Shown: positions 1-64,000 of the stretch, piece after piece | How the letters are laid out: the number at the start of each line of letters is the position of its first letter | How positions within the stretch are numbered: the stretch's first letter is position 1 | Assembly: GCA_947632515.1 (NCBI GenBank) | Contig: CANRPO010000012.1 | Coordinates: 1 to 64,000 of the forward strand | From: an uncultured Lachnospiraceae bacterium | Lineage (GTDB): Bacteria > Bacillota > Clostridia > Lachnospirales > Lachnospiraceae | Reading direction: 5' to 3' | DNA length: 64,000 bases | The notes under the pieces: generated by a model | Databases searched by the model: none | Told to the model about the DNA's origin: nothing | What the model saw: only the letters and a program-made list of their open reading frames with translations | Translations under genes and position numbers: made by a program

Positions 1-77
1 GAGTGCGGAGCACGGAGCCTGCGCAGCAGGGTGATTCCGGAGTAAGAAAGGCGAAAGAGAGCGAAAACAAGCGCGAG
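1..77. repeat. Palindrome-rich direct repeat, copy 1
   Basis: This 77-bp block recurs without a mismatch at 124-200, an offset of 123 bp, and may begin before the window. It holds small hairpins: GTGC/GCAC at 3-13 and CCTGC/GCAGG at 18-30. The 9-bp arm GCGAAAACA (61-69) pairs with TGTTTTCGC (91-99) just beyond the repeat. It looks like a REP- or MITE-like intergenic element. No transposase is visible. That it is a genome-wide family is inference. Confidence 0.85.
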
Positions 78-123
78 TGAAACGAGCATCTGTTTTCGCC
101 TGATATGATAACGACGGAATCGG

Positions 124-200
124 GAGTGCGGAGCACGGAGCCTGCGCAGCAGGGTGATTCCGGAGTAAGAAAGGCGAAAGAGAGCGAAAACAAGCGCGAG
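124..200. repeat. Palindrome-rich direct repeat, copy 2
   Basis: This is an exact second copy of the repeat at 1-77. The outer arms CGGAATC (115-121) and GATTCCG (156-162) form a further inverted repeat around its first half. The copy ends 15 bp before the first gene's start codon and stays open in that gene's frame. It would therefore add a false 37-residue N-terminal extension if the upstream ATG at 105 were used. Confidence 0.85.
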
Positions 201-215
201 AGAAGGGAGCACAAC

Positions 216-974
216 ATGTTTTCATATGAGGATTATAGAGAGATCATCAGGATCATACAGTCCACGGGAAGGCAGTGCGGTTATGCGGACGCCCTTGGGC
301 GCGACAAGTTTATCATTATGCGCCATGACGTGGAGTACAGCGTGGAGAGAGCCTATCAGATAGCGAAGGTGGAACAGAGCATGGACTTTGTCTCCACGTT
401 CTTTTTTCAGTGGACCAACAATTCCTACAACATTCTCTCCCGAAGAAACATGGATATGATCAAAGACATGCACGAGAGAGGGCAGCATATCGGTCTGCAC
501 TTTGCGCTGAACGGCATGACGGATATGCTGCAGATCCGCAAGAGGATCAAGATGGAGACGGAGATCCTCAGCGAGATGTTTGGTTTCAGGATCACGGAAT
601 TTTCCATACACAGGCCGTCTAAGGACGTACTTCGGGAAAACATTAAGTTGGACGGCATTCTCAACGCGTATCAGGACGATTTCTTTACCTTTGCGGACAA
701 TGTGAAAGAAGATACGGCGCTGGAGGTAAAATATATGTCGGACGCCAATCATATCTGGCGTTATGGTTATCCGGATGAGAAAAATATCACAAGTTACGAT
801 AAGGTGCAGATACTGACGCATCCCTTTGCGTGGAGCAAAAAGGGATATGACAACTTTGATAATTACAGAGCTTTATTGCAGGAAAAGTATATAGAACTGG
901 TGGAATCTGTAGATAATGAATGTAAGGATTTCGGAGAATACAGGGATTATTTTATGGCGAAAAACGTGCAGTAA
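216..974 (+). CDS. Polysaccharide deacetylase-like (NodB/WbmS-type) protein
   Basis: A protein of 252 residues. I chose the ATG at 216 because AGAAGGGAG ends six bases before it, while the open frame upstream to 105 is made of the palindromic repeat. The sequence has an RHDVEYS segment near residue 33, an STFFFQ strand and an HIGLHF segment near residue 89. These resemble the metal-binding His-Asp pattern of NodB-fold deacetylases found in O-antigen and capsule loci (WbmS-like). It probably acts on a sugar N-acetyl or related group in this glycan pathway, but no substrate can be read. A hairpin overlaps its stop codon. The fold call is fairly secure and the activity is inference. Confidence 0.65.
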   Translation: MFSYEDYREIIRIIQSTGRQCGYADALGRDKFIIMRHDVEYSVERAYQIAKVEQSMDFVSTFFFQWTNNSYNILSRRNMDMIKDMHERGQHIGLHFALNGMTDMLQIRKRIKMETEILSEMFGFRITEFSIHRPSKDVLRENIKLDGILNAYQDDFFTFADNVKEDTALEVKYMSDANHIWRYGYPDEKNITSYDKVQILTHPFAWSKKGYDNFDNYRALLQEKYIELVESVDNECKDFGEYRDYFMAKNVQ

Positions 975-994
975 ACAGCCATTGCGCACGTTTT
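961..994 (+). terminator. Hairpin over the stop codon, possible weak terminator
   Basis: AAAACGTGC (961-969) is the exact reverse complement of GCACGTTTT (986-994), with a 16-base loop. The four Ts of the right arm are followed by CTAAAT. The stem is GC-rich at the top and ends in Ts, as in an intrinsic terminator. However, the loop is long and the U-run short, so attenuation rather than full termination is as likely. Confidence 0.35.
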
Positions 995-1046
995 CTAAAT
1001 GGGATGGCAGCAGGGTTGCGGTCTGATAAATAACAGGTGAAACGAT

Positions 1047-2945
1047 ATGTGCGGGATATGCGGATATGTGAGCCGTGAAAATATTACGGCAGAACAGTTA
1101 AAAATCATGAACGATGTGATGTATCATCGAGGGCCGGACGACAGCGGGGAGGAGATCTACGAGACGCCCGATCACTGGCGGATCGGATTTGCGCAGCGCA
1201 GGCTGTCTATCATGGATCTGTCCGCCCTGGGACACCAGCCGATGCACTCGGCCGATCAGAGAGTATCCGTGGTTTATAACGGTGAGATATACAATTATCG
1301 GGAGCTGAGAGAAGAATTGGCGGACTATCCATTTCGGTCGAACTGCGACACGGAAGTGATCATAGCCGCCTATTTAAAATGGGGGATCCGGTGCGTGGAG
1401 CGTTTTAACGGCATGTTTGCGATCGCCCTTTATGACAGAAAAACGCAGGACGTCTATCTGGTTCGTGACCGAATCGGCAAAAAACCGCTTTACTATTGGC
1501 ACGAGGCGGGAAATCTTGTCTTTGCATCGGAGCTGAAACCGATCATGAAGTGCCCGGGATTCCCGGGAGAGATTGAGAGGCGTGTGCTGCCGCGCTATCT
1601 GTTTCACCAGTACATCAATGCGCCGGAGAGTATCTACCGCAATGTGTATAAGCTGGAACCGGGTACGGCGCTGCGCTTTTCGCGCGGCGAGATCAAGCTA
1701 TGGAAATATTGGAGCGTCAGAAGGGCGTATCATGAGGCGCAGAAATATCCCATAGGGGATTACCGGGAGGCGAAGGAGCTGTTGAAAGCGCAGCTGCAAA
1801 AATCCGTGCGTGCGCGTATGATCGCCGACGTGCCGTTAGGTACTTTTCTGAGCGGCGGATACGACTCTTCCCTTGTGACGGCGATGGCACAGGAGTGTTC
1901 CGACAGCCCTGTGAAGACCTTTTCGATCGGGTTTCATGAAGAGAAGTACAACGAGGCAAAATATGCCAAGGCAGTGGCGGACTATCTGGGAACGGAACAC
2001 ACGGAACTCTATATCGGCGAGCAGGATATGTTCGATCTGGTGGACAGTATTCCGCAGTACTATGACGAGCCTTTTGCTGACAGCTCTGAGATCGCGACCA
2101 TGATGGTGTCCAAGCTGGCGAGGGAGCATGTGACGGTCGCTCTGTCGGGGGATGGCGGGGACGAATTTTTCTGCGGGTATAATATTTACACGAATGTCCG
2201 TCAGGCGCAGCGGTTGGATCTTCCGGGGGCGGTGGTGCATGGAATATGCGGGCTGCCGGGGTTCCGGCAGCTGCGCATGGAGGACAAACTGCCCTTCAAG
2301 GTCCGGGTGATCGCGGGAAACCGCGAGAAGGAGAGCAAGACGCAGTTTGGCGCCGGAAATTACTTGACAAAGGCAATGGCCATGGTAAAGGAGCCGCAGA
2401 ACGGGGAGCCGGATATGCTGCCGATCCATTACCTGACGGAGAGCGGGTATCATGTGAAGGATTGGCAGATCAGGAGAATGCTGTTGGATATGGATACCTA
2501 TCTGCCGGGCGATATTCTGTGCAAAGTGGACCGCGCGTCGATGAAATATTCTCTGGAGGCCAGATGTCCGATTTTGGACACGGATGTTATGGAATTGTCC
2601 TATCGTATACCGCATGCCTTCAAGTATGCGGGCGGTGACAAAAAACATATCTTAAAGGATATCGCCTATGATTATATTCCGAGGGAGCTGCTGGACAGAC
2701 CTAAGGTGGGATTTGGCGTCCCGTTGGACAAATGGCTGCGAGGTCCGCTGAGAGAACAATTACTTGATTACAGTAGTTATGATTTTCTCGCCCGTCAGGA
2801 TATTTTTGACGCCAAGTATGTTTCGGATATGATCGGGCGGTATGTGGAGACGGGCGACGCGGGTCCGGCTACCGGGGCGAACTACTCCAAGCTGGCTTGG
2901 TCGTTCTTTGTGTTCCAACAGTGGTATCAGAACTATCACAGATAA
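1047..2945 (+). CDS. asnB: Asparagine synthase-type amidotransferase (glutamine-hydrolysing), copy 1
   Basis: A protein of 632 residues, full length for AsnB. It starts MCGICGY, so Cys2 becomes the N-terminal nucleophile of the class II glutaminase domain (about 1-200). The synthetase domain has an intact PP-loop, SGGYDSS, near residue 270, and the SGDGGDEFF segment near residue 370. AGGTGA lies seven bases before the ATG. Family members in glycan loci often amidate uronic acids or similar carboxylates rather than aspartate. The setting here favours that role, which is inference. It is paralogous to the gene at 5534. A 239-bp AT-rich spacer follows. Confidence 0.9.
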   Translation: MCGICGYVSRENITAEQLKIMNDVMYHRGPDDSGEEIYETPDHWRIGFAQRRLSIMDLSALGHQPMHSADQRVSVVYNGEIYNYRELREELADYPFRSNCDTEVIIAAYLKWGIRCVERFNGMFAIALYDRKTQDVYLVRDRIGKKPLYYWHEAGNLVFASELKPIMKCPGFPGEIERRVLPRYLFHQYINAPESIYRNVYKLEPGTALRFSRGEIKLWKYWSVRRAYHEAQKYPIGDYREAKELLKAQLQKSVRARMIADVPLGTFLSGGYDSSLVTAMAQECSDSPVKTFSIGFHEEKYNEAKYAKAVADYLGTEHTELYIGEQDMFDLVDSIPQYYDEPFADSSEIATMMVSKLAREHVTVALSGDGGDEFFCGYNIYTNVRQAQRLDLPGAVVHGICGLPGFRQLRMEDKLPFKVRVIAGNREKESKTQFGAGNYLTKAMAMVKEPQNGEPDMLPIHYLTESGYHVKDWQIRRMLLDMDTYLPGDILCKVDRASMKYSLEARCPILDTDVMELSYRIPHAFKYAGGDKKHILKDIAYDYIPRELLDRPKVGFGVPLDKWLRGPLREQLLDYSSYDFLARQDIFDAKYVSDMIGRYVETGDAGPATGANYSKLAWSFFVFQQWYQNYHR

Positions 2946-3184
2946 AAAATATGGATTGTATAACCTTCGAAATACTATAAAAAATAAAATAACACATTAA
3001 AATAATGATTTTCAAAAAAAGAAAAGATCAGAAAATAGAAAAAATTGTCAGCACAATTCAAAAATCAAAAATAAAATCAAATTTAATAAAAAAGTTGTTT
3101 TTTGAAGAATTTGCAAGAAATATGAACGAAAAATGCAAAATCAAAGTTTTTAAATAGAATTATGAAGGATTTTATTCAAATGGC
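2946..3184. other. Very AT-rich spacer without a gene
   Basis: This 239-bp spacer is dominated by A on the plus strand and contrasts sharply with the GC-richer genes on either side. A 6-bp hairpin, AATTGT/ACAATT, lies at 3043-3058. I see no convincing promoter pair and no coding potential. A TAGAAT at 3155-3160 could be a -10 box but lacks a -35. Confidence 0.6.
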
Positions 3185-4309
3185 ATGAATGCGGATATGG
3201 GACAAAAACACATTGCTTTTTATATTGGCTCTCTGAACAAGGGAGGAGCGGAAAGAGTCTTCGTAAACCTGGCAGATTTTTTTGCGGAAGAGGGATACCG
3301 GGTGACAATGGTCACACAGTATCGCTATCCGGAGGAGGAAGAATATAGCTTGCCCGCGAAGATCAAGCGGGTGATCTCCGATCTGTCCGAAGAAGAATTA
3401 AGTAACAGTCGTGTTGTGAACTTTTGCCGCCGCTTGCGCAAGCTGCGCCGGGTGTGGACGAAGGAACGGCCGGATCTGGTGCTGGCATGCATCGGCAAAA
3501 ATAACTTTATGGCCATTGTTACGACGATGTTTACAGGAACGAAACCTGTGGTGTCGGTGGTGGGGGAGGCGCGGGAGGAATATCCAAACAGGCTGATGCT
3601 GGGGCTGGCCAATCTGCTGTTTCCGCATGCGGCGGGAATTATTCTGCAGACGGAGCGCTCCCGTTATTTCTTTAATAAGAAGATACAGCGTCTGGCGGTC
3701 ATTCTGCCAAACTCCCTGAATCCGGCTTTTATCAGGCCCCGATACGAGGGGGAGCGCGATAAGCGGATCGTGGCGGTAGGGCGTCTGGACGCGAACAAGA
3801 ATCACGAGATGATGATCCGGGCTTTTAGCGCGCTGAAGGATAAATATGCAGAGTATACGCTTACAATATACGGAGAAGGGGAATTGCGGCCGTATCTGGA
3901 AAGCCTGATCAAGGAATTGGGAGTTACAGAACGGGTGTTTTTGCCCGGAATGATCCCCGATGTTGCGGTCAAGATCGAGAAGGCGGCGCTGTTCCTCCTG
4001 ACATCTTATTCGGAAGGCGTCTCCAATGCCCTGATCGAGGCGCTGGCCATCGGACTCCCGGTCGTATCCACGGATGTACCGAGCGGCGGCACGGAGGAGC
4101 TGATGAGAGACGGAGAGAATGGACTGATCATTCCGCCGGGAGATCAGCGGGCGTTGGAACAGGCCATGGACAGACTGTTGGGCGATCCGGCCTATGCCGA
4201 TCGTCTGGGGCGCGCGGCGGCGGAGATTCAGAAACGGCTTGCGCCGGACCGGGTGAATCGTCTCTGGAAGGAATATTTTGATGGGATCATGCAGAATGGA
4301 TCACAGTAG
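3185..4309 (+). CDS. Glycosyltransferase family 4
   Basis: A GT-B glycosyltransferase of 374 residues. The N-terminal half has the GGAERVF loop, which binds the acceptor or phosphate. The C-terminal half has VAVGRLDANKNH near residue 197 and the EGVSNALIEAL nucleotide-sugar motif near residue 278, with the ExxxxxxxE pair. It should transfer a sugar from a nucleotide donor to a lipid-linked intermediate at the inner face of the membrane. The start is uncertain: AAGGA lies 15 bases before ATG 3185, ATG 3180 runs straight into a stop, and ATG 3197 is another option. AT-rich spacers flank it on both sides, unlike the tightly packed genes later on. Confidence 0.85.
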   Translation: MNADMGQKHIAFYIGSLNKGGAERVFVNLADFFAEEGYRVTMVTQYRYPEEEEYSLPAKIKRVISDLSEEELSNSRVVNFCRRLRKLRRVWTKERPDLVLACIGKNNFMAIVTTMFTGTKPVVSVVGEAREEYPNRLMLGLANLLFPHAAGIILQTERSRYFFNKKIQRLAVILPNSLNPAFIRPRYEGERDKRIVAVGRLDANKNHEMMIRAFSALKDKYAEYTLTIYGEGELRPYLESLIKELGVTERVFLPGMIPDVAVKIEKAALFLLTSYSEGVSNALIEALAIGLPVVSTDVPSGGTEELMRDGENGLIIPPGDQRALEQAMDRLLGDPAYADRLGRAAAEIQKRLAPDRVNRLWKEYFDGIMQNGSQ

Positions 4310-4419
4310 TTATAATAATTACGAGATGTAAAATCTTATGGAAAATGTCTGAAAAACGCGAAAAATTAAAATAAAGAAAAATATAAAATCTAATTTTAAC
4401 AAATTGAGAATCAAATGTT
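4310..4419. other. AT-rich spacer
   Basis: This 110-bp spacer resembles the one at 2946-3184 in its A-rich composition. TATAAT occurs at 4311-4316 directly after the stop codon, but no -35 box sits at a proper distance. No gene is visible. Confidence 0.5.
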
Positions 4420-5511
4420 ATGAAACAGCGCAAAGTATTGATTTTACTGCAAATTTTAATATTTCTGAGCATCTTTTTTTTGTTGTTTGTAGGGGTTTCC
4501 TATATGGTCAGAACGAACGGAGATGTGAAAGATCGGTTTTCGGGTTTCTATGCGGAGAAGGACGATACGCTGGACATCGTCATGATCGGGTCCAGTCCGG
4601 TAGCCCCTTATTACGCTGCCCCGAAGCTGTGGGGCGATACAGGGATCGCCATGTATCCGCTGTCGTCCAACGTGCAGCGTCCTGTCGCCATGAAATACCT
4701 GGTGCGGGAGGCTGAGAAGTCCCAATCCCCCGGACTGTATATTTTTGAGATGCGAATGTTCACCATGGCGGATGAAGGGCTGCGGGAGAATATGGCGTAC
4801 ACGCGCGGGGTGACGGATAACATGCGTTACTCCCCGCTGCGCTTTCAGACGATTCGGGCGATGGTGCCGGAGGATGAGGAGGAGGGACGTCTCAGTTTCT
4901 ATTTGGACATTCTGAAATACCATACCAACTGGAAGATGCTGTTTCTTCCGTCTGAGTGGGCGAATGCGGCTTATGATAAGGACAATCCGCTGAAAGGTTA
5001 TGAATTCAAGGATGAGGTGGGGCCCCAGCCGATGCCCGACTGCGGGGGCGCGGCGGGTGTGACGGCGATCCCGGCGGAGCAGGAGGCGTACCTGAGGGAT
5101 CTGCTGGACTATCTGCAGGTGGAAGGCAGGAATGCGCTGTTCATCGTATCGCCTTATGGGGAATCCCTTGAGGAGCAGCAAATGTATAATTATATGGCAG
5201 AGATCGTGTCCGGTTGCGGCTATCCCTTCCTGAATATGAACGACCATTATGAGGAGATTGGCATCGTCTTTGAGGAAGACTTTGCGGATTACGGCAGTCA
5301 CACCAATGCGGTGGGCGCGGAGAAGTGCACGGATTTTCTGGAGAAATATTTGCAGGCACACTATGATTTTGAGGATAAGCGCGGCGATGCGGCCTATGCG
5401 TCGTGGGACAGATCGTATCTGTTATGGCAGGAAGAGGTTGAAACGGCGCGCGGGACGATCAGACAGCGAATCGAGAACGGGGATTACGCGGTGATCGAAG
5501 AAGACGAGTAG
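4420..5511 (+). CDS. Membrane-anchored SGNH hydrolase-like protein
   Basis: A protein of 363 residues with one N-terminal membrane segment (about 7-30). The remainder is predicted outside the cell and resembles DltD/AlgX-type SGNH proteins. The block I serine lies in MIGSSPV near residue 54. The block V region has SHTNAVG near residue 290, with an upstream Asp. Such proteins usually work with an MBOAT acyltransferase to O-acetylate surface glycans, but no MBOAT is adjacent; the only one is at 61060. The ribosome site is weak. The gene sits between a GT4 and the second asnB. The fold call is moderate and the partner is unknown. Confidence 0.6.
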   Translation: MKQRKVLILLQILIFLSIFFLLFVGVSYMVRTNGDVKDRFSGFYAEKDDTLDIVMIGSSPVAPYYAAPKLWGDTGIAMYPLSSNVQRPVAMKYLVREAEKSQSPGLYIFEMRMFTMADEGLRENMAYTRGVTDNMRYSPLRFQTIRAMVPEDEEEGRLSFYLDILKYHTNWKMLFLPSEWANAAYDKDNPLKGYEFKDEVGPQPMPDCGGAAGVTAIPAEQEAYLRDLLDYLQVEGRNALFIVSPYGESLEEQQMYNYMAEIVSGCGYPFLNMNDHYEEIGIVFEEDFADYGSHTNAVGAEKCTDFLEKYLQAHYDFEDKRGDAAYASWDRSYLLWQEEVETARGTIRQRIENGDYAVIEEDE

Positions 5512-5533
5512 CGGCGCGGGAAAGGATCGGACT

Positions 5534-7417
5534 ATGTGCGGAATTGCCGGATTGTGCAGCTGGGGAGACGGTTGGCAACAGAATATAGAGCGCATGAATG
5601 AGCGCATGTATCGCCGAGGGCCGGATGCCGCCGGCGTATGGGCGTCGGAAGATCGCTCGGTGGTTATCGGACACAGGCGGCTCGCTGTGATGGATCTGAC
5701 GCCGTCGGGAGCGCAGCCCATGGAATCAAAAAACGGACGTTATGTAATTTCCTACAACGGGGAGATCTATAATTATCGCGCCATTAGGGACAGGCTGCGG
5801 GAGGAGGGAAAGGCATCCTTTCGGGGAACGTCCGATACGGAAGTCCTTTTGGAGGCGTTCTCTGCCTATGGGGTATCCGAAACGCTTGCCATGGTCAAAG
5901 GCATGTACGCGATCGCCCTCTATGACAAGCAAGAACGGGTGTTATTTCTTATTCGTGACCGCGTGGGAGAAAAGCCTCTCTACTATGGTTTTGTGCGGGG
6001 ACAGCGCTTTGCGTTCGCGTCGGATCTAAATTCCATCGCCGCGCTGGACGGATTTGACAATGCCGTAAATACGCGGGTCTTGGGAAATTACTTTCGCTAT
6101 GGCTACATCCCGGCACCCTATTCGATCTATGAGAATATCTACAAATTGGAGCCCGGGAAATATCTGAAAATTAAATTTCCATTTAATAAATGGGACATTA
6201 TAACCTACTGGTCGATGGAAGAGAGAGCGGTCTGCGGACAGCGGCATCCCTTTCTCGGAAGTGAACAGGAGGCGGCGGAGGAATTGGAACGGCTGCTGAA
6301 AGCATCCATACGAGATCAGATGACGGCCGACGTGCCAGTGGGGGCGTTCCTGTCGGCGGGCATCGACAGCGGCACGGTGGTGTCTCTCATGCAGTCATTG
6401 AGCGCGCGGAAGGTGCGGAGTTTTACGATCGGTATGTGGGACGAGAAGTTCAATGAGGCCGGGATCGCGAAAGAGATCGCCGCGCATCTGGGAACGGAGC
6501 ACACAGAGTTATATATCACAGAAGATGACGCCCGTAATGTAATTCCCAAACTGGCGGAGATGTTTGGCGAGCCGTTTGCGGATTCCTCCCAGATCCCCAC
6601 CTATTTGGTGAGCAGGATGACGAGGGAACAGGTGACGGTGTCTCTGAGCGGGGACGGAGGGGACGAGCTGTTTGGCGGATACGGCACTTATGCCTCCGTG
6701 AGCCGCATCTGGAATAAGACAAGAAAAATACCGTATGTTATGAGAAAGCCTGCCGGCGCGCTCCTTGGCCGGTTGAGCGCGGACGCGAAGGGACCGATGG
6801 CGGTGAAGGCGCAGCTGCTCGGCGCGCGCGGTATCGAAGACATGTATCTTCGTTCCGAGATAGGGGAAGGTTTTGCGATCCCGGCAGAAAGCGCCGGCTG
6901 TCCGACTGTTATGGACACCTATTGCGCGGGACTGCTTGCCGAGCCGCAGCGCAATCTGATGCTGATGGATCTGCGGATGTATCATCCGGACGATATTTTG
7001 AATAAAGTGGACAGAAGCGCTATGGCTGTCTCGCTGGAGACAAGGGTGCCGATGCTGGATAAAGATGTGGTAGAGTTCGCGTGGACGCTGCCCCTGTCCT
7101 ATTGTGTGCAGAACGGCGTCGCCAAGAAAGTCCTGCGGGATATTCTCTATAAATATGTGCCTCGTGAACTGGTGGAACGCCCGAAGACGGGATTCAGCAT
7201 TCCGCTGCACAGATGGCTGAAGGAGCCGAAACTACGGCAGTGGGCAGAGGAGCTTATGGACAGGGATCTGCTTGTCAGACAGGGGTTTTTGAACCCGGAC
7301 GTGGTGCGCAGGCTATGGAAAGACTATACGGAGCGGAATATCTGGCGCGTGCAGATCTGGTATATTCTGATATTTCAGGAATGGCTGCGGTATGCAGGCG
7401 GGAAAGGTGCGCAGTGA
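5534..7417 (+). CDS. asnB: Asparagine synthase-type amidotransferase, copy 2 (variant PP-loop)
   Basis: A protein of 627 residues with the same architecture as the gene at 1047. It has MCGIAGL with a catalytic Cys2, a glutaminase domain to about residue 210, then an ATP-pyrophosphatase domain. The PP-loop reads LSAGIDSG near residue 275 instead of the usual LSGGxDSS, so one Gly and one Ser are changed, while the DS core and the SGDGGDELFGGYG segment remain. It is probably still an amide-forming enzyme in the glycan pathway. An altered substrate or rate is possible. It lies 22 bp after the SGNH gene and 3 bp before the next GT2. Confidence 0.88.
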   Translation: MCGIAGLCSWGDGWQQNIERMNERMYRRGPDAAGVWASEDRSVVIGHRRLAVMDLTPSGAQPMESKNGRYVISYNGEIYNYRAIRDRLREEGKASFRGTSDTEVLLEAFSAYGVSETLAMVKGMYAIALYDKQERVLFLIRDRVGEKPLYYGFVRGQRFAFASDLNSIAALDGFDNAVNTRVLGNYFRYGYIPAPYSIYENIYKLEPGKYLKIKFPFNKWDIITYWSMEERAVCGQRHPFLGSEQEAAEELERLLKASIRDQMTADVPVGAFLSAGIDSGTVVSLMQSLSARKVRSFTIGMWDEKFNEAGIAKEIAAHLGTEHTELYITEDDARNVIPKLAEMFGEPFADSSQIPTYLVSRMTREQVTVSLSGDGGDELFGGYGTYASVSRIWNKTRKIPYVMRKPAGALLGRLSADAKGPMAVKAQLLGARGIEDMYLRSEIGEGFAIPAESAGCPTVMDTYCAGLLAEPQRNLMLMDLRMYHPDDILNKVDRSAMAVSLETRVPMLDKDVVEFAWTLPLSYCVQNGVAKKVLRDILYKYVPRELVERPKTGFSIPLHRWLKEPKLRQWAEELMDRDLLVRQGFLNPDVVRRLWKDYTERNIWRVQIWYILIFQEWLRYAGGKGAQ

Positions 7418-7420
7418 TCT

Positions 7421-8500
7421 ATGAAGGTGTTGGAACATTATCGACCGCCGCAGAGCAGCGCGGACGGTCAGACGGATTTGATCTCAGTGATTATCGCCGC
7501 TTATAATATAGAAGAGTATGTGGAGCGGGGCGTCCGCTCCGTCTGCGGACAGTCCTGCCGCAATTTGGAGATCATTGTGGTGGACGACGGCTCCACGGAC
7601 CGGACGGGCGCGCTCTGCGACAGGCTGGCGGCTCAGGATGGGCGCGTGCGTGTCATCCATAAGCAAAACGGTGGGCTTGCCGATGCCAGAAACGCGGGTC
7701 TGGCGCAGGCACAAGGCAGTTTTATTGCCTTTGTGGACGGCGACGACTGGATTGACGCTGAAATGTATGAGAAAATGTTGGGCGCATTGAAGGAACAGGA
7801 TGCGGACGTCGCGATCTGCAGATACCGACAAGTGTACAGGACGCATACCGACGACGGCTCCGTGGACCGGGCGGTGCTCTTCGAGGGACAGGAGGCTCTG
7901 CAATACTATGTGCAGGAGACGGAGGAGTACGCCATACAGAACGCCGCGTGGAACAAATTATATAGGAAGGAGATCCTTGACGGGCTGACGTTCCCCACAG
8001 GCAGATGGTATGAGGACATCCTGTTCACGACCAAGGCGCTGAGCCGCGTGAAACGTTGCATTTACCTTGACACGGCCTATTATAACTATATAATAGACAG
8101 AGAGGGCAGCATCATGAACGCACAGATCAATTCGCGTACTTTCACGGATCAGATCCCCGCATATTACGAGAAGACGGCGTTTCTCGAAAAGCTGGGAAGA
8201 CGGGATCTTGCAGAGATTCATGATTATTTTTTTTATAAAAGACTACTGTTATTTTATGATGGGCTTGAGCGGACAGAGGATGAGAACAAAGATCGGTTTT
8301 TGGCGGAACTTACGCGGATCATACGGAAAGATAAAGACCGTTATGATAAGGCTTTCAAGTGCCCGGTCGCCGATCCGCGCGACTATAGGATGATAAAACT
8401 GTTCTTGAGATCCCCTGCGCGGTACAGCCGCAGGAGGCATTGGGAAGAGAGGGTGGTGATTCCTCTGAAAGTGAAGGTCAAGGAAATGATAGGGAAATGA
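7421..8500 (+). CDS. Glycosyltransferase family 2
   Basis: A GT-A glycosyltransferase of 359 residues. It begins with a short leader, then LISVIIAAYN near residue 21, VVDDGSTD near residue 52 and FVDGDDW near residue 104, whose Asp pair binds metal and nucleotide. The C-terminal part is helical and family-typical of capsule GT2 enzymes. Donor and acceptor are not readable. It starts three bases after asnB and its TGA overlaps the ATG of the following fucosyltransferase (ATGA), which points to translational coupling. Confidence 0.9.
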   Translation: MKVLEHYRPPQSSADGQTDLISVIIAAYNIEEYVERGVRSVCGQSCRNLEIIVVDDGSTDRTGALCDRLAAQDGRVRVIHKQNGGLADARNAGLAQAQGSFIAFVDGDDWIDAEMYEKMLGALKEQDADVAICRYRQVYRTHTDDGSVDRAVLFEGQEALQYYVQETEEYAIQNAAWNKLYRKEILDGLTFPTGRWYEDILFTTKALSRVKRCIYLDTAYYNYIIDREGSIMNAQINSRTFTDQIPAYYEKTAFLEKLGRRDLAEIHDYFFYKRLLLFYDGLERTEDENKDRFLAELTRIIRKDKDRYDKAFKCPVADPRDYRMIKLFLRSPARYSRRRHWEERVVIPLKVKVKEMIGK

Positions 8501-9441
8501 TCATCATACAGCTTTCGGGCGGACTGGGCAATCAGATGTTCCAGTACGCTCTCTATCTACAACTGAAAAGTCTCGGCAAAGAGGTGAAGATCGACGATGT
8601 GGCGGGATTTGCGGAGGATGAGAAAAGGGATTTTGCACTGTCGCCCTTCGGCGTGCGCTATGAGCGACCGACGCGGCGGGAACTGATCGCAATGCTGGAC
8701 TCCTCGATGTTCTTGTGGAGCCGCGTGCGGAGAAAGCTGTTCGGCAGGAAGAAGAAATCCTACTTCGAGGAGGACAAACGCTATCACCCGGAGATCATGA
8801 CTTGGGACGACGTTTATCTGGAAGGCTACTGGCAGACGGAGAAGTACTTTGCGGCGTCGGCTGATCTGGTCAGGCAGACTTACGACACGGACAAGCTGTT
8901 GAAGTATGTCGCTGCCAACCGCCCGGCGGAGGGGATGGGGGAGTATCTTGCGCGTATTGAAGGCCGGGAGTCGGTGAGCGTGCACATCCGCAGGGGCGAC
9001 TATCTTCTGCCCGCGGGGCAGGCGCTCTACGGAGGGATATGCACGGAGACATATTATAAGGAAGCAATGCGCCGCATGAAACGGGAACGCCCCGGCTGCC
9101 GCTTTTATCTGTTTACGAATGACAAGACGTGGATCAGAGAACAGCTTGCGCAAAAGGAGGCTGCCATGGGTGAAACTGCGGGGACGGACGACCGGGAGCT
9201 GGCTCGCAGCATAGAGATCGTGGATCTCGGGGGAGCGGGAGACGACGATTATGCGGAATTTGTTCTGATGAGCAGATGCAGACACAATATACTGGCCAAC
9301 AGCAGTTTCAGCTGGTGGGCGTCCTATCTGAACCCGCATGGGGACAAGATCGTGCTTGCCCCTGACAGATGGCTGAACGGTTGGGACTGCGAAGACATCT
9401 ATCGGGCGGACATGCTGCGGGTGAGGACGAAACAGGCGTAG
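8497..9441 (+). CDS. Alpha-1,2-fucosyltransferase-like, GT11 (copy 1)
   Basis: A protein of 314 residues. The start at 8497 overlaps the previous stop as ATGA and gives the family-typical beginning MIIIQLSGGLGNQMFQYA. An upstream extension to 8440 would lie inside the preceding gene. The hallmark HxRRGD loop is present as VSVHIRRGDYL near residue 160, and the C-terminal NSSFSWWASYL segment matches GT11. The expected reaction is transfer of L-fucose from GDP-fucose in alpha-1,2 linkage. Bacterial members may use other 6-deoxy sugars. It has a close paralogue at 20555 and a distant one at 11305. Confidence 0.87.
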   Translation: MIIIQLSGGLGNQMFQYALYLQLKSLGKEVKIDDVAGFAEDEKRDFALSPFGVRYERPTRRELIAMLDSSMFLWSRVRRKLFGRKKKSYFEEDKRYHPEIMTWDDVYLEGYWQTEKYFAASADLVRQTYDTDKLLKYVAANRPAEGMGEYLARIEGRESVSVHIRRGDYLLPAGQALYGGICTETYYKEAMRRMKRERPGCRFYLFTNDKTWIREQLAQKEAAMGETAGTDDRELARSIEIVDLGGAGDDDYAEFVLMSRCRHNILANSSFSWWASYLNPHGDKIVLAPDRWLNGWDCEDIYRADMLRVRTKQA

Positions 9442-9482
9442 CAGCGCGGCGGCAAAACTGCGTCGTTGAAAGGATCATATCT

Positions 9483-11282
9483 ATGGGTGGAAAGACAGTG
9501 GAGGAAGGAAAGCAGGAGAAGAAGGTCACTTTGATTCACAAGGTGGGCTATCTCTTCGACGGAAAACAGAAGCGGCAGCTTGTCGGGCTGGGGGCGCTCA
9601 TTCTGATCGGCGGACTTCTGGAAACACTGGGCGTCTCTATGATCCTGCCGGTGGTTGAGGTGATCATGGACCCACAGTCGGTCATGGATAACGCGCTGGT
9701 GGCGAAACTCGTGGAGGCTCTGCATATTGAGACGGACAGGCAGCTTATCATGATTATGCTGGGAGCGCTGATCGCCCTGTTTGTGATCAAAAACGCTTAT
9801 TTTGTGTTCCAGATCTATGTGCAGAACACGTTTGTGACGAGAAACAGAAACCGCATGATCAGCCGCGTCATGCGGGAGTTTTTAGGCAGACCCTACGAGG
9901 AGTATCTCGGGGCCGATATTCCCACGGTATTCCGCCTGACAGACAGCGACATTCCGAATGCTTTTCAACTGGTTCTTGTGATGATCCAGATGGTGACGGA
10001 AATTGTAGTCGCGGTGTCTTTGAGCGTCATGCTGGTGGTGGTAAGCCCGGGGATGTGCCTTTTTATCATAGTCATCTTTCTCGGTATGACGCTAATCATC
10101 ACGAAAGTATTAAAGCCCCGTCTGAACCGGATCGGGCATAAAAACCAAATGATACAGTCCCGCATCGCCAAATGGCGCATCCAGTCCATCTACGGGCTGA
10201 AGGACGTGAAGGTGCTGCATCGGGAAGAGTTTTTCGTGAGAAACTATTACGAGAGCGGCGCCATCGGCGCCAACGTGGCGAGAAATTATGCGGTACTCAA
10301 CAATCTGCCGCGCCTTCTGATCGAGACGATCTTCATGGCGGCTATGCTCCTTTTTATCATGTTATATATAGTCCGCGGCGGGAACATTGCCGTACTTGCC
10401 CCGCAGCTCACCGCCTTTGCGGTGGCGGCCGTCCGCATCATGCCGGGCACGAACCGCATCAACACCTATCTGTCAGAGATCGCCTACTCTCAGCCTTGCC
10501 TGGATTATCTGTATGAGAATCTGAACGAGAGCATGAAAATGGACGTCAACGGCAGTGTGACGGGACTGACAAATGAGAAAAAAGAGGATCTGCCGAATAC
10601 GGAGCTGCGGGATAAGATCGTGTTGGATCACATCACCTACGCCTATCCGAATACGACAAAAAATATCTTTACGGATGCTCATATGGAAGTCAGAAAGGGG
10701 CAGTCTGTAGGGATTATGGGGCCTTCCGGCGCGGGGAAATCGACAATCGTGGACATTCTGCTCGGCCTGCTCCATGTGCAGGAAGGGACGATCACCTGCG
10801 ACGGCGTGAGCATTTTTGAGAATTATCCTTCGTGGCTTTCCATGATCGGTTATATCCCGCAGTCGATCTATCTGATCGACGAGTCTATCCGCGACAATAT
10901 TGCATTCGGTATCGACGCGGACAAGATCGACGACAGGCGTATCTGGGAAGTGCTGGAAGAGGCTCAGTTGAAAGAGTTTGTGGAGGAGCTGCCGGATGGT
11001 CTGGATACCACCATAGGCGACAGAGGCGTGCGGATCTCCGGCGGACAGAGGCAGAGGCTTGGCATCGCAAGGGCGCTCTACCACAACCCGGAAATTCTCG
11101 TGTTCGACGAGGCCACTTCCGCCCTCGATACGGATACGGAGAAGGCCGTCATGGACGCGATCAATAGTTTCCACGGGAAAAAGACAATGGTGATCATCGC
11201 GCACCGCCTGAACACAATCGCCAAGTGCGACGTGATCTATAAAGTAGAAGATGAGAAGATCACCGAGACGATTTTAGCATAG
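9483..11282 (+). CDS. ABC exporter/flippase, fused permease and ATPase (copy 1)
   Basis: A half-transporter of 599 residues with six predicted membrane helices in the first 330 or so residues, then a nucleotide-binding domain. Walker A is GPSGAGKST at 413-421, the signature SGGQRQRLGIARA starts at 519, and Walker B plus the catalytic Glu are in ILVFDEATSALD. It works as a dimer. PglK/MsbA-like relatives flip lipid-linked oligosaccharides across the membrane. I took ATG 9483 because GAAAGGA lies eight bases upstream, not the longer frame from 9369 inside the fucosyltransferase. Paralogues lie at 35013 and 50694. Confidence 0.9.
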   Translation: MGGKTVEEGKQEKKVTLIHKVGYLFDGKQKRQLVGLGALILIGGLLETLGVSMILPVVEVIMDPQSVMDNALVAKLVEALHIETDRQLIMIMLGALIALFVIKNAYFVFQIYVQNTFVTRNRNRMISRVMREFLGRPYEEYLGADIPTVFRLTDSDIPNAFQLVLVMIQMVTEIVVAVSLSVMLVVVSPGMCLFIIVIFLGMTLIITKVLKPRLNRIGHKNQMIQSRIAKWRIQSIYGLKDVKVLHREEFFVRNYYESGAIGANVARNYAVLNNLPRLLIETIFMAAMLLFIMLYIVRGGNIAVLAPQLTAFAVAAVRIMPGTNRINTYLSEIAYSQPCLDYLYENLNESMKMDVNGSVTGLTNEKKEDLPNTELRDKIVLDHITYAYPNTTKNIFTDAHMEVRKGQSVGIMGPSGAGKSTIVDILLGLLHVQEGTITCDGVSIFENYPSWLSMIGYIPQSIYLIDESIRDNIAFGIDADKIDDRRIWEVLEEAQLKEFVEELPDGLDTTIGDRGVRISGGQRQRLGIARALYHNPEILVFDEATSALDTDTEKAVMDAINSFHGKKTMVIIAHRLNTIAKCDVIYKVEDEKITETILA

Positions 11283-11304
11283 TTCCGGAGAGGAATAGGC
11301 AGAG

Positions 11305-12357
11305 ATGATAGGTACGGAGTTTATTGACGGACAGGGATTGGGCAATCAACTGTTCTGCTATGTGACTGCCAGAGCGGTGGCATTGGAAAACGGATATGCG
11401 TTCGGCACTGCCGGACAGGAACATTTTGCGGTCAATATTCACAGCGACAGAGGCATGTACTTTATGGACGTGGATCTGGGACACGCCATCTCTGCGGAGG
11501 AGAAGAATGCATTCGCGGTGTACCGCGACGCGGAGGCCAGACTGTACATCGGCAATTCCGGGCATGATCTGACGCACGGCTGCTATGTGGCGGGGGCCGA
11601 TCCCGCGATCCTGCATGTGCCGGACAACACATTACTCTATGGCAATATGCAGGACGAATCTTATTTTGCCAAATATCTTCCGCAGATAAGAGAGTGGCTC
11701 AAGGTGAAACCGGAGTATGATTCCTACGAGTACAGCAGGGAGAATCTGTGCGTCATCAACATGCGCGGCGGAGAATACACGGGCAGCCCGGAACTTTTGC
11801 TCAACCGCAGATACTGGCTTAACGGCATCAGACAGATGAGAAAAATCCGGCCTGACATGGAGTTTATGATCGTCACGGACGACGTGGAGACTGCGGCGAA
11901 AATGCTGCCGGGCATCGAGGCGCATCATTTTGACATCGGCAAGGACTATGTGACGCTCAAAAATGCGCATTACCTCTTGCTTTCCAACTCTTCCTTCGCC
12001 TGTCTTCCCGCGCATACAAGCGAGACGTTAAAGTTCGCGATCGCCCCCAAATATTGGGCGCGCCACAACGTATCCGACGGTTATTGGGCGTCTGAGCAGA
12101 ATATTTACAGTCTGTTTCACTATATGGACAGAAAGGGCAGGATGTTTACCGCGGCGGAGTGCAGAGAGGAACTGGAGCGCTACAAGAGCCGATCAAGGAA
12201 ATATGCGGCTTTAAACATAAAACCCAAAGGCGTTCGCCTGAAGGCTGCAAAGCTGCATGCCCGGTATATATATAAGAAAGCCTATTTGGAGAAGATCGCC
12301 CGCGGCGTGCAGAGGCGGCTTGGGCGGTTGATGGGAAAGAGAACAGAGAAAAGATGA
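11305..12357 (+). CDS. GT11-like glycosyltransferase, divergent
   Basis: A protein of 350 residues. It opens with FIDGQGLGNQLFCYV, the N-terminal pattern of GT11 fucosyltransferases. A late LLLSNSSFACLPA segment corresponds to the NSSFSWWA block. The central HxRRGD loop is replaced by CVINMRGGEYTGS near residue 150, so the usual His-Arg-Arg-Asp set is only partly kept. It may use another donor, or position it differently. The C-terminus is strongly basic and may contact the membrane. It follows the ABC exporter by 22 bp and its TGA overlaps the next ATG. Confidence 0.68.
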   Translation: MIGTEFIDGQGLGNQLFCYVTARAVALENGYAFGTAGQEHFAVNIHSDRGMYFMDVDLGHAISAEEKNAFAVYRDAEARLYIGNSGHDLTHGCYVAGADPAILHVPDNTLLYGNMQDESYFAKYLPQIREWLKVKPEYDSYEYSRENLCVINMRGGEYTGSPELLLNRRYWLNGIRQMRKIRPDMEFMIVTDDVETAAKMLPGIEAHHFDIGKDYVTLKNAHYLLLSNSSFACLPAHTSETLKFAIAPKYWARHNVSDGYWASEQNIYSLFHYMDRKGRMFTAAECREELERYKSRSRKYAALNIKPKGVRLKAAKLHARYIYKKAYLEKIARGVQRRLGRLMGKRTEKR

Positions 12358-13964
12358 AACGGATGGAGATGAAGACCATAGACAGGGCGAAAGGGCGAGT
12401 GAAAGTGTGGTGGGGAAGAATCGCCGCGCGCATAGATGAGATCCCCATGAGAAGGATGGCGGTTTGCGCCGGCATTTTGTTTGCGCTGTCACTTCTTCCG
12501 CTGCTTGCGCTGGGCAGATACAATGTGATGTGTATCGACGATTACGACTACGGCAGGCAGATCCATGACACATGGCTGGCGACAGATTCTCTTGTGCAGT
12601 CGATACGGACCGCCTGGCGACAGAATATGGAATTTTACAGGGATTGGCAGGGGACCTACATCTCCTGTTTCCTGATGGGGCTCTGTCCTATGAATTTCGA
12701 CTATTCTGCCGCGTGGATCGTTCCGATCCTGATGATCGGCATGTTTGCCGTCTCCGCCTTTTTGCTGGGGAGACATATTTTGTGCCGATGGCTGGGCGCG
12801 GACAGGGACAGCGCCGCCTTTGTCATGTTTGTTCTCCTGTTCCTGTTTTATCAGGTATTGGAGGCGCCCTTCGAGGGGATCTACTGGTATAACGGAGCGA
12901 CCCATTATATCTTGATGGAATCGGTCTGGTTTTTTACGCTGACGGCGATCTCGTCTGCTCTGTGGGCGGAGAGACGTTCGGGAGAGATTCTGCTCAGCGC
13001 TGTGGCTGCGGTGCTGGCGGTGATCGTTGGCGGCGGCAACCTGATCACCGGGCTGCAGGCGGAGATCGTGATGGCTCTTCTGGTACTCTACGCCGTGGTG
13101 ACAAACCGAAAAAAGATCGCCGTTGCCGCGATACCGTTCCTGATGGGGAGCATGGGATTCCTGATCAACGTCATGGCGCCCGGCAATGTGCGGCGCGGCG
13201 AACTGGACACGGACGTGGGGTATGCGGCGCTCCTGTCCATCCTGCTGTCTTTCTATTATGCCGGAGTCTTCATCATCCGCTGGACGACCGTCTTTGTGAT
13301 TCTGGTGTGGTTTCTGCTTTTGCCGGTGCTTTGGAAACTGGCAAAACGTTCTGACAGGAAGTTTGACCATCCTGTGTTGGTGACGTTTGGATGTCTGTGT
13401 CTGCTTGCGGCCATGTTTACGCCCACGCTCTACGCGGTCGGCATGGTAGGGCTCTCCAGAGTGGACAATATCATCCAGATGGTATACTATCTGTGTCTTG
13501 TCATGGTGACAACGTACTGGCTGGGTTACATCTCGCACAGAGAGAGGGCGGCTGCTTTCGGAGCGGAGAGCGGGGAAGGAGAGCGGCGGATCAGCGGGAC
13601 GCGGGAAGAGCGGGCCGGGGATGTATTTGGCCGGTTTCTGGAGACAGCCGGAATGAAGATGACGGTGGTCTGCCTGTTTTTGACGCTTATCGTGTGGATC
13701 TTTACGGCGGACAAGAATACGTACACAAGCGTCTCCGCGCTGCGGTCGCTGGCCAAGGGGGAGGGAAGGACTTTCTATGCGGAGGCCATGGAGCGGCATG
13801 CGCTCTATGTGGATGACGCTGTCACGGGCGTGGAGGTGGCCCCCTATTCTGTCAGGCCCGCGCTGTTTGATTTCAACGATCTGTCGGAAGATGAGGGAAA
13901 CTGGATCAATCTGGCGGTGGCCCGGTATTATCATAAGGAGTATGTGAGATGTCTGAAAAGATAA
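12354..13964 (+). CDS. DUF6056-like polytopic membrane protein (copy 1)
   Basis: A protein of 536 residues with about ten predicted membrane helices. After the first helix is an outward loop with the acidic pair in MCIDDYDYG (near residue 62), then YWYNGATHYI and VMAPGNVRRG motifs. The layout resembles GT-C enzymes that use polyprenyl-phosphate sugars, but no activity is established for the family. It is clearly paralogous to the gene at 57035. Compared with that one, it carries a charged, purine-rich insertion around residues 400-425. It overlaps its neighbours by 4 and 16 bp. Confidence 0.7.
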   Translation: MKRMEMKTIDRAKGRVKVWWGRIAARIDEIPMRRMAVCAGILFALSLLPLLALGRYNVMCIDDYDYGRQIHDTWLATDSLVQSIRTAWRQNMEFYRDWQGTYISCFLMGLCPMNFDYSAAWIVPILMIGMFAVSAFLLGRHILCRWLGADRDSAAFVMFVLLFLFYQVLEAPFEGIYWYNGATHYILMESVWFFTLTAISSALWAERRSGEILLSAVAAVLAVIVGGGNLITGLQAEIVMALLVLYAVVTNRKKIAVAAIPFLMGSMGFLINVMAPGNVRRGELDTDVGYAALLSILLSFYYAGVFIIRWTTVFVILVWFLLLPVLWKLAKRSDRKFDHPVLVTFGCLCLLAAMFTPTLYAVGMVGLSRVDNIIQMVYYLCLVMVTTYWLGYISHRERAAAFGAESGEGERRISGTREERAGDVFGRFLETAGMKMTVVCLFLTLIVWIFTADKNTYTSVSALRSLAKGEGRTFYAEAMERHALYVDDAVTGVEVAPYSVRPALFDFNDLSEDEGNWINLAVARYYHKEYVRCLKR

Positions 13965-14707
13965 AGCTGCCGAACGTCACGCTGGCGGCGATGACGAGCG
14001 TGGACTTGTACGAGACGATGAAGGCCATGCAGTACAGCATGAGGGGAATCGAGTTCGGCGACGCGGTGTTAGTCACCCACAGACGGCCCCTGACGCTGCC
14101 GCGCTCCATACGATACTCCCACACGTCCAGGCTTGACAATATCGACAAATTTAATTATAAGATGGTCTATGAGCTGGGAAACCACATTCGCACGGACTAC
14201 GTGCTGCTCGTTCACGCGGACGGGTTCGTGGTGCACCCGGAGAGCTGGCGCGACGAGTTTTTAGACTATGATTACATCGGCTCCCCGTGGCCGATGCCCG
14301 GTCCGGAGCACGCCTACTACGATTCCAGGGGGGAAGTGTGCCGGGTAGGCAACAGCGTCTCTCTTCGCAGCAAGCGGCTGTTGGATTTTCCGGCGCAGGC
14401 GGGACTGCCATGGGAGCGGCTGGAGGACGGCTCCTACAACGAGGACGTCTTTTTGTGCTGTAAGTACAAGAACAGGATCGAGGAGGCCGGTATGAAGTTC
14501 GCGCCGATTGAAGTGGCGAAATATTTTGGACATGAGCACATGATCCCTGAGATCATGGACGTGGAGCGCCCTTTTGTTTTCCACAAATGGAGAGGCAGAA
14601 ATGAGCGGTACCCGAGGTTCGTCAATCCGTGGAAGGTAAGATGGCAGAAGGTGAAGGACCGGATACGCCCCCTGCTGTTCTGGCGAAGATGGAGAAATAA
14701 GGCATGA
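13949..14707 (+). CDS. DUF5672-family protein, probable glycosyltransferase
   Basis: A protein of 252 residues. It shows a short GT-A-like core with LLVHADGFVVHP near residue 88, a DYIGSPWP segment and NEDVFLC near residue 167. These are the conserved blocks I associate with DUF5672 proteins of glycan loci. AAGGAG lies eight bases before ATG 13949, inside the end of the DUF6056 gene (16-bp overlap). Its stop overlaps the next start as ATGA. A sugar-transfer role is likely from context; donor and acceptor are unknown. Confidence 0.7.
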   Translation: MSEKIKLPNVTLAAMTSVDLYETMKAMQYSMRGIEFGDAVLVTHRRPLTLPRSIRYSHTSRLDNIDKFNYKMVYELGNHIRTDYVLLVHADGFVVHPESWRDEFLDYDYIGSPWPMPGPEHAYYDSRGEVCRVGNSVSLRSKRLLDFPAQAGLPWERLEDGSYNEDVFLCCKYKNRIEEAGMKFAPIEVAKYFGHEHMIPEIMDVERPFVFHKWRGRNERYPRFVNPWKVRWQKVKDRIRPLLFWRRWRNKA

Positions 14708-15645
14708 TATACGATTGTATCCCTTTTTTTAATGAATTGGACATTTTAAAACTCAGAATGCAGATCCTGTCGCCCTATGTGGATAAATTTGTGCTGGAGG
14801 AGGCGACAGTGACTTTCTCGGGCGAGCCGAAGGAGATGATCTTTGACAGCCATCGGGAGATGTTTGCGGAGTTCGCCGACAAGATCGTCTATGTGGCGGT
14901 GGATAACTCTCCCCTTGGCGGCGTGACGACGCATGAGAGGGATAAATTTCAGAAAAATCAGTTGATCCGCGGCATGGCGGACTGTAAACCCGACGACATC
15001 ATAATCTTCGGCGATGTGGACGAGATACCGAATCCGAGGACGCTTGCAAGGCTTATACGGGATTTTGACCCCACAAAAATATATCATCTGGCCCAGAGGA
15101 TGTTCTACTGTTTTCTGAATATGGAGGAGGTGTCGGGCAGTCTGCTGTCCATCACCGGGGAATTTGAAGGGGTGGAACACAGACAGTGGCTTGGCACTAA
15201 GGTGTGCAGCTTTGCCGGTCTCCCGAAAGAAGGGATCGTGTATCTGCGGGAGGTGTCTCCCGCAGATGAGCGCAGCGTTCGTGTGGCGGACGGCGGCTGG
15301 CATTTCGGCTATATGGGCGGAAACGGCGAGCGGGACGTGGCCAGGCGCATCGGCGTCAAGGTGCAGGCGGCGGCCCACCAGGAGTACAACAGCGCCGAAT
15401 ATCTGAATGCGGCGGTGGACAGGCTGCTGTGCGGCGAGGATATTTTTGACCGAAACTGCACCTTCGTGCGGGTGCCGATCGACGACAGTTATCCGGAATA
15501 TCTGCGGGACCACCGGGAAGAGTACGCGTTTTTGATCGCGCCGGAGATCGGCAGGGTGCGGATCGCGGGGAAACGGATCAAACTGGCCTGCAGACGGTTG
15601 CTGCGAAAAGCCCGCGGCATGGCTGCGCGCATACTGCGCGGGTGA
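14704..15645 (+). CDS. Glycosyltransferase family 17-like
   Basis: A protein of 313 residues. It starts MIYDCIPFFNELDIL and has FVLEEATVTFSG, and then IIFGDVDEIPNPRTL near residue 100, the pattern of GT17 beta-1,4-N-acetylglucosaminyltransferase-like enzymes. The DVDE acidic group would bind the metal-nucleotide. Bacterial GT17 members occur in capsule loci, where their real donors are mostly untested. It is coupled to the DUF5672 gene by an ATGA overlap. Confidence 0.8.
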   Translation: MIYDCIPFFNELDILKLRMQILSPYVDKFVLEEATVTFSGEPKEMIFDSHREMFAEFADKIVYVAVDNSPLGGVTTHERDKFQKNQLIRGMADCKPDDIIIFGDVDEIPNPRTLARLIRDFDPTKIYHLAQRMFYCFLNMEEVSGSLLSITGEFEGVEHRQWLGTKVCSFAGLPKEGIVYLREVSPADERSVRVADGGWHFGYMGGNGERDVARRIGVKVQAAAHQEYNSAEYLNAAVDRLLCGEDIFDRNCTFVRVPIDDSYPEYLRDHREEYAFLIAPEIGRVRIAGKRIKLACRRLLRKARGMAARILRG

Positions 15646-15702
15646 GACTGCATGGCTGCGGAATAGGGAACGCGCCGCCGGATGGCGAAAAGGAGAAACG
15701 CG

Positions 15703-16950
15703 ATGAAGGAATTGTATCGCAATCTTAAGAAAAGCAGACTGCCGTGGTTTCTTTTTTATGCGGGACTGACCGTGGAGCTCCTCATGGTGATCGTCGATAA
15801 GAGCAATTACGTCAACCCCATTGAGGGGCAGCTCTTTCGGCTCACCTTCTTTCTCTTTGCGTGCAAGCTGTTTTTGACAGACTATCGCGCCAGGGGATGG
15901 TGTGCGGTCGTCCTGTTGGAGGCGGCGGCATTTGTGTCATACAGGGTGACGGGGGAGAACGATCTGATCCGCCTGGTCACATTCGTGGCGGCGTGCAAGG
16001 ACATTCCGCTCAGACAGATGCTGAAATATACTTTCTATGTCACGCTCGCCGGGTGTCTTGCGATCATTATGCTCTCCGTGACGGGCATTTACGGGCAGAT
16101 CAGTCTGACGCAAGCCTACGGACATGAGCCGCTGGAGACGACTCTCTACATCGGAGAGGAGCCTGTTCAGGAGACCCGTTATACGCTGGGAATGGGACAT
16201 CCCAACGCTCTGGCGTGCATGTTCCTCATGTTGGTCGTGCTGGGGGTCTATATTTGGTTTTCCTCGATGAAATGGTACAGTTATCTGTTTGTCATGCTGT
16301 TGAATGTGGGAGTTTATCTGTTGACAGGCTCCAAGACAGGAGGGCTTCTTGTGGCGGCGTTTCTTGCAGCCGCCTGCCTGTTTCGCTACTGCCGTTTCCT
16401 GAGGGAACGATCGCTGATCTATGTGTGCGGCCTGCTGGTATTTCTTCTCTGTCTGGGCTTTTCACTGGATGCGGCAGTGTGCGCACAGCGGGTCAGGGAT
16501 GCGCAGTGGAATGAGTTTTTCTACACCGATTCACGGGATGACAGGCATATCGAATTGTTGGCGCGGATCGATCGCTTTCTCAGCGGCAGGATTATATCGC
16601 TGACAGATTCGGAGAACAACGACGGTATGATTCAGACATGGTCCCTGTTTTCGGAACCGAACAACATGAATTACTATTTCGATATGGGCTGGGTGAAACT
16701 GTTCTATCGGTACGGAGTTGTGCCGGGTCTCCTGTATACGCTGGCAATGTTCATGCTCCTGTGGAAGATCTATAGGCACAGGGATGCCTGCGGGCTTTTG
16801 GTCTTTGCGGCGCTGGCTGTATATACGGTGATAGAGGCGCACCTGATCTCCGTTTATCTCGGCAGGAATTTCCTGTTGATGATCATGGGTTCCTATCTGA
16901 CACGCCCGGTTCCGGAGCGGAACGATCCGGGATATGCCGCCGGAGATTGA
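15703..16950 (+). CDS. Wzy-like polysaccharide polymerase (copy 1)
   Basis: A protein of 415 residues, almost entirely hydrophobic with about ten membrane segments. It has a large outward loop with GMGHPNALACMF near residue 170 and a TGSKTGGLL segment, typical of O-antigen-ligase or polymerase-type proteins. The probable role is joining repeat units on the outer face of the membrane. AAAAGGAG lies eight bases before ATG 15703, which rules against the longer frame from 15682. Sequence conservation in this class is low, so ligase remains an alternative. A promoter for the next unit overlaps its stop. Confidence 0.7.
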   Translation: MKELYRNLKKSRLPWFLFYAGLTVELLMVIVDKSNYVNPIEGQLFRLTFFLFACKLFLTDYRARGWCAVVLLEAAAFVSYRVTGENDLIRLVTFVAACKDIPLRQMLKYTFYVTLAGCLAIIMLSVTGIYGQISLTQAYGHEPLETTLYIGEEPVQETRYTLGMGHPNALACMFLMLVVLGVYIWFSSMKWYSYLFVMLLNVGVYLLTGSKTGGLLVAAFLAAACLFRYCRFLRERSLIYVCGLLVFLLCLGFSLDAAVCAQRVRDAQWNEFFYTDSRDDRHIELLARIDRFLSGRIISLTDSENNDGMIQTWSLFSEPNNMNYYFDMGWVKLFYRYGVVPGLLYTLAMFMLLWKIYRHRDACGLLVFAALAVYTVIEAHLISVYLGRNFLLMIMGSYLTRPVPERNDPGYAAGD

Positions 16951-16975
16951 ATTTTTCCCCGAAAAATGCTATTAT
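16947..16975 (+). promoter_or_regulatory. Predicted extended -10 promoter for the initiating transferase unit
   Basis: TTGAAT (16947-16952) is followed by a 17-base spacer and TATTAT (16970-16975), with TGC immediately before the -10 box (extended -10). Transcription would begin near 16982, giving a leader of about 44 bases before ATG 17026. The spacer contains a perfect 7-bp hairpin, ATTTTTC/GAAAAAT, with a CCC loop. Confidence 0.6.
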
Positions 16976-17025
16976 AAACTGATATATTGTCTATCATAAC
17001 AGATAGGATCTGCCGAGGAATCGAG

Positions 17026-18438
17026 ATGAACCGTAAAACGAAGATAATCGAGGGATACTGGCTGCTATTCATGGATCTGGTCAGTATTTCCCTCGCATAC
17101 GCCATTGCAATACTGATACGTTATCACGGATTCAGATGGGTCGTGGAGCCGGAACTCCATTTTATAGGGTACGTCTGCTTTCTGCTTTTTTGCGTGGTCT
17201 ACAGTTTTCTGTTCGATTGGAACAGAGAGTTTCTGAAACGGGGCATCCTCGTAGAGTTTATCGCCGTAGTAAAGTTCAATATTTTTATGGTGCTGTCGCT
17301 GATGGCGGGGCTCTTTCTCTTTCAGCGGAGTTTATATTTCTCGCGTCTTGTGATGGGATATTTCGGCGTTCTGGACGTGCTGATCGTCTGGCTCGTGCGG
17401 GTCGGTATGAAGAAGGCGCTGCGGATCTATTTTACCTCCAAGTCCAACATTGTAAAAATGATGATCATCACGAAGGATTCCGTCCTGCACAAGACGGTAT
17501 CCAGGCTAAAAACCGCGCTGGACATAAATTACGAGATCGTGGCGTTAGCCTGTGTGGATGCAGACCGCAAGGGCGTGATCATAGACGGGGTCAGGGTGAA
17601 CGCCGACGGGGAAAATGTCTTGGATATGGCCAGACAGATGCCCCTAGACGAGGTGTTTATCGATCTGCCGGAGGAGGACAAGGAGTATGTGCGGCACATC
17701 ATATACGATCTGGAATCCATGGGGATCGCCTGCCATTACAACATTGACATCATCGAGCGCCCGCAGAAGGAAGTGCGGGTGGGAAATTTCGCGGGTTACA
17801 CGGTTGTCACCTACTCGATCAATCACTTTGATTACAGACGGATGGCGATCAAACGCCTGATCGATATTGTGGGAGGTCTGGCGGGCTGTGTCCTGACGGC
17901 CGTGCTGACGCCCTTTGTGGCGCTGGCGATCAAGCTGGATTCGCCCGGGCCGGTATTCTTCGCCCAGACGAGGATCGGCAAGAACGGAAGACGCTTTAAG
18001 ATCTACAAATTCCGCTCCATGTATACCGATGCGGAAAAGCGCAAGAAAGAGCTGGAGGCGCAGAACGAGATGCAGGGTTTGATGTTCAAGATGGACAACG
18101 ATCCGCGCATCACAAAAGTGGGCCGGTTCATCCGCAAGACGAGCATCGACGAGCTGCCGCAGTTTTTGAATATCGTAAAGGGAGACATGAGTCTGGTCGG
18201 GACAAGACCCCCGACGGAGGACGAGTTCGAGCAGTACAACTCCCACTACAGGAGGCGGATCAGTATGACGCCGGGGCTGACGGGGTTGTGGCAGATCAGC
18301 GGGCGCAATGAGATCGTGGATTTTGACGAGGTGGTGAAACTGGATCTGGAGTATATCGATAACTGGACGCTGGGACTTGACATCAAGATCCTGTTTCGGA
18401 CGATCGGGGTCGTGCTGACGGGGAAAGGCTCAAAATGA
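17026..18438 (+). CDS. Undecaprenyl-phosphate sugar phosphotransferase (WbaP/CpsE-type)
   Basis: A protein of 470 residues, the likely initiating enzyme that moves a sugar-1-phosphate to undecaprenyl phosphate. It has four N-terminal membrane helices (to about 120), a nucleotide-binding-like middle, then a reentrant helix and a bacterial sugar transferase domain from KRLIDIVGG near residue 280. That domain includes KIYKFRSM, SIDELPQFLNI, MSLVGTRPP and PGLTGLWQISGR. GAGGAA lies five bases before ATG 17026. The open frame from TTG 16987 has no such site. A predicted promoter stands just upstream. The sugar (hexose or HexNAc) cannot be read. Confidence 0.93.
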   Translation: MNRKTKIIEGYWLLFMDLVSISLAYAIAILIRYHGFRWVVEPELHFIGYVCFLLFCVVYSFLFDWNREFLKRGILVEFIAVVKFNIFMVLSLMAGLFLFQRSLYFSRLVMGYFGVLDVLIVWLVRVGMKKALRIYFTSKSNIVKMMIITKDSVLHKTVSRLKTALDINYEIVALACVDADRKGVIIDGVRVNADGENVLDMARQMPLDEVFIDLPEEDKEYVRHIIYDLESMGIACHYNIDIIERPQKEVRVGNFAGYTVVTYSINHFDYRRMAIKRLIDIVGGLAGCVLTAVLTPFVALAIKLDSPGPVFFAQTRIGKNGRRFKIYKFRSMYTDAEKRKKELEAQNEMQGLMFKMDNDPRITKVGRFIRKTSIDELPQFLNIVKGDMSLVGTRPPTEDEFEQYNSHYRRRISMTPGLTGLWQISGRNEIVDFDEVVKLDLEYIDNWTLGLDIKILFRTIGVVLTGKGSK

Positions 18439-19517
18439 TGGAAAAAGAGACATACAGGGTATTGATGATCGGCCCTGACAGAAGCGTACACGGCGGTATT
18501 TCGGGCGTTGTGAACAACTATTACGATGCGGGACTGGATCGGATCGTCGATCTGCGCTATATCGGCACGATGGTGGAGGGCTCCAAGGTTTTGAAACTGT
18601 TTCAGGCGGTCAAAGCATATGTCCGCTTTCTCGCGGCCCTGCCGCATTATGACATCGTGCATGTCAATATGGCGTCGGATGTCAGTTACTACAGAAAAGC
18701 GGTATTTATCTGCACCGCCGGGATCTGCGGAAAGAAGATCGTGATACATCAACACGGCGGGGATTTTACGGAATTTTATGAGAAAGAACTGAGCGACCGG
18801 GGGAGGGACCGGGTCAGACGGGTGCTCTCCATGGGAGACGCGTTTCTGGTGCTGGGTAACGCGTGGAAGGACTTTTTCGGGGCGCTTATCGGGAGAGACA
18901 GGATCACGGTCCTGCCGGACGCGATTCCCATTCCTGAACCCAAAGAGAAGACGTATGGCGCGCACAAGATCCTGTATCTGGGAAGGCTGTGCGAGGCGAA
19001 GGGGATCGGGGAGCTTCTCACAGTCATGCCCGGGCTGCACGAGCGGTATCCCGACGCGCACTTGTATCTCGGAGGGATCTGGGAGGATGCCGGATTGAAG
19101 AAACGCGCGGCGGCGCTCGGCGGATATGTGACGGATCTGGGCTGGATCAGCGGCGACGAAAAACAACGTTATCTGCAGGAATGTGATATTTTTGTGATGC
19201 CATCCCACTTCGAGGGACAGTCCCTGTCGGTCTTGGAGGCCATGGCAAATGCCTGTGCCATAGCCGCATCGGAAACAGGAGGCATCCCCGATATGATCGC
19301 GGATGGAGAGACGGGACTCCTGACCGTGCCGCAGGATGTTTCATCCCTGGCGGGCGTACTGTCGAGACTGCTTGCCGATCCGGAGTTGTGCCGCGTTTTG
19401 GGAGAAAACGCCCGTATCAGGGCGCGGAAGGATTATTCCATAGACAACAATATCAGGCGGCTGCTCGCCATATACGCGTCGGTCAGCCGCAGGGAGTCGC
19501 AGCATGAAGAAAGATGA
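18435..19517 (+). CDS. Glycosyltransferase family 4
   Basis: A GT-B enzyme of 360 residues. It begins LMIGPDRSVHGGISGVV and has a donor site with ILYLGRLCEAKGI near residue 178 and FEGQSLSVLEAMANACA near residue 258. It overlaps the phosphotransferase stop as ATGA, so it may well add the second sugar of the repeat unit. This is inference from gene order. It overlaps the following GT2 by 14 bp. The linkage is unknown. Confidence 0.88.
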   Translation: MMEKETYRVLMIGPDRSVHGGISGVVNNYYDAGLDRIVDLRYIGTMVEGSKVLKLFQAVKAYVRFLAALPHYDIVHVNMASDVSYYRKAVFICTAGICGKKIVIHQHGGDFTEFYEKELSDRGRDRVRRVLSMGDAFLVLGNAWKDFFGALIGRDRITVLPDAIPIPEPKEKTYGAHKILYLGRLCEAKGIGELLTVMPGLHERYPDAHLYLGGIWEDAGLKKRAAALGGYVTDLGWISGDEKQRYLQECDIFVMPSHFEGQSLSVLEAMANACAIAASETGGIPDMIADGETGLLTVPQDVSSLAGVLSRLLADPELCRVLGENARIRARKDYSIDNNIRRLLAIYASVSRRESQHEER

Positions 19518-20502
19518 GCCGTTGATCAGCGTGATCGTGCCGGTCTACAATGGGCAGGATTATCTGGAAAACTGCATTCAGACGATCGAGGGGCAGACCT
19601 ACGGAAATCATGAGATCATCATTGTCAATGACGGTTCCACCGACAAGACGGGAGAGGTATGCGACCGACTGGAGGGAGAACACGCCAATATACGGGTGCT
19701 GACTTTGGGAGACGAGGGCGTCTCTGTGGCGAGGAATAAAGGCGTCGGCGCAGCGCAGGGAGAATTGATTACCTTTGTGGATGCGGACGACAGGCTGTGT
19801 CCGGACATGCTGCAAAAACTGTACGACTGCCTGACGGACACGGAGAGCGACGTGGCGGGCTGCGGGTTCTTTCCGTGGAGCAGCGAGGAGGATTGGCTGG
19901 CCGGCGCGTCGCCGAAAAGGGATACGCCCAAAGTCAGGATCTACGATGCGCACAGTTATCTGAAAGAGGCCGTGCTGTGCGGCAACAGCCGCTGTTGGAG
20001 CAAGCTGTACCGAAGAGAGATTTTTGACAAAGCGCTTTTTCCGACCACACTCACCATCGGGGAGGATATGCTGTTTCTGGTAAGAATGTTGCCGTATATT
20101 GACAGGATCGCGGAGACAGACTATCGCGGCTACGGTTATTACCAAAATCCTGCGGGGGCGATCTGCCGGGAGTTTACACCGGGGTATATGGATCAGATCA
20201 AATGCTGGCAGCTTGCCAGAGAGGAAGTGCTGCGCATGGACGAGAGTCTGGACGCACAGGTGACGGCGCTGTATATGATGGGGATTATGCTCACGGTCGG
20301 CAAGATCGCCATGCTGCCGGCGGCGGCAAGGCGCGGACAGAAAAAGTATGTCGTGGATTGTCACGAAAGTCTTAAGAGAGCGATGGAAGTCTCGGGCGCG
20401 CGCAAGAGGCTGTCGTTCGGATACCGCTTAAAGACGATGCTGTTTTGGGCGTGTCCGTATCTGTATATGGCGCTGTACCGCCTGCAGAAAGGGTTACACT
20501 GA
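19504..20502 (+). CDS. Glycosyltransferase family 2
   Basis: A GT-A enzyme of 332 residues with ISVIVPVYNGQDYL near residue 8, IVNDGSTDKTG near residue 40 and FVDADDRL near residue 91. AGGGAG lies seven bases before ATG 19504, inside the preceding gene. The C-terminal half is helical with a basic end, typical of membrane-associated GT2 enzymes of capsule loci. It is closest in style to the copies at 7421 and 21485. Confidence 0.9.
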   Translation: MKKDEPLISVIVPVYNGQDYLENCIQTIEGQTYGNHEIIIVNDGSTDKTGEVCDRLEGEHANIRVLTLGDEGVSVARNKGVGAAQGELITFVDADDRLCPDMLQKLYDCLTDTESDVAGCGFFPWSSEEDWLAGASPKRDTPKVRIYDAHSYLKEAVLCGNSRCWSKLYRREIFDKALFPTTLTIGEDMLFLVRMLPYIDRIAETDYRGYGYYQNPAGAICREFTPGYMDQIKCWQLAREEVLRMDESLDAQVTALYMMGIMLTVGKIAMLPAAARRGQKKYVVDCHESLKRAMEVSGARKRLSFGYRLKTMLFWACPYLYMALYRLQKGLH

Positions 20503-20554
20503 TCGGTGAGATGGCGTTGCGCGCTTGGCGCCATGCGATAAGGAGTCGTTGTTT

Positions 20555-21481
20555 ATGTTGATCGTCAGAGCGATGGGCGGGTTGGGAAATCAACTCCAGC
20601 AGTACGCGCTGTATCGAAAGTTGGAACATATTGGCAGAGACGTCAGGCTGGACACCTCTTGGTTTTCCAATGCAGATCTGCAGGCGCACATGGCGGCAAG
20701 CAGGGAACTGGAACTGAACTATCTGCGCCCCCTCCCCTACAGGGAGGCGTCCGGGGAAGAGGTGCGGGCCCTTCTCGGCAGACTTTGGGAGGAGCCGGAG
20801 AAGATTGCCGGCAAGATCAGGAGAAGATTGAAACTCTCCGCCAATCCGGCTTTTGAGGAGACGGAGATGTACCATGAGGAAATCCTTCACATGGATAACA
20901 GGTATCTGGTGGGATACTGGGCCTGTGAGAAGTATTATGCCGATATGATGGATATTCTGCGGGCGGACATCTCCTTCCCGCCAAGTGGGGACAGAGAACT
21001 GCAAAGCAGGAATGAGGCGGTGATGCGGCAGATGGAGGAGACGCAGTCCGTCAGCGTCCATATCCGCAGGGGAGACTATCTGGATGCCATCAACAGGGAA
21101 CTTTTCGGGGGGATCTGTACCGACGCCTACTATGAGAGGGCGATCGGATATGTCAGGGAAAGATGTCCGCAGGCGCGGTTTTATCTGTTTTCGGACGACA
21201 TTCCCTATGTGCGGGAGCGCTACCGGGGGGAAGAATACCGGGTCATCGACTGGAACACCGGAAAGGACAGTTTCTATGATATGATGCTGATGAGTCATTG
21301 CAAGCACAATATATGTGCCAACAGCACGTTCAGCTTTTGGGGAGCGCGTCTGAATCCTCATGCAGACAAGATGACGGTGCGCCCGTCTGTACACAAGAAC
21401 ACGCAGGTCTGCGTCCCGGAAGTGATGAAGGAACTGTGGAAGGGCTGGACTTTGATCACGCCCCGGGGAGAGGTTTTATAG
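20555..21481 (+). CDS. Alpha-1,2-fucosyltransferase-like, GT11 (copy 2)
   Basis: A protein of 308 residues. ATG 20555 has AAGGAG nine bases upstream and gives the family start MLIVRAMGGLGNQLQQYA. VSVHIRRGDYLDA near residue 168 carries the intact donor-binding loop, and NSTFSFWGARLNPHADK lies at the C-terminal end. It is closely related to the protein at 8497: both share the GGICT-YY block after the RRGD loop. The probable donor is GDP-fucose or a related 6-deoxyhexose. An inverted repeat, ATGGCG/CGCCAT (20511-20534), lies just upstream. Confidence 0.87.
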   Translation: MLIVRAMGGLGNQLQQYALYRKLEHIGRDVRLDTSWFSNADLQAHMAASRELELNYLRPLPYREASGEEVRALLGRLWEEPEKIAGKIRRRLKLSANPAFEETEMYHEEILHMDNRYLVGYWACEKYYADMMDILRADISFPPSGDRELQSRNEAVMRQMEETQSVSVHIRRGDYLDAINRELFGGICTDAYYERAIGYVRERCPQARFYLFSDDIPYVRERYRGEEYRVIDWNTGKDSFYDMMLMSHCKHNICANSTFSFWGARLNPHADKMTVRPSVHKNTQVCVPEVMKELWKGWTLITPRGEVL

Positions 21482-21484
21482 GCT

Positions 21485-22528
21485 ATGGCAGAGGCAAGGC
21501 GTTTGATCAGTGTGATCGTACCCGTATATAACAAAAAAGCATATCTGGCACAGTGCGTTGAAAGTATTCTGGCACAGAGCTATGGAGATCTGGAGCTAAT
21601 ACTTGTGGACGACGGCTCCACGGACGGCAGCGGAGAGATCTGCGAGAGCTATGCAGACAGGGACAGCCGCGTCAGGGTGTTCAGACAGGAGAACGGCGGG
21701 CCGACGGCGGCCGTGCTGACGGGACTGCGCGAGGCCGTGGGAGAGTATCTGACTTTTGTGGACAGCGACGACTATATCAGCGGGGAGATGCTGCAGGAGA
21801 TGGCGAACTGCCTGACGGGGCAGAGGGGAGAGATCGTCTGCTGCAATCATGTACTCGAGAAACAGAGGGAGACGATTCCCGTAAAGATGTCGCTGACGCC
21901 GGGCGTGTACGAGGGAGAAAAGCTGGAGAGGGAGATCAAGGCGAACCTGATGGGACGGGAGGAGCGGATCATTCCCATGTCCCGCTGTATGAAACTGTGC
22001 GAGAGATCGGTGTTTGACGGCAGCGAGCCATATTATGACACGAGCCTTCGCATGGGGGATGATTTCAATCTGATGTATCCGGCGCTGCTTGCGGCGCGCA
22101 GGATCGTCGTTATGGACGGAGCGCTGTATTATCACTACAGATATGTGGAGGATTCCATCGTACACGCCTACGATCCCGGCAACGCGCAGAGTGTGGAGAG
22201 ATGGTATCGGGCGATCCTCAGGATCGTCCGCGACAGACATGTCCCTGACGGAGAACTGCTTTTGAACAGGGAATACTGTTATATGATGCTCTATGTCATC
22301 AAGAATGAACTGCGCAATCCGCAAAACGATTACAGGGAAAAGATACAGGGTATTTTCAGGGAGCCGACGGTCAGGGACAGGATCAACAATACGCGGGTCA
22401 GCGTGCGCGGCAAGAGCAATGCGCTCTTGTATTTCGGGATCAGACACCCCAACAGGGCGGTTCTGGGTATTTTGAGACTGATCGTAAAACGGTATGACCG
22501 CTCCGGGATCAGGCGAAAGGACAATTGA
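21485..22528 (+). CDS. Glycosyltransferase family 2
   Basis: A GT-A enzyme of 347 residues. It has ISVIVPVYNKKAYL near residue 9, LVDDGSTDGSG near residue 40 and FVDSDDYI near residue 91. The acidic pair in the last block should bind the metal and nucleotide-sugar. It starts four bases after the fucosyltransferase stop. The C-terminal region (about 210-347) is helical and may recognise the lipid-linked acceptor. Confidence 0.9.
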   Translation: MAEARRLISVIVPVYNKKAYLAQCVESILAQSYGDLELILVDDGSTDGSGEICESYADRDSRVRVFRQENGGPTAAVLTGLREAVGEYLTFVDSDDYISGEMLQEMANCLTGQRGEIVCCNHVLEKQRETIPVKMSLTPGVYEGEKLEREIKANLMGREERIIPMSRCMKLCERSVFDGSEPYYDTSLRMGDDFNLMYPALLAARRIVVMDGALYYHYRYVEDSIVHAYDPGNAQSVERWYRAILRIVRDRHVPDGELLLNREYCYMMLYVIKNELRNPQNDYREKIQGIFREPTVRDRINNTRVSVRGKSNALLYFGIRHPNRAVLGILRLIVKRYDRSGIRRKDN

Positions 22529-22549
22529 GGGAAAGGTACGGTAGTCGGC

Positions 22550-23731
22550 ATGAAGGAACAGATGGTAATGTATTTACACGGCGGCAGCGGCAATCACGGC
22601 TGCGAGGCGATCATCAACAGCACCTGCCATATGTTGGAGGACATACCGAAACTCCTTGTCACCAACAGCGAAAAGGAAGATCGGACCTACTCGCTGGAGC
22701 CGCTGTGCGATATTTTGCAGGAGCGGAAGATCGCGGAACATTTTTTCGCGCACGTGTTCTACTATGTGTGGCGCGCGGTATTCCGCGACTCCGAATCCTT
22801 CATGCGGTATCGGTTTCGCGAGGTGCTCGGCAAGAACCGCGCGCCGCTCTACATGTCTACGGGAGGCGATCTGTACTGCTATGAATTGTCCAAAAAGGAG
22901 GCGATCACGGCAAACGCGGCATTCTGTAGGGCTGGCGCGAAGACCATACTGTGGGGCTGTTCTCTGGAGCCGGAGCTCCTGAAGGAGCCTGAGGTCGTGG
23001 CGGATATGAAACGCTACGCGCTGATCACTCCGCGGGAGACGATCACGGAGCGGGCGCTGCGGGAGGCAGGCGTCACAGAGAACGTGAAGTTATTCCCCGA
23101 CCCGGCTTTCGCGTTGGAGCCGGAGAAGACGGATCTGCCCAACCGTTTTGTCGCAGGCAAAACGATCGGCATCAATATCAGCCCGATGATCGTGCGCCAT
23201 GAGAAGGAGAGCGGGATCACGCTGGAAAACTATCGCAGGCTGATAGATCATATTTTAGCAGGATCGGACAACTGTGTGGCGCTGATCCCCCATGTCATGT
23301 GGAAATATAACGACGACAGGCTGACGCTGAGAGAGCTCTATCGCGGCTACGAGGCAAATGAGCGGGTATTTCTTTTCCCGGACATGTCCTGCCGGAAATT
23401 GAAGTATATCATCTCCCGGTGCAGGGCTTTTATCGGGGCGAGGACGCACGCCACGATCGCCGCGTACTCGAGCTGCGTCCCGACGCTGGTGGTAGGCTAT
23501 TCCGTGAAGGCCAGAGGAATCGCCAGAGATCTGTTCGGCAGCGAGGAACACTACGTGCTGCCCGTGCAGACGCTGGAGAAACCGGAGGAGTTGATCGGCG
23601 CATACGACTGGCTGATGGACAGAGAACAGGAGATCCGTGCCGGGCTGGAGCGGACAATGCCGGAATACTGCGCCAGGGCAAAAATGGCGGGCGAGGAAGT
23701 GCGCAGGCTATGGAACAGCCTGCAGGGATAG
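22550..23731 (+). CDS. Polysaccharide pyruvyl transferase family protein
   Basis: A protein of 393 residues. It shows the GGSGNHGCEAI N-terminal loop (near residue 8), STGGDLYCYE near residue 103, ITPRETIT and the FPDPAFAL segment, the pattern of CsaB/WcaK-type pyruvyl transferases. These add a ketal-linked pyruvate from phosphoenolpyruvate to a sugar of a surface glycan, giving it negative charge. C-terminal GARTHATIAAY resembles the catalytic GxxRxH region of the family. It sits just before the Wzx flippase, fitting late modification of the repeat unit. Confidence 0.82.
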   Translation: MKEQMVMYLHGGSGNHGCEAIINSTCHMLEDIPKLLVTNSEKEDRTYSLEPLCDILQERKIAEHFFAHVFYYVWRAVFRDSESFMRYRFREVLGKNRAPLYMSTGGDLYCYELSKKEAITANAAFCRAGAKTILWGCSLEPELLKEPEVVADMKRYALITPRETITERALREAGVTENVKLFPDPAFALEPEKTDLPNRFVAGKTIGINISPMIVRHEKESGITLENYRRLIDHILAGSDNCVALIPHVMWKYNDDRLTLRELYRGYEANERVFLFPDMSCRKLKYIISRCRAFIGARTHATIAAYSSCVPTLVVGYSVKARGIARDLFGSEEHYVLPVQTLEKPEELIGAYDWLMDREQEIRAGLERTMPEYCARAKMAGEEVRRLWNSLQG

Positions 23732-23743
23732 GAAAGGCAGTCT

Positions 23744-25270
23744 ATGGGCAGAGTACAGTCGGCAATCAGAAACATTGTCTTCGGGCAAGTCGGCAATTTC
23801 ATAACGCAGCTTTTGAACTTTGTGCTGAGAACCGTTTTTATCGATCATCTCGGCGATACGCTGAACGGTGTGAACGCGCTGTACACCACACTGCTCTCCG
23901 TGCTTTCCGTGGCGGAGCTGGGGATCGGGACGGCGCTGAACTACAGCCTCTATAAGCCTGTGGCGGATAAGGATTACGAAAAGGTCAAATCCTATATGCA
24001 GTTCTACAAAAAGGCCTACAGGATCATCGGCGCGGTGATCGCAGTCATCGGTCTTGGCATCTCGCCCTTTTTGCCGTGGCTTGTAAAACAGCCCCAAGGG
24101 ATCACCGTCAGGGATCTGACGCTGTATTACTATATTTTTCTGTTTAATACGGTGAGCAGTTATTTTGTGGCTTACAAGTACAGCCTGGTCAATGCGGAGC
24201 AGAAGAATTATATCCAGACGAACATCCTCACCGCCACAAAGATGGTCACGGTGAGCCTGCAGATCGCAGTGGTGCTTACCACGGGCAATTTTTATGTGTA
24301 TCTGCTGACGGCGGCGGCGGTGGAGCTGCTTCAGAAGATTTTTGTGACGGTGTATCTCAATCGGAGGTATCCGTACCTGACGGAGAAAAATGTGACTAAG
24401 CTGACGAAGGAGGAGACGGGAGAGATCGCCGCCAAGACCAAGGCGCTGGTGTTCCACAAGGTGGGGGACGTGGCCAGACTGCAGACGGACAGCATGATCA
24501 TCTCCGGATTTATCAATGTCACCGTGGTCGGTTTTGTGGACAACTATAATATGGTGGTAAATTCCATCGCCAATGTGGTGAATATCTTATTTAACTCGGT
24601 GATCTCCGGGTTCGGGAATCTGGTCGCCACAGAGTCCCGCGAGAGGCAGTACAGGATGTTTCGGGTGTACCGTTTCGCCGCGTGTTGGATCTACGGGTTT
24701 ACTGCGGTGGGTTTCTCCATTCTGCTGACGCCCTTTGTGATCCTGTGGAAAGGGGAATCGAGGACGCTGGCCTACGGGGTGGTGATCAGTATTCTGATAG
24801 ACTTTTATTTTAAGGGGGAGCGGATCGTGCTCTCCAACTTTAAGACGGCGGCCGGCGTGTTTGAACAGGACAAGTATCTGGCGCTCATACAAGGGGCGGT
24901 CAATTTGGCCGTTTCCATTGTTCTGGTGCGTAAGATAGGGCTGATCGGCGTCTATATCGGCACGATCGTGTCGGGCTTGATCGCCAACGTCACCAAACCC
25001 GTGATTATCTACAAAGTCATATTGGACAGGCCCGTGAAAGGGTATTTTGTGGATTTCGTGAAATATCCGGCCGTGATAGCTGCGGTGTACGCGTTGCTTA
25101 TGGGGATCAAAGAGCTGGTGATGCCGCAGATTACGATTGCAGCCTTCGCCGTGATGTTTGTAATCATCTGTATTGTGTTCAACGGCGTCTTCTTACTGCT
25201 CTTTGGCAGGACGGAGGAGTTTGCGTATCTGTGGGGAATTGTGAAACGCAGAGCGGCCGGGAGCCGCTGA
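23744..25270 (+). CDS. Wzx-type oligosaccharide flippase (MOP superfamily)
   Basis: A protein of 508 residues with about 12-14 membrane helices. The N-terminal region (QVGNFITQLLNFVLRTVFI) and the conserved GDTLNGVNALYTTLLS segment match Wzx/RfbX-type polysaccharide exporters. It would flip the undecaprenyl-linked repeat unit to the outer leaflet, working with a Wzy polymerase such as the one at 26384. GGAAAGG lies six bases before the ATG. It overlaps the hydrolase-like gene's possible early start by one base. Confidence 0.87.
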   Translation: MGRVQSAIRNIVFGQVGNFITQLLNFVLRTVFIDHLGDTLNGVNALYTTLLSVLSVAELGIGTALNYSLYKPVADKDYEKVKSYMQFYKKAYRIIGAVIAVIGLGISPFLPWLVKQPQGITVRDLTLYYYIFLFNTVSSYFVAYKYSLVNAEQKNYIQTNILTATKMVTVSLQIAVVLTTGNFYVYLLTAAAVELLQKIFVTVYLNRRYPYLTEKNVTKLTKEETGEIAAKTKALVFHKVGDVARLQTDSMIISGFINVTVVGFVDNYNMVVNSIANVVNILFNSVISGFGNLVATESRERQYRMFRVYRFAACWIYGFTAVGFSILLTPFVILWKGESRTLAYGVVISILIDFYFKGERIVLSNFKTAAGVFEQDKYLALIQGAVNLAVSIVLVRKIGLIGVYIGTIVSGLIANVTKPVIIYKVILDRPVKGYFVDFVKYPAVIAAVYALLMGIKELVMPQITIAAFAVMFVIICIVFNGVFLLLFGRTEEFAYLWGIVKRRAAGSR

Positions 25271-25293
25271 TGCGGAGGACGGGGAAGAAGATT

Positions 25294-26361
25294 ATGGATA
25301 AAAAGGAGCTGATCGACACAGCCTGCAGGGAACTTTTGACCTATGGGCTGTGGGATAGAAAGACGAAGATAAAGCGGTGGGTCAAAAAGAATCTTTTTCA
25401 CGAACTGACGGATGTGGAAGATCTGATCTTTTGGAAAACGGGAATTTTGGCCGTGGGCCTGCTGCACTGCCGCCCTTCGGCGTCTCCTGCCCTGCGGCAG
25501 AGGATCGAGGCGGCGCTGGCGTCATACTTCGAGAGATGGAACGACAGAAAACAGCCGGTCTGCTATCCGGATGATCTGTTGGCGGGAGAAACGTTTCTCG
25601 CCATTTATGAGGAGTACGACCGCACAAAGGTTGAAAATGGCATGATCCATGCGCAAAATGCGCAAACCTACCGCTGGGCGATCAAAAAACTGGCAGAGTA
25701 TGCCCTGAACTGCGTCACCGACGAGGCGGGCAGCCTGCCCTACCGGCCCCGCCACGGGGACGGCCATGTCTGTGTGGATTCTGTGGGGCTGGTCTGCCCG
25801 TTTCTGTATGAGTATGGCCGTTTTATGGAAGAGAGTCAATCTATGGAGTTGGCCGTCAGACAGATCGTCAATTTCCTCGCCTACGGCATGGATCAGGCCA
25901 CAGGATTGCCCTATCACGGCTACGAGACGAGGACGGCGTGCAAGTACGGCATCATCGGCTGGGGAAGAGCCGTGGGCTGGCTGCTTCGCGGGATGGCCGG
26001 GTGTATGACGACTGCGTACGGCGAAGAGCGGCTGCGGGATTCCTATAGGGCTTTGGCGGACGCTGCTATCGCGCATCAGCGAAAGGACGGCTGTTTTTCG
26101 TGGCAGTTACAGGCGGTTGACGGCCCTGCGGACACCTCCGCCACAGGGATGATCTGCGCGGCGCTTAAGCGGGGTGTGGAACTGCATGTGCTGCAGGATG
26201 CGAAATACGAGCAGGCGGTTCTGGCGGGAACAGACGCTGTGGAGAAATCTGTGAAGGACGGGCGGGTATACGACTGCTCCGGGGAGTGCGAGGGATTCGG
26301 ACAGTACCCACAGCGCTATGGAGCCTACCCGTGGTCGCTGGGGCCGGCGCTTATGCTGTAG
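25294..26361 (+). CDS. GH105/GH88-like unsaturated glycuronyl hydrolase-like protein
   Basis: A protein of 355 residues with no signal peptide or membrane helix. Its blocks resemble six-hairpin (alpha/alpha-barrel) glycosidases of the YteR/GH105 type: YPDDLLAGE near residue 89, VDSVGLVCPF, the WGRAVGWLL core near residue 225, DTSATGMIC and a terminal YPWSLGPALML. GH105/GH88 enzymes remove unsaturated uronic acids made by lyases. A cytoplasmic copy inside a biosynthetic operon is unusual, and its role here (editing, turnover or a new reaction) is unknown. ATG 25270, which overlaps the Wzx stop, is an alternative start. Confidence 0.65.
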   Translation: MDKKELIDTACRELLTYGLWDRKTKIKRWVKKNLFHELTDVEDLIFWKTGILAVGLLHCRPSASPALRQRIEAALASYFERWNDRKQPVCYPDDLLAGETFLAIYEEYDRTKVENGMIHAQNAQTYRWAIKKLAEYALNCVTDEAGSLPYRPRHGDGHVCVDSVGLVCPFLYEYGRFMEESQSMELAVRQIVNFLAYGMDQATGLPYHGYETRTACKYGIIGWGRAVGWLLRGMAGCMTTAYGEERLRDSYRALADAAIAHQRKDGCFSWQLQAVDGPADTSATGMICAALKRGVELHVLQDAKYEQAVLAGTDAVEKSVKDGRVYDCSGECEGFGQYPQRYGAYPWSLGPALML

Positions 26362-26383
26362 GAGATGTGGGAGAAGAAGTCGG

Positions 26384-27964
26384 ATGAAGAGAGAAGTTGG
26401 CAGGATTATGCGCGGGAACAGCATAGAGATCACTTTTGCGGAGGCATGCTATTTTGGGTTCTTTATTTTGCTGTCTGTCGCCAAGGGGCTGGGGCTGTAC
26501 GAAGGGCAGAAACTGTTTACGCTTTTCGTGATCCCGGCTTTTTTGCTTGCCGTTATCAAGATACTTGTCACGCCATACACGAAGGCGCAGTGGGCGATGC
26601 TGCTGCTATTGCTGTTTCTTGCGGCGCTGGTGCTCTTTCGCTCCAAGGAGATCGGCATCCTGTTTGTGGCGTTCACGGTGCTGGGGATGAAAGACATAGC
26701 CGTGGAGAAGGTTTTTCGTGTGGGGCTGTGGGTGTGGTCGCTGTGCGCGGTCTTTCTGTGCGTTTTCTCTTTCTTTCGTCTGGAACACACGATATACAGG
26801 GTGCATTCCAAGCTGGGGCTGGGCCATATTTTTCGATGGAGTCTGGGATTTACGCACCCGAATATCCTGCACATCACCTATCTGGCGCTGTGCGCGTTTA
26901 TCCTGTATGTGCTGGGAAACCGTTACAGATTCCGGCATTTTCTGTGCCTGATGGGCGGCAACATGCTGGTCTTTTTGTATTCTGTCAGCTACACCGGGTT
27001 CGGCATTGTGGCAGCGCTGCTTATGGGCTGTCTGTATGTGCGGTTTCGGCCCAGGTTCTGCATCTTGGAGAAGCTGTTGGCCAATCTGGTGCTGCCCGTC
27101 TGTCTGTTTTTGTCGTTTGTGGCGCCCTTTTATCTCTACGATCCGAAGTATGCCTACAAGGTGCAGAAGTTAAATTTTCTGTTGAACACAAGGATATGGC
27201 TTGCGGAGCAGTTTCTCAGATCGGAATACCGCAGCCTGTTCGGGGCGGATGTCTCCGAGGTGGTAAAGTCTTCCATGACAATGGACAATTCTTACGTCTG
27301 GGGATATATCAATTACGGGTTGATCCCGTTCGCGATCATCATGCTGGGGTATTTTGCCCTGTTGTTCTATGACACACATAGACAGCGGACGAGGGAACTG
27401 GTGATCCTGGTGTGTTTTCTGGGTGCGGGGTGGACGGAACAGCTGCTCTTCAACACTTCCTTCAAGAACGTCACGCTGCTCTTTCTGGGTGCGTTTCTCT
27501 TCAGGCAGAGAGACGGCGCGGAGGAATACTGCCTGTTCCCGCGCGCGAAGGAAATGCTGACGATTCCTTTGGCCGGCCTGCCGGAGCGGGTGTGGTGCGG
27601 TGCGGGACGGATGTGGAGAGAATGCCGGGGAAAGCTGGTTCTTTTCATGGCGGTGGGTGCGACGCTTGGATTGATTCTGTGCGCGGTTTTTTACAGGGCG
27701 CCGGAGGGCTACGTGGTTCCGCGTTTTTATACGGACGGGTTGGAGGAGACGTCCGTGTATGTTGCGGGTGAGGATGATCCGGCATATGCAGGCTGGAAGA
27801 TCATGAACTACACGGGCGACGACGTGCCGATGCAGCTTGTGCAGGGCAGGGCGGTCACGTTGGAGACGGTGCGCTACTATGTGGGATGCGCGTTGATCGG
27901 CGGGTTGGGCGGCGCGGCAGCAGGCGCATGGTATTGCGGACGCAGGCGGAACGATAGAGAATAA
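26384..27964 (+). CDS. Wzy-like polymerase (copy 2) with C-terminal extension
   Basis: A protein of 526 residues with about ten membrane helices in the first 390, including GFTHPNILHITYLA near residue 162. This mirrors the MGHPNALACM site of the protein at 15703 and suggests a polymerase. Beyond the usual end it carries roughly 130 more residues: a helix near 430, an outward segment, then a last helix and a basic tail. That helix-loop-helix resembles the layout of chain-length proteins, but I see no clear homology. GGAGAAG lies seven bases before ATG 26384. Confidence 0.66.
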   Translation: MKREVGRIMRGNSIEITFAEACYFGFFILLSVAKGLGLYEGQKLFTLFVIPAFLLAVIKILVTPYTKAQWAMLLLLLFLAALVLFRSKEIGILFVAFTVLGMKDIAVEKVFRVGLWVWSLCAVFLCVFSFFRLEHTIYRVHSKLGLGHIFRWSLGFTHPNILHITYLALCAFILYVLGNRYRFRHFLCLMGGNMLVFLYSVSYTGFGIVAALLMGCLYVRFRPRFCILEKLLANLVLPVCLFLSFVAPFYLYDPKYAYKVQKLNFLLNTRIWLAEQFLRSEYRSLFGADVSEVVKSSMTMDNSYVWGYINYGLIPFAIIMLGYFALLFYDTHRQRTRELVILVCFLGAGWTEQLLFNTSFKNVTLLFLGAFLFRQRDGAEEYCLFPRAKEMLTIPLAGLPERVWCGAGRMWRECRGKLVLFMAVGATLGLILCAVFYRAPEGYVVPRFYTDGLEETSVYVAGEDDPAYAGWKIMNYTGDDVPMQLVQGRAVTLETVRYYVGCALIGGLGGAAAGAWYCGRRRNDRE

Positions 27965-27996
27965 CGGAAAACGGAAAGGCGAGGGCGGTTTCGGGT

Positions 27997-29988
27997 ATGA
28001 ACAAGACGGATTTAAAATACTGTACAATACTGAAAACAAATATCAATGTCACCGATATGGATGGGACGATCGCCTATATCACGGAGAATCTTGACGCCCT
28101 GAAAGGGGATTATATCTGCGTCTCCAACGTCCACACGACGGTGATGGCATATCGGGACAAAGAATACCGCAAGATACAGAACAGCGCCGCGATGGCTCTC
28201 CCTGACGGGCAGCCGCTGTCCATCGTAAGCCGCAGGAGAGGCTACGCGCAGGCACAGCGCGTGCCGGGGCCGGATCTGATGCCGGCGATCTTAGATTTGT
28301 CGCAGGAGCGTGGATATACCCATTATTTTTACGGCAGTACAGAACACACGCTGACACGGCTTCGGGAGGAGCTGTTGAAGAGATATCCCAAACTGCAGAT
28401 CGCCGGCATGTATGCGCCGCCTTTTCGGGAACTGACGGTGGAAGAGGACGAGGAGGCGGTGCGCAGGATCAATGAGAGCGGCGCGGATTTCGTCTGGGTG
28501 GCGCTGGGTGCGCCGAAACAGGAGAGGTGGATGTACGGGCATAGGAACCGGGTGAACGGTCTGATGCTCGGCGTGGGCGCGGCCTTTGACTTTATCGCGG
28601 GTACGGTAAAACGTGCGCCCATGTGGATGCAGAAACTGTGCATGGAGTGGGTGTTTCGCATTATGCAGGACCCGAGGAGAATGCTCCCCCGCTATCTGAG
28701 TACGAACTTCGCGTTCCTGTATTATGTGCACAGGGAAAACAGGGCGCTGCGGGAGAAGAAAGGCCGCGAAAGCAGCATCGGCCGGGGCGCAGATGCGCAG
28801 CGAAATCCTGTGGGCAGCAGCGACCGCCTGCGCATCGCCATGATCGGCCATAAGAGAATACCGTCAAGAGAGGGCGGGATCGAGATCGTGGTGGAGGAGC
28901 TTGCCGTGCGCATGGCGGCGCTGGGGCACCGCGTGGACGTCTACAATCGGTACGGGCACCATGTGTCCGGCAAAAAGTACGATCAGGAGTACGGCTGGAA
29001 AGGCAGGAAGTATTACAAAGGCGTCAGAGTTTACATCGTCCCGACTTTTCACGCCAGCAGCCTGAACGCTATCGTCTATAGCTTTTTTGCGACCATCAGG
29101 GCGCTGTTGGGCAGATATGACGTGCTGCATTATCACGCGGAAGGACCGTGCGCGATGCTCTGGCTGCCGAGGCTTTTTCACAGGAAGATCGTGGTCACGA
29201 TCCACGGCCTGGACTGGCAGCGCGCCAAGTGGGGCAATTTTGCATCCTTTGTCATCAGGTTCGGCGAGAAGATGGCGGCCAGGTATGCCGACGAAGTGAT
29301 CGTGTTGTCAGAGAATGTGAGGCAATATTTTGCGGATACTTACCACAGGCAGGTCACTTATATTCCGAACGGCATCACCAGACCGCGCCTGCGGGAGCCC
29401 GAGCTGATCGCGGAAAAGTACGGGCTTACAAAGGACGGTTACTTTCTGTTTTTGGGCAGGATCGTGCCGGAAAAAGGACTGCACTATCTGATCGAGGCGT
29501 TTGCGGAGACGGACACGGACAAGAAACTGGTGATCGCAGGCGGGAACAGTCAGGCGGTGGAGTATATGGAACGGATCCACTACATGGCGAAACAGGATCG
29601 CCGAGTCGTCATGACGGACTTTGTGCAGGGGCAGCTCCTCGAAGAGCTGTATTCCAACGCCTATGCCTTTGTGCTGCCAAGTGACGTGGAAGGGATGGCG
29701 CTTAGCCTGTTGGAGGCCATGAGCTACGGAAATTGCTGCCTTGTGAGCGACATCTGCGAGAATACGGAAGTGGTGGAGGACAAAGCGCTGGTCTTTCACA
29801 AGAGCAATGTGGCGGATCTGCGGGAGAAACTGACATACATGCTGGAGCATCCCGAGATCGTTCATGCGCGGGCGGCTGAGAGCGCGGATTTCATCTGCGG
29901 CAAGTACAACTGGGACGATGTTGTGGACGAGACGGTTAGGCTGTATCACAGATGCCGGGAGAACAGAAAACCCAAAATTCAGAATTGA
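27997..29988 (+). CDS. Fusion: WecG/TagA-type GT26 plus GT4 glycosyltransferase
   Basis: A single frame of 663 residues with two enzymes. Residues 1 to about 245 are a WecG/TagA/CpsF domain: SNVHTTVMAY, LPDGQPL, VPGPDLM, ALGAPKQERWM and GVGAAFDFIAGT are its hallmark blocks. A basic linker (about 248-275) leads to a DUF1972-like rhamnosyltransferase N-domain (IPSREGGIEIVVEEL near 287) and a GT4 C-domain (FLGRIVPEKGLHYL near 487 and SDVEGMALSLLEAM near 565). TagA domains usually move ManNAc from UDP-ManNAc, which WecB at 44020 could supply. The two steps are probably consecutive. No frameshift or internal stop marks the joint. Confidence 0.9.
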   Translation: MNKTDLKYCTILKTNINVTDMDGTIAYITENLDALKGDYICVSNVHTTVMAYRDKEYRKIQNSAAMALPDGQPLSIVSRRRGYAQAQRVPGPDLMPAILDLSQERGYTHYFYGSTEHTLTRLREELLKRYPKLQIAGMYAPPFRELTVEEDEEAVRRINESGADFVWVALGAPKQERWMYGHRNRVNGLMLGVGAAFDFIAGTVKRAPMWMQKLCMEWVFRIMQDPRRMLPRYLSTNFAFLYYVHRENRALREKKGRESSIGRGADAQRNPVGSSDRLRIAMIGHKRIPSREGGIEIVVEELAVRMAALGHRVDVYNRYGHHVSGKKYDQEYGWKGRKYYKGVRVYIVPTFHASSLNAIVYSFFATIRALLGRYDVLHYHAEGPCAMLWLPRLFHRKIVVTIHGLDWQRAKWGNFASFVIRFGEKMAARYADEVIVLSENVRQYFADTYHRQVTYIPNGITRPRLREPELIAEKYGLTKDGYFLFLGRIVPEKGLHYLIEAFAETDTDKKLVIAGGNSQAVEYMERIHYMAKQDRRVVMTDFVQGQLLEELYSNAYAFVLPSDVEGMALSLLEAMSYGNCCLVSDICENTEVVEDKALVFHKSNVADLREKLTYMLEHPEIVHARAAESADFICGKYNWDDVVDETVRLYHRCRENRKPKIQN

Positions 29989-30024
29989 TTTTATGAGACA
30001 GATATTTCATGTAGGAGTATGGCA

Positions 30025-31260
30025 ATGAAGATTCTCATGGTGAATAAATTTCTGCACCCCAACGGCGGTTCGGAGACCTATATTTTTAAGTTGGGAGAAC
30101 AGTTGGAGAAAAGGGGACACGAAGTGCAGTATTTTGGCATGGAGCACGAGGGGCGGGTCGTGGGGAACCGTGTGGAAAGCTACACGGCAGATATGGATTT
30201 TCACGGCGGCGGGCTGAAAAAACTGCTCTATCCGTTTCGGATCATCTACTCGTCAGAGGCGAAAAGGAAGATAGGACTGGTGTTGGAAGATTTTGCGCCG
30301 GATGTGGTGCATCTGAACAATATCAATTTCCAGCTCACGCCGTCCGTCATCTACGCTGTCCGCGCCTATGAGAAAAAGCGCGGCAGGCGTGTGAAGATCG
30401 TGTACACCGCCCACGATTACCAGTGGGTGTGTCCCAACCACATGATGCGGATCCCATCGACGGGTGAGGTTTGCTTTGCCTGTCGGGGTGGAAATTACAG
30501 GCAGTGCGCCGAAAACCGCTGTATTCACGATTCGCGCGCAAAGAGCCTTCTCGGCTCCATCGAGGCGGGCTATTACGCCAAACGAAAGACCTACGGCATG
30601 GTGGACGTGATCGTGTGTCCCAGTGAATTTATGAAAAAGCAGCTTGACACAGACCCTCTGCTCGCTGACAGGACGGTGATGCTGCACAATTTTATCGAGG
30701 CGGATGGAGGAATGCAGGGCGGCGTGACATTGCATAAGGCGGCAGATGGCGGAAAAGCTGCAGATGACTATGTCCTGTATTTCGGCCGTTTTTCGGAGGA
30801 GAAAGGCACGAAGACCTTATTGGAGGCGTGTCGGGCACTGCCTGATATTCCCTTTGTCTTTGCCGGGAAAGGTCCGCTGGAGGAGATGGTCGGTCAGGCG
30901 GCAAATGTGGAAAACCGTGGTTTCGTGACGGGAGAGGAGCTGCATAGCCTGATCGCCGGCGCACGGTTCAGCGTGTATCCTTCCGAGTGGTATGAGAATT
31001 GTCCCTTCTCCGTGATGGAGTCCCAGATGTACGGCACCCCTGTGCTTGTCTCCGATCTGGGCGGAGCGCCCGAGCTTGTGCAGGCCGGCAAGACAGGAGA
31101 ACTGTTTCGCGGCGGTGACGTACAGGAACTGACAGAGCACATCCGCGCCCTCTGGAACGATCCCGCACTGTGCCGCAGATACAGCGAGAACTGCCGCCAT
31201 ATAAATTTTGACACAGTGGAAGAATATTGTGATAAAATAGTGAGGAAAGTGTATACATAG
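30025..31260 (+). CDS. Glycosyltransferase family 4
   Basis: A GT-B enzyme of 411 residues. AGGAG at 30013-30017 is seven bases before ATG 30025 and only one base before ATG 30019, so I use the former. It has HPNGGSETYIF near residue 11, YTAHDYQWVCPN near residue 125, a Cys-containing loop (CFACRGGNYRQCAENRC) and the donor site YFGRFSEEKGTKTLLEA. The Cys cluster is common in one capsule GT4 subgroup and may be structural. An inverted repeat overlaps its stop codon, and a candidate promoter lies within its last 50 bases. Confidence 0.88.
   Translation: MKILMVNKFLHPNGGSETYIFKLGEQLEKRGHEVQYFGMEHEGRVVGNRVESYTADMDFHGGGLKKLLYPFRIIYSSEAKRKIGLVLEDFAPDVVHLNNINFQLTPSVIYAVRAYEKKRGRRVKIVYTAHDYQWVCPNHMMRIPSTGEVCFACRGGNYRQCAENRCIHDSRAKSLLGSIEAGYYAKRKTYGMVDVIVCPSEFMKKQLDTDPLLADRTVMLHNFIEADGGMQGGVTLHKAADGGKAADDYVLYFGRFSEEKGTKTLLEACRALPDIPFVFAGKGPLEEMVGQAANVENRGFVTGEELHSLIAGARFSVYPSEWYENCPFSVMESQMYGTPVLVSDLGGAPELVQAGKTGELFRGGDVQELTEHIRALWNDPALCRRYSENCRHINFDTVEEYCDKIVRKVYT
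31208..31238 (+). promoter_or_regulatory. Candidate promoter inside the end of the GT4 gene
   Basis: A perfect TTGACA (31208-31213) is followed by TGTGA and TAAAAT (31233-31238). The spacer to TAAAAT is 19 bases, or 17 to GATAAA. The TGTGN context matches other promoters in this window. It could drive the radical SAM unit. A second weaker pair, TTGACG (31290) and GATATT (31313), has a 17-base spacer. Confidence 0.4.
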
Positions 31261-31291
31261 ATCATGCTTGCATGCATTTATGTATACACTT
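31247..31291. repeat. Long inverted repeat at a unit boundary
   Basis: AAGTGTATACATA (31247-31259) is the exact reverse complement of TATGTATACACTT (31279-31291). Three more pairs, one of them G-U, extend the stem inward. The loop contains GCATGC. It covers the stop codon of the GT4 gene. No T-run follows, so it is not a classic terminator. It may be an operator, an RNA 5' end hairpin, or a factor-assisted terminator. Confidence 0.75.
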
Positions 31292-31365
31292 GACGACGCA
31301 GCCGACAGTTATGATATTTACGCAATCAATTTAAACCAATAATGCTATCAGAGAGGAGCATTCCC

Positions 31366-32364
31366 ATGTCCAGACGAACCCTGTACGGGACGGTCATCGT
31401 GACTTACCGGTGCAACGCCCGCTGCAATATGTGCGACTGTTTCAAGGATCCCACCAGACCCGAGGAAGAGATCACTCTGGAGGAGATCAGGAAACTGCCG
31501 GAGATGGCTTTCACCAATATTACCGGAGGGGAGCCTTTTATCAGACAGGATATTCCCGACATCGTGCGCGAACTGTACAAAAAATCCGATCGCATCGTCA
31601 TCTCCACCAACGGTTACTTCACAGACAGGATCATCGCGCTGTGCAGAGAATTTCCCAAGGTGGGCATCCGTATCAGCATTGAGGGACTGCAGGAGACCAA
31701 CGACGCGATCAGAGGGATCCCGGACGGCTTTAACAGAGGGTACAAGACTTTGAAGACTCTGGTGGAGATGGAGCATCCCGACGTGGGTTTCGGCATGACG
31801 GTGCAGGATATGAACTGTGAGGATCTGGTGCCGCTCTACAACATTGCCAACGACATGGGAATGGAATTTGCCACGGCGACTCTGCACAATTCCTTTTATT
31901 TCAGAAAGACGGACAATAAGATCGACGACAAGTACAAGGTGGCGCAGAATTTCGAGAAACTGATCAATGAACTTCTGAAGAGCAAGTCGCCCAAGAAATG
32001 GTTCCGCGCCTATTTCAACCATGGGCTGATCAACTATATCTACGGCAACAAACGGCTTTTGCCCTGTGATATGTCTAAGAACGCGTTTTTTATCGATCCG
32101 TTCTGCGACGTCATTCCCTGTAACGGTATGGAGAAGAAAGCCGTCATGGGAAATCTGCGCGAGTCGAGCTGGGACGAGCTGTGGAACTCCAAGCAGGCGC
32201 AGGAAGTCAGGGAGTGTACAAAAAATTGCGACAGAAACTGCTGGATGATCGGGAGCGCCTCGCCCGCTATGCACAAATATATCTGGATCCCCGGCTGGTG
32301 GGTGATCAGGCATAAATTTTTGAAGGGCGGCAGATACAGTCTCAAGGAGAACAAATTTATATGA
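31366..32364 (+). CDS. Radical SAM protein with SPASM-like C-terminus
   Basis: A protein of 332 residues. The [4Fe-4S] cluster motif CNARCNMC lies near residues 16-23, and the SAM-binding TGGEPF near residue 52. The C-terminal region has spaced cysteines (CDMS, CDVIPCNG, CTKNCDRNC), like a SPASM or twitch domain holding extra clusters. GAGGAG lies seven bases before ATG 31366. It is the only radical enzyme in the locus and is fused translationally (ATGA) to a GT4, so it probably modifies a sugar or lipid-linked glycan. The substrate is unknown. A peptide substrate is not supported: no small peptide gene is nearby. Confidence 0.85.
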   Translation: MSRRTLYGTVIVTYRCNARCNMCDCFKDPTRPEEEITLEEIRKLPEMAFTNITGGEPFIRQDIPDIVRELYKKSDRIVISTNGYFTDRIIALCREFPKVGIRISIEGLQETNDAIRGIPDGFNRGYKTLKTLVEMEHPDVGFGMTVQDMNCEDLVPLYNIANDMGMEFATATLHNSFYFRKTDNKIDDKYKVAQNFEKLINELLKSKSPKKWFRAYFNHGLINYIYGNKRLLPCDMSKNAFFIDPFCDVIPCNGMEKKAVMGNLRESSWDELWNSKQAQEVRECTKNCDRNCWMIGSASPAMHKYIWIPGWWVIRHKFLKGGRYSLKENKFI

Positions 32365-33509
32365 AATTCCTGTATGTAGCTCCGCGCTATCATACCAATC
32401 AGGCAGATATTATGAAAGGGCTGAGAGAGCACGGCCATGAGGTGTGTTTTATCAGCCATTATGCGGCGATCATTGAGGATTACACTTATGTGAGGCCCAT
32501 CGTGCTGGGATATTCTCTGCTGTATCGGCTGATCGATTACCTCTATGTCAACGTGATCCGCAGGAAGGACCCGACGGCCATCGTATTCAAGATCCGGCAC
32601 GGTTTTCCGCCGATAGGAAAGCTGCGAAGGACCATATGCGGTTACCAGCCTGACATCGTGATCCTGCGGGAGCGCTCCGTGTACTCCATGGCGGCGTATC
32701 TGATCTGCAGGAGCAAAGGGTATCCCTGTATTCTTTACAACCAGAATCCGATGTGGTCGGAGCAGACCAAGACGGATCCGGCGCATCGGATCGTGGCGAA
32801 AATGTCTCCCAAGCTGCGGATGACTCCCGTCATGGGCGCACAGCGGGCGGGGACGTCGATCAAGGAGAACGATTACTTTGTCCCCTTTGTGATGGAGCCG
32901 CGGCGGAGGTCTGCGGAGAGGACTTATTTCGCGGATGACACGGTGCATATCCTGTGCATTGGGAAATACGAGAGCAGAAAACATCATATCATGCTCCTGC
33001 AGACGGCGGAGCAGCTTAGAAAACGATATAAGATCCATGTGACGCTGGTGGGGGAGGCTACGACCCGCTTTCAGAAGGAATACTGCGAACAGGTCAAAGC
33101 CTATGTGGAAGATCATGGCTTGCAGGATATTGCCGAAGTGAAGACCAACGTTGCGCGCGGAGAGATGGAACGGGAATATCTGGCAGCCGACGTCTATGTG
33201 ATCCCGAGTACGCTGGAGATGGCGTCCGTCTCCCAGATGGAGGCCATGAGTTACGCTCTGCCCGTGATCTGCAGTGATACGAACGGCACTGCGTGCTATG
33301 TGGAGGACGGTGTGACAGGCTATCTGTTTCGGGACTGCGAGCAGGCGGATCTTCTTAAGAAACTGGACAGGCTGCTGTCCGACCGGGAGAGGATCGTGGA
33401 GATGGGGGACGCAGGCTGTCGGGCGCTGACGGAAAAATATAATTTTGCACGCTATTTTGATACGGTCATGCAAATGAAGGAAAGAATAGAAAGGGAAAAT
33501 CTTTATTAA
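32361..33509 (+). CDS. Glycosyltransferase family 4
   Basis: A GT-B enzyme of 382 residues. The N-terminal half is less conserved (MKFLYVAPRYHTNQADIMKG). The C-terminal half has ILCIGKYESRKHH near residue 197 and VIPSTLEMASVSQMEAMSYAL, with the two glutamates of the donor site. It starts within the stop codon of the radical SAM gene, so the two are probably made together and act on linked steps. The sugar is unknown. Confidence 0.86.
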   Translation: MKFLYVAPRYHTNQADIMKGLREHGHEVCFISHYAAIIEDYTYVRPIVLGYSLLYRLIDYLYVNVIRRKDPTAIVFKIRHGFPPIGKLRRTICGYQPDIVILRERSVYSMAAYLICRSKGYPCILYNQNPMWSEQTKTDPAHRIVAKMSPKLRMTPVMGAQRAGTSIKENDYFVPFVMEPRRRSAERTYFADDTVHILCIGKYESRKHHIMLLQTAEQLRKRYKIHVTLVGEATTRFQKEYCEQVKAYVEDHGLQDIAEVKTNVARGEMEREYLAADVYVIPSTLEMASVSQMEAMSYALPVICSDTNGTACYVEDGVTGYLFRDCEQADLLKKLDRLLSDRERIVEMGDAGCRALTEKYNFARYFDTVMQMKERIERENLY

Positions 33510-33536
33510 GATCGCCCGAAGGGCTGACTGACAAAA

Positions 33537-34403
33537 ATGAAACGTAAGCTGAAAGACATGCTTGCCGCATTCGTCTATTTCCTGTACGAAAAAGGCATAC
33601 TGCACAACCGCATACGGGTTCATTCCATCGACGAGACGATCGACGAACTGCTGCGCACCGAGAAGAGTATGGTGCGTTTCGGGGACGGCGAGATCGTGAT
33701 GATCAAGGGCGTCGATCTGATGCTGCAGAAAGCGTCGCCTGAGATCGGGGAAGGGCTGGCCGGGATCCTGGCTTATCCCTATGATGATCTGATCGTGACG
33801 ATCCCGGACATTTTTGACACGCTCGCCGACCACCATGCGGCAAGCAGGCGATTCTGGAGGGATCATCTGCTTTTCTGCCGCAGGACCTATGAGAAATATT
33901 GTAATCCGGACAGGATATACTACTCGACTTTCGTGTCCCGCTGTTATTATTTTGCACAGGACCGCAGCCGCTGTGACGGCTGGTTTGCAAAAATAAGAAA
34001 AATATGGGAGAATAGAGACATTGTTATTGTGGAAGGCGCAAAGACCCACAACGGCGTGGGCAACGATCTTTTTGACAGCGCGGCAGGCATTGAGAGGATC
34101 ATCTGTCCGCCGAAGGATGCCTATGGCGCGCTCCCGGCGATTCTTGCGGAATGTCTGCATTACGGCAGGGACAGGCTGTTCCTTCTGTCCGTCGGCGTGG
34201 CGGCGAAATTCCTTGCGCTGGAACTGTTTCAGAAAGGCTATCGGGCGCTTGACATCGGCAATCTGGATATGGAGTACGAGTGGTACGTGCGGGGAGCGTC
34301 CGGCAAGATACCGCTTGCAAAGCATGAGGTCATCGGGGAGGAGGCCAACCGCGAGGCGGGCTATCACGAGTATTTAGAGCAGATTAAGGTGTGGTTGAAC
34401 TGA
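33537..34403 (+). CDS. GT-D fold glycosyltransferase (SP_1767/DUF1792-like)
   Basis: A protein of 288 residues. It has MVRFGDGEIVMIKG near residue 45, IVIVEGAKTHNGVGNDLF near residue 165 and a late LDIGNLDMEYEWY segment. This matches the SP_1767-type (DUF1792) family whose streptococcal member defined the GT-D fold and extends a serine-rich glycoprotein glycan. The acidic residues in FGDGE and the late DMEY segment are the likely metal and nucleotide ligands. Here it sits in a polysaccharide operon, so the acceptor is probably lipid-linked. The family call is fairly sure. Confidence 0.82.
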   Translation: MKRKLKDMLAAFVYFLYEKGILHNRIRVHSIDETIDELLRTEKSMVRFGDGEIVMIKGVDLMLQKASPEIGEGLAGILAYPYDDLIVTIPDIFDTLADHHAASRRFWRDHLLFCRRTYEKYCNPDRIYYSTFVSRCYYFAQDRSRCDGWFAKIRKIWENRDIVIVEGAKTHNGVGNDLFDSAAGIERIICPPKDAYGALPAILAECLHYGRDRLFLLSVGVAAKFLALELFQKGYRALDIGNLDMEYEWYVRGASGKIPLAKHEVIGEEANREAGYHEYLEQIKVWLN

Positions 34404-34421
34404 GGCAATGAGGGTTAGATC

Positions 34422-34997
34422 ATGATAGACAGCAAACAGAAGTACAAACTGTATCTGGAGCAGGACAAGCTGGCCCTTGGCAGAAAGCGGGACAAACGCC
34501 CGAAACTGTTCGGGGATGAGATCTGGAAATTCGAGATACTGCTGCGGAAGGTGGAGTACGATATTAACTGCAGATGCGGACTGTCCGCATTGCTTGTGGG
34601 AAAATATCATAAATTCAGGTTCCACCGTCTGAGCGTCAGGCTGGGCTTTACCATCCCTCCGAATGTCTTTGGCGAAGGGTTGGCGATCCCGCATTACGGA
34701 CTGATCGTTGTGCACGGCGCGGCGAAGGTCGGGAAAAACTGCAGACTGCAGGAGGGTGTGACGATCGGGGCGACCAATGGGAGTCATGAGGCGGCTGTCA
34801 TCGGTGATAACTGTTATTTCGGCAGCGGCGCCAAGGTGATCGGCGCGGTCAGGATCGCGGACGACGTGGCGGTCGGCGCGGGAGCTGTAGTCACCAGGGA
34901 TATTACCGAGGCCGGTACCACATGGGCCGGTGTGCCCGCGAGGAAGATCAGCGGCAAAGACTCGCATGATAATCTGTGCAGCGCGCTTTTTGGTTGA
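34422..34997 (+). CDS. Hexapeptide-repeat O-acyltransferase (serine acetyltransferase-like)
   Basis: A protein of 191 residues. The second half is a left-handed beta-helix built from hexapeptide repeats (GAAKVGKNCRLQEGVTIG, then VIGDNCYFGSGAKVIGAVRI and DVAVGAGAVVTRDI), with PHYGLIVVH supplying the likely catalytic His near residue 87. It resembles CysE-type and capsule O-acetyltransferases that use acetyl-CoA. Location among glycosyltransferases makes sugar O- or N-acetylation more likely than cysteine synthesis. It lies 18 bp after the GT-D gene. Confidence 0.83.
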   Translation: MIDSKQKYKLYLEQDKLALGRKRDKRPKLFGDEIWKFEILLRKVEYDINCRCGLSALLVGKYHKFRFHRLSVRLGFTIPPNVFGEGLAIPHYGLIVVHGAAKVGKNCRLQEGVTIGATNGSHEAAVIGDNCYFGSGAKVIGAVRIADDVAVGAGAVVTRDITEAGTTWAGVPARKISGKDSHDNLCSALFG

Positions 34998-35012
34998 GGA
35001 GCATACGGATCT

Positions 35013-36794
35013 ATGAGCAAACCGGGTAAGAACACAAGGGTGGGGATGTTCACCAAGTTAGGGTACATTTTTGATAAGAAGGATAAATGGAAAATTGGCA
35101 TGCTGCTTGTGGCGGTGGTGATCGGGAGCTTTCTGGAGCTTCTGGGCGTCACGATCTTCATGCCCTTTATCGAGATCATCCGGGATCCGGCGACGATCCA
35201 CCGCACGTGGTATCTGCGGAAGATCTACGAACTGTTGCACCTTACGTCAGACAGGAGTTTTATGGTAGCCCTGTCCTTGGGGATCATTGCCATTTATCTT
35301 GTCAAGAATATTTATCTGGTGATCGAGAAGAGCTATATTTACCGTTTTTCCTACAATATGCAGATGAAACTGTCCACGAGGCTGCTCTCCACCTACATGA
35401 AAGAGCCCTACACCTTTCATCTGAATAAGAATATCGCCACATTGCAGCGCAGTCTCCAGGAGGACACTTCCAAATTCATGCAGGTCATCCTGTATTCGCT
35501 GGAGCTGGTGGCGGAGCTGGCGGTGTGCTTTGTGATCGGCGTATATCTTCTGTTTGTCAGCAAGTCCATCACCATCATTGTCCTGGGGCTGATGGTCGTA
35601 TGCGTCGGTTCGTTTCTGATGTTCACGAAGAAGTACAGCCGCAGGCTGGGGCAGGACAATCAGGAATATCAGGGAAAGATCTTTCAGTGGATGAATCAGG
35701 CCTTGGGCGGCATCAAGGAGATCAAAATACTGGAGAGGGAATCCTTTTTTACGGAGGAATACCGCAGATACTATGTCAAGTTTGCCGGCGGGCTGCGCAT
35801 AGCGAGGACCATCTCTATCATACCGAAATATGTGGTGGAGGCGGTGGCGATCACGGGACTTCTGGTGGCGGTCATTGTCAAACTGCTCTTCGGCGAGGCG
35901 GACATGACTTACTATGTCACACAGTTAGGTGTGTTTGCCGTCGCGGCTTTCCGTCTGATGCCCAGCGTCGGCAGGATCAACGAGCATGCCACCAACACCC
36001 TGTACGCGCTCCCTTCCGTGGATCTGGTCTATCACGATCTGAGGGAGATCGAAGAGTATATTGAGAAACGGGACAGCGAAGTGCGGGAAGACTGGAATCT
36101 TCGGGAGAGTATAGAAGTCAGGGATGTGACCTACCGCTATCCGGATACGGAGGAGCCTGTCATCAGGCATGCGAACCTTTCCATACAAAAAGGAAAGACG
36201 GTGGCATTCATAGGCGCCTCAGGAGCCGGGAAGACGACGATGGCGGATATTATTCTCGGGCTGTTGACGCCGCAGGAAGGCGTGGTCATGGCCGACGGCA
36301 TCAATGTGCATGAAAAGCCCAGAACCTTCCACGCGCAGGTGGGCTATATCCCTCAGGTGATCTATCTGTCCGACGACACGATCCGCAACAATATCGCCTT
36401 TGGCGTCAAGAAGTCTGAGATCGACGAGAATGCGGTACTGCAGGCGATGGAGAAGGCGCAGCTTGCAGAGTTTGTGCACAGTCTGCCCTATGGGTTGGAC
36501 ACCATCGTCGGAGACCGGGGCGTGAGGCTGTCGGGAGGACAGAGGCAGCGCATCGGTATCGCCAGAGCGCTCTACCACGACCCGGAGATCCTAGTGCTGG
36601 ATGAGGCGACCTCGGCGTTGGATAATGACACGGAGACCGCGGTCATGGAGGCGATTGAAAATCTGCAGGGCGTGAAGACAATGATCATCATTGCGCACAG
36701 ATTGACGACGATACGCAGCGTAGACGAGATCTATGAGGTCGGAGACGGGAATGTGACGAGAAAAAGTAAGGCTGAGGTGTTTGGAGATGAATAA
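35013..36794 (+). CDS. ABC exporter/flippase, fused permease and ATPase (copy 2)
   Basis: A protein of 593 residues with six membrane helices (to about 320), then an ATPase domain. Walker A is GASGAGKTT at 401-409, the signature SGGQRQRIGIARAL follows near 508 and the Walker B segment is ILVLDEATSALD. The N-terminus (LGYIFDKKDKWKIG) and the FLELLGVTIFMPFIE helix match copies at 9483 and 50694, so the three are true paralogues. A lipid-linked glycan is the likely cargo. GAGGAG lies 11 bases before the ATG. Its end overlaps the next gene by 8 bp. Confidence 0.9.
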   Translation: MSKPGKNTRVGMFTKLGYIFDKKDKWKIGMLLVAVVIGSFLELLGVTIFMPFIEIIRDPATIHRTWYLRKIYELLHLTSDRSFMVALSLGIIAIYLVKNIYLVIEKSYIYRFSYNMQMKLSTRLLSTYMKEPYTFHLNKNIATLQRSLQEDTSKFMQVILYSLELVAELAVCFVIGVYLLFVSKSITIIVLGLMVVCVGSFLMFTKKYSRRLGQDNQEYQGKIFQWMNQALGGIKEIKILERESFFTEEYRRYYVKFAGGLRIARTISIIPKYVVEAVAITGLLVAVIVKLLFGEADMTYYVTQLGVFAVAAFRLMPSVGRINEHATNTLYALPSVDLVYHDLREIEEYIEKRDSEVREDWNLRESIEVRDVTYRYPDTEEPVIRHANLSIQKGKTVAFIGASGAGKTTMADIILGLLTPQEGVVMADGINVHEKPRTFHAQVGYIPQVIYLSDDTIRNNIAFGVKKSEIDENAVLQAMEKAQLAEFVHSLPYGLDTIVGDRGVRLSGGQRQRIGIARALYHDPEILVLDEATSALDNDTETAVMEAIENLQGVKTMIIIAHRLTTIRSVDEIYEVGDGNVTRKSKAEVFGDE

Positions 36795-38313
36795 AAACGG
36801 CGCTGCAAGGATGCTTTTTCCTGTCTCGCTCGTGCTGATCGCAATGGGAGTCCTTATGATCCCGGGCGCAGAAGGATATGTCCTGTTTGACGACAGCGGG
36901 AGCTACATTGAGATGGAGCGCTATATGGAAGGCGTTATGCCTGTCTATCCGCTGTTTCTCAGGCTGAATAAGGTGCTGTTCGGTGAGGGCCGCTATCTGC
37001 AGATCGTGATCGTGGAGCAGGCGCTGTTTGCCGGTGTGTGCGTCGCCGTCTTGACGGAGTTGATCCGCCGGCGGTTTGGCCTGCGATATTGGCAGGGGTT
37101 TTGTGTCTTCGCATTCCTTCTTTTGCCGTTTACCACAGATATGCCCGATGCAATGACGACGCAGGAGATCTTGACAGAGGGCATCGCCTATGCGGCATAC
37201 TATCTGTTCTTTGCGCTGTATCTGGAGACGGCGTGGACGAAACGCAGGCGGTATGTGTTGTATTTGTTTTTGGTTACTCTGTTTTTGTCGTCGCTGCGCT
37301 CGCAGCTCCAGATCCTGTTCGGAGCGGACGGCATTCTCTTTTTCTATATTATGCTGACAGGGAGCGGCACGGCGCCTAAAAAGCGGATGGCGCTCCGTGC
37401 GATAGCCGGGGCGGCCGGCTGTCTGTGCGTCAGTGTGATCGGCGTCTGGTGTACCAGCAGGATCAGCGTCGCCTATCAGGATAGGATCGCACACTACACC
37501 GCAAAACTGCAGGCCGAGCTGAGTGCGGATTCTGCGGAGCGCGGAGCAGAGGAGAGCGCGGACGCGGAGCAGGGAGAGAGAGAGGAAGAACAGGAAAACA
37601 GAGCATCTGTGTCACAGTATGATTCGCTGATTTTTGCGCGGGGGATGTACGAGGCCGATTATGAGGATTATCTTCTGTTTGAGGATGAGCTTATGCAGCG
37701 GCTTTTCCTGCGCCTGTACGATACGGCAAAACAGAATGAGAGTCTGTATCCCTACGCGCGGCCGGGATTGTGGATGTGGAAGGATATTGTAGGAGGGATC
37801 GGAGCGTCCGGCAGTAAGTGTTTCCAGACGCTGGCGGAATTCTACAAAAGTCTGCCTGAGTATGCGCAGCGGGACGATCTGCGGCTGACTTGGCACGAGA
37901 GCGCCAAAGAGATCGGTCTGACGCTTTTGAAGGCTCATTGGGGCAGATTTTTGTATCACACGTTGCTGCTTTTACCGCAGGCGTTTATCTGTACGGTGTT
38001 TTATCAGATCGAGAGCGTCTATCTGCTCTGCCATCTGGTCACCCTGTTTCTGTATGTCACCGCCGCCGCGATGATGATCTGGGCGTATGCGGACAGAAAG
38101 ACGGACAGGGCTTACGGGGAATTTATGGCGGCGGTGCTGGGGATCAATCTGATCATGATTTTTGCGCTCTCGCTTGTCTTTTTCGGACAGCAGAGATATT
38201 TGGTGTACAATTTCGGTATCTTTTATGTTATTTATTTCCTGCTTGTATTGCAGTTGTGGGAGCGATACGGAAAAAATCGGGTGGCGAAATGGAAAGATCA
38301 AAAAGAGTCCTGA
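36787..38313 (+). CDS. Polytopic membrane protein, GT-C-like
   Basis: A protein of 508 residues with about ten helices. The first outward loop carries FDDSGSYIEMERYM near residue 37. An acidic residue at that place is the catalytic feature of GT-C transferases. Between helices (about residues 235-285) is a long, very acidic, low-complexity stretch. GAGGTG is seven bases before ATG 36787, overlapping the ABC gene by 8 bp. It overlaps a GtrB-like GT2 at 38289, which could make its polyprenyl-phosphate-sugar donor. No closer family name is justified. Confidence 0.62.
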   Translation: MNKNGAARMLFPVSLVLIAMGVLMIPGAEGYVLFDDSGSYIEMERYMEGVMPVYPLFLRLNKVLFGEGRYLQIVIVEQALFAGVCVAVLTELIRRRFGLRYWQGFCVFAFLLLPFTTDMPDAMTTQEILTEGIAYAAYYLFFALYLETAWTKRRRYVLYLFLVTLFLSSLRSQLQILFGADGILFFYIMLTGSGTAPKKRMALRAIAGAAGCLCVSVIGVWCTSRISVAYQDRIAHYTAKLQAELSADSAERGAEESADAEQGEREEEQENRASVSQYDSLIFARGMYEADYEDYLLFEDELMQRLFLRLYDTAKQNESLYPYARPGLWMWKDIVGGIGASGSKCFQTLAEFYKSLPEYAQRDDLRLTWHESAKEIGLTLLKAHWGRFLYHTLLLLPQAFICTVFYQIESVYLLCHLVTLFLYVTAAAMMIWAYADRKTDRAYGEFMAAVLGINLIMIFALSLVFFGQQRYLVYNFGIFYVIYFLLVLQLWERYGKNRVAKWKDQKES

Positions 38314-39008
38314 TCATCATTCCGGCTTACAATGAGGCGGAAAATATCGAGAAGGTGATCGATAATTTAACAGAGCATTTCCCGCAGTACGACTATGTGA
38401 TCGTCAATGACGGCTCCACTGACGGGACAAAGCGGGTGTGCGCGGATCACGGCTATCAAGTCTTAAATCTGCCCATCAATATGGGGATCGGGGGAGCCGT
38501 GCAGACGGGCTACCGCTATGCGAAGGAGAACGGTTACGATATGGCCGTGCAGATCGACGGGGACGGCCAGCACGATGTGGCGTTCTTGGAGGGGATGATC
38601 CGCCGCATGGAGGAAGAGCGGGCTGACTGTGTGATCGGTTCCCGTTTTGTGGAGAAAGAAGGGTTCCAATCGTCAGGATTGCGCAGGATGGGCATTATGT
38701 TCTTAAGCTCCCTGGGATGGATATTGACAGGGGTGCGAGTGAAGGACATCACCAGCGGGTATAGACTCGTCAACCGCAGATTTATCTGCATTTTTGCGGA
38801 CGACTATCCTGCGGATTACCCGGAGCCGGAGGCGATGGTCATTGCTGCCGTCCATGGAGGAAGGATCAGGGAATACCCTGTCGTCATGCGGGAACGGGAG
38901 AACGGGACCAGCTCTATCACGCTCAAAAAGTCGGTCTACTATATGATCAAGGTATCGTTGGCAATGTTGATCCGAAGATTGAGTTTCGGAGTCAGGAGGC
39001 AGAAATGA
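38289..39008 (+). CDS. GtrB/DPM1-like polyprenyl-phosphate glycosyltransferase (GT2)
   Basis: A GT-A enzyme of 239 residues. It has IIIPAYNEAENIEKVI near residue 9, VNDGSTDGT near residue 39 and the MAVQIDGDGQHD block near residue 82, which is typical of dolichyl- or polyprenyl-phosphate-mannose synthase-like enzymes. It lacks C-terminal membrane helices. The probable product is undecaprenyl-phosphate-hexose for use outside the membrane. It overlaps the GT-C-like gene by 25 bp and the DUF2304 gene by 4 bp, so these three look like one working set. Confidence 0.87.
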   Translation: MERSKRVLIIIPAYNEAENIEKVIDNLTEHFPQYDYVIVNDGSTDGTKRVCADHGYQVLNLPINMGIGGAVQTGYRYAKENGYDMAVQIDGDGQHDVAFLEGMIRRMEEERADCVIGSRFVEKEGFQSSGLRRMGIMFLSSLGWILTGVRVKDITSGYRLVNRRFICIFADDYPADYPEPEAMVIAAVHGGRIREYPVVMRERENGTSSITLKKSVYYMIKVSLAMLIRRLSFGVRRQK

Positions 39009-39412
39009 TCCCTCAAACTCTGCAGATCACGCTCTCGGTAGCGATCGTCTGCTACTTTATCATCATCCTCTATTATCTGAAAAAGAGAATGCTGGAGTTG
39101 AAATATACGCTCGTCTGGCTCGTGGCCGGGCTTGTCATGGGCATTATGATCTATTTCCCGGAGCTGCTTGTGTATTTTGTGGGCATATTCGGTATTCAGA
39201 GCAACATGAACGGGCTGTACATTCTGTGCATCGGCTTTATTTTTATGATATTGATGACCCTGACTTCCATCGTTTCCAGGCAGCAGCTCAAACTCAGGAT
39301 ACTGATCCAGGAACTCAGCATGATGGAAAAGCGAGTCCGGGAACTGGAAGAACAGATTGGGAGCGAGCCGTCGGGGCCGGAGAAGAGCGATTATGGAAAA
39401 GATAGCGATTGA
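39005..39412 (+). CDS. DUF2304 family membrane protein
   Basis: A small protein of 135 residues with three hydrophobic helices (about 7-24, 35-58 and 68-88) and a charged coiled-coil tail. DUF2304 proteins are commonly found next to GT2 enzymes of the GtrB type and are thought to help them at the membrane. AGGAGG at 38994-38999 is an ideal ribosome site, and the ATGA overlap joins it to the GT2. Its end overlaps the next GT4 by 20 bp. Confidence 0.82.
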   Translation: MIPQTLQITLSVAIVCYFIIILYYLKKRMLELKYTLVWLVAGLVMGIMIYFPELLVYFVGIFGIQSNMNGLYILCIGFIFMILMTLTSIVSRQQLKLRILIQELSMMEKRVRELEEQIGSEPSGPEKSDYGKDSD

Positions 39413-40508
39413 TCTGTTGTGGCTGCGCCCGAGGCAGGTGGGCGGGACGGAATTTTATATCAGAAATCTTTTGGACGGGTTTCGGAAACTGGAAGATACG
39501 TTTCATTTTGTATTGCTCGTCTCCAAGGATAACAGAGACACATTTGTGCACTACACGCGGGACGAGCGGTTTACTCTTCTCGAGACGGACGTCGTATCTG
39601 CCCATATTGGGAAACGGATTTTGTGGCAGTTTTTTTGCGAGAACCGTTTCCTGCGCAGGCATGGCATCCGCAGATGCTTTATCCCTGTGTACTGCAGGAC
39701 GCTTACAAACGGCGGCATCGCCTATGTGAATACGATCCACGACCTGCAGGCGGCGCATTATCCCGGGTATCACCCGTTCTACGAGGTGGCGTACTCCAGA
39801 CTGTGCTGGTGGCTGGACACTCATTTTTCGAAACATATCGTTGCCATTTCCGACTGGGTCAAACAGGATATTCAGACCAGATACCATGTAAGCGGCGACC
39901 GCATCACGACCATCTACAACCCGATCGTGGCGGACAGATCGCAGACCATAGATTTTGCGGTGCTGCAGGAAAAATATGATCTGGAGGAGCACGGGTATTA
40001 TTACACGGTGTCCCAGATGATACCCCACAAGAACCTCGGGACACTGTTGGAAGTCATGAGACAGATCAAGGAGCGCGGCATCGATCTGCCGCATAAACTT
40101 TTGATCTCTGGCGTGAACAGCGCGGCCGGACAGGAGGTAGAGCGGCAGATCCGGGAGAGCGGGCTGGAGAGCGAAGTGATCCTGACGGGCTTTGTGGAGA
40201 ATGCGGAGCGCAATACCCTGTATGCGCACTGTAGGGCATTTCTGTTTCCGAGCGTCTTCGAAGGGTTCGGCATGCCGCCCGTGGAGGCCATGCTTTTTGG
40301 CAGTGTGGTGATCACAACGGACAGGAGCAGTATACCGGAAGTGACACAGGGGAAAGCGAACTATGTCAATGCCCCCTATGACGCGGAGGCGTGGATCAGG
40401 GCTATGAGACAACCGCAGAATCGCATTGCGGAGGTTGACTTTGACAGATACGATCAGATGAAACTGGCGAGACAGTATCTGGAGCTGCTGCTGCGGCAGT
40501 TGGGGTGA
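39393..40508 (+). CDS. Glycosyltransferase family 4
   Basis: A GT-B enzyme of 371 residues. GGAGAAG precedes ATG 39393, giving the start MEKIAIDLLWLRPRQVGGTEFYI, where the GGTE loop is typical. The donor site contains FPSVFEGFGMPPVEAM near residue 286 and a TTDRSSIPEV segment. It is a mannosyl- or rhamnosyltransferase-like GT4 by overall look; the sugar is not certain. It ends two bases before the stop of the only minus-strand gene, so the transcripts converge. Confidence 0.88.
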   Translation: MEKIAIDLLWLRPRQVGGTEFYIRNLLDGFRKLEDTFHFVLLVSKDNRDTFVHYTRDERFTLLETDVVSAHIGKRILWQFFCENRFLRRHGIRRCFIPVYCRTLTNGGIAYVNTIHDLQAAHYPGYHPFYEVAYSRLCWWLDTHFSKHIVAISDWVKQDIQTRYHVSGDRITTIYNPIVADRSQTIDFAVLQEKYDLEEHGYYYTVSQMIPHKNLGTLLEVMRQIKERGIDLPHKLLISGVNSAAGQEVERQIRESGLESEVILTGFVENAERNTLYAHCRAFLFPSVFEGFGMPPVEAMLFGSVVITTDRSSIPEVTQGKANYVNAPYDAEAWIRAMRQPQNRIAEVDFDRYDQMKLARQYLELLLRQLG

Positions 40509-40510
40509 CG

Positions 40511-41878
40511 TCAGCCGTACACCATGATGTGGCGGATGATCTGCAAGATGTTAAAGAGCGCGCCCAGCACCGCGAAAGTGTAGAAAGAAACTTGGGAGAG
40601 GCGGCTTTTCAGAAGAGCAAATCGATTGACCAGAATATAGGTGCAGAATATGGCGGAAAAATAGAAGTAGGCCGCAACACGCATGATGGAGGCGGACACG
40701 GTCGTCGTGAAACCGAGGATCGTTTCGGGGAACAGGCCGACCACCAGCAGCGTACCCACTAAAATCCACGACAGAGTAGAAAAGTCCGTCAGAAACGCCA
40801 GCAGATAACACATGGCGGCTACCATGAGCAGAGCCGATACCATCACACAGTATTGCTCCGCTTTCGGACATGTCTTAAACAGCGCGTCTGGATAGACATA
40901 GCTCAATGTCCGGTTGGGGACAGTATATTGAAAGAAGACATAGCCTGTCCAGAAAATGTCGAGAGAGAGCGGGATGAGAGAGATCAGTTCGGGTACGCAG
41001 AAACGGGAGCACTTGCGGAACGTACAGACCGCCAACGTCACACAGAACGTGAACAGGATGATATTCGGCACGGAGACGAAGTGGTAAAAGGCGGTGTTGA
41101 CACCCATGCGGATATGGCCGCCGAAAGACATGTGCAATAGTTCCGCCGTGTCGTGAAATCTGGCATCCTCAATATTGCGTACCCTGTTGCCGGGAGACAG
41201 TATGAGCAGGGCGAGGTTGAGCAGGACGCCGATCATACCCTCCGCGAATAATATGCGAAAACCGTGGCTTTTGGTCTTGCAGGCCGCATAGATCGCGAGA
41301 AAGAGGACGAGGAGGATGACGGAGTGCAGATAATAGTTGGCGGCAAACGTGACGGCCGCAAAAAACAGTAAATAAGTGGCGGGTTTTACCGTTGCTTTTC
41401 TTGAAGAGGACAGCAGGGTATACAGCGCGTAGAAAAACATGGCGAAAGGCCATGCGTAAGCGATCGTGGTAGTCAGCCAGCCGGCGGTCGCAAAGATGGA
41501 GTAAGGGAAATTGAGGAACAGGAGCATCGACCAGATCTTAAAAGAACTGTCCGGTTCCGATGTGCGCAACAGAAGATGTACGATCCGTGTAAAAAAGTGA
41601 TAGATCAAGGCGATCATGATCACGTCTATGATCTTCCAGACAATATTGGGAAGAGCGCCCATAACAGCCTCCGTACCGATCAGAATGACTGTAGAGCCCC
41701 AAGATTCATAGAAAGAGCACAGATAGGAAAAAAGATGATAATCCCAGCTCTTTAGTACGGTCAGCTGGTTCGCGTCATCCCAGTAGTCCGTGTGCATAAA
41801 GAGATGCAGTATGCCGTAGATGAACATGATCAGAATGTAATCATAATATTTGCACCACAGGGATTGGGCTTTTTCCAT
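40511..41878 (-). CDS. Polytopic membrane protein, remotely DUF6056/GT-C-like
   Basis: A protein of 455 residues and the only minus-strand gene here. It has about eleven helices. The first outward loop has HTDYWDDANQ, and a later loop has ILSPGNRVRN. These echo the DDYxxG and APGNxxRG motifs of the DUF6056 copies at 12354 and 57035, so a common GT-C-like fold is likely but remote. GGAAAGG lies eight bases before the start at 41878, which is better than the ATG at 41902. Its neighbour converges two bases away, and the gene at 41984 diverges from it. Confidence 0.68.
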   Translation of the reverse strand: MEKAQSLWCKYYDYILIMFIYGILHLFMHTDYWDDANQLTVLKSWDYHLFSYLCSFYESWGSTVILIGTEAVMGALPNIVWKIIDVIMIALIYHFFTRIVHLLLRTSEPDSSFKIWSMLLFLNFPYSIFATAGWLTTTIAYAWPFAMFFYALYTLLSSSRKATVKPATYLLFFAAVTFAANYYLHSVILLVLFLAIYAACKTKSHGFRILFAEGMIGVLLNLALLILSPGNRVRNIEDARFHDTAELLHMSFGGHIRMGVNTAFYHFVSVPNIILFTFCVTLAVCTFRKCSRFCVPELISLIPLSLDIFWTGYVFFQYTVPNRTLSYVYPDALFKTCPKAEQYCVMVSALLMVAAMCYLLAFLTDFSTLSWILVGTLLVVGLFPETILGFTTTVSASIMRVAAYFYFSAIFCTYILVNRFALLKSRLSQVSFYTFAVLGALFNILQIIRHIMVYG

Positions 41879-41944
41879 GACAGACGGCCTTTCCGGAATC
41901 ATTAAAACAATAGCAGCACTTTATTCAGTAGTCTACTATATGCA

Positions 41945-41973
41945 TTGAGAAATTGTCAATGGTGTGGTATACT
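41945..41973 (+). promoter_or_regulatory. Predicted extended -10 promoter, nearly leaderless
   Basis: TTGAGA (41945-41950), a 17-base spacer and TATACT (41968-41973) preceded by TGTGG make a strong extended -10 promoter. The start of transcription would fall near 41980, only about four bases before ATG 41984. A TTGACA on the opposite strand (41953-41958) could serve the minus-strand gene, but its nearest -10 (TATAGT) is only 13 bases away. Confidence 0.62.
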
Positions 41974-41983
41974 TTTCAATATT

Positions 41984-42910
41984 ATGGGAAAAGAAATAAG
42001 CGTTATTTTAGTGAACTATAACGGAAGAGAATATAACGATCGCTGTATTGAGTCCCTGTTACGCAGTACGGTATCGGCCTGCATACAGATCGTAGTGGTG
42101 GATAACGCCTCCACAGACGGCTCTCTCGAGGCTCTCAGGGCGAGATGGGATGAGGAAGACAGAATACATGTGATCTCGTTGGATCAAAATTATGGATTTT
42201 CCAAGGCGAACAACGAGGGGATTCGATGGTCTTTGGAACAGGGGATCGACAGATTCCTGCTGTTGAATAACGACACGGAGATCGCGCCGGAGGCCATAGA
42301 GCGAATGCTGGCATATCAGCGTGACAGGGGCGGGATCGTCGTCCCGAAGGTTCTCTATGCGGATGGAACAGATACGATCTGGTGCGCGGGCGGCGATTTT
42401 ACGCCGATCGTCAAGAAGGCCATGCAGCGCGGCCTCAATCAGAAAGATCGGGGACAGTTTGATAAGAGCGGCGTCTGCGGGTTCGCCAACGGCTGCGCCA
42501 TGCTTTTGTCCAAAGAGATCACAGAGAAGATCGGTTTTCTCGATGAAAGATTTTTTCTGTACTATGAAGATACCGAGTACAGTATGCGCGCCGCAGAACA
42601 CGGGGTCCCTATTCTGTACTGCGCGGACGCGGTCGTCCGGCACAAGGTCAACGGTTCCACCAAGGGCAATGAAAAGCCTGCAAATGCCTACTATATCACG
42701 AGGAACTGGCTGTTGTGCAACAGGCTGCATATGCACAGAGAAGGGCGCATAAGCGTCAGATTTTTGGTTTTTGCAGTCTATTTTATCTGCAATCGGCTCG
42801 CGTGGATGTTCATCTGGCTGGCGCGGGGCAAGGGCGCGATGTGTATAGGGGCGTTTAGGGGAATCAGGGACTTCTATAATGGAACATGGGGGAAATATGC
42901 AGAGCCTTGA
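41984..42910 (+). CDS. Glycosyltransferase family 2 (rhamnosyltransferase-like)
   Basis: A GT-A enzyme of 308 residues. It has MGKEISVILVNYNGREY, VVDNASTDGS near residue 38, FLLLNNDTEIAPEA near residue 94 and LDERFFLYYEDTEYSMR near residue 187, the GT2 subgroup that includes RfbF/WbbL-like rhamnosyltransferases. The start at 41984 is fixed by the conserved first strand, yet no purine-rich ribosome site precedes it. A promoter ends 11 bases upstream, so the message is probably leaderless. It begins a new plus-strand unit after the minus-strand gene. Confidence 0.87.
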   Translation: MGKEISVILVNYNGREYNDRCIESLLRSTVSACIQIVVVDNASTDGSLEALRARWDEEDRIHVISLDQNYGFSKANNEGIRWSLEQGIDRFLLLNNDTEIAPEAIERMLAYQRDRGGIVVPKVLYADGTDTIWCAGGDFTPIVKKAMQRGLNQKDRGQFDKSGVCGFANGCAMLLSKEITEKIGFLDERFFLYYEDTEYSMRAAEHGVPILYCADAVVRHKVNGSTKGNEKPANAYYITRNWLLCNRLHMHREGRISVRFLVFAVYFICNRLAWMFIWLARGKGAMCIGAFRGIRDFYNGTWGKYAEP

Positions 42911-42931
42911 TCGGTTTAAGAGGAATACAAC

Positions 42932-43984
42932 GTGAAAAAAATGTTATATATTATGGGGGTTGAATGGGGATGGATCTTTCAGCGCCCGCAAGTGCTGGCG
43001 CTTGCCTTGGAGAAAGACTATGAGGTGACGGTCGTCTGTCCGAAACAGCCGATCCATGCGAAACGTCAAAACAATGCGCAGCCGGGGAAACTGATCACGC
43101 TTTTTCAAATTCCTTTTCAGGAAAAGAACCGTTTGCTCGGAGCGGTGGCGAGAAAACTGCACACGGCCAAGCTGGGAGATATGTCGAAGTACGATTTGAT
43201 ATGGGTAGGTTATCCATTGTTCGGAAGATATATTCCCGAGAACTATAAGGGGACAGTCATCTACGACTGCATGGACAATTTTGAGGCTCTGTACCCTGAT
43301 CGGAGGGAGAAAAATCTGCGCAGAGTCTGCGAGGAAGAGAAACGGTTATTGAAACGGGCGAATGTTGTTTTTGTTTCCAGCCTGAAGTTGAAGGAAAAAC
43401 TGCTGTCGCTGTGTCCCGGTAAAAATATTACGCTCATCCGGAACGGATACAGCAATATCGCGGTGTCGGAGCCGAAGGCGGGATGCCGGAAAGATCAGTA
43501 TACGCTGGGTTACATCGGTACGATATCCAAGTGGTTCGATAATGGGATCGTGGAAGAGAGTCTGTCCAAGATACCGGGTATCAGATATGATCTGGCCGGT
43601 CCGATTGCGGATCATCAAGTCATACAGAATGCGCGGGTCGTATACAGCGGGGTGATCGAACACAGTAAATTGGGAACGCATGTGCGGGAACTGGACTGCT
43701 TGATCATGCCCTTTCGGATCAATGAGATTATTTTGTATGTGGATCCCGTAAAACTGTACGAATATATTGCATGGGGAAAGTGCATCATCGCGTCATGGTA
43801 TCCTGAGATCGACCGATTCAAGGATTTTGTGTATTTCTATCGCGATGAGGAAGGGTATTGTAAGCTTGTCGATAAACTGTGTGTCGAAGGATTCCCCGCA
43901 AAGTATACGAAGGAAATGCAGCGGCAGTTTTTGGAAGAAAACACATGGGATGCCAGGGTCAGAGCGATCCAAAAATGCCTGTAG
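42932..43984 (+). CDS. TuaH-like glycosyltransferase (GT-B)
   Basis: A protein of 350 residues. It reads GVEWGWIFQRPQ near the start and has IYDCMDNFEAL near residue 111, then LGYIGTISKWFD near residue 190 and a late VDPVKLYEYIAWGK segment. This is the pattern of TuaH-type transferases first known from teichuronic acid loci. AAGAGGA lies seven bases before the GTG at 42932, so I use GTG. ATG 42941 would be 16 bases away. It precedes the WecB gene by 35 bp. Confidence 0.78.
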   Translation: MKKMLYIMGVEWGWIFQRPQVLALALEKDYEVTVVCPKQPIHAKRQNNAQPGKLITLFQIPFQEKNRLLGAVARKLHTAKLGDMSKYDLIWVGYPLFGRYIPENYKGTVIYDCMDNFEALYPDRREKNLRRVCEEEKRLLKRANVVFVSSLKLKEKLLSLCPGKNITLIRNGYSNIAVSEPKAGCRKDQYTLGYIGTISKWFDNGIVEESLSKIPGIRYDLAGPIADHQVIQNARVVYSGVIEHSKLGTHVRELDCLIMPFRINEIILYVDPVKLYEYIAWGKCIIASWYPEIDRFKDFVYFYRDEEGYCKLVDKLCVEGFPAKYTKEMQRQFLEENTWDARVRAIQKCL

Positions 43985-44019
43985 CGTATTTTCGGAAGAT
44001 AGAAAAGGAAGTTTTTCTT

Positions 44020-45144
44020 ATGGATAAAATAAAGGTCATGAGTGTGTTTGGCACTAGGCCGGAGGCAATCAAAATGTGCCCGCTGGTCAAAAAAATGCGA
44101 GAGTATGAGCAGATAGAGAGCGTGGTGTGCCTGACCGGACAGCACAGAGAAATGTTGCAGCAGGTCATTGATATTTTTCAGGTCAAAGAAGATTACAACC
44201 TGCACATCATGAAACCGTCTCAGACATTGACGTCGATCACGACGGATGTGCTTACTCTCATGGGGCCCGTACTGGAGAAGGAAAAGCCGGATATCGTGCT
44301 GGTGCACGGTGATACGACGACCTCCTTTGCAGTGGCGCTTGCCGCATACTATCAGCAGATACCCGTTGGGCATGTGGAGGCAGGACTGCGGACGTATGAC
44401 AAATATGCACCCTTTCCTGAGGAAATGAACCGAACGCTGACCAGCAGGATCGCAGATCTTCATTTTGCGCCGACGGAGGCAAACAAAGAGTGTCTTGCCA
44501 GAGAGAACATAGAGAAGAACGTATTTGTAACAGGAAATACAGTGATCGATGCGCTGCAGACGACGATCCTGAGAGATTACAAGTATAAAAGCCCTGAGTT
44601 GATCCGCATTCTGAATGATATGCGTGAAAGAATATTGCTCGTGACGGCACATCGCCGGGAAAACTGGGGGCAACCCTTGCGAAATATCTGTGAGGCGTTG
44701 TGTGAGATCGCAGAACGCTACGAAGACGTGGCGGTGATCTATCCGGTGCATCTGAACCCAAAGGTGCGGGATACGGTCTTTGAAATCTTGGGAAACAGGG
44801 AACGCATTCATCTCATTGATCCGATAGATGTGGAAGATATGCACAATCTGATGGCAAAGAGTTATTTGGTCGTCACTGATTCCGGCGGCATACAGGAGGA
44901 GGCCCCGTCCTGCGGCGTTCCGGTGGTGGTGCTGCGCAACGAGACGGAACGGCAGGAGGCGATCGAGGCAGGGACAGTAAGATTGGCGGGAACAGATAAA
45001 AAAAAGATTTTCCGGGAGATAAGCGCTTTGTTGGAGAATCAGGAGCAGTATGATCGAATGGCGGAGGCGATCAATCCGTACGGTGACGGACATGCGTCCG
45101 AACGGATCATACGGGCGATCCTTCAGTATTTTGGCGTACGTTAG
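44020..45144 (+). CDS. wecB: UDP-N-acetylglucosamine 2-epimerase (non-hydrolysing)
   Basis: An enzyme of 374 residues that interconverts UDP-GlcNAc and UDP-ManNAc in the cytoplasm. Conserved blocks are GTRPEAIKMCPL near residue 9, VHGDTTTSFA near 93, VGHVEAGLRTYD, TAHRRENWG near 209 and DSGGIQEEAPS near 287, including the catalytic acidic and His residues. ATG 44020 follows AAGGA by ten bases. The frame upstream lies within the previous gene. Its product is the expected donor for the TagA domain of the fusion at 27997. The equivalent name in wall-acid pathways is mnaA. Confidence 0.95.
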   Translation: MDKIKVMSVFGTRPEAIKMCPLVKKMREYEQIESVVCLTGQHREMLQQVIDIFQVKEDYNLHIMKPSQTLTSITTDVLTLMGPVLEKEKPDIVLVHGDTTTSFAVALAAYYQQIPVGHVEAGLRTYDKYAPFPEEMNRTLTSRIADLHFAPTEANKECLARENIEKNVFVTGNTVIDALQTTILRDYKYKSPELIRILNDMRERILLVTAHRRENWGQPLRNICEALCEIAERYEDVAVIYPVHLNPKVRDTVFEILGNRERIHLIDPIDVEDMHNLMAKSYLVVTDSGGIQEEAPSCGVPVVVLRNETERQEAIEAGTVRLAGTDKKKIFREISALLENQEQYDRMAEAINPYGDGHASERIIRAILQYFGVR

Positions 45145-45188
45145 ATCGTACATGCGTTTGCGGTCTGCACGCGGTGAAGAGGTTGAAA

Positions 45189-46364
45189 ATGGCAAAGATA
45201 GGAATGATCACAAGTTCTCTGTTTGCGTGCGGCGGTGAGGAGAGGGTCGTATCGCTGATAGCGAATGAACTGTCCAAATATCATGACATTACGATATACA
45301 CATACGAGAGCCGACGTCCGGAGGGCGGTAATCGAAACGACTATGTCCTGTCTGAAAAGATCCGCGTGGAAGAAGTTTTGGCTCCGCAGGAGATATTTTT
45401 CAGGCATGTGGTGAAGGTGCTGTACAATCTGACCGGGATGACGGCGGGGCCGCTCTCGCAAACTCTTTTAAAATGGGCCTTTTATCCGGCAAGCCATCTG
45501 GACGAGTGGACGGAGCGGATCAACCGGGAGCAATACGACCTGATGATAGCAGTCTCGGGAGCGAATACGATACTGCTGGGCTATATTGCGGACAGGATAA
45601 ACGCCCGCTGTATCAGCTGGGAGCACAGCTCATATGAGGGCTATTTCGACAGGCGGACAGGCTATTACAGGAACCGCGTCAAGGCGTACAAGGAGTGCGC
45701 GGCGAGACTGAAAACGCGGGTTGTCCTAAATCAGGACATAGCAGATAAATTTGCGTCAAGGCTTGGCCTTAGCGCGAAGATCATCCCTAACCCCAAGAGT
45801 TTTACGAGCGAACGGAAAGCCGATATGGGCAGCCAATGTTTTGTCACCTGCGGCAGGGTGGAGAGGGAAAAGGGATATGACGATCTGATAGAGGCGTTTG
45901 CGGAATTTGATAAGACAAATGCCAAGTGGAAATTGCTGATCATCGGCGGCGGAAGTATGGAGGAAAAACTTCGAACTCTGGCCAAAGAGAGAGGCGTTTC
46001 AGACAAGGTCGCGATCACGGGATATATTCATGAAGTACAGGAAAATCTGCTGAAAGGCTCGGTCTTTATAATGACCTCCAGATGGGAGGGCTTTCCCATG
46101 ACCGTCACGGAGGCTCTGGAAATGGGACTGCCGGTGATCGCTTACGATATTCCCGCCATGCAGCCGTTAGTTACGGATGGGGTGGAAGGTAAAATTGTGC
46201 CGGCATTTGAGCGACCGCGGCTTGTAGAGGCGATGGAAGAACTGGCGCAGAGTGAAGATCTGAGACGCAGAATGTCCGGGAAAGCCTTGGAGAAGGCAGA
46301 GACTTTGCAGCCCGGACAGATTGTAAAGCAGTGGCTTGCTCTGATCGATGAAGCTCTGCGTTGA
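45189..46364 (+). CDS. Glycosyltransferase family 4
   Basis: A GT-B enzyme of 391 residues. It has TSSLFACGGEERVVSLIA near residue 8, FVTCGRVEREKGYDDLIEAF near residue 219 and MTSRWEGFPMTVTEALEMG near residue 295. It resembles the N-acetylgalactosaminyl- or glucosyltransferase-type GT4 enzymes of capsule loci. AAGAGG precedes ATG 45189 by six bases. The GTG at 45174 overlaps that site and is less likely. The downstream spacer is 53 bp. Confidence 0.87.
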   Translation: MAKIGMITSSLFACGGEERVVSLIANELSKYHDITIYTYESRRPEGGNRNDYVLSEKIRVEEVLAPQEIFFRHVVKVLYNLTGMTAGPLSQTLLKWAFYPASHLDEWTERINREQYDLMIAVSGANTILLGYIADRINARCISWEHSSYEGYFDRRTGYYRNRVKAYKECAARLKTRVVLNQDIADKFASRLGLSAKIIPNPKSFTSERKADMGSQCFVTCGRVEREKGYDDLIEAFAEFDKTNAKWKLLIIGGGSMEEKLRTLAKERGVSDKVAITGYIHEVQENLLKGSVFIMTSRWEGFPMTVTEALEMGLPVIAYDIPAMQPLVTDGVEGKIVPAFERPRLVEAMEELAQSEDLRRRMSGKALEKAETLQPGQIVKQWLALIDEALR

Positions 46365-46417
46365 ATGCGCAAGGTACATGTGCATAAATATGGACAGCGT
46401 GCCGAAGGGAGAATAGA

Positions 46418-48436
46418 ATGTTTGTTTTGCCGATCGTGGCGTATTTACTTTTTTTATTTGTATATTTTAATAAAAAGAAAAATATCGTGGAGTCTGTCGT
46501 GGTGTCGTGGCTGTTTCTCACGTTATACACGTGGTTGTTCGTGGAAGTGTCGGGTGTTTTTGGAATGCTCAACACTGTTGCGGCGCTGGCGGCGTGGGGC
46601 GCGCTGTGCGTCGTCCTGGCGTTTTACATTGGACGGAAACATCTTCTGCACCAAACGATGGATCATTTTAAGACAGAGCAGAGGATGCTTGCTCTCTGGC
46701 GGGAGAACAGGGCAAATTTGATCTGTATGCTTTTGTTCTGCACGGTCGTCTGCCTGTTGGCTGTCCTGAGAAGTCAGAATTTGATTGACAATCTGGAACA
46801 TAGGCTGCCTAAGATCATGCACTGGATCCAGAACGGCAGAGTGGACTATTTTGCGACTACGATACCCGGAGAGATCAACTACACCAAGCTGATCGAGTAT
46901 ATGAATGCCCAGATATATCTGTTGTGGGGAACGGATCGGTTGGTGAATCTTGTGCAGATCGGGACGTATCTGTGCTCTGCCTGCTGTATTTACGGGATCA
47001 GCCGCAAGATCGGCGTTTCGACCGGATTTGCGTTTCTGGCAGTGTGGATCTATCTGTTGAATCCCATGATTTTGATCGAAGTGTTCACGGCGCAGACGGA
47101 TGTGGCGGCGGGAGTCTATCTGTTGGCGTTTGTCTATTTCCTGTTGGATTACATTCATGCCGACAAGCTGAAAATGGACAGGGACGGGGCATTGTCTGCG
47201 ATATGTCTGGCAGGCAGCGTCATGTTCGGATACCTTGCGAAACCGACGGTCTGCTTTGCGATGGTCATTTTCTTTTTGTGGATGTGTGTTGTGCGCATCA
47301 TAAAGAAAGATTCTTTCAAAGTATTGCTGCAATATGTTTTGGTGGGCGGGATCGTGGCGGTCATACTGTTTCTGCCTGATGTCGTGCGGGAATATCGGTA
47401 TCGGCAGATCCCGGACGTCGCATATGAGGAGACGCCGGAGCAGGAGACTGTCTCTGCGGATGGGGCTGTCTCCGATGAAGATACGGAGGAAACGCTGCAG
47501 GTCGATGCTGGCTCGATTTCCGACGGGGTATTGGCAAATCTGCGGCATCCGCAGGAGTTTGTCATCGTCTGTATCAGAAATCTTGCCGCCAATGCCACAA
47601 CGCGCTGTTTCCCTAAGATTAACGAGTGGATCACCCGTTTCGTGGAGAAGTGCGAGCGTTTTTTGAATTATTCCAGCGGCTACCGCTATTTCCGCGTCAT
47701 GGTGGAAGGCGGCGTGGGGGAGACGAGCGAGCCCAGCCCGGTCATTATGTTCAGTTTGTTGTTTGCATGGATCAGTGTGATTGTCAGAATTAGCAGAATC
47801 AATCGAGAGCAGTTCATTTATATGGCTGTGGCAACCGTCGGCTTGATCGTGCAGGCGGGTCTGATGTCTTACTCATGGTACAGGCAGCGCTACTTGATCG
47901 GCGTGATGGCGGTACTGTGTCCGGTTTTTGCGGCCGTTCTGGAGCATGTGATCGTCAGCGCCAAGATAAGACAAAATCTTGCGGCGGCGATGATCACAGT
48001 GAGCTGTTTCGGAACGGTAAACGCCCTATTCTGCGAGATACCCTATGTGATCTCCGGTTTTCACGGCGGGGAGCTGCATCAATATCTGCTGCATGACGAG
48101 TCAGCAGAGTTGTACTACCGGTTGATGCTTGACTATGTCAATGAGAAGGGGTATGAGACGGTGGGGCTTTGCGGCTTTGTGTCATATGAGCAGATCGTGT
48201 GGAGAAATGTCAGAGATCTGAAACGTATGGAACATGTGAATGTAGATCCTCGGTATTACGAGTGCGCGAAACTGGAAGATCCGGAATATCGGCCGCAGTG
48301 CATTGTCGAGGAAATGCCGGAGGTATTTGGGTTGGCGGAAACCATGTATTGCAATGGACAGGAGTATGTCTGCGGTTGGAAGGCTGTCGGAGAAAATGGC
48401 AGAAATTATGCGGTCCTGATACCGAGCGGGCAGTAG
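46418..48436 (+). CDS. Large GT-C-like membrane glycosyltransferase candidate
   Basis: A protein of 672 residues with about twelve helices and an extracytoplasmic C-terminal part (from about 545). The first large loop reads NLIDNLEHRLPKIMHWIQNG near residue 115, matching the DxxxYHLPRxMHWIQN pattern of ArnT/GT39-like GT-C proteins, though the Tyr is replaced. An acidic low-complexity loop lies near residues 335-365. It probably adds a sugar from a polyprenyl-phosphate donor outside the membrane. AAGGGA lies seven bases before the ATG. Confidence 0.68.
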   Translation: MFVLPIVAYLLFLFVYFNKKKNIVESVVVSWLFLTLYTWLFVEVSGVFGMLNTVAALAAWGALCVVLAFYIGRKHLLHQTMDHFKTEQRMLALWRENRANLICMLLFCTVVCLLAVLRSQNLIDNLEHRLPKIMHWIQNGRVDYFATTIPGEINYTKLIEYMNAQIYLLWGTDRLVNLVQIGTYLCSACCIYGISRKIGVSTGFAFLAVWIYLLNPMILIEVFTAQTDVAAGVYLLAFVYFLLDYIHADKLKMDRDGALSAICLAGSVMFGYLAKPTVCFAMVIFFLWMCVVRIIKKDSFKVLLQYVLVGGIVAVILFLPDVVREYRYRQIPDVAYEETPEQETVSADGAVSDEDTEETLQVDAGSISDGVLANLRHPQEFVIVCIRNLAANATTRCFPKINEWITRFVEKCERFLNYSSGYRYFRVMVEGGVGETSEPSPVIMFSLLFAWISVIVRISRINREQFIYMAVATVGLIVQAGLMSYSWYRQRYLIGVMAVLCPVFAAVLEHVIVSAKIRQNLAAAMITVSCFGTVNALFCEIPYVISGFHGGELHQYLLHDESAELYYRLMLDYVNEKGYETVGLCGFVSYEQIVWRNVRDLKRMEHVNVDPRYYECAKLEDPEYRPQCIVEEMPEVFGLAETMYCNGQEYVCGWKAVGENGRNYAVLIPSGQ

Positions 48437-48451
48437 AGAGAAGGTTTTTAA

Positions 48452-50719
48452 ATGGGCAGAAGGCAAAGCTATCTGATCATATTTTTGGCGGAATTGTTAG
48501 TTTTGATGGTTATGGGGGTCAGAATGTTCATAAATTGGACATCTGCAGAAAATATTGATGTTTCTATCACCCAATGGCATTCGGATGAGACTGTATACAA
48601 TACAGAGAACGGCTGGCTTGTTGAGGAAAAAGATGCAGCAGTTGAAGAGAAGACGGCATTTCTGCAGAGTCCCTTGATCGGGTTAAGGAAGGGCACATAC
48701 CGGGCCGAGATAGAATACAGCTGCAGTAGTGAACAGGCATGTACGGCTTACAGCGAAGAAAAACCGTATGCGCTTAAGGCGGGGGAGGCTCGCCTAGGTA
48801 GAAACTATGATCATATATCCTATGATTTTAAATTGACAGAAGACATTTCGGATTTTCAACTGATCGTTTACTATGACGGACAGGGATATTTGCAGATCAC
48901 TGACATTACGCTTGCGCCGTCGCCCTTTGGCAGGCTGAGAAATATGGCGATTGTCCTGTTTTTCTTTATTCTTGCAGATATGTGTCTTCTGTACTCAGAC
49001 AAGATAAGAAAGCACCAGGATTTTGTCCTGGGGGTGGGAGGGATTATTCTGCTAGTCTCTCTGCCGCTGTTTATAGATGGAATATGGGCTGGAGATGATT
49101 TGAGTTTTCATTTGATGCGGATCGAGGGCATTGCGCAGGAACTGCGGATGGGAAATATTCCAGTGAGGATTTCTTCAGCCTGGATAGACGGATATGGCTA
49201 TCCTGTGTCGATCTATTATGGGGATTTATTGTTATACGTTCCAGCGGTGATGAATTTGATCGGTTTTTCCGTCACAGAAGCGTATAAATTCTATGTTTTC
49301 ATGATCAATGCGGGTACTGCGGTGATCGCCTGTTACTGTATGAATCGTGTTTACAGGGATCGGAGGATCGCGCTGTTGACATGTTTGGCGTACTGTACAG
49401 CGTCGTACCGCCTGATCAACGTGTATGCCAGAGCAGCGGTTGGCGAATACAGCGCTATGATGTTTTTGCCCTTGGTTGCGGCGGCAGTCTATAAGATCTA
49501 TACGGATGATGTGCAGGATAACAGGGAATATCGGAAAAATGCAACTTTGCTTGCGATTGGAATGAGTGGTCTGATCGGTACTCATATTTTGAGTACCGAG
49601 ATGGTGGTGGTCGTTCTGGCCATCGTATGTTTGTCGCTGTGCAGATTGACATTTAGGAAAGAAACCATAAGAGTATGGCTTACTGCGGTTGGAGAGACCT
49701 GCCTTTTGAGCGCGTATTTTATCGTGCCGTTTCTGGATTACTCCGTGAGCGTGCCTAGTAAGATTGGAGCGATTGTGGAGCGAGGCGGGGCGGCTATTCA
49801 GGTGAGAGGCGTGACTCTGGCGGATTATTTCACTTTTTTCAAACCATTGCAGCAGATCGATTTTCGCTATGCAGATACCGGGAGGCTTTTGTCACCGGGT
49901 ATTATTTTAATGGCAGCGTTGATCGTTGCGGTGGTATTCTGTATCAAAAGATGGAGCAAGACAGATAAGAAAATAAAGTGGTTGGTCTTTTATGCATGTC
50001 TGACAGGGGGTGTCACGTTGAGGGTATTTCCTTGGGATGAACTGGCTGAGCACTCGCAGATGGGGAATTTTTTATCTCAGGTACAGTTCCCGTGGAGATA
50101 TATAAGCATACTGACAATTATGCTGACGTTGCTGTTTGGATGTCTGCTTGCGCAGTCAAGCGGCGACAGGGCTGGATTTGTGCAGACTGAGAGGATTGTT
50201 TTGATCACAGGGTTTGTGATGACCTGTTTCTTTACAACAAGGTATATGGAGGGCACCTCCTACTTTAATGCTTATTGCGGGGAAGAGTTAAGCAGATATT
50301 CCGTTGGAACTGGAGAGTATCTGCGGAGCGGTACCAACAGAGATATGTTTAAGACGCTCTCATCAGATACTCTTTCGGAACGTATGAATGAGGTGTCCAT
50401 TATATCCAGAAGAGGCTGTAGTATGAGAATCAGATGCGTTGCGTCAGATGAGGAAGGCTTTATCTGGGTTCCATTGTTTCATTACAAGGGCTATCATGTC
50501 ACGGACGACGATGGAAATGAGTATCAGATCAAAGATGGATATGCCAATCAGATCGAAGTGTCTGTGCCGATCGGATTTGACGGTTATCTGAACGTTGAGT
50601 TCCGGGAGCCGTGGTATTGGCGGGCGGCAGAGATATTTTCCCTGCTGTCGGTATTAGGGATATGTATTGTAAAGGGAAGGATGATTTATCAAAATGAAAA
50701 GCTTGTGGCAGGACATTAA
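48452..50719 (+). CDS. YfhO/PTPS-related-domain GT-C-like membrane protein
   Basis: A protein of 755 residues. A first helix (8-27) is followed by an outside beta-rich domain (about 30-155). A multi-helix region then has WAGDDLSFHLMRIEG near residue 213 and GYGYPVSIYYGDLLLYVP, blocks of the membrane family called 6-pyruvoyl-tetrahydropterin-synthase related. The tail from about 625 is again extracytoplasmic. The DD pair in the first loop is consistent with GT-C catalysis. The family name does not imply pterin chemistry. Its end overlaps the ABC gene by 26 bp. Confidence 0.7.
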   Translation: MGRRQSYLIIFLAELLVLMVMGVRMFINWTSAENIDVSITQWHSDETVYNTENGWLVEEKDAAVEEKTAFLQSPLIGLRKGTYRAEIEYSCSSEQACTAYSEEKPYALKAGEARLGRNYDHISYDFKLTEDISDFQLIVYYDGQGYLQITDITLAPSPFGRLRNMAIVLFFFILADMCLLYSDKIRKHQDFVLGVGGIILLVSLPLFIDGIWAGDDLSFHLMRIEGIAQELRMGNIPVRISSAWIDGYGYPVSIYYGDLLLYVPAVMNLIGFSVTEAYKFYVFMINAGTAVIACYCMNRVYRDRRIALLTCLAYCTASYRLINVYARAAVGEYSAMMFLPLVAAAVYKIYTDDVQDNREYRKNATLLAIGMSGLIGTHILSTEMVVVVLAIVCLSLCRLTFRKETIRVWLTAVGETCLLSAYFIVPFLDYSVSVPSKIGAIVERGGAAIQVRGVTLADYFTFFKPLQQIDFRYADTGRLLSPGIILMAALIVAVVFCIKRWSKTDKKIKWLVFYACLTGGVTLRVFPWDELAEHSQMGNFLSQVQFPWRYISILTIMLTLLFGCLLAQSSGDRAGFVQTERIVLITGFVMTCFFTTRYMEGTSYFNAYCGEELSRYSVGTGEYLRSGTNRDMFKTLSSDTLSERMNEVSIISRRGCSMRIRCVASDEEGFIWVPLFHYKGYHVTDDDGNEYQIKDGYANQIEVSVPIGFDGYLNVEFREPWYWRAAEIFSLLSVLGICIVKGRMIYQNEKLVAGH

Positions 50720-52499
50720 AACCTTTATAACGACGATCAGGCAGCTGCTTGGTCTGTTGACGCCAAGACAGCGCAGGCAGGCGGTCGGCGTCTTTGTTTT
50801 GGTGGTGATAGGAGCGGCGTTTGAGACGCTGGGCGTGGCCGCCATCCTTCCGTTTGTCTATGCGGTCATCGATACCTCGCGGTTGTGGGGCAATCGATAT
50901 ATTATCGTGTTTGCCGAAACGTTCGGCCTTCACACGGACGCGGAACTGATCATCAGCTTAGGACTTTTGATCAGCGCGTTTTATATTTTTAAGAATCTCT
51001 TTATGATGCTGACTTCCTATTTGGAGAACAGATTTAAGGCTGACTTCGCGTACGAACTCTCTAAGTTGATGCTGCACAGCTATATGAAACGGCCGTATAT
51101 TTATTTCCTTGGGACGAACAGCGCGGAGATGATTCGCGGCCTAAACGATGACATCAACAGCATCAATGATATGCTGACGGCGCTTTTTAAAATTTTTTCA
51201 CTGGGATTTATGATGATCGGTATCGGTGTATTTCTGATCATCCAGGAACCGCTGATGGCGTTCGGCATCGTTCTGCTTGCGCTCATCGTCTTTGCGGTAA
51301 TCGTGCTGGTGGTGAAGAAAAAGATCAGAGAGCTTGGCAAATTAAAGATCAAGTACGCTACCGCCGCGTATAAATACGCCTATCAGGCGGTGAATGGTAT
51401 GAAGGAAATCTCCATTATGAAAAGAGATGATTATTTTCTGGACAAGTATACAAGCGTGACATCCAGAAAAAAGGAGGCGGATACCATATATAACAGTATC
51501 TCTGTCGCGCCGGAGAGGATCGTGGAGGCGGCGTTCGTGTGCGGTATTCTGGGAATCGTCTGTATTCAGGTGGGAGTTGGAGGTATGACGGCGTCGCTGA
51601 TCACCAATCTGGCGGCTTTTGCCGTGGGCGCGATGCGTGTGATGCCCTCCCTTTCCACTTTGACGGGGCGTATGACGCAGGTCGTGTATCTGCGGCCGGC
51701 ATTAGGAGGGATCTGCGCCAATATAGAGGCGGCCAGACAGCAGGAAAAGCTGTTTCTGGAAATGCAGGATTTTGTCGACAGCAGCGAGCACGAGGTCGCG
51801 TTCAACGAAACGGTGGAGATGAAGGGGATCGACTGGAAATATCCCGGTACGGACAAGTACATTTTGAAAGATGCAGGAATCACGATCCGTAAGGGCGAAT
51901 GTGTCGCGTTGGTTGGTAAGTCGGGAGCCGGAAAGACTACGCTTGCGGACATTTTGCTGGGGCTGCTCAAACCGGAGCGCGGGTTTGTCCGCGTGGACGG
52001 TATCGATGTATACACTATTCCCTACGCATGGAGCAAGATCATCGGCTATGTGCCGCAGATGGTTTATCTGATTGACGATACGATCCGAAATAATGTGGCT
52101 TTTGGCATAGAGGAAGAACAGATCGATGACGCGAAGATCTGGAACGCGTTGGACAAGGCGCAGATCAGAGCATTTATAGAAACACTGCCGGATGGGCTTG
52201 ACACGGTCATCGGCGAGCGGGGTGTGAAATTCTCCGGCGGACAGAGGCAGCGTATTGCCATCGCGAGAGCTTTGTATCACGATCCGGAGATCCTGGTGTT
52301 CGACGAGGCCACTGCGGCGCTGGACGGAGAGACGGAAACGGCGGTCATGGATGCGATCAACAGGCTGCGCGGAGAGAAGACGCTCGTCATCATCGCACAC
52401 AGACTGAACACGATTAGCCACTGCGATAAATTCTATGAGGTCGGCGACCGGAAGGTTGAAGAGAGGGCGAGGGAAGAGGTTTTGGAGAGAAAAAGTTAG
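50694..52499 (+). CDS. ABC exporter/flippase, fused permease and ATPase (copy 3)
   Basis: A protein of 601 residues. Six helices are followed by an ATPase with Walker A GKSGAGKTT at 408-416, signature SGGQRQRIAIARAL near 515 and ILVFDEATAALDGE. The first helix region (FETLGVAAILPFVYAVID) corresponds to those of copies at 9483 and 35013. A glycolipid cargo is likely, perhaps the product of the GT-C genes upstream. It overlaps the preceding gene by 26 bp and is followed by a promoter and a clear change in base composition. Confidence 0.9.
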   Translation: MKSLWQDIKTFITTIRQLLGLLTPRQRRQAVGVFVLVVIGAAFETLGVAAILPFVYAVIDTSRLWGNRYIIVFAETFGLHTDAELIISLGLLISAFYIFKNLFMMLTSYLENRFKADFAYELSKLMLHSYMKRPYIYFLGTNSAEMIRGLNDDINSINDMLTALFKIFSLGFMMIGIGVFLIIQEPLMAFGIVLLALIVFAVIVLVVKKKIRELGKLKIKYATAAYKYAYQAVNGMKEISIMKRDDYFLDKYTSVTSRKKEADTIYNSISVAPERIVEAAFVCGILGIVCIQVGVGGMTASLITNLAAFAVGAMRVMPSLSTLTGRMTQVVYLRPALGGICANIEAARQQEKLFLEMQDFVDSSEHEVAFNETVEMKGIDWKYPGTDKYILKDAGITIRKGECVALVGKSGAGKTTLADILLGLLKPERGFVRVDGIDVYTIPYAWSKIIGYVPQMVYLIDDTIRNNVAFGIEEEQIDDAKIWNALDKAQIRAFIETLPDGLDTVIGERGVKFSGGQRQRIAIARALYHDPEILVFDEATAALDGETETAVMDAINRLRGEKTLVIIAHRLNTISHCDKFYEVGDRKVEERAREEVLERKS

Positions 52500-52528
52500 G
52501 TGAACAACTGAAGGAAATGTGTTATACT
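52500..52528 (+). promoter_or_regulatory. Predicted extended -10 promoter before the AT-richer island
   Basis: TGTGT followed by TATACT (52523-52528) is an extended -10 of the same form as at 41963 and 63635. The -35 position 17 bases upstream reads GTGAAC (52500-52505) and is weak. Transcription would begin near 52535, leaving a leader of about 70 bases before ATG 52607. Confidence 0.5.
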
Positions 52529-52606
52529 ATCGAAGATGGTATGCTTTGGCGATACCCGGTGGCTATAACGATAGGATTATATACTATGAGGTGAAGAAAA
52601 AATAAA

Positions 52607-53980
52607 ATGAGTTTGAGAAAGAAAAGTTGTTTTGGAATTGTGTTTGCGCTGCTTTTTTTCGTAAGTATGATCGTATTGATACTGATAGACAACACGATGA
52701 TTCGTTATGACGCTGCATTTTATAAACGATTGGAAGTGGAATATGCGAATGGGGGCATTGATAATCTATCGACAGGCTTTAGGGGATGGTTGTTTCCCTT
52801 TATTTTATCGATTTTTTATAGAATAGGCATGCTTGTGGAGAATGAATATTTGGGTGATTGGCTTATGGCGTCTGTTTTTTTCGCCGTTACATTCTCGGCA
52901 AGTTTCTATTATGTCAGCCAAATGCTGGAGATAGAGCAGTCAGATAAGTATGCTGTTTGTGTGGGAGGGGGTATTTCCGGAATCATCTTTTTTATCTTTT
53001 TTAGAGGATTATTTATTTATCCTTTGTCAGATTTTTGCGCATTTTCGTTCGCTTTGTTGGACATTATTCTTATACACGATATTGTGAAAAATGAGAGAAG
53101 GCAGGAAAAGTGGAAGGGTGTAGAGGCATATATTGCGGGTTTTTGTCTGTACGGAGTATATAACATCAGAACAATTTATTTATTTTTGTTTATGGCCTGC
53201 CTGTTGCTTTTGACGATTTGGCAATTGTGCGAGAAGAAATGGAAACAGCTTGCGTTGACTTTGCCGGCTTGTCTTGCCGGAATATTATCTTGTGCTATAC
53301 CGCAGATAAAGCTGAATTATCGCCTGTTGGGTATACTTTCATGGAAGGTTCCCACGGAAGGGTTAATGCTAAAGCAGTTACAGTGGGGAATATCGTGGGA
53401 GAGGTATGCGACATATGTTGGGGAATCGGCACAGTATGATAGTGCGGCGATGTACTTTGTGGATAAGATCGGGCAAAATCTTTTAGACAGTGCCGGAATC
53501 GTAGAATTCTCATCATATAGACAGTTTATTAAATTGGTGTTGAGTCATCCGTTAGATTTCCTGGGGGTTTATGTGCGCCACTTTCTTAACATGCTGTATC
53601 CTATATATCCCAATCAGTATATTTATGATATTACAAAGGATAAAAGCCTGTTGCTTATTTTGTTTTATACGCTGTGCTTTGTAGCCGTTTCCGCTTTTCT
53701 GTATTCATTTAAGCCGAAAAGAGACAGATGGATCTGGCTTGGAATGATTTTGCTGCCGTGCTTTTGTATTCTTCCGGGAGCGGTGGAGATCAGATTTTTT
53801 ATCGCTCTTCATTTTGTAATTTATATGTACGCTATATTGGGATTTAAAGATTTTATTGTCCGTTTTTGGACTAACAGAGGAAAATATATTGCAGCTTATC
53901 TCGTCGGTTTTGCACTCTACATTGCATATGCAGGATCCATGCTTGGGACCACTGCAAACGGTATTGCAACTATCAACTGA
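52607..53980 (+). CDS. Polytopic membrane protein, GT-C-like
   Basis: A protein of 457 residues with about ten helices. The first outward loop has MIRYDAAFYKRLEVEY near residue 31, with an Asp in the position expected for GT-C enzymes. No further family motif is recognised. Codon use is AT-richer than in genes before 52500. Its TGA overlaps the ATG of a GtrB-like GT2 (TGATG), so the two form a likely donor-maker and transferase pair, as at 36787 and 38289. GAGGTG lies 13 bases before the ATG. Confidence 0.6.
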   Translation: MSLRKKSCFGIVFALLFFVSMIVLILIDNTMIRYDAAFYKRLEVEYANGGIDNLSTGFRGWLFPFILSIFYRIGMLVENEYLGDWLMASVFFAVTFSASFYYVSQMLEIEQSDKYAVCVGGGISGIIFFIFFRGLFIYPLSDFCAFSFALLDIILIHDIVKNERRQEKWKGVEAYIAGFCLYGVYNIRTIYLFLFMACLLLLTIWQLCEKKWKQLALTLPACLAGILSCAIPQIKLNYRLLGILSWKVPTEGLMLKQLQWGISWERYATYVGESAQYDSAAMYFVDKIGQNLLDSAGIVEFSSYRQFIKLVLSHPLDFLGVYVRHFLNMLYPIYPNQYIYDITKDKSLLLILFYTLCFVAVSAFLYSFKPKRDRWIWLGMILLPCFCILPGAVEIRFFIALHFVIYMYAILGFKDFIVRFWTNRGKYIAAYLVGFALYIAYAGSMLGTTANGIATIN

Positions 53981-54954
53981 TGTTGACACGGCAGGGGGGG
54001 GGGAAGAAGATTGTGAAAATATCGTTGGTCATACCAGTATATTTTAATCAGGACAATTTACCGCCACTCTATTATGATATTGTGGACAAGCTGTATCCGC
54101 ATACAGAGTACGAGTGGGAAATTATTATGGTAAATGACGGGTCTACGGATAACAGCTATAAGGTTATGAAAGAATTGGCGGCAAAAGATTCTCGCATAAA
54201 GGCGATCAGTCTGTCGCGTAATTTCGGGTCGCATGCAGCTATTTTGTGTGGACTTTCAAAGTGCAGCGGGGACTGTGCCGTTGTCAAGGCAGCGGATCTG
54301 CAGGAACCGACAGAATTGGTCATTGAGATGATAAAACGTTGGGAACGAGGCTACAATGTCGTGCTGGCAGTCAGAGAGGGGCGTGAAGAGAGCAAAAGTC
54401 AGACTGCGTTTGCAAATTTATACTATACCATGGTCCGCAAATTTATGTTGGAGGCAATGCCGAAAGGAGGATTTGACGTATATTTGGTAGATCGTAAAGT
54501 GATAAATGTCCTGACGGCACTTGATGAGACAAACAGCGCTCTTACCGGCCAAATATTGTGGAGCGGTTTTAAGACAGATAAGGTATACTATACCAGACTT
54601 GCAAGGGAGATTGGCAAAAGCAGATGGACATTTAAGAAAAAAATTAAATTAGTTGCAGATACTTTGTTCAGTTTTTCCACTTTACCGATAAAAGTTGTGA
54701 CAATAGTGGGAATTTTTTCTTTCATAGGAGCGATTCTATGGGCGTGTGTGGAAGTGATATGCAAGCTATTGGGGCTGATCAATGTAAGCGGTTGGACGAC
54801 TCTTTTTATTTTCAATTTGTTTAGTTTTGGCGTAATCATGTTTACGATGGGGATTTTGGGGGAGTATATCTGGCGAATATTCGATGCCTCCAGGAAACGT
54901 CCGCCATATATAATTGAAGATGAAAATGAAATAAAGGAAGAGAAAATAGAATGA
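53980..54954 (+). CDS. GtrB-like polyprenyl-phosphate glycosyltransferase with poly-G start
   Basis: A protein of 324 residues. The GT-A domain has SLVIPVYFNQDNLPPLY, MVNDGSTDNS near 50 and VKAADLQEP near 102. Two helices near 235-255 and 270-295 follow, as in GtrB/ArnC-type enzymes that make undecaprenyl-phosphate sugars. ATG 53980 overlaps the previous stop (TGATG). A run of ten Gs (53994-54003) follows in frame. With nine or eleven Gs, translation from this ATG would stop at 54014-54016 or about 54045. GTG 54013 is an alternative start that would make the G run part of the ribosome site. Either way, the tract suggests variable expression. Confidence 0.85.
   Translation: MLTRQGGGKKIVKISLVIPVYFNQDNLPPLYYDIVDKLYPHTEYEWEIIMVNDGSTDNSYKVMKELAAKDSRIKAISLSRNFGSHAAILCGLSKCSGDCAVVKAADLQEPTELVIEMIKRWERGYNVVLAVREGREESKSQTAFANLYYTMVRKFMLEAMPKGGFDVYLVDRKVINVLTALDETNSALTGQILWSGFKTDKVYYTRLAREIGKSRWTFKKKIKLVADTLFSFSTLPIKVVTIVGIFSFIGAILWACVEVICKLLGLINVSGWTTLFIFNLFSFGVIMFTMGILGEYIWRIFDASRKRPPYIIEDENEIKEEKIE
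53994..54003 (+). repeat. Homopolymeric G10 tract, candidate phase-variation site
   Basis: Ten consecutive Gs lie between codons 5 and 8 of the GT2 frame read from ATG 53980, in an AT-rich part of the window. In this length the frame is open. Loss or gain of one G brings an early stop. Such tracts change length by slipped-strand mispairing. A read-length error in the assembly is the main alternative. Confidence 0.7.
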
Positions 54955-55496
54955 TAGATTTGCGGGAGCTGCGGGAAGACGACGCGGAAAATATGTTAGA
55001 GTGGATGCATGATCCGGAATGTCAAAGGGGCTTTCAAAAAGATATGATGAGCATATCGTTGGAGGAGGCAAGACGATTTTGCAGAGAAGCCAGGCTCACT
55101 GCGGATCTTCAAAACGGGCAGAGCATGCATTGGGCGGTTATAGATGAAACAGATGAATATTTGGGGACGATCAGTTTAAAGAAGATCAACATGGATTGTC
55201 ATTCGGCTGAGTTTGCAATCAGTTTAAGGCAGAAAGCTCATGGACGGGGAGTAGGCGTTGAGGCAATACGTTTGCTGCTGAAAAAAGGATTTGAGGAATT
55301 GGGGCTGCACCGTATTTATATGACTGTACTGGCTGACAATATAGCTGCGATCAGGCTTTATGAGAAGTGCGGATTCATATATGAAGGGGAACTGCGGGAT
55401 CATATTTTTGCAAGAGGACACTATATTTCGTGGAAAATATATGCAATGCTTGACAGGGAATACAAAAATAATACTTTTATGAGGGGAGAGAGCTGA
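54951..55496 (+). CDS. GNAT N-acetyltransferase
   Basis: A protein of 181 residues with a RimJ/RimL-type GNAT fold. It has an [11 protein letters not shown] strand, the acetyl-CoA loop [15 protein letters not shown] near residue 92, and [21 protein letters not shown] near 125. It starts in the stop of the GT2 (ATGA) and its own stop overlaps the aminotransferase ATG (TGATG). With the next two genes, the likely substrate is a dTDP-3-amino-3,6-dideoxyhexose, giving the 3-acetamido sugar. This is inference from order, since known FdtC/QdtC-type enzymes can be of other folds. Confidence 0.83.
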
Positions 55497-56593
55497 TGGA
55501 AAAAATAATGCCGAACAGATTAGATCGGGGATTTTTTATGTATCAACAGGAGTTTGAGGCTAAAGCCCTGGAAGTTTTGCGCTCCGGATGGTATGTCCTT
55601 GGGGAAGAGGTATCCGGCTTTGAACGGGAATTTGCAGAGTATCTTGGTGCAAAGTATTGTATAGGACTTGCCAGTGGTTTGGATGCGCTTTGGATCGCTT
55701 TCAGAGTTTTGGGAATAGGAACAGGCGATGAGGTTATTGTGCAGGGAAATACCTATATTGCCAGTGTGATGGGAATAACAATAAATGGCGCGACCCCCGT
55801 TTTTGTGGAACCGGATGAGTATTTTAATATAGACGCATCCAAGATTGAAGAGAAGATCACGGATAGGACTAAGGCCATCTTAGTGGTCCATTTATATGGT
55901 CAGGCCTCTAATATGGAGCCTATTGTGAAATTGTGTAAAAAATATAACTTAAAATTAGTTGAGGACTGTGCTCAGTCACATGGCGCAAAGTATGGGGGCC
56001 GGATGACGGGCACGTTTGGTGATATTGGCTGCTTTTCTTTTTATCCATCTAAAAATCTTGGCGCGTTCGGAGATGGAGGGGCGATTGTTACAAATGATCC
56101 GAAGCTGGCTGACGATGTGAGGGTTTTTCGAAATTATGGGAGCGAAAAGCGTTATTATAATCGCGTTGTTGGGACTAATTCTCGTCTGGATGAAATACAG
56201 GCAGGACTCCTGCGAGTGCGATTAAGTCACATGAAGGAATTAGAAGAGGATAAATGCCGTATTTCACAGAGATATTTGAAAGAATTAAATAGTCCTTTCG
56301 TCATATTGCCAGCTGTCCGGGAGAAGGCCACACATATATGGCATCAGTTTGTTATTAGAACAAGCCGCAGACAGGAATTGATAGACTATTTAGACAGCAA
56401 AGGAATAGGAACAATCATCCACTATCCGATTCCGCCGCATCTCTCCGAGGCATACAAGTATTTACAGATCTCCAAAGGAAGTCTGCCAATAACAGAAACA
56501 TATGCAGCATCGGTATTGTCCATCCCAATGTATAACGGAATGACGGAAGATGAACAAAGTTATGTAATTGACGCAATTAATGAGTGGAGATAA
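55496..56593 (+). CDS. DegT/DnrJ/EryC1/StrS sugar aminotransferase (FdtB/QdtB-like)
   Basis: A PLP-dependent enzyme of 365 residues. Conserved parts are [18 protein letters not shown] near residue 30, [10 protein letters not shown] near 58, [10 protein letters not shown] near 159 and [16 protein letters not shown] near 181, whose Lys should form the internal aldimine. It resembles 3-aminotransferases acting on dTDP-3-keto-6-deoxyhexoses with glutamate as donor. The adjacent 3,4-ketoisomerase supports this over a 4-aminotransferase role. The dTDP-glucose genes rmlA and rmlB are not in the window, so the substrate must be made elsewhere. Confidence 0.9.
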
Positions 56594-56615
56594 GTTTATT
56601 TTGATGGAGGGAATT

Positions 56616-57038
56616 ATGCATAATATGAATAGGGTTAAAATGATCGATTTTCAGCAGCGAGGCGATGAGAGAGGGCATCTGGTTATCGTAGAAGGCGGTA
56701 TAGATGTGCCGTTTGAAATTAAAAGAGTGTTCTATATATATGGCTCTGACCGAAAAGTGATCAGGGGACAGCATGCGAACAGAAAAACAGAGTTTGTAAT
56801 GATCAATGTATCGGGGACAAGTAAGGTGAGCGTAAAGGATGGGGAAGGCAATGAGGCTATTTTTTGTTTGAACAGACCGCATACAGGTATTTATCTTCCG
56901 ACGATGGTGTGGAAAGATATGTATGATTTCAGCGAGGATTCAGTATTGTTGGTCTTGGCAAGCGAACACTATGATCCGGATGAATATATTCGTGATTATA
57001 ATGTGTTTGTGCAAGAGATTGGCACAAAACGTACATGA
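56616..57038 (+). CDS. dTDP-4-keto-6-deoxyglucose 3,4-ketoisomerase (FdtA/QdtA-like cupin)
   Basis: A cupin of 140 residues. It has DERGHLVIVEGG near residue 14, FEIKRVFYIYGS, then VIRGQHANRKTEFVMINVSG near residue 48 with the conserved Arg-Gly-x-His, and YLPTMVWKDMYDFS near 90. These are the WxcM/FdtA sugar ketoisomerase blocks. GGAGG lies five bases before ATG 56616. Whether the product is the galacto (FdtA) or gluco (QdtA) form cannot be decided here. It overlaps the next start as ATGA. Confidence 0.88.
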   Translation: MHNMNRVKMIDFQQRGDERGHLVIVEGGIDVPFEIKRVFYIYGSDRKVIRGQHANRKTEFVMINVSGTSKVSVKDGEGNEAIFCLNRPHTGIYLPTMVWKDMYDFSEDSVLLVLASEHYDPDEYIRDYNVFVQEIGTKRT

Positions 57039-58564
57039 AAAAGCAGGGGCGGAACATTAGGAGAAAAACATTGATACGAAAATATATAGACAATATTTCA
57101 TTTACACATTTGGCGATCTTTGCCACTTTATTATTTGCTGTTTCGGTTATTCCGCTTTTGGCGCTTGGAAAATACAATGTAATGTGTGCAGATGATTACA
57201 GTAATGGCATAGCAATACATGATGTGTGGCTGGAAACCGGATCATTTTGGAAGGTTATTCAGTGTGCGGTAGAAGGTACCAGGAATCTGTATTTTGTATG
57301 GCAAGGAACATATGCGTCGTGTTTTTTAATGCATTTGTGCCCAATGAATTTCAATTATAAATTAGGGTTTGTAGTACCGACTATAATGATTAGCATGTTT
57401 TCAACGGCAGTTTATCTCATAGGAAGGCAAATATTTGTAAGATGGCTTGGGGCAGGAAAGAGGGAATACTCCTACATTGGGTTTATGCTGCTTTTTCTAT
57501 TCTGGCAGGTAATGGCAGCACCCTTTGACGGGCTATATTGGTACAATGGATCCACTCACTACATTTTAATGCAGGCATTTGGTTTCTTTATGATAGCATT
57601 ACTTTCCGGTATTATTTGGACCGATCATACAAAGAGTATGGTTGCATGGAGTATTATGGCGTCTATACTTGGAGCAGTGGTTGGCGGGGGAAATTTAGTG
57701 ACAGGATTGCAGGCGGAAATAATCATTTCGCTTTTGTTGGCGTATGCGTTTATCATAGATAGGAAAAAGCTGTTTTATACGCTGATACCCTGGCTTTGTC
57801 TGACAGTTGGATTTATGATCAATGCCCTTGCGCCGGGAAATGCTGCAAGAGGGGAATTGCTTGAAGGATATGGAGCATTTAAGGCGATTGCATTTTCTTT
57901 TTATTATGCTGTCATATATATAGTAAAATGGACTTCTCCGCTGGTCGTGTTGGTCTGGACTGCATTGCTATGGACTATGTGGGAGATTGGAAGAAACTCA
58001 CAAAAGGAATTTCAACACCCTTTTCTGGTTACGGCGAGTGTTTTCTGTCTTGTATCCTCCATGTATACGCCGACCTTATATGCTATGGGCGATGCGGATT
58101 TAATACGCGTGCATAACATTATTCAGATGACGTATTACATTGGACTGTTTTCTGTCACTACATATTGGTGTGGCTGGTTTACTCATCGGGATTTCTATAT
58201 ACAAAAATGCAGAGAGCAGGAAATGAAACGCCACAGACGCAATTCTTTCGGGAAAATAGTGACAGGGATTGCATTGTTGGCGGTTATTGTCGTGTGGACA
58301 TGTACGGCGGATAAGAATACTTATACCGGAATTTCAGCAATGCGCTCCATTGTAAAGGGTGAGGCGCAGACTTTTTATGAGGAAGAATTGATAAGACGGG
58401 AGATGTATTTGGATGACAGTATGCTGGATATTGTAGTGGAGGTGCATACGGCACGTCCGTTTTTATTTGAAGATCGGGATTTGAGCTGGGACGCTGATTA
58501 TTGGATTAACCAGTCGGTGACACATTATTTTCATAAGAATAGAATTGTTAGACGGGTGGAGTGA
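57035..58564 (+). CDS. DUF6056-like polytopic membrane protein (copy 2)
   Basis: A protein of 509 residues, paralogous along its length to the one at 12354. It shares MCADDYSNGIAIHDVW, WQGTYASCFLMHLCPMNF, GLYWYNGSTHYILMQ, VGGGNLVTGLQAEI, ALAPGNAARGE and CTADKNTYTGISAMRS. It lacks the charged insertion of the first copy and is coded with many more A/T-ending codons, so the two were not made by a recent duplication in this genome. About ten helices are predicted. A GT-C-like role is likely but unproven. Confidence 0.72.
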   Translation: MKKQGRNIRRKTLIRKYIDNISFTHLAIFATLLFAVSVIPLLALGKYNVMCADDYSNGIAIHDVWLETGSFWKVIQCAVEGTRNLYFVWQGTYASCFLMHLCPMNFNYKLGFVVPTIMISMFSTAVYLIGRQIFVRWLGAGKREYSYIGFMLLFLFWQVMAAPFDGLYWYNGSTHYILMQAFGFFMIALLSGIIWTDHTKSMVAWSIMASILGAVVGGGNLVTGLQAEIIISLLLAYAFIIDRKKLFYTLIPWLCLTVGFMINALAPGNAARGELLEGYGAFKAIAFSFYYAVIYIVKWTSPLVVLVWTALLWTMWEIGRNSQKEFQHPFLVTASVFCLVSSMYTPTLYAMGDADLIRVHNIIQMTYYIGLFSVTTYWCGWFTHRDFYIQKCREQEMKRHRRNSFGKIVTGIALLAVIVVWTCTADKNTYTGISAMRSIVKGEAQTFYEEELIRREMYLDDSMLDIVVEVHTARPFLFEDRDLSWDADYWINQSVTHYFHKNRIVRRVE

Positions 58565-58616
58565 AAATGATATAGCAACAGTTTCATGTTCAGAAAAGAT
58601 ATAAGGAGATTACGCT

Positions 58617-59975
58617 ATGAGAGAACTTGATTTTTTGTTTGTGTACGAGCATAAGGTGCGTGAGTTGGAAAATCTGTGTCTGCTCAAATACGAATTGGAC
58701 AGGCGCGGGTATCGGACAGAGATCCGTTATGTCGAGGACGCGGAGAACGAGCTGGCGGTGAAACCGTTTATCCACACGAAGGTCCTTCTGGTGATGTCCT
58801 GCTACGACAATCACGCTTTATCGTGGCAGATCAAGAACTATGTAAAATTTGATAAAGTGATCGATATGCAGTGGGAAAATATCGTTTATCCCAAAGATGA
58901 GGAACGCGAGGGGGCCTTTAAGAACTACAAGGAGATCGGCAAGGCGGTGCCCCATGTCTCCTGGGGACAGCAGAATGTGAAAAGGCTCTTGGAGGCGGCG
59001 CATCTTGATCAAAAGATGGTTAAACTGATCGGACATGTGGGGATGGATTTTCTGCGGGAACCTCTGTGCCGGTACTATCTTGGCAGAGAAGAGCTTTTCG
59101 GGAAATATGATCTTTCCGCGGAGCGAAAAACGCTTTTCTTTGCGTCGCCTTATTATGGAGATTCTCTGCCGCAGGAATATATTGCGGACATGTGTTCCAG
59201 ATTTGGCGAGAACTGGACGGAATACTATAAGTTCATGTGTGATTCGCAGCACATGGTGTTGAAGTGGTTTGAAGAGATATGCAGGGAACAGCCTGATCTG
59301 CAAGTCGTATTCAGACCGCATCCGGGGCATCCGAGCCTGATGGCGCAGAAGGTGGCTGAACGATGTGAAAATTTTCATATCATTGGCGGGGAGTCCGTAA
59401 AACAGTGGATCGTGATCTGTGACAAGGTGTATACGGGAAACAGTTCCGTTGTTGTGGAGGCTTTTTTTGCGCGAAAAATGTGCCAATTGTTGTTCCCGCT
59501 GCCGGTCACGGAGGGTTTTGAACTGAAATTGATCTCAGATTCACATAAACTGACAGACTTTGAGGAGTTTCGGGCGTCCGTATCGGCGAAGGAAGAGCAA
59601 TTTCCCACGCCGCAGAGCAGCATAGAGGAGATCTATCTGGTGGATTGGGACAGGCCGAGTTATCTCAAATTTGCAGATATGGCGGAAGAGGTACTGCACG
59701 ACGATTTCTATAAACTCACGGCCGGACAGATCAGGGAAGTGCATCATTATCCGTTGAGCGTGCGGCTGTTGAAAGCGGTATGCGGGATAGATTTCCTGTA
59801 TCGAATCTATCTAAAACTTCTGGATAACGAAAAATTGCAGTGGAGATTTCTTGTGAACCAGAGAGCGTTGCGGGAGAAAGCGTACATCACAGAGAAGGAG
59901 CATGCGCACGAGCTGACTGACAGTGCGGAAATAGAAGAAATTATTGCGAGAATTGCAAAAGTTTTTAAAAATTAG
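58617..59975 (+). CDS. GT-B surface carbohydrate biosynthesis protein (CDP-glycerol transferase-like core)
   Basis: A protein of 452 residues. The N-terminal half begins DFLFVYEHKVRELENLCLL. The C-terminal half has VVFRPHPGHPS near residue 223 and VYTGNSSVVVEAFFARK near 268, the phosphate-binding blocks shared with CDP-glycerol glycerophosphotransferases and related surface carbohydrate proteins. It may transfer a sugar or a sugar-phosphate-type unit. AAGGAG precedes the ATG. Codon use returns to GC-richer values here, so it lies outside the AT-rich island. Confidence 0.65.
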   Translation: MRELDFLFVYEHKVRELENLCLLKYELDRRGYRTEIRYVEDAENELAVKPFIHTKVLLVMSCYDNHALSWQIKNYVKFDKVIDMQWENIVYPKDEEREGAFKNYKEIGKAVPHVSWGQQNVKRLLEAAHLDQKMVKLIGHVGMDFLREPLCRYYLGREELFGKYDLSAERKTLFFASPYYGDSLPQEYIADMCSRFGENWTEYYKFMCDSQHMVLKWFEEICREQPDLQVVFRPHPGHPSLMAQKVAERCENFHIIGGESVKQWIVICDKVYTGNSSVVVEAFFARKMCQLLFPLPVTEGFELKLISDSHKLTDFEEFRASVSAKEEQFPTPQSSIEEIYLVDWDRPSYLKFADMAEEVLHDDFYKLTAGQIREVHHYPLSVRLLKAVCGIDFLYRIYLKLLDNEKLQWRFLVNQRALREKAYITEKEHAHELTDSAEIEEIIARIAKVFKN

Positions 59976-59995
59976 ACAATAAAAGAGGTATATAC

Positions 59996-61060
59996 ATGAG
60001 TTTCATGGATCTGCTGAGAAGATCGGAAAAACTGGTATATTGGAATCGCTGCAGGCTGCATCGCAACGACCCGGAATTTCGCCGGATGGTTCTGGAAGGG
60101 TATCAAAATCCCGATTTTATCGAGATGCACACATACGGAGAGGAATATAAGGGGCAGACCGTCTATCTCATTGAGGAACGGGGCGCGGGAGTGGGTTTCT
60201 TTGCCGAGTTCGGCGTGGTGCTGATCGAGTTGTACTACGCATACGAGAGAGGGTTTACCCCCTATGTGCGGTGGGGAGAAAATTATCTTTACTATGAGCC
60301 GGACGGGATAGAAGGGGAGAAGAACGCTTTTCTTTATTTCTTTCAGCCTGTCTCCCGGGTGTCCGGCGTGGAGCATGCCCGCCATGTGGTCCATACGCAG
60401 GAGAGCCACTATGTGCAGGTAAAGGCGCAGTTTGGCGCGGTCAGCTATGACGTCTCAGACGAGTATATCGACGCCATGGCGCTTATGGTAAAAAAATACA
60501 TCCACTACAATGCGCATACGCAGGAATATTTGGAGCGGGAATATAGGGAACTGCTTGGCGACGGCAAGGTTCTCGGCGTTCATTTCCGAGGAACCGATTT
60601 TCGGAAAGGCTATAATAATCACCCTATTCCGGTGCAGATCGAGCAGGAGATCGAGAAGGTGCAGGAACTGCTTGACGGAGCGGGATATGATAAGATATTT
60701 CTGGCGACAGACGAACAGGCGGCTGTGGAGCGGTTCAGGGAGGCTTTTGGGGATCGGGTCTGTGTATATGAGGATACTTTTCGGGATAACGGCACGGACG
60801 AGTCGATCGCTTTCAGCGAGGCAGACCGGGCCAGGCACCATTACTGTTTAGCTAGGGAAGTCCTGCGGGATCAGTACACGCTGACGCGCTGCGACGGCTT
60901 GGTGTGCGGCTATTCCAACGTCACCTTTATCGCGCGGGTCATGCGCCGGGCGTGGTTCGGGGGCGAGTGGGAGGATTTTGTGCTGATCGATAACGGGCTG
61001 TACCACAATGACAATGCGTTTTCGCAGAGCGCGAACAGTCGGAAGAGGAAGAAAAGATAA
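59996..61060 (+). CDS. Fucosyltransferase-like protein (NodZ/O-FucT superfamily)
   Basis: A protein of 354 residues. The central GVHFRGTDFRKGYNNHP near residue 192 corresponds to the HxRGTD-type donor loop of alpha-1,6-fucosyltransferase and O-fucosyltransferase-like enzymes. A late CDGLVCGYSNVTFIARVM segment is also typical. The N-terminal part (YLIEERGAGVGFFAEFGVVL) fits the first Rossmann half. A GDP-fucose-type donor is expected. Together with the GT11 genes it supports a fucose-containing glycan. AAAGAGG precedes the ATG by seven bases, and the stop overlaps the MBOAT start. Confidence 0.7.
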   Translation: MSFMDLLRRSEKLVYWNRCRLHRNDPEFRRMVLEGYQNPDFIEMHTYGEEYKGQTVYLIEERGAGVGFFAEFGVVLIELYYAYERGFTPYVRWGENYLYYEPDGIEGEKNAFLYFFQPVSRVSGVEHARHVVHTQESHYVQVKAQFGAVSYDVSDEYIDAMALMVKKYIHYNAHTQEYLEREYRELLGDGKVLGVHFRGTDFRKGYNNHPIPVQIEQEIEKVQELLDGAGYDKIFLATDEQAAVERFREAFGDRVCVYEDTFRDNGTDESIAFSEADRARHHYCLAREVLRDQYTLTRCDGLVCGYSNVTFIARVMRRAWFGGEWEDFVLIDNGLYHNDNAFSQSANSRKRKKR

Positions 61061-62514
61061 TGCTGTTCAATTCTTATGTGTTCATTCTGTTATTTTTGCC
61101 GATCTGTATAGCGGGTTACTTTGAGCTGAATCATTTGAAATGTCAAAAGGCAGCGCAGGTTTTCCTGTTGGCTGTGTCGCTGTGGTTTTACGGGTTTTTT
61201 AACTGGAGTTACCTTCTGATCATTCTGTGCAGTATCTTTGTAAATTATGCGTTTTATAAAGGTATGATGCGATATCCGGGCAGGCGGCTCCTGCTGGTCG
61301 GCGCGCTGACGTTTAATCTGGGGCTGCTTTTTTATTTTAAATATTTCGATTTCTTTCTGGAAAACGTAAATCTTATATTTCATCAGGACTTTGCGCTGCA
61401 GCAGATCCTGCTGCCTCTCGGCATCAGCTTTTTTACGTTTCAGCAGATCTCGTTTATCATAGACGCATACAGAGGAGAGCTGCCGCCCTATGGATTGATC
61501 CGGTACGCGTCCTTTGTGGCCTTTTTCCCGCAACTGATCGCCGGTCCTATCGTGACCCACGACGAGCTGATACCGCAGTTTGACGACCGGGAAAAGAAAC
61601 GGTTCAACTGGGATAACTTTTCGAGGGGGATCTATATCTTCGTTTTGGGGCTGGGCAAAAAGGTGCTGCTTGCGGACACCTTTGGCAATGCCGTCAACTG
61701 GGGATTCGGCAATATAGCGGAGCTGGACACCACGAACGCTCTGATCGTCATGCTGGCGTATACTTTTCAGATCTATTTTGATTTCAGCGGCTACTGCGAT
61801 ATGGCGATCGGCATAGGCAGGATGCTGAATATCGATCTGCCGTTGAATTTTAACTCGCCTTATAAGGCTCTGACGATCAATGAGTTCTGGAAACGATGGC
61901 ATATGACGCTGACCCGCTTTTTTACGCGCTATCTCTATATTCCGCTTGGCGGTAACCGCAGAGGCAGACTGCGCACATACTGCAATGTGTTTCTTGTTTT
62001 TCTGGTGAGCGGATTGTGGCACGGCGCCAACTGGACGTTTGTTTTCTGGGGCGCCCTGCACGGGGCCTTTGTCGTGTTTTCACGGATCTTTAAGAATTTT
62101 TTCGAGAAATTGCATCCGGCCCTGAATTGGCTGCTCACGTTTTCCTTTGTCAATGTCGCATGGCTTTTCTTCCGGGCCGATTCGGTCACAGATGCGCTGC
62201 GCATTGTCTATCGGATAGGACAGCTCGATTTCGGAAAGATCAACCCCAATATCGCGGAGAGTTTCAACTTGGTCGAGTTCCGTTTCCTCTTTGACAAAGT
62301 GTTTCGGTATGATATATTGGATGCGCAGCCGTTTTTCTTTGGAGCCCTGTTTATGGGGATCGCGTTTGTGGCTGTGCTGGGGTTTCGGAACGCGTTTGAA
62401 AAGATGACGGCGTTCAGGCCCACAGCAGGGCGCTTGTTGTCGGCGGCGTTTCTGCTGGTCTGGTGCGTCTTTTCGTTTTCGGGGATCAGCACATTCCTGT
62501 ATTTTAATTTTTGA
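61060..62514 (+). CDS. MBOAT O-acyltransferase (AlgI/PatA-like)
   Basis: A membrane protein of 484 residues with about eleven helices. It holds the MBOAT blocks: LPLGISFFTFQQISFIIDAY near residue 124, FPQLIAGPI near 157, NEFWKRWHMTLTRFF near 278, YLYIPLGGNRRGR, and VSGLWHGANWTFVFWGALHG with the catalytic His at 321. It moves an acetyl group across the membrane to a surface glycan with help from an SGNH partner, here the next gene. It overlaps the previous stop (TAATG). Confidence 0.94.
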   Translation: MLFNSYVFILLFLPICIAGYFELNHLKCQKAAQVFLLAVSLWFYGFFNWSYLLIILCSIFVNYAFYKGMMRYPGRRLLLVGALTFNLGLLFYFKYFDFFLENVNLIFHQDFALQQILLPLGISFFTFQQISFIIDAYRGELPPYGLIRYASFVAFFPQLIAGPIVTHDELIPQFDDREKKRFNWDNFSRGIYIFVLGLGKKVLLADTFGNAVNWGFGNIAELDTTNALIVMLAYTFQIYFDFSGYCDMAIGIGRMLNIDLPLNFNSPYKALTINEFWKRWHMTLTRFFTRYLYIPLGGNRRGRLRTYCNVFLVFLVSGLWHGANWTFVFWGALHGAFVVFSRIFKNFFEKLHPALNWLLTFSFVNVAWLFFRADSVTDALRIVYRIGQLDFGKINPNIAESFNLVEFRFLFDKVFRYDILDAQPFFFGALFMGIAFVAVLGFRNAFEKMTAFRPTAGRLLSAAFLLVWCVFSFSGISTFLYFNF

Positions 62515-62527
62515 GGAGAGAAAAGTG

Positions 62528-63592
62528 ATGAAGGCTGAAAAGAAATGGTGCCTTGCCTTTTTCGTGATCGTCATATTGCTGTTGGCAGGCCTAGGCTCCC
62601 TGACGGTGATCGTGGATCCTTTTTTTCATTATCATGCGCCGCTTGAAGGTCTGCAGTACCCGATCGACAATGAACGGTATCAGAATGACGGCATTGTGAA
62701 ACACTTCGCCTATGACGCTGTCATCACGGGGATGTCTACTGCGGAGAATTTTAAAGCGTCGGAGTTTGACGAACTGTTTCAGACGCATTCGATCAAGGTC
62801 CCCTATTCGGCGGGATCCTTTCGTGAGATCAACGACAATCTGCTGCGCGCGATCGAGGCGAATCCCGGCATCAGATATGTACTTAGGGGAATAGACTGCG
62901 GCCGTCTTTTTGAGCAGAAAGACAGTTTGTCTTATGATGACCTGCCCGTATATCTTTATGATAGAAAGCTCTATAACGATGTATACTATGTTTTCAACAA
63001 GGAGGTCCTGTTCGGAAATGTCAGCGCCGTCTTTGACTATACGAAGTCGGGAAAGAGGACGACGGATTTCGACGCATACTGTAACTGGTCACAGTGGTAT
63101 GAATACGGTGAGGAGGCGGTGGAGTCCGCCTATGCGAGAAAGGAAGGCGGGAAATTGGCGATGGCGCAGATGACGGACGAGGAGTATGAGGCGGTATGCG
63201 GCAATGTCACACAGAATATCGTGGAAACTGCCAAGGCAAATCCGAATATCACTTTTTTGCTGTATTTTTCGCCGAGCAGTATCTATCAATGGGATGAATG
63301 GATGCAGTGGGGGACCTTGAAGACGCAGATCGAGGGACAGAAGACTGCGACGCGTCTTCTCCTGGAATGCGACAATGTTGAGCTCTATTCGTTTTTTGAT
63401 GAGTACGGTATGATCTGCGATCCCGGTAATTACAAGGACAGACTGCATTTCAGCGAGGACATCAACTCTTGGATACTGCGCCGGATCAAAACGGGGGAGC
63501 ATCGGCTCACCGAAGACAATTATGAGGATTATTATGAGAATATAGAGAATTTTTATCTGAACTATGACTATGAGGCGCTGTTTGCGGATTAA
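62528..63592 (+). CDS. SGNH-like acyltransferase partner protein (DltD/AlgX-type)
   Basis: A protein of 354 residues with one N-terminal helix (about 8-28) and an outside domain. AVITGMSTAENFKASEF near residue 62 supplies the nucleophile-region Ser, and DRLHFSEDINSWI near residue 300 the Asp-x-x-His pair. This is the usual companion of an MBOAT protein and probably passes acetyl from it to the polysaccharide. GAGGAG lies nine bases before ATG 62528; GTG 62525 is also possible. It is distinct in sequence from the SGNH protein at 4420. Confidence 0.75.
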   Translation: MKAEKKWCLAFFVIVILLLAGLGSLTVIVDPFFHYHAPLEGLQYPIDNERYQNDGIVKHFAYDAVITGMSTAENFKASEFDELFQTHSIKVPYSAGSFREINDNLLRAIEANPGIRYVLRGIDCGRLFEQKDSLSYDDLPVYLYDRKLYNDVYYVFNKEVLFGNVSAVFDYTKSGKRTTDFDAYCNWSQWYEYGEEAVESAYARKEGGKLAMAQMTDEEYEAVCGNVTQNIVETAKANPNITFLLYFSPSSIYQWDEWMQWGTLKTQIEGQKTATRLLLECDNVELYSFFDEYGMICDPGNYKDRLHFSEDINSWILRRIKTGEHRLTEDNYEDYYENIENFYLNYDYEALFAD

Positions 63593-63616
63593 GTGTTGGG
63601 TATTGCGCATCAAGTA

Positions 63617-63645
63617 TTTATTGTTTGGGGATTTTGTGCTATACT
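63617..63645 (+). promoter_or_regulatory. Predicted extended -10 promoter for the cytidylyltransferase unit
   Basis: TGTGC followed by TATACT (63640-63645) forms an extended -10. The -35 position 17 bases upstream reads TTTATT (63617-63622) and is weak. Transcription should begin near 63652, leaving a leader of about 80 bases that contains an inverted repeat. Confidence 0.55.
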
Positions 63646-63673
63646 TGGAATAAATTTGTTTCACTCATTAACT

Positions 63674-63703
63674 CTTAAAGAATTGGTTCGAGATTCTTTT
63701 AAG
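63674..63703 (+). repeat. Leader hairpin
   Basis: CTTAAAGAAT (63674-63683) pairs with ATTCTTTTAAG (63693-63703), with one extra T as a bulge and a nine-base loop. It is followed by a run of As rather than Ts, so it is not a plus-strand terminator. It lies in the predicted leader, 18 bases before the GGAGG ribosome site. Confidence 0.5.
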
Positions 63704-63733
63704 AAAAAAATACAACCAGACGGAGGCAATGAA

Positions 63734-64000
63734 ATGGATAAAACGATCACAGCGATCATACCGGTAAAGGGAAACAGCACCAGGCTGCCGAACAAAAATA
63801 TTCTGCCCTTTGGGGACTCCAACCTGCTCATCCACAAGATCAGGCAGCTCAAACAGGTGAGCGGCATCACGGACATCATCGTGTCCTCCGATTCCGACGA
63901 GATGCTGCAGATGGGGCGCGACGAGGGGGTCACGGCGATCAAGAGGCCGACGCAGTATGCGGACGAGTCCGTGCCGTTCGGCATGTTTCTGGAATATATC
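63734..64000 (+). CDS. Acylneuraminate cytidylyltransferase-like protein (partial, runs off the end)
   Basis: The first 89 residues are seen. GGAGG at 63722-63726 is seven bases before ATG 63734. The start, TAIIPVKGNSTRLPNKNILP, is the nucleotide-binding loop of CMP-sialate and related synthetases (NeuA/PseF-type). IIVSSDSDEML and KRPTQYADE follow as in the family. It would activate a nonulosonic acid, or another Kdo-like acid, with CTP. The rest of that pathway is expected downstream of the window. It has its own promoter and may open a new operon. Confidence 0.85.
   Translation, partial: MDKTITAIIPVKGNSTRLPNKNILPFGDSNLLIHKIRQLKQVSGITDIIVSSDSDEMLQMGRDEGVTAIKRPTQYADESVPFGMFLEYI

What the first reader, a model, noticed from the sequence alone, without database searches (positions are those of the whole stretch)
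53980..54016. Ten-G tract at the start of a GtrB-like gene: candidate phase-variable glycan switch
Seen: G10 at 53994-54003 keeps the frame from ATG 53980 open. With G9 the frame reaches TGA at 54014-54016, and with G11 it stops near 54045. The previous gene's TGA overlaps this ATG. If GTG 54013 is the true start, the tract would instead sit in the ribosome site and tune translation. Known: gtr-type side-chain cassettes are often phase variable in other bacteria. Inference: the GT-C/GtrB pair here switches on and off.
Basis: partly seen in the sequence, partly recalled or inferred. Interest (0 to 1): 0.78.

Follow-up and report, generated by a model that had tools for sequence, protein, structure and literature searches.

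The report
Ten-G tract in a ribosome-binding site
A run of ten Gs in front of a sugar-transfer gene is one of about 64 unusually long G runs in this bacterium's genome, a pattern like that of bacteria which randomly switch surface genes; at this gene the run sits where the ribosome binds, so it more likely tunes the gene, if it does anything, than turns it on and off.

Summary
The G10 (53994-54003) and its three reading frames are exactly as described. The proposed on/off frameshift is not supported at this gene. All 13 homologues inspected at >=63% identity have a start codon (11 ATG, 2 GTG) at the GTG 54013 position. The nearest (80%, same preceding gene) has AAGGAG there and a stop directly before its GTG. 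The tract is predicted to pair with the anti-Shine-Dalgarno at -10.7 kcal/mol, unchanged from G8 to G14; ATG 53980 scores -2.9.

The phase-variation idea gains support elsewhere. Exact G runs in this genome number 4 (G7), 4 (G8), 60 (G9), 4 (G10), none longer. A G9 peak recurs in 10 of 77 genus genomes, clustered on a MutS tree, but 2 of 397 family genomes sampled. Tracts occur in glycan, acyltransferase and other genes, in promoter-like spacers, and 4-13 nt before starts (7 of 64; 0.7 expected). In a relative, an acyltransferase gene changes frame at a G10. This looks like a poly-G phasome in a Lachnospiraceae lineage that keeps MutS. Enrichment in surface genes depends on grouping. Length variation was not tested; no reads were available.

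The parts
52607..53980 (+). Gene before the tract: GT-C-like membrane protein (457 aa); its TGA (53978-53980) overlaps ATG 53980
   Evidence: ORF; no Pfam hit, GT-C is inferred by eye from length and hydrophobic sequence; 51% identical to the gene before gtrB in L026
53980..53982 (+). ATG overlapping the previous stop (TGATG); possible coupled start of an 11-residue extension or of a short overlapping reading frame
   Evidence: pairing of the preceding 20 nt with the anti-SD is -2.9 kcal/mol, weaker than the mean of 1000 random 20-mers (-4.0); 2 of 11 other starts checked in the window are as weak
53994..54003 (+). G10 tract, one of 64 runs of >=9 G in this assembly, one of four G10
53994..54012 (+). 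Ribosome-binding region of GTG 54013: tract plus fixed 9-nt spacer AAGAAGATT
   Evidence: -10.7 kcal/mol with a generic anti-SD, the same for G8 to G14; AAGGAG at this place in L026
54013..54954 (+). gtrB-like polyprenyl-phosphate glycosyltransferase (313 aa), preferred start GTG 54013
   Evidence: PF00535; GtrB Sll0501 structure 5ekp E=1.5e-53, ArnC-type transferase 9bhc E=2.7e-39; 13 of 13 homologues at >=63% identity have a start codon at this position
54951..55496 (+). GNAT acetyltransferase, likely sugar N-acetyltransferase (role inferred)
   Evidence: PF13302 E=5.6e-29
55496..56593 (+). QdtB-like sugar aminotransferase
   Evidence: PF01041; QdtB structure 3frk E=3.4e-120
56568..57038 (+). 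QdtA/FdtA-like dTDP-sugar 3,4-ketoisomerase (ORF as listed; the match begins at residue 22)
   Evidence: PF05523; QdtA structure 4zu7 E=2.1e-34
57035..58564 (+). DUF6056 membrane protein; another DUF6056 gene of this genome (L055) holds a G9
   Evidence: PF19528

Best explanation
The G10 belongs to a lineage-specific, genome-wide set of long G tracts with a preferred length of nine, which look like slipped-strand contingency loci of a Lachnospiraceae. At gtrB the tract fills the ribosome-binding site of the real start, GTG 54013. Because any long G run pairs equally well and the spacer to GTG is fixed, changing its length should leave GtrB made. Length would change only what ribosomes that restart at the overlapping ATG 53980 do. 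With G10 they would add an 11-residue N-terminal extension. With G9, the usual length in this genome, they would stop at TGA 54014, overlapping the GTG, and could restart there. With G11 they would run past the GTG to 54045 and might hinder it. So the locus is at most a tuner or isoform switch. Shown: sequence, frames, run-length statistics, homologue starts. Predicted: pairing. Inferred: slippage, restart at ATG, effect on expression.
For: Exact-run counts G7 4, G8 4, G9 60, G10 4, >=11 none. Same peak in 10 of 77 genus genomes with >=25 G9 against 0-10 G7; the other 67 have a median of 4 G9. 2 of 397 family genomes sampled reach 25, one of them this genome. The high genomes cluster on a MutS tree of 20 chosen genomes: 3 changes against 6.8 for shuffled labels, 1 of 500 shuffles as low. 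7 of 64 tracts lie 4-13 nt before an ORF start, 0.70 expected from 219 of 20,000 random positions, binomial P 7e-6. In relative G055 (L119) an Acyl_transf_3 gene lies in two frames that meet at a G10, the pieces matching profile 2-187 and 174-325 (E 1.3e-5 and 7.6e-6, each below the curated cut-off). Start site: 13 of 13 homologues at >=63% identity have ATG (11) or GTG (2) at the 54013 position; 5 of these have an in-frame stop directly or one codon before it, which excludes an extension. L026: stop, AAGGAG, GTG, behind the same GT-C gene. Pairing -10.7 for GTG against -2.9 for ATG, flat from G8 to G14.
Against: No read or strain data: variation is unproven. The very sharp peak at nine (60 of 64 tracts) would suit tracts that seldom change, or an unknown length control. 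The tree does not make the high-G9 genomes one clade: strongly supported branches force at least 2 changes, and three genomes with 10-13 G9 runs fall among them. ATG 53980 is open with G10 (a one-in-three event by chance); 2 of 11 other starts checked in the window have equally weak pairing; 2 of the 13 homologues (L094, L103) also have an in-frame ATG 22 and 7 codons upstream; and some tracts of the set lie just after an ATG (AraC gene L053; GT1 gene L134 in G005), so an ATG start here is not excluded. Enrichment in strict glycan genes is not significant (10 of 64 against 0 of 20 control ORFs, Fisher P 0.11); the wider surface class (16 of 64 against 0 of 20, P 0.0095) was grouped after seeing the hits, and P rises to 0.06 if a control kinase with a DUF285 stretch (L157) is called surface. 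One of the seven start-site tracts (L046) is doubtful: its ATG is not conserved in L133; with six, P is 8e-5. L026's own genome has no G9 run.
Confidence: 0.6

Rival explanations
1. One reading: translation starts at ATG 53980, coupled to the previous gene; G10 is ON, G9 and G11 are OFF.
For: Frames fit; the TGATG overlap could couple translation; other tracts of the set lie within the first codons of genes (L053; L134, L142); weak pairing is no bar, since 2 of 11 other window starts have it.
Against: GTG 54013 has a strong predicted ribosome site, ATG does not; all 13 inspected homologues at >=63% identity have a start codon at the GTG position and 5 cannot be extended upstream; with G9 or G11 the GTG remains available.
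Confidence: 0.2
2. The tract is only a ribosome-binding site that drifted into a G run; length is neutral and nothing switches at this gene, even if other tracts do. (This overlaps with the best explanation, of which it is the no-effect end.)
For: Predicted pairing is saturated from G8 to G14 and the spacer is fixed; G runs before starts are seen at other genes of the set (L007, L045, L046, L047, L049, L051, L057).
Against: The tract is one of a discrete long class rather than a G4-G6 run, and the consequences of length for the overlapping ATG frame remain possible.
Confidence: 0.35
3. The long G runs are sequencing or assembly artefacts.
For: In relatives, 7 of 14 stretches fetched around longer runs have the run beside N stretches or a contig end (L079-L082, L084, L087, L092); Illumina trouble at G tracts is reported (PMC9187656, passages seen).
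Against: The tracts printed for the own genome have ordinary sequence on both sides; the trait is clustered on the tree across separate assemblies; two tract positions recur between species (L113/L068, L133/L046).
Confidence: 0.05

Closest known systems
Poly-G contingency loci of Campylobacter jejuni (29 poly-G/C tracts in NCTC11168, 23 of them in coding regions; PMC8437040, passages seen)
   Same: Many long G tracts per genome, some in surface-sugar genes; coding tracts change the frame
   Different: Here a Lachnospiraceae genome with 64 tracts (window 51% G+C), a very sharp peak at nine, and MutS present; some tracts lie in ribosome sites and promoter-like spacers; switching not shown
G-tract replication-slippage switch of Bifidobacterium breve sortase pili (PMC9187656, abstract and passages seen)
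   Same: Gut commensal, intragenic G tract, two ORFs joined or split by tract length, as L119 suggests
   Different: Shown there by deep sequencing at two loci; here dozens of loci, inferred from assemblies only
Salmonella glycosyltransferase (O-antigen modification) operons (PMC11868660, section 8 read)
   Same: Glycosyltransferase cassettes that modify a surface glycan; that gtr operons use a GtrB-type carrier step is recalled
   Different: Phase variation there is predicted to be epigenetic (Dam/OxyR), not by a G tract; GtrA was not looked for in the window
Poly-G/poly-C promoter-spacer switches of Neisseria porA/opc (recalled, not looked up)
   Same: Seven G9 tracts here lie between -35-like and TATAAT boxes (L040 twice, L042, L043, L163, L165, L167)
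   Different: Read by eye from sequence; no expression data; not at the window's gene

Membership tests
GtrB-type polyprenyl-phosphate glycosyltransferase | GT2 catalytic domain with homology over nearly the whole chain to GtrB/ArnC | tested here: met
   PF00535; residues 2-303 of 313 match GtrB Sll0501 (5ekp, 1.5e-53) and 2-302 ArnC-type transferases
GtrB-type polyprenyl-phosphate glycosyltransferase | Transfer of sugar to a polyprenyl phosphate carrier | not testable with these tools
   Biochemistry needed
Poly-G phase-variable (contingency) locus | Tract longer than composition predicts | tested here: met
   Separate G9/G10 class genome-wide; against simple shuffles of the window alone it is not exceptional
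Poly-G phase-variable (contingency) locus | Tract length varies by single bases between cells or strains | not testable with these tools
Poly-G phase-variable (contingency) locus | Change of length alters expression of this gene (ON/OFF) | tested here: inconclusive
   ATG frame would shift, but GTG 54013 with the tract as ribosome site is predicted to stay usable at G8-G14
Poly-G phasome of a genome | Ten or more such tracts | tested here: met
   64 runs of >=9 G
Poly-G phasome of a genome | Bias of the tracts to surface genes | tested here: inconclusive
   ORFs at 50 of 64 tracts scanned: strict glycan class 10 of 64 against 0 of 20 controls, P 0.11; wider surface class 16 of 64 against 0 of 20, P 0.0095, or 0.06 with one doubtful control counted as surface; grouping made after the fact
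Poly-G phasome of a genome | Genes caught in a frame-shifted state at a tract | tested here: met
   One case with Pfam support on both pieces, L119 in relative G055; two candidates without Pfam support in G058 (L086). Not shown for the own genome

The most novel reading that the evidence does not exclude
A lineage of Lachnospiraceae carries about 25-80 exact-G9 tracts per genome in coding starts, gene bodies, promoter spacers and ribosome sites of glycan, surface and signalling genes. This would be a phasome in a commensal family at least as large as that of Campylobacter, kept while MutS is present, with tract length held at nine by a length bias or control not yet described. The window's gtrB tract would be its ribosome-site class, giving three translational states by length modulo 3.
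Probability: 0.45. Interest if true: 0.8.

Novelty: new member of a known kind. Interest (0 to 1): 0.6.

Why it matters
[quoted passage not shown] A lineage of Lachnospiraceae, presumed gut commensals (one near relative is from goat rectum), with dozens of long G tracts would bear on it directly, and it can be checked from existing raw reads. The 10 searches made here listed, by title and abstract start, no paper on poly-G phase variation in Lachnospiraceae. One paper holds the words together (PMC6437147); its listing is about AB5 toxins and C. jejuni and it was not opened. The library is open-access only, so this is no proof of novelty. For the single gene the result is a caution: a long G run near a start can be a ribosome site and need not be an on/off switch.

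Tried and rejected
Chance homopolymer: rejected on the genome-wide run-length counts.

Loss of mismatch repair as the cause: a MutS_I domain was found in all 10 high-G9 genomes and in 74 of 77 of the genus; the three without it (G008, G023, G051) are 66-68% complete. MutL was not tested.

Pairs of very long G runs in relatives (G014, G024): these lie beside N stretches or contig ends and were set aside as likely artefacts; the N stretches were not pursued.

Glycan enrichment on the strict class alone: not significant (10 of 64 against 0 of 20, P 0.11). The wider class is sensitive to grouping (P 0.0095 or 0.06).

That homologues align from residue 1-2 (23 of 23 loci) was not used as evidence for the start, because the query itself began at GTG; the upstream frames were read instead. 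Of ten more distant homologues (about 50%), the five whose starts were printed (L098, L100, L109-L111) have ATG one codon earlier; L099, L101, L102, L108 and L112 were not caught by the motif used and were not inspected.

Tract positions shared between species: 29 tracts of G005 and G055 were compared with the own-genome stretches; two recur (L113/L068, L133/L046), and L124/L051 share a gene but not the place.

Two G058 membrane proteins suspected to be related gave no meaningful BLASTP match (E 0.22), so that guess is dropped.

The window's own tract is not among the 7 of 64 in the start-site test, because its frame is open for more than 30 codons upstream.

Not done: strain or read comparison, structure prediction, metagenome scan, viral-contig scan.

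Full report
Observation. The G10 is at 53994-54003, downstream of ATG 53980, which overlaps the previous gene's TGA (53978-53980), and upstream of GTG 54013. With ten Gs the ATG frame is open to the stop at 54952-54954 (324 aa); with one fewer it meets TGA 54014-54016, with one more TAA 54045-54047.

Gene and surroundings. The 313-residue product from GTG is a GT2 enzyme that matches GtrB (5ekp, E=1.5e-53) and ArnC-type undecaprenyl-phosphate transferases over nearly its whole length. It follows a GT-C-like membrane protein (no Pfam hit; judged by eye) and is followed by a GNAT acetyltransferase, a QdtB-like aminotransferase, a QdtA/FdtA-like ketoisomerase and a DUF6056 protein. By established knowledge of these families this would make a 3-acetamido-3,6-dideoxyhexose, load it on a lipid carrier and transfer it to a surface polymer. 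That role is inference.

Where translation starts. The 13 homologues with at least 63% identity that I inspected (L026-L029, L094-L097, L103-L107) all carry a start codon exactly at the position of GTG 54013: ATG in 11, GTG in L026 and L106. In L026, L095, L096 and L097 an in-frame stop stands directly before it, and in L027 one codon before, so no extension is possible there. Against this, L094 and L103 also have an in-frame ATG 22 and 7 codons upstream. L026 is the nearest homologue (80%), has the same GT-C gene in front (51%), and shows a canonical AAGGAG ribosome site and GTG where the window has its G tract; its genome has no G9 run. The 20 nt before GTG 54013 pair with a generic anti-SD at -10.7 kcal/mol; those before ATG 53980 at -2.9, weaker than the mean of 1000 random 20-mers (-4.0; 5% quantile -9.2). 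Two of 11 other starts checked in the window are as weak, so weak pairing alone does not exclude a start. The pairing energy is the same from G8 to G14 and the spacer to GTG is fixed at 9 nt. The most economical reading is that the tract is the ribosome site of GTG 54013 and that length changes leave it working. What would change with length is the fate of any ribosome restarting at ATG 53980: an N-terminal extension (G10), a stop overlapping the GTG (G9), or a run past the GTG (G11). That three-state tuner is an inference.

The genome-wide class. In this assembly (3.13 Mb, 83.7% complete) there are 4 exact G7, 4 G8, 60 G9 and 4 G10 runs and none longer. In 248 kb of window and tract surroundings G4, G5 and G6 number 882, 163 and 6, with no G7 or G8 (this sample was chosen around G9 tracts). 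Such a gap followed by a peak at nine is not a composition effect. In the genus, 10 of 77 genomes have 25-81 exact G9 runs against 0-10 G7 runs; the other 67 have a median of 4 and a maximum of 22 G9. In 397 genomes drawn from the family only G000 (60) and G259 (105) reach 25. On a MutS tree of 20 genomes that I chose (10 high, 10 low) the high ones lie in one part of the tree: 3 changes against 6.8 expected, 1 of 500 shuffles as low. They are not one clade: supported branches force at least 2 changes, and three genomes with 10-13 G9 runs lie among them. MutS is present in all ten.

Where the 64 tracts lie. All 64 were located. Open frames at or across 50 of them were scanned (60 frames, and the window's); the other 14 had no scanned frame, most having none of note. 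By my own reading, the strict glycan or envelope-polymer class holds 10: GT2 (window, L045, L050), Acyl_transf_3 (L006, L051), PS_pyruv_trans (L052), MBOAT (L067), DUF6056 (L055), PMT_2 (L063), sulfatase-like (L051). A wider surface class (plus CotH, GH25, two solute-binding proteins, beta-helix, and an SH3_3 match below its cut-off) holds 16. Among 20 ORFs at places I had set beforehand in the same genome I counted none, though L157, a kinase with a DUF285 stretch, might be called surface. Fisher P is 0.11 for the strict class and 0.0095 for the wider one, or 0.06 if L157 is counted. The wider class was grouped after seeing the hits, so the bias is suggestive, not settled. Other tract genes include EAL/GGDEF, AraC, DNA methylase and kinase genes; many tracts are intergenic or in ORFs without a Pfam hit. 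In G005 and G055, 20 frames at tracts gave acyltransferase (two genes, one in two pieces), GT1, CotH (two), methyltransferases, a formyltransferase, radical SAM, DUF268, DUF6020, GGDEF/EAL, a response regulator and an IS110 transposase, with no hit for 5. 7 of 64 own tracts lie 4-13 nt before an ORF start, against 0.70 expected from 219 of 20,000 random positions (binomial P 7e-6); one of the seven (L046) is doubtful because its ATG is not conserved in L133, and six give P 8e-5. The window's tract is not counted among the seven. Four tracts of this genome (L040 twice, L042, L043) and three of 20 looked at in relatives (L163, L165, L167, all G041) lie between a TTGACA/TTGCAA-like box and TATAAT with 16- or 19-bp spacers, read by eye.

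Signs of switching in relatives. In G055 an Acyl_transf_3 gene lies in two frames that meet at a G10: profile positions 2-187 in one, 174-325 in the other, each piece below the curated cut-off (L119), while in G005 a gene of the same family is whole across a G9 (L122). In G058 three genes beside a GT2 gene, membrane proteins by eye without a Pfam hit, carry G11, G15 and G13 inside the frame; two end soon after the tract (L086). Of 29 tracts of G005 and G055 compared with the own-genome stretches, two positions recur, both in G055: at the 3' end of a response-regulator gene (L068/L113) and in one intergenic stretch (L046/L133). These are what contingency loci would leave behind. They are not a measurement of slippage.

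Comparison with what is known. It works like the poly-G contingency loci of C. jejuni (29 tracts in NCTC11168, PMC8437040, passages seen) and the intragenic G tract of B. breve pili (PMC9187656, abstract and passages), where a length change was shown to matter. Membership as a phase-variable locus is not established for the window's tract, because length variation could not be tested and the gene is predicted to stay translatable at the lengths tried. Ten literature searches listed nothing on poly-G phase variation in Lachnospiraceae (open-access library, listings only). Orsi et al. 2010 (PMC2831843, abstract and outline seen) report over-represented poly(A) and poly(T) tracts in prokaryotic genes; their abstract does not mention poly-G.

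Verdict. Observation confirmed; single-gene on/off switch unlikely (0.2); the tract is best read as a ribosome site that belongs to a striking, lineage-specific set of G9 tracts. The set, not the single gene, is what deserves follow-up, and raw reads would settle it.

Noticed in passing
L040:10726 and 14262, L042:1533, L043:1669 (contig C5 of the own genome); L163, L165, L167 (G041): G9 tracts abutting TATAAT behind a TTGACA/TTGCAA-like box (16- or 19-bp spacers); on C5 they are followed within about 100 nt by a hairpin-like stretch and T run, as if driving short leader or small RNAs. Possible promoter-spacer phase variation; read by eye.
   Followed up: partly
L119 (G055:C1), tract at 1501: Acyltransferase (Acyl_transf_3) gene in two frames that meet at a G10 tract.
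   Followed up: partly
L086 (G058:C36) tracts at 2224, 4032, 7401: Three membrane-protein genes around a GT2 gene carry coding G11, G15 and G13 tracts; two reading frames end soon after the tract.
   Followed up: partly
G259 (another genus of the family), 1.6 Mb assembly, 68% complete: 105 exact G9 runs, an apparently separate second case of the G9 excess.
   Followed up: no
Own genome, exact-run counts G7 4, G8 4, G9 60, G10 4: The length peak at nine is far sharper than free slippage would suggest, although MutS is present; cause unknown.
   Followed up: partly
L046/L133 (G000/G055): Intergenic G9 at the same place in two species, followed by a conserved CGCTCCCCC stretch that could pair with it as a hairpin.
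   Followed up: no
L079-L082, L084, L087, L092 (G014, G024, G002, G058): Long G runs (G10-G21) beside N stretches or contig ends, probably sequencing or assembly artefacts.
   Followed up: no
window 54951-57038: GNAT, QdtB-like and QdtA-like genes form a likely 3-acetamido-3,6-dideoxyhexose pathway next to gtrB.
   Followed up: partly
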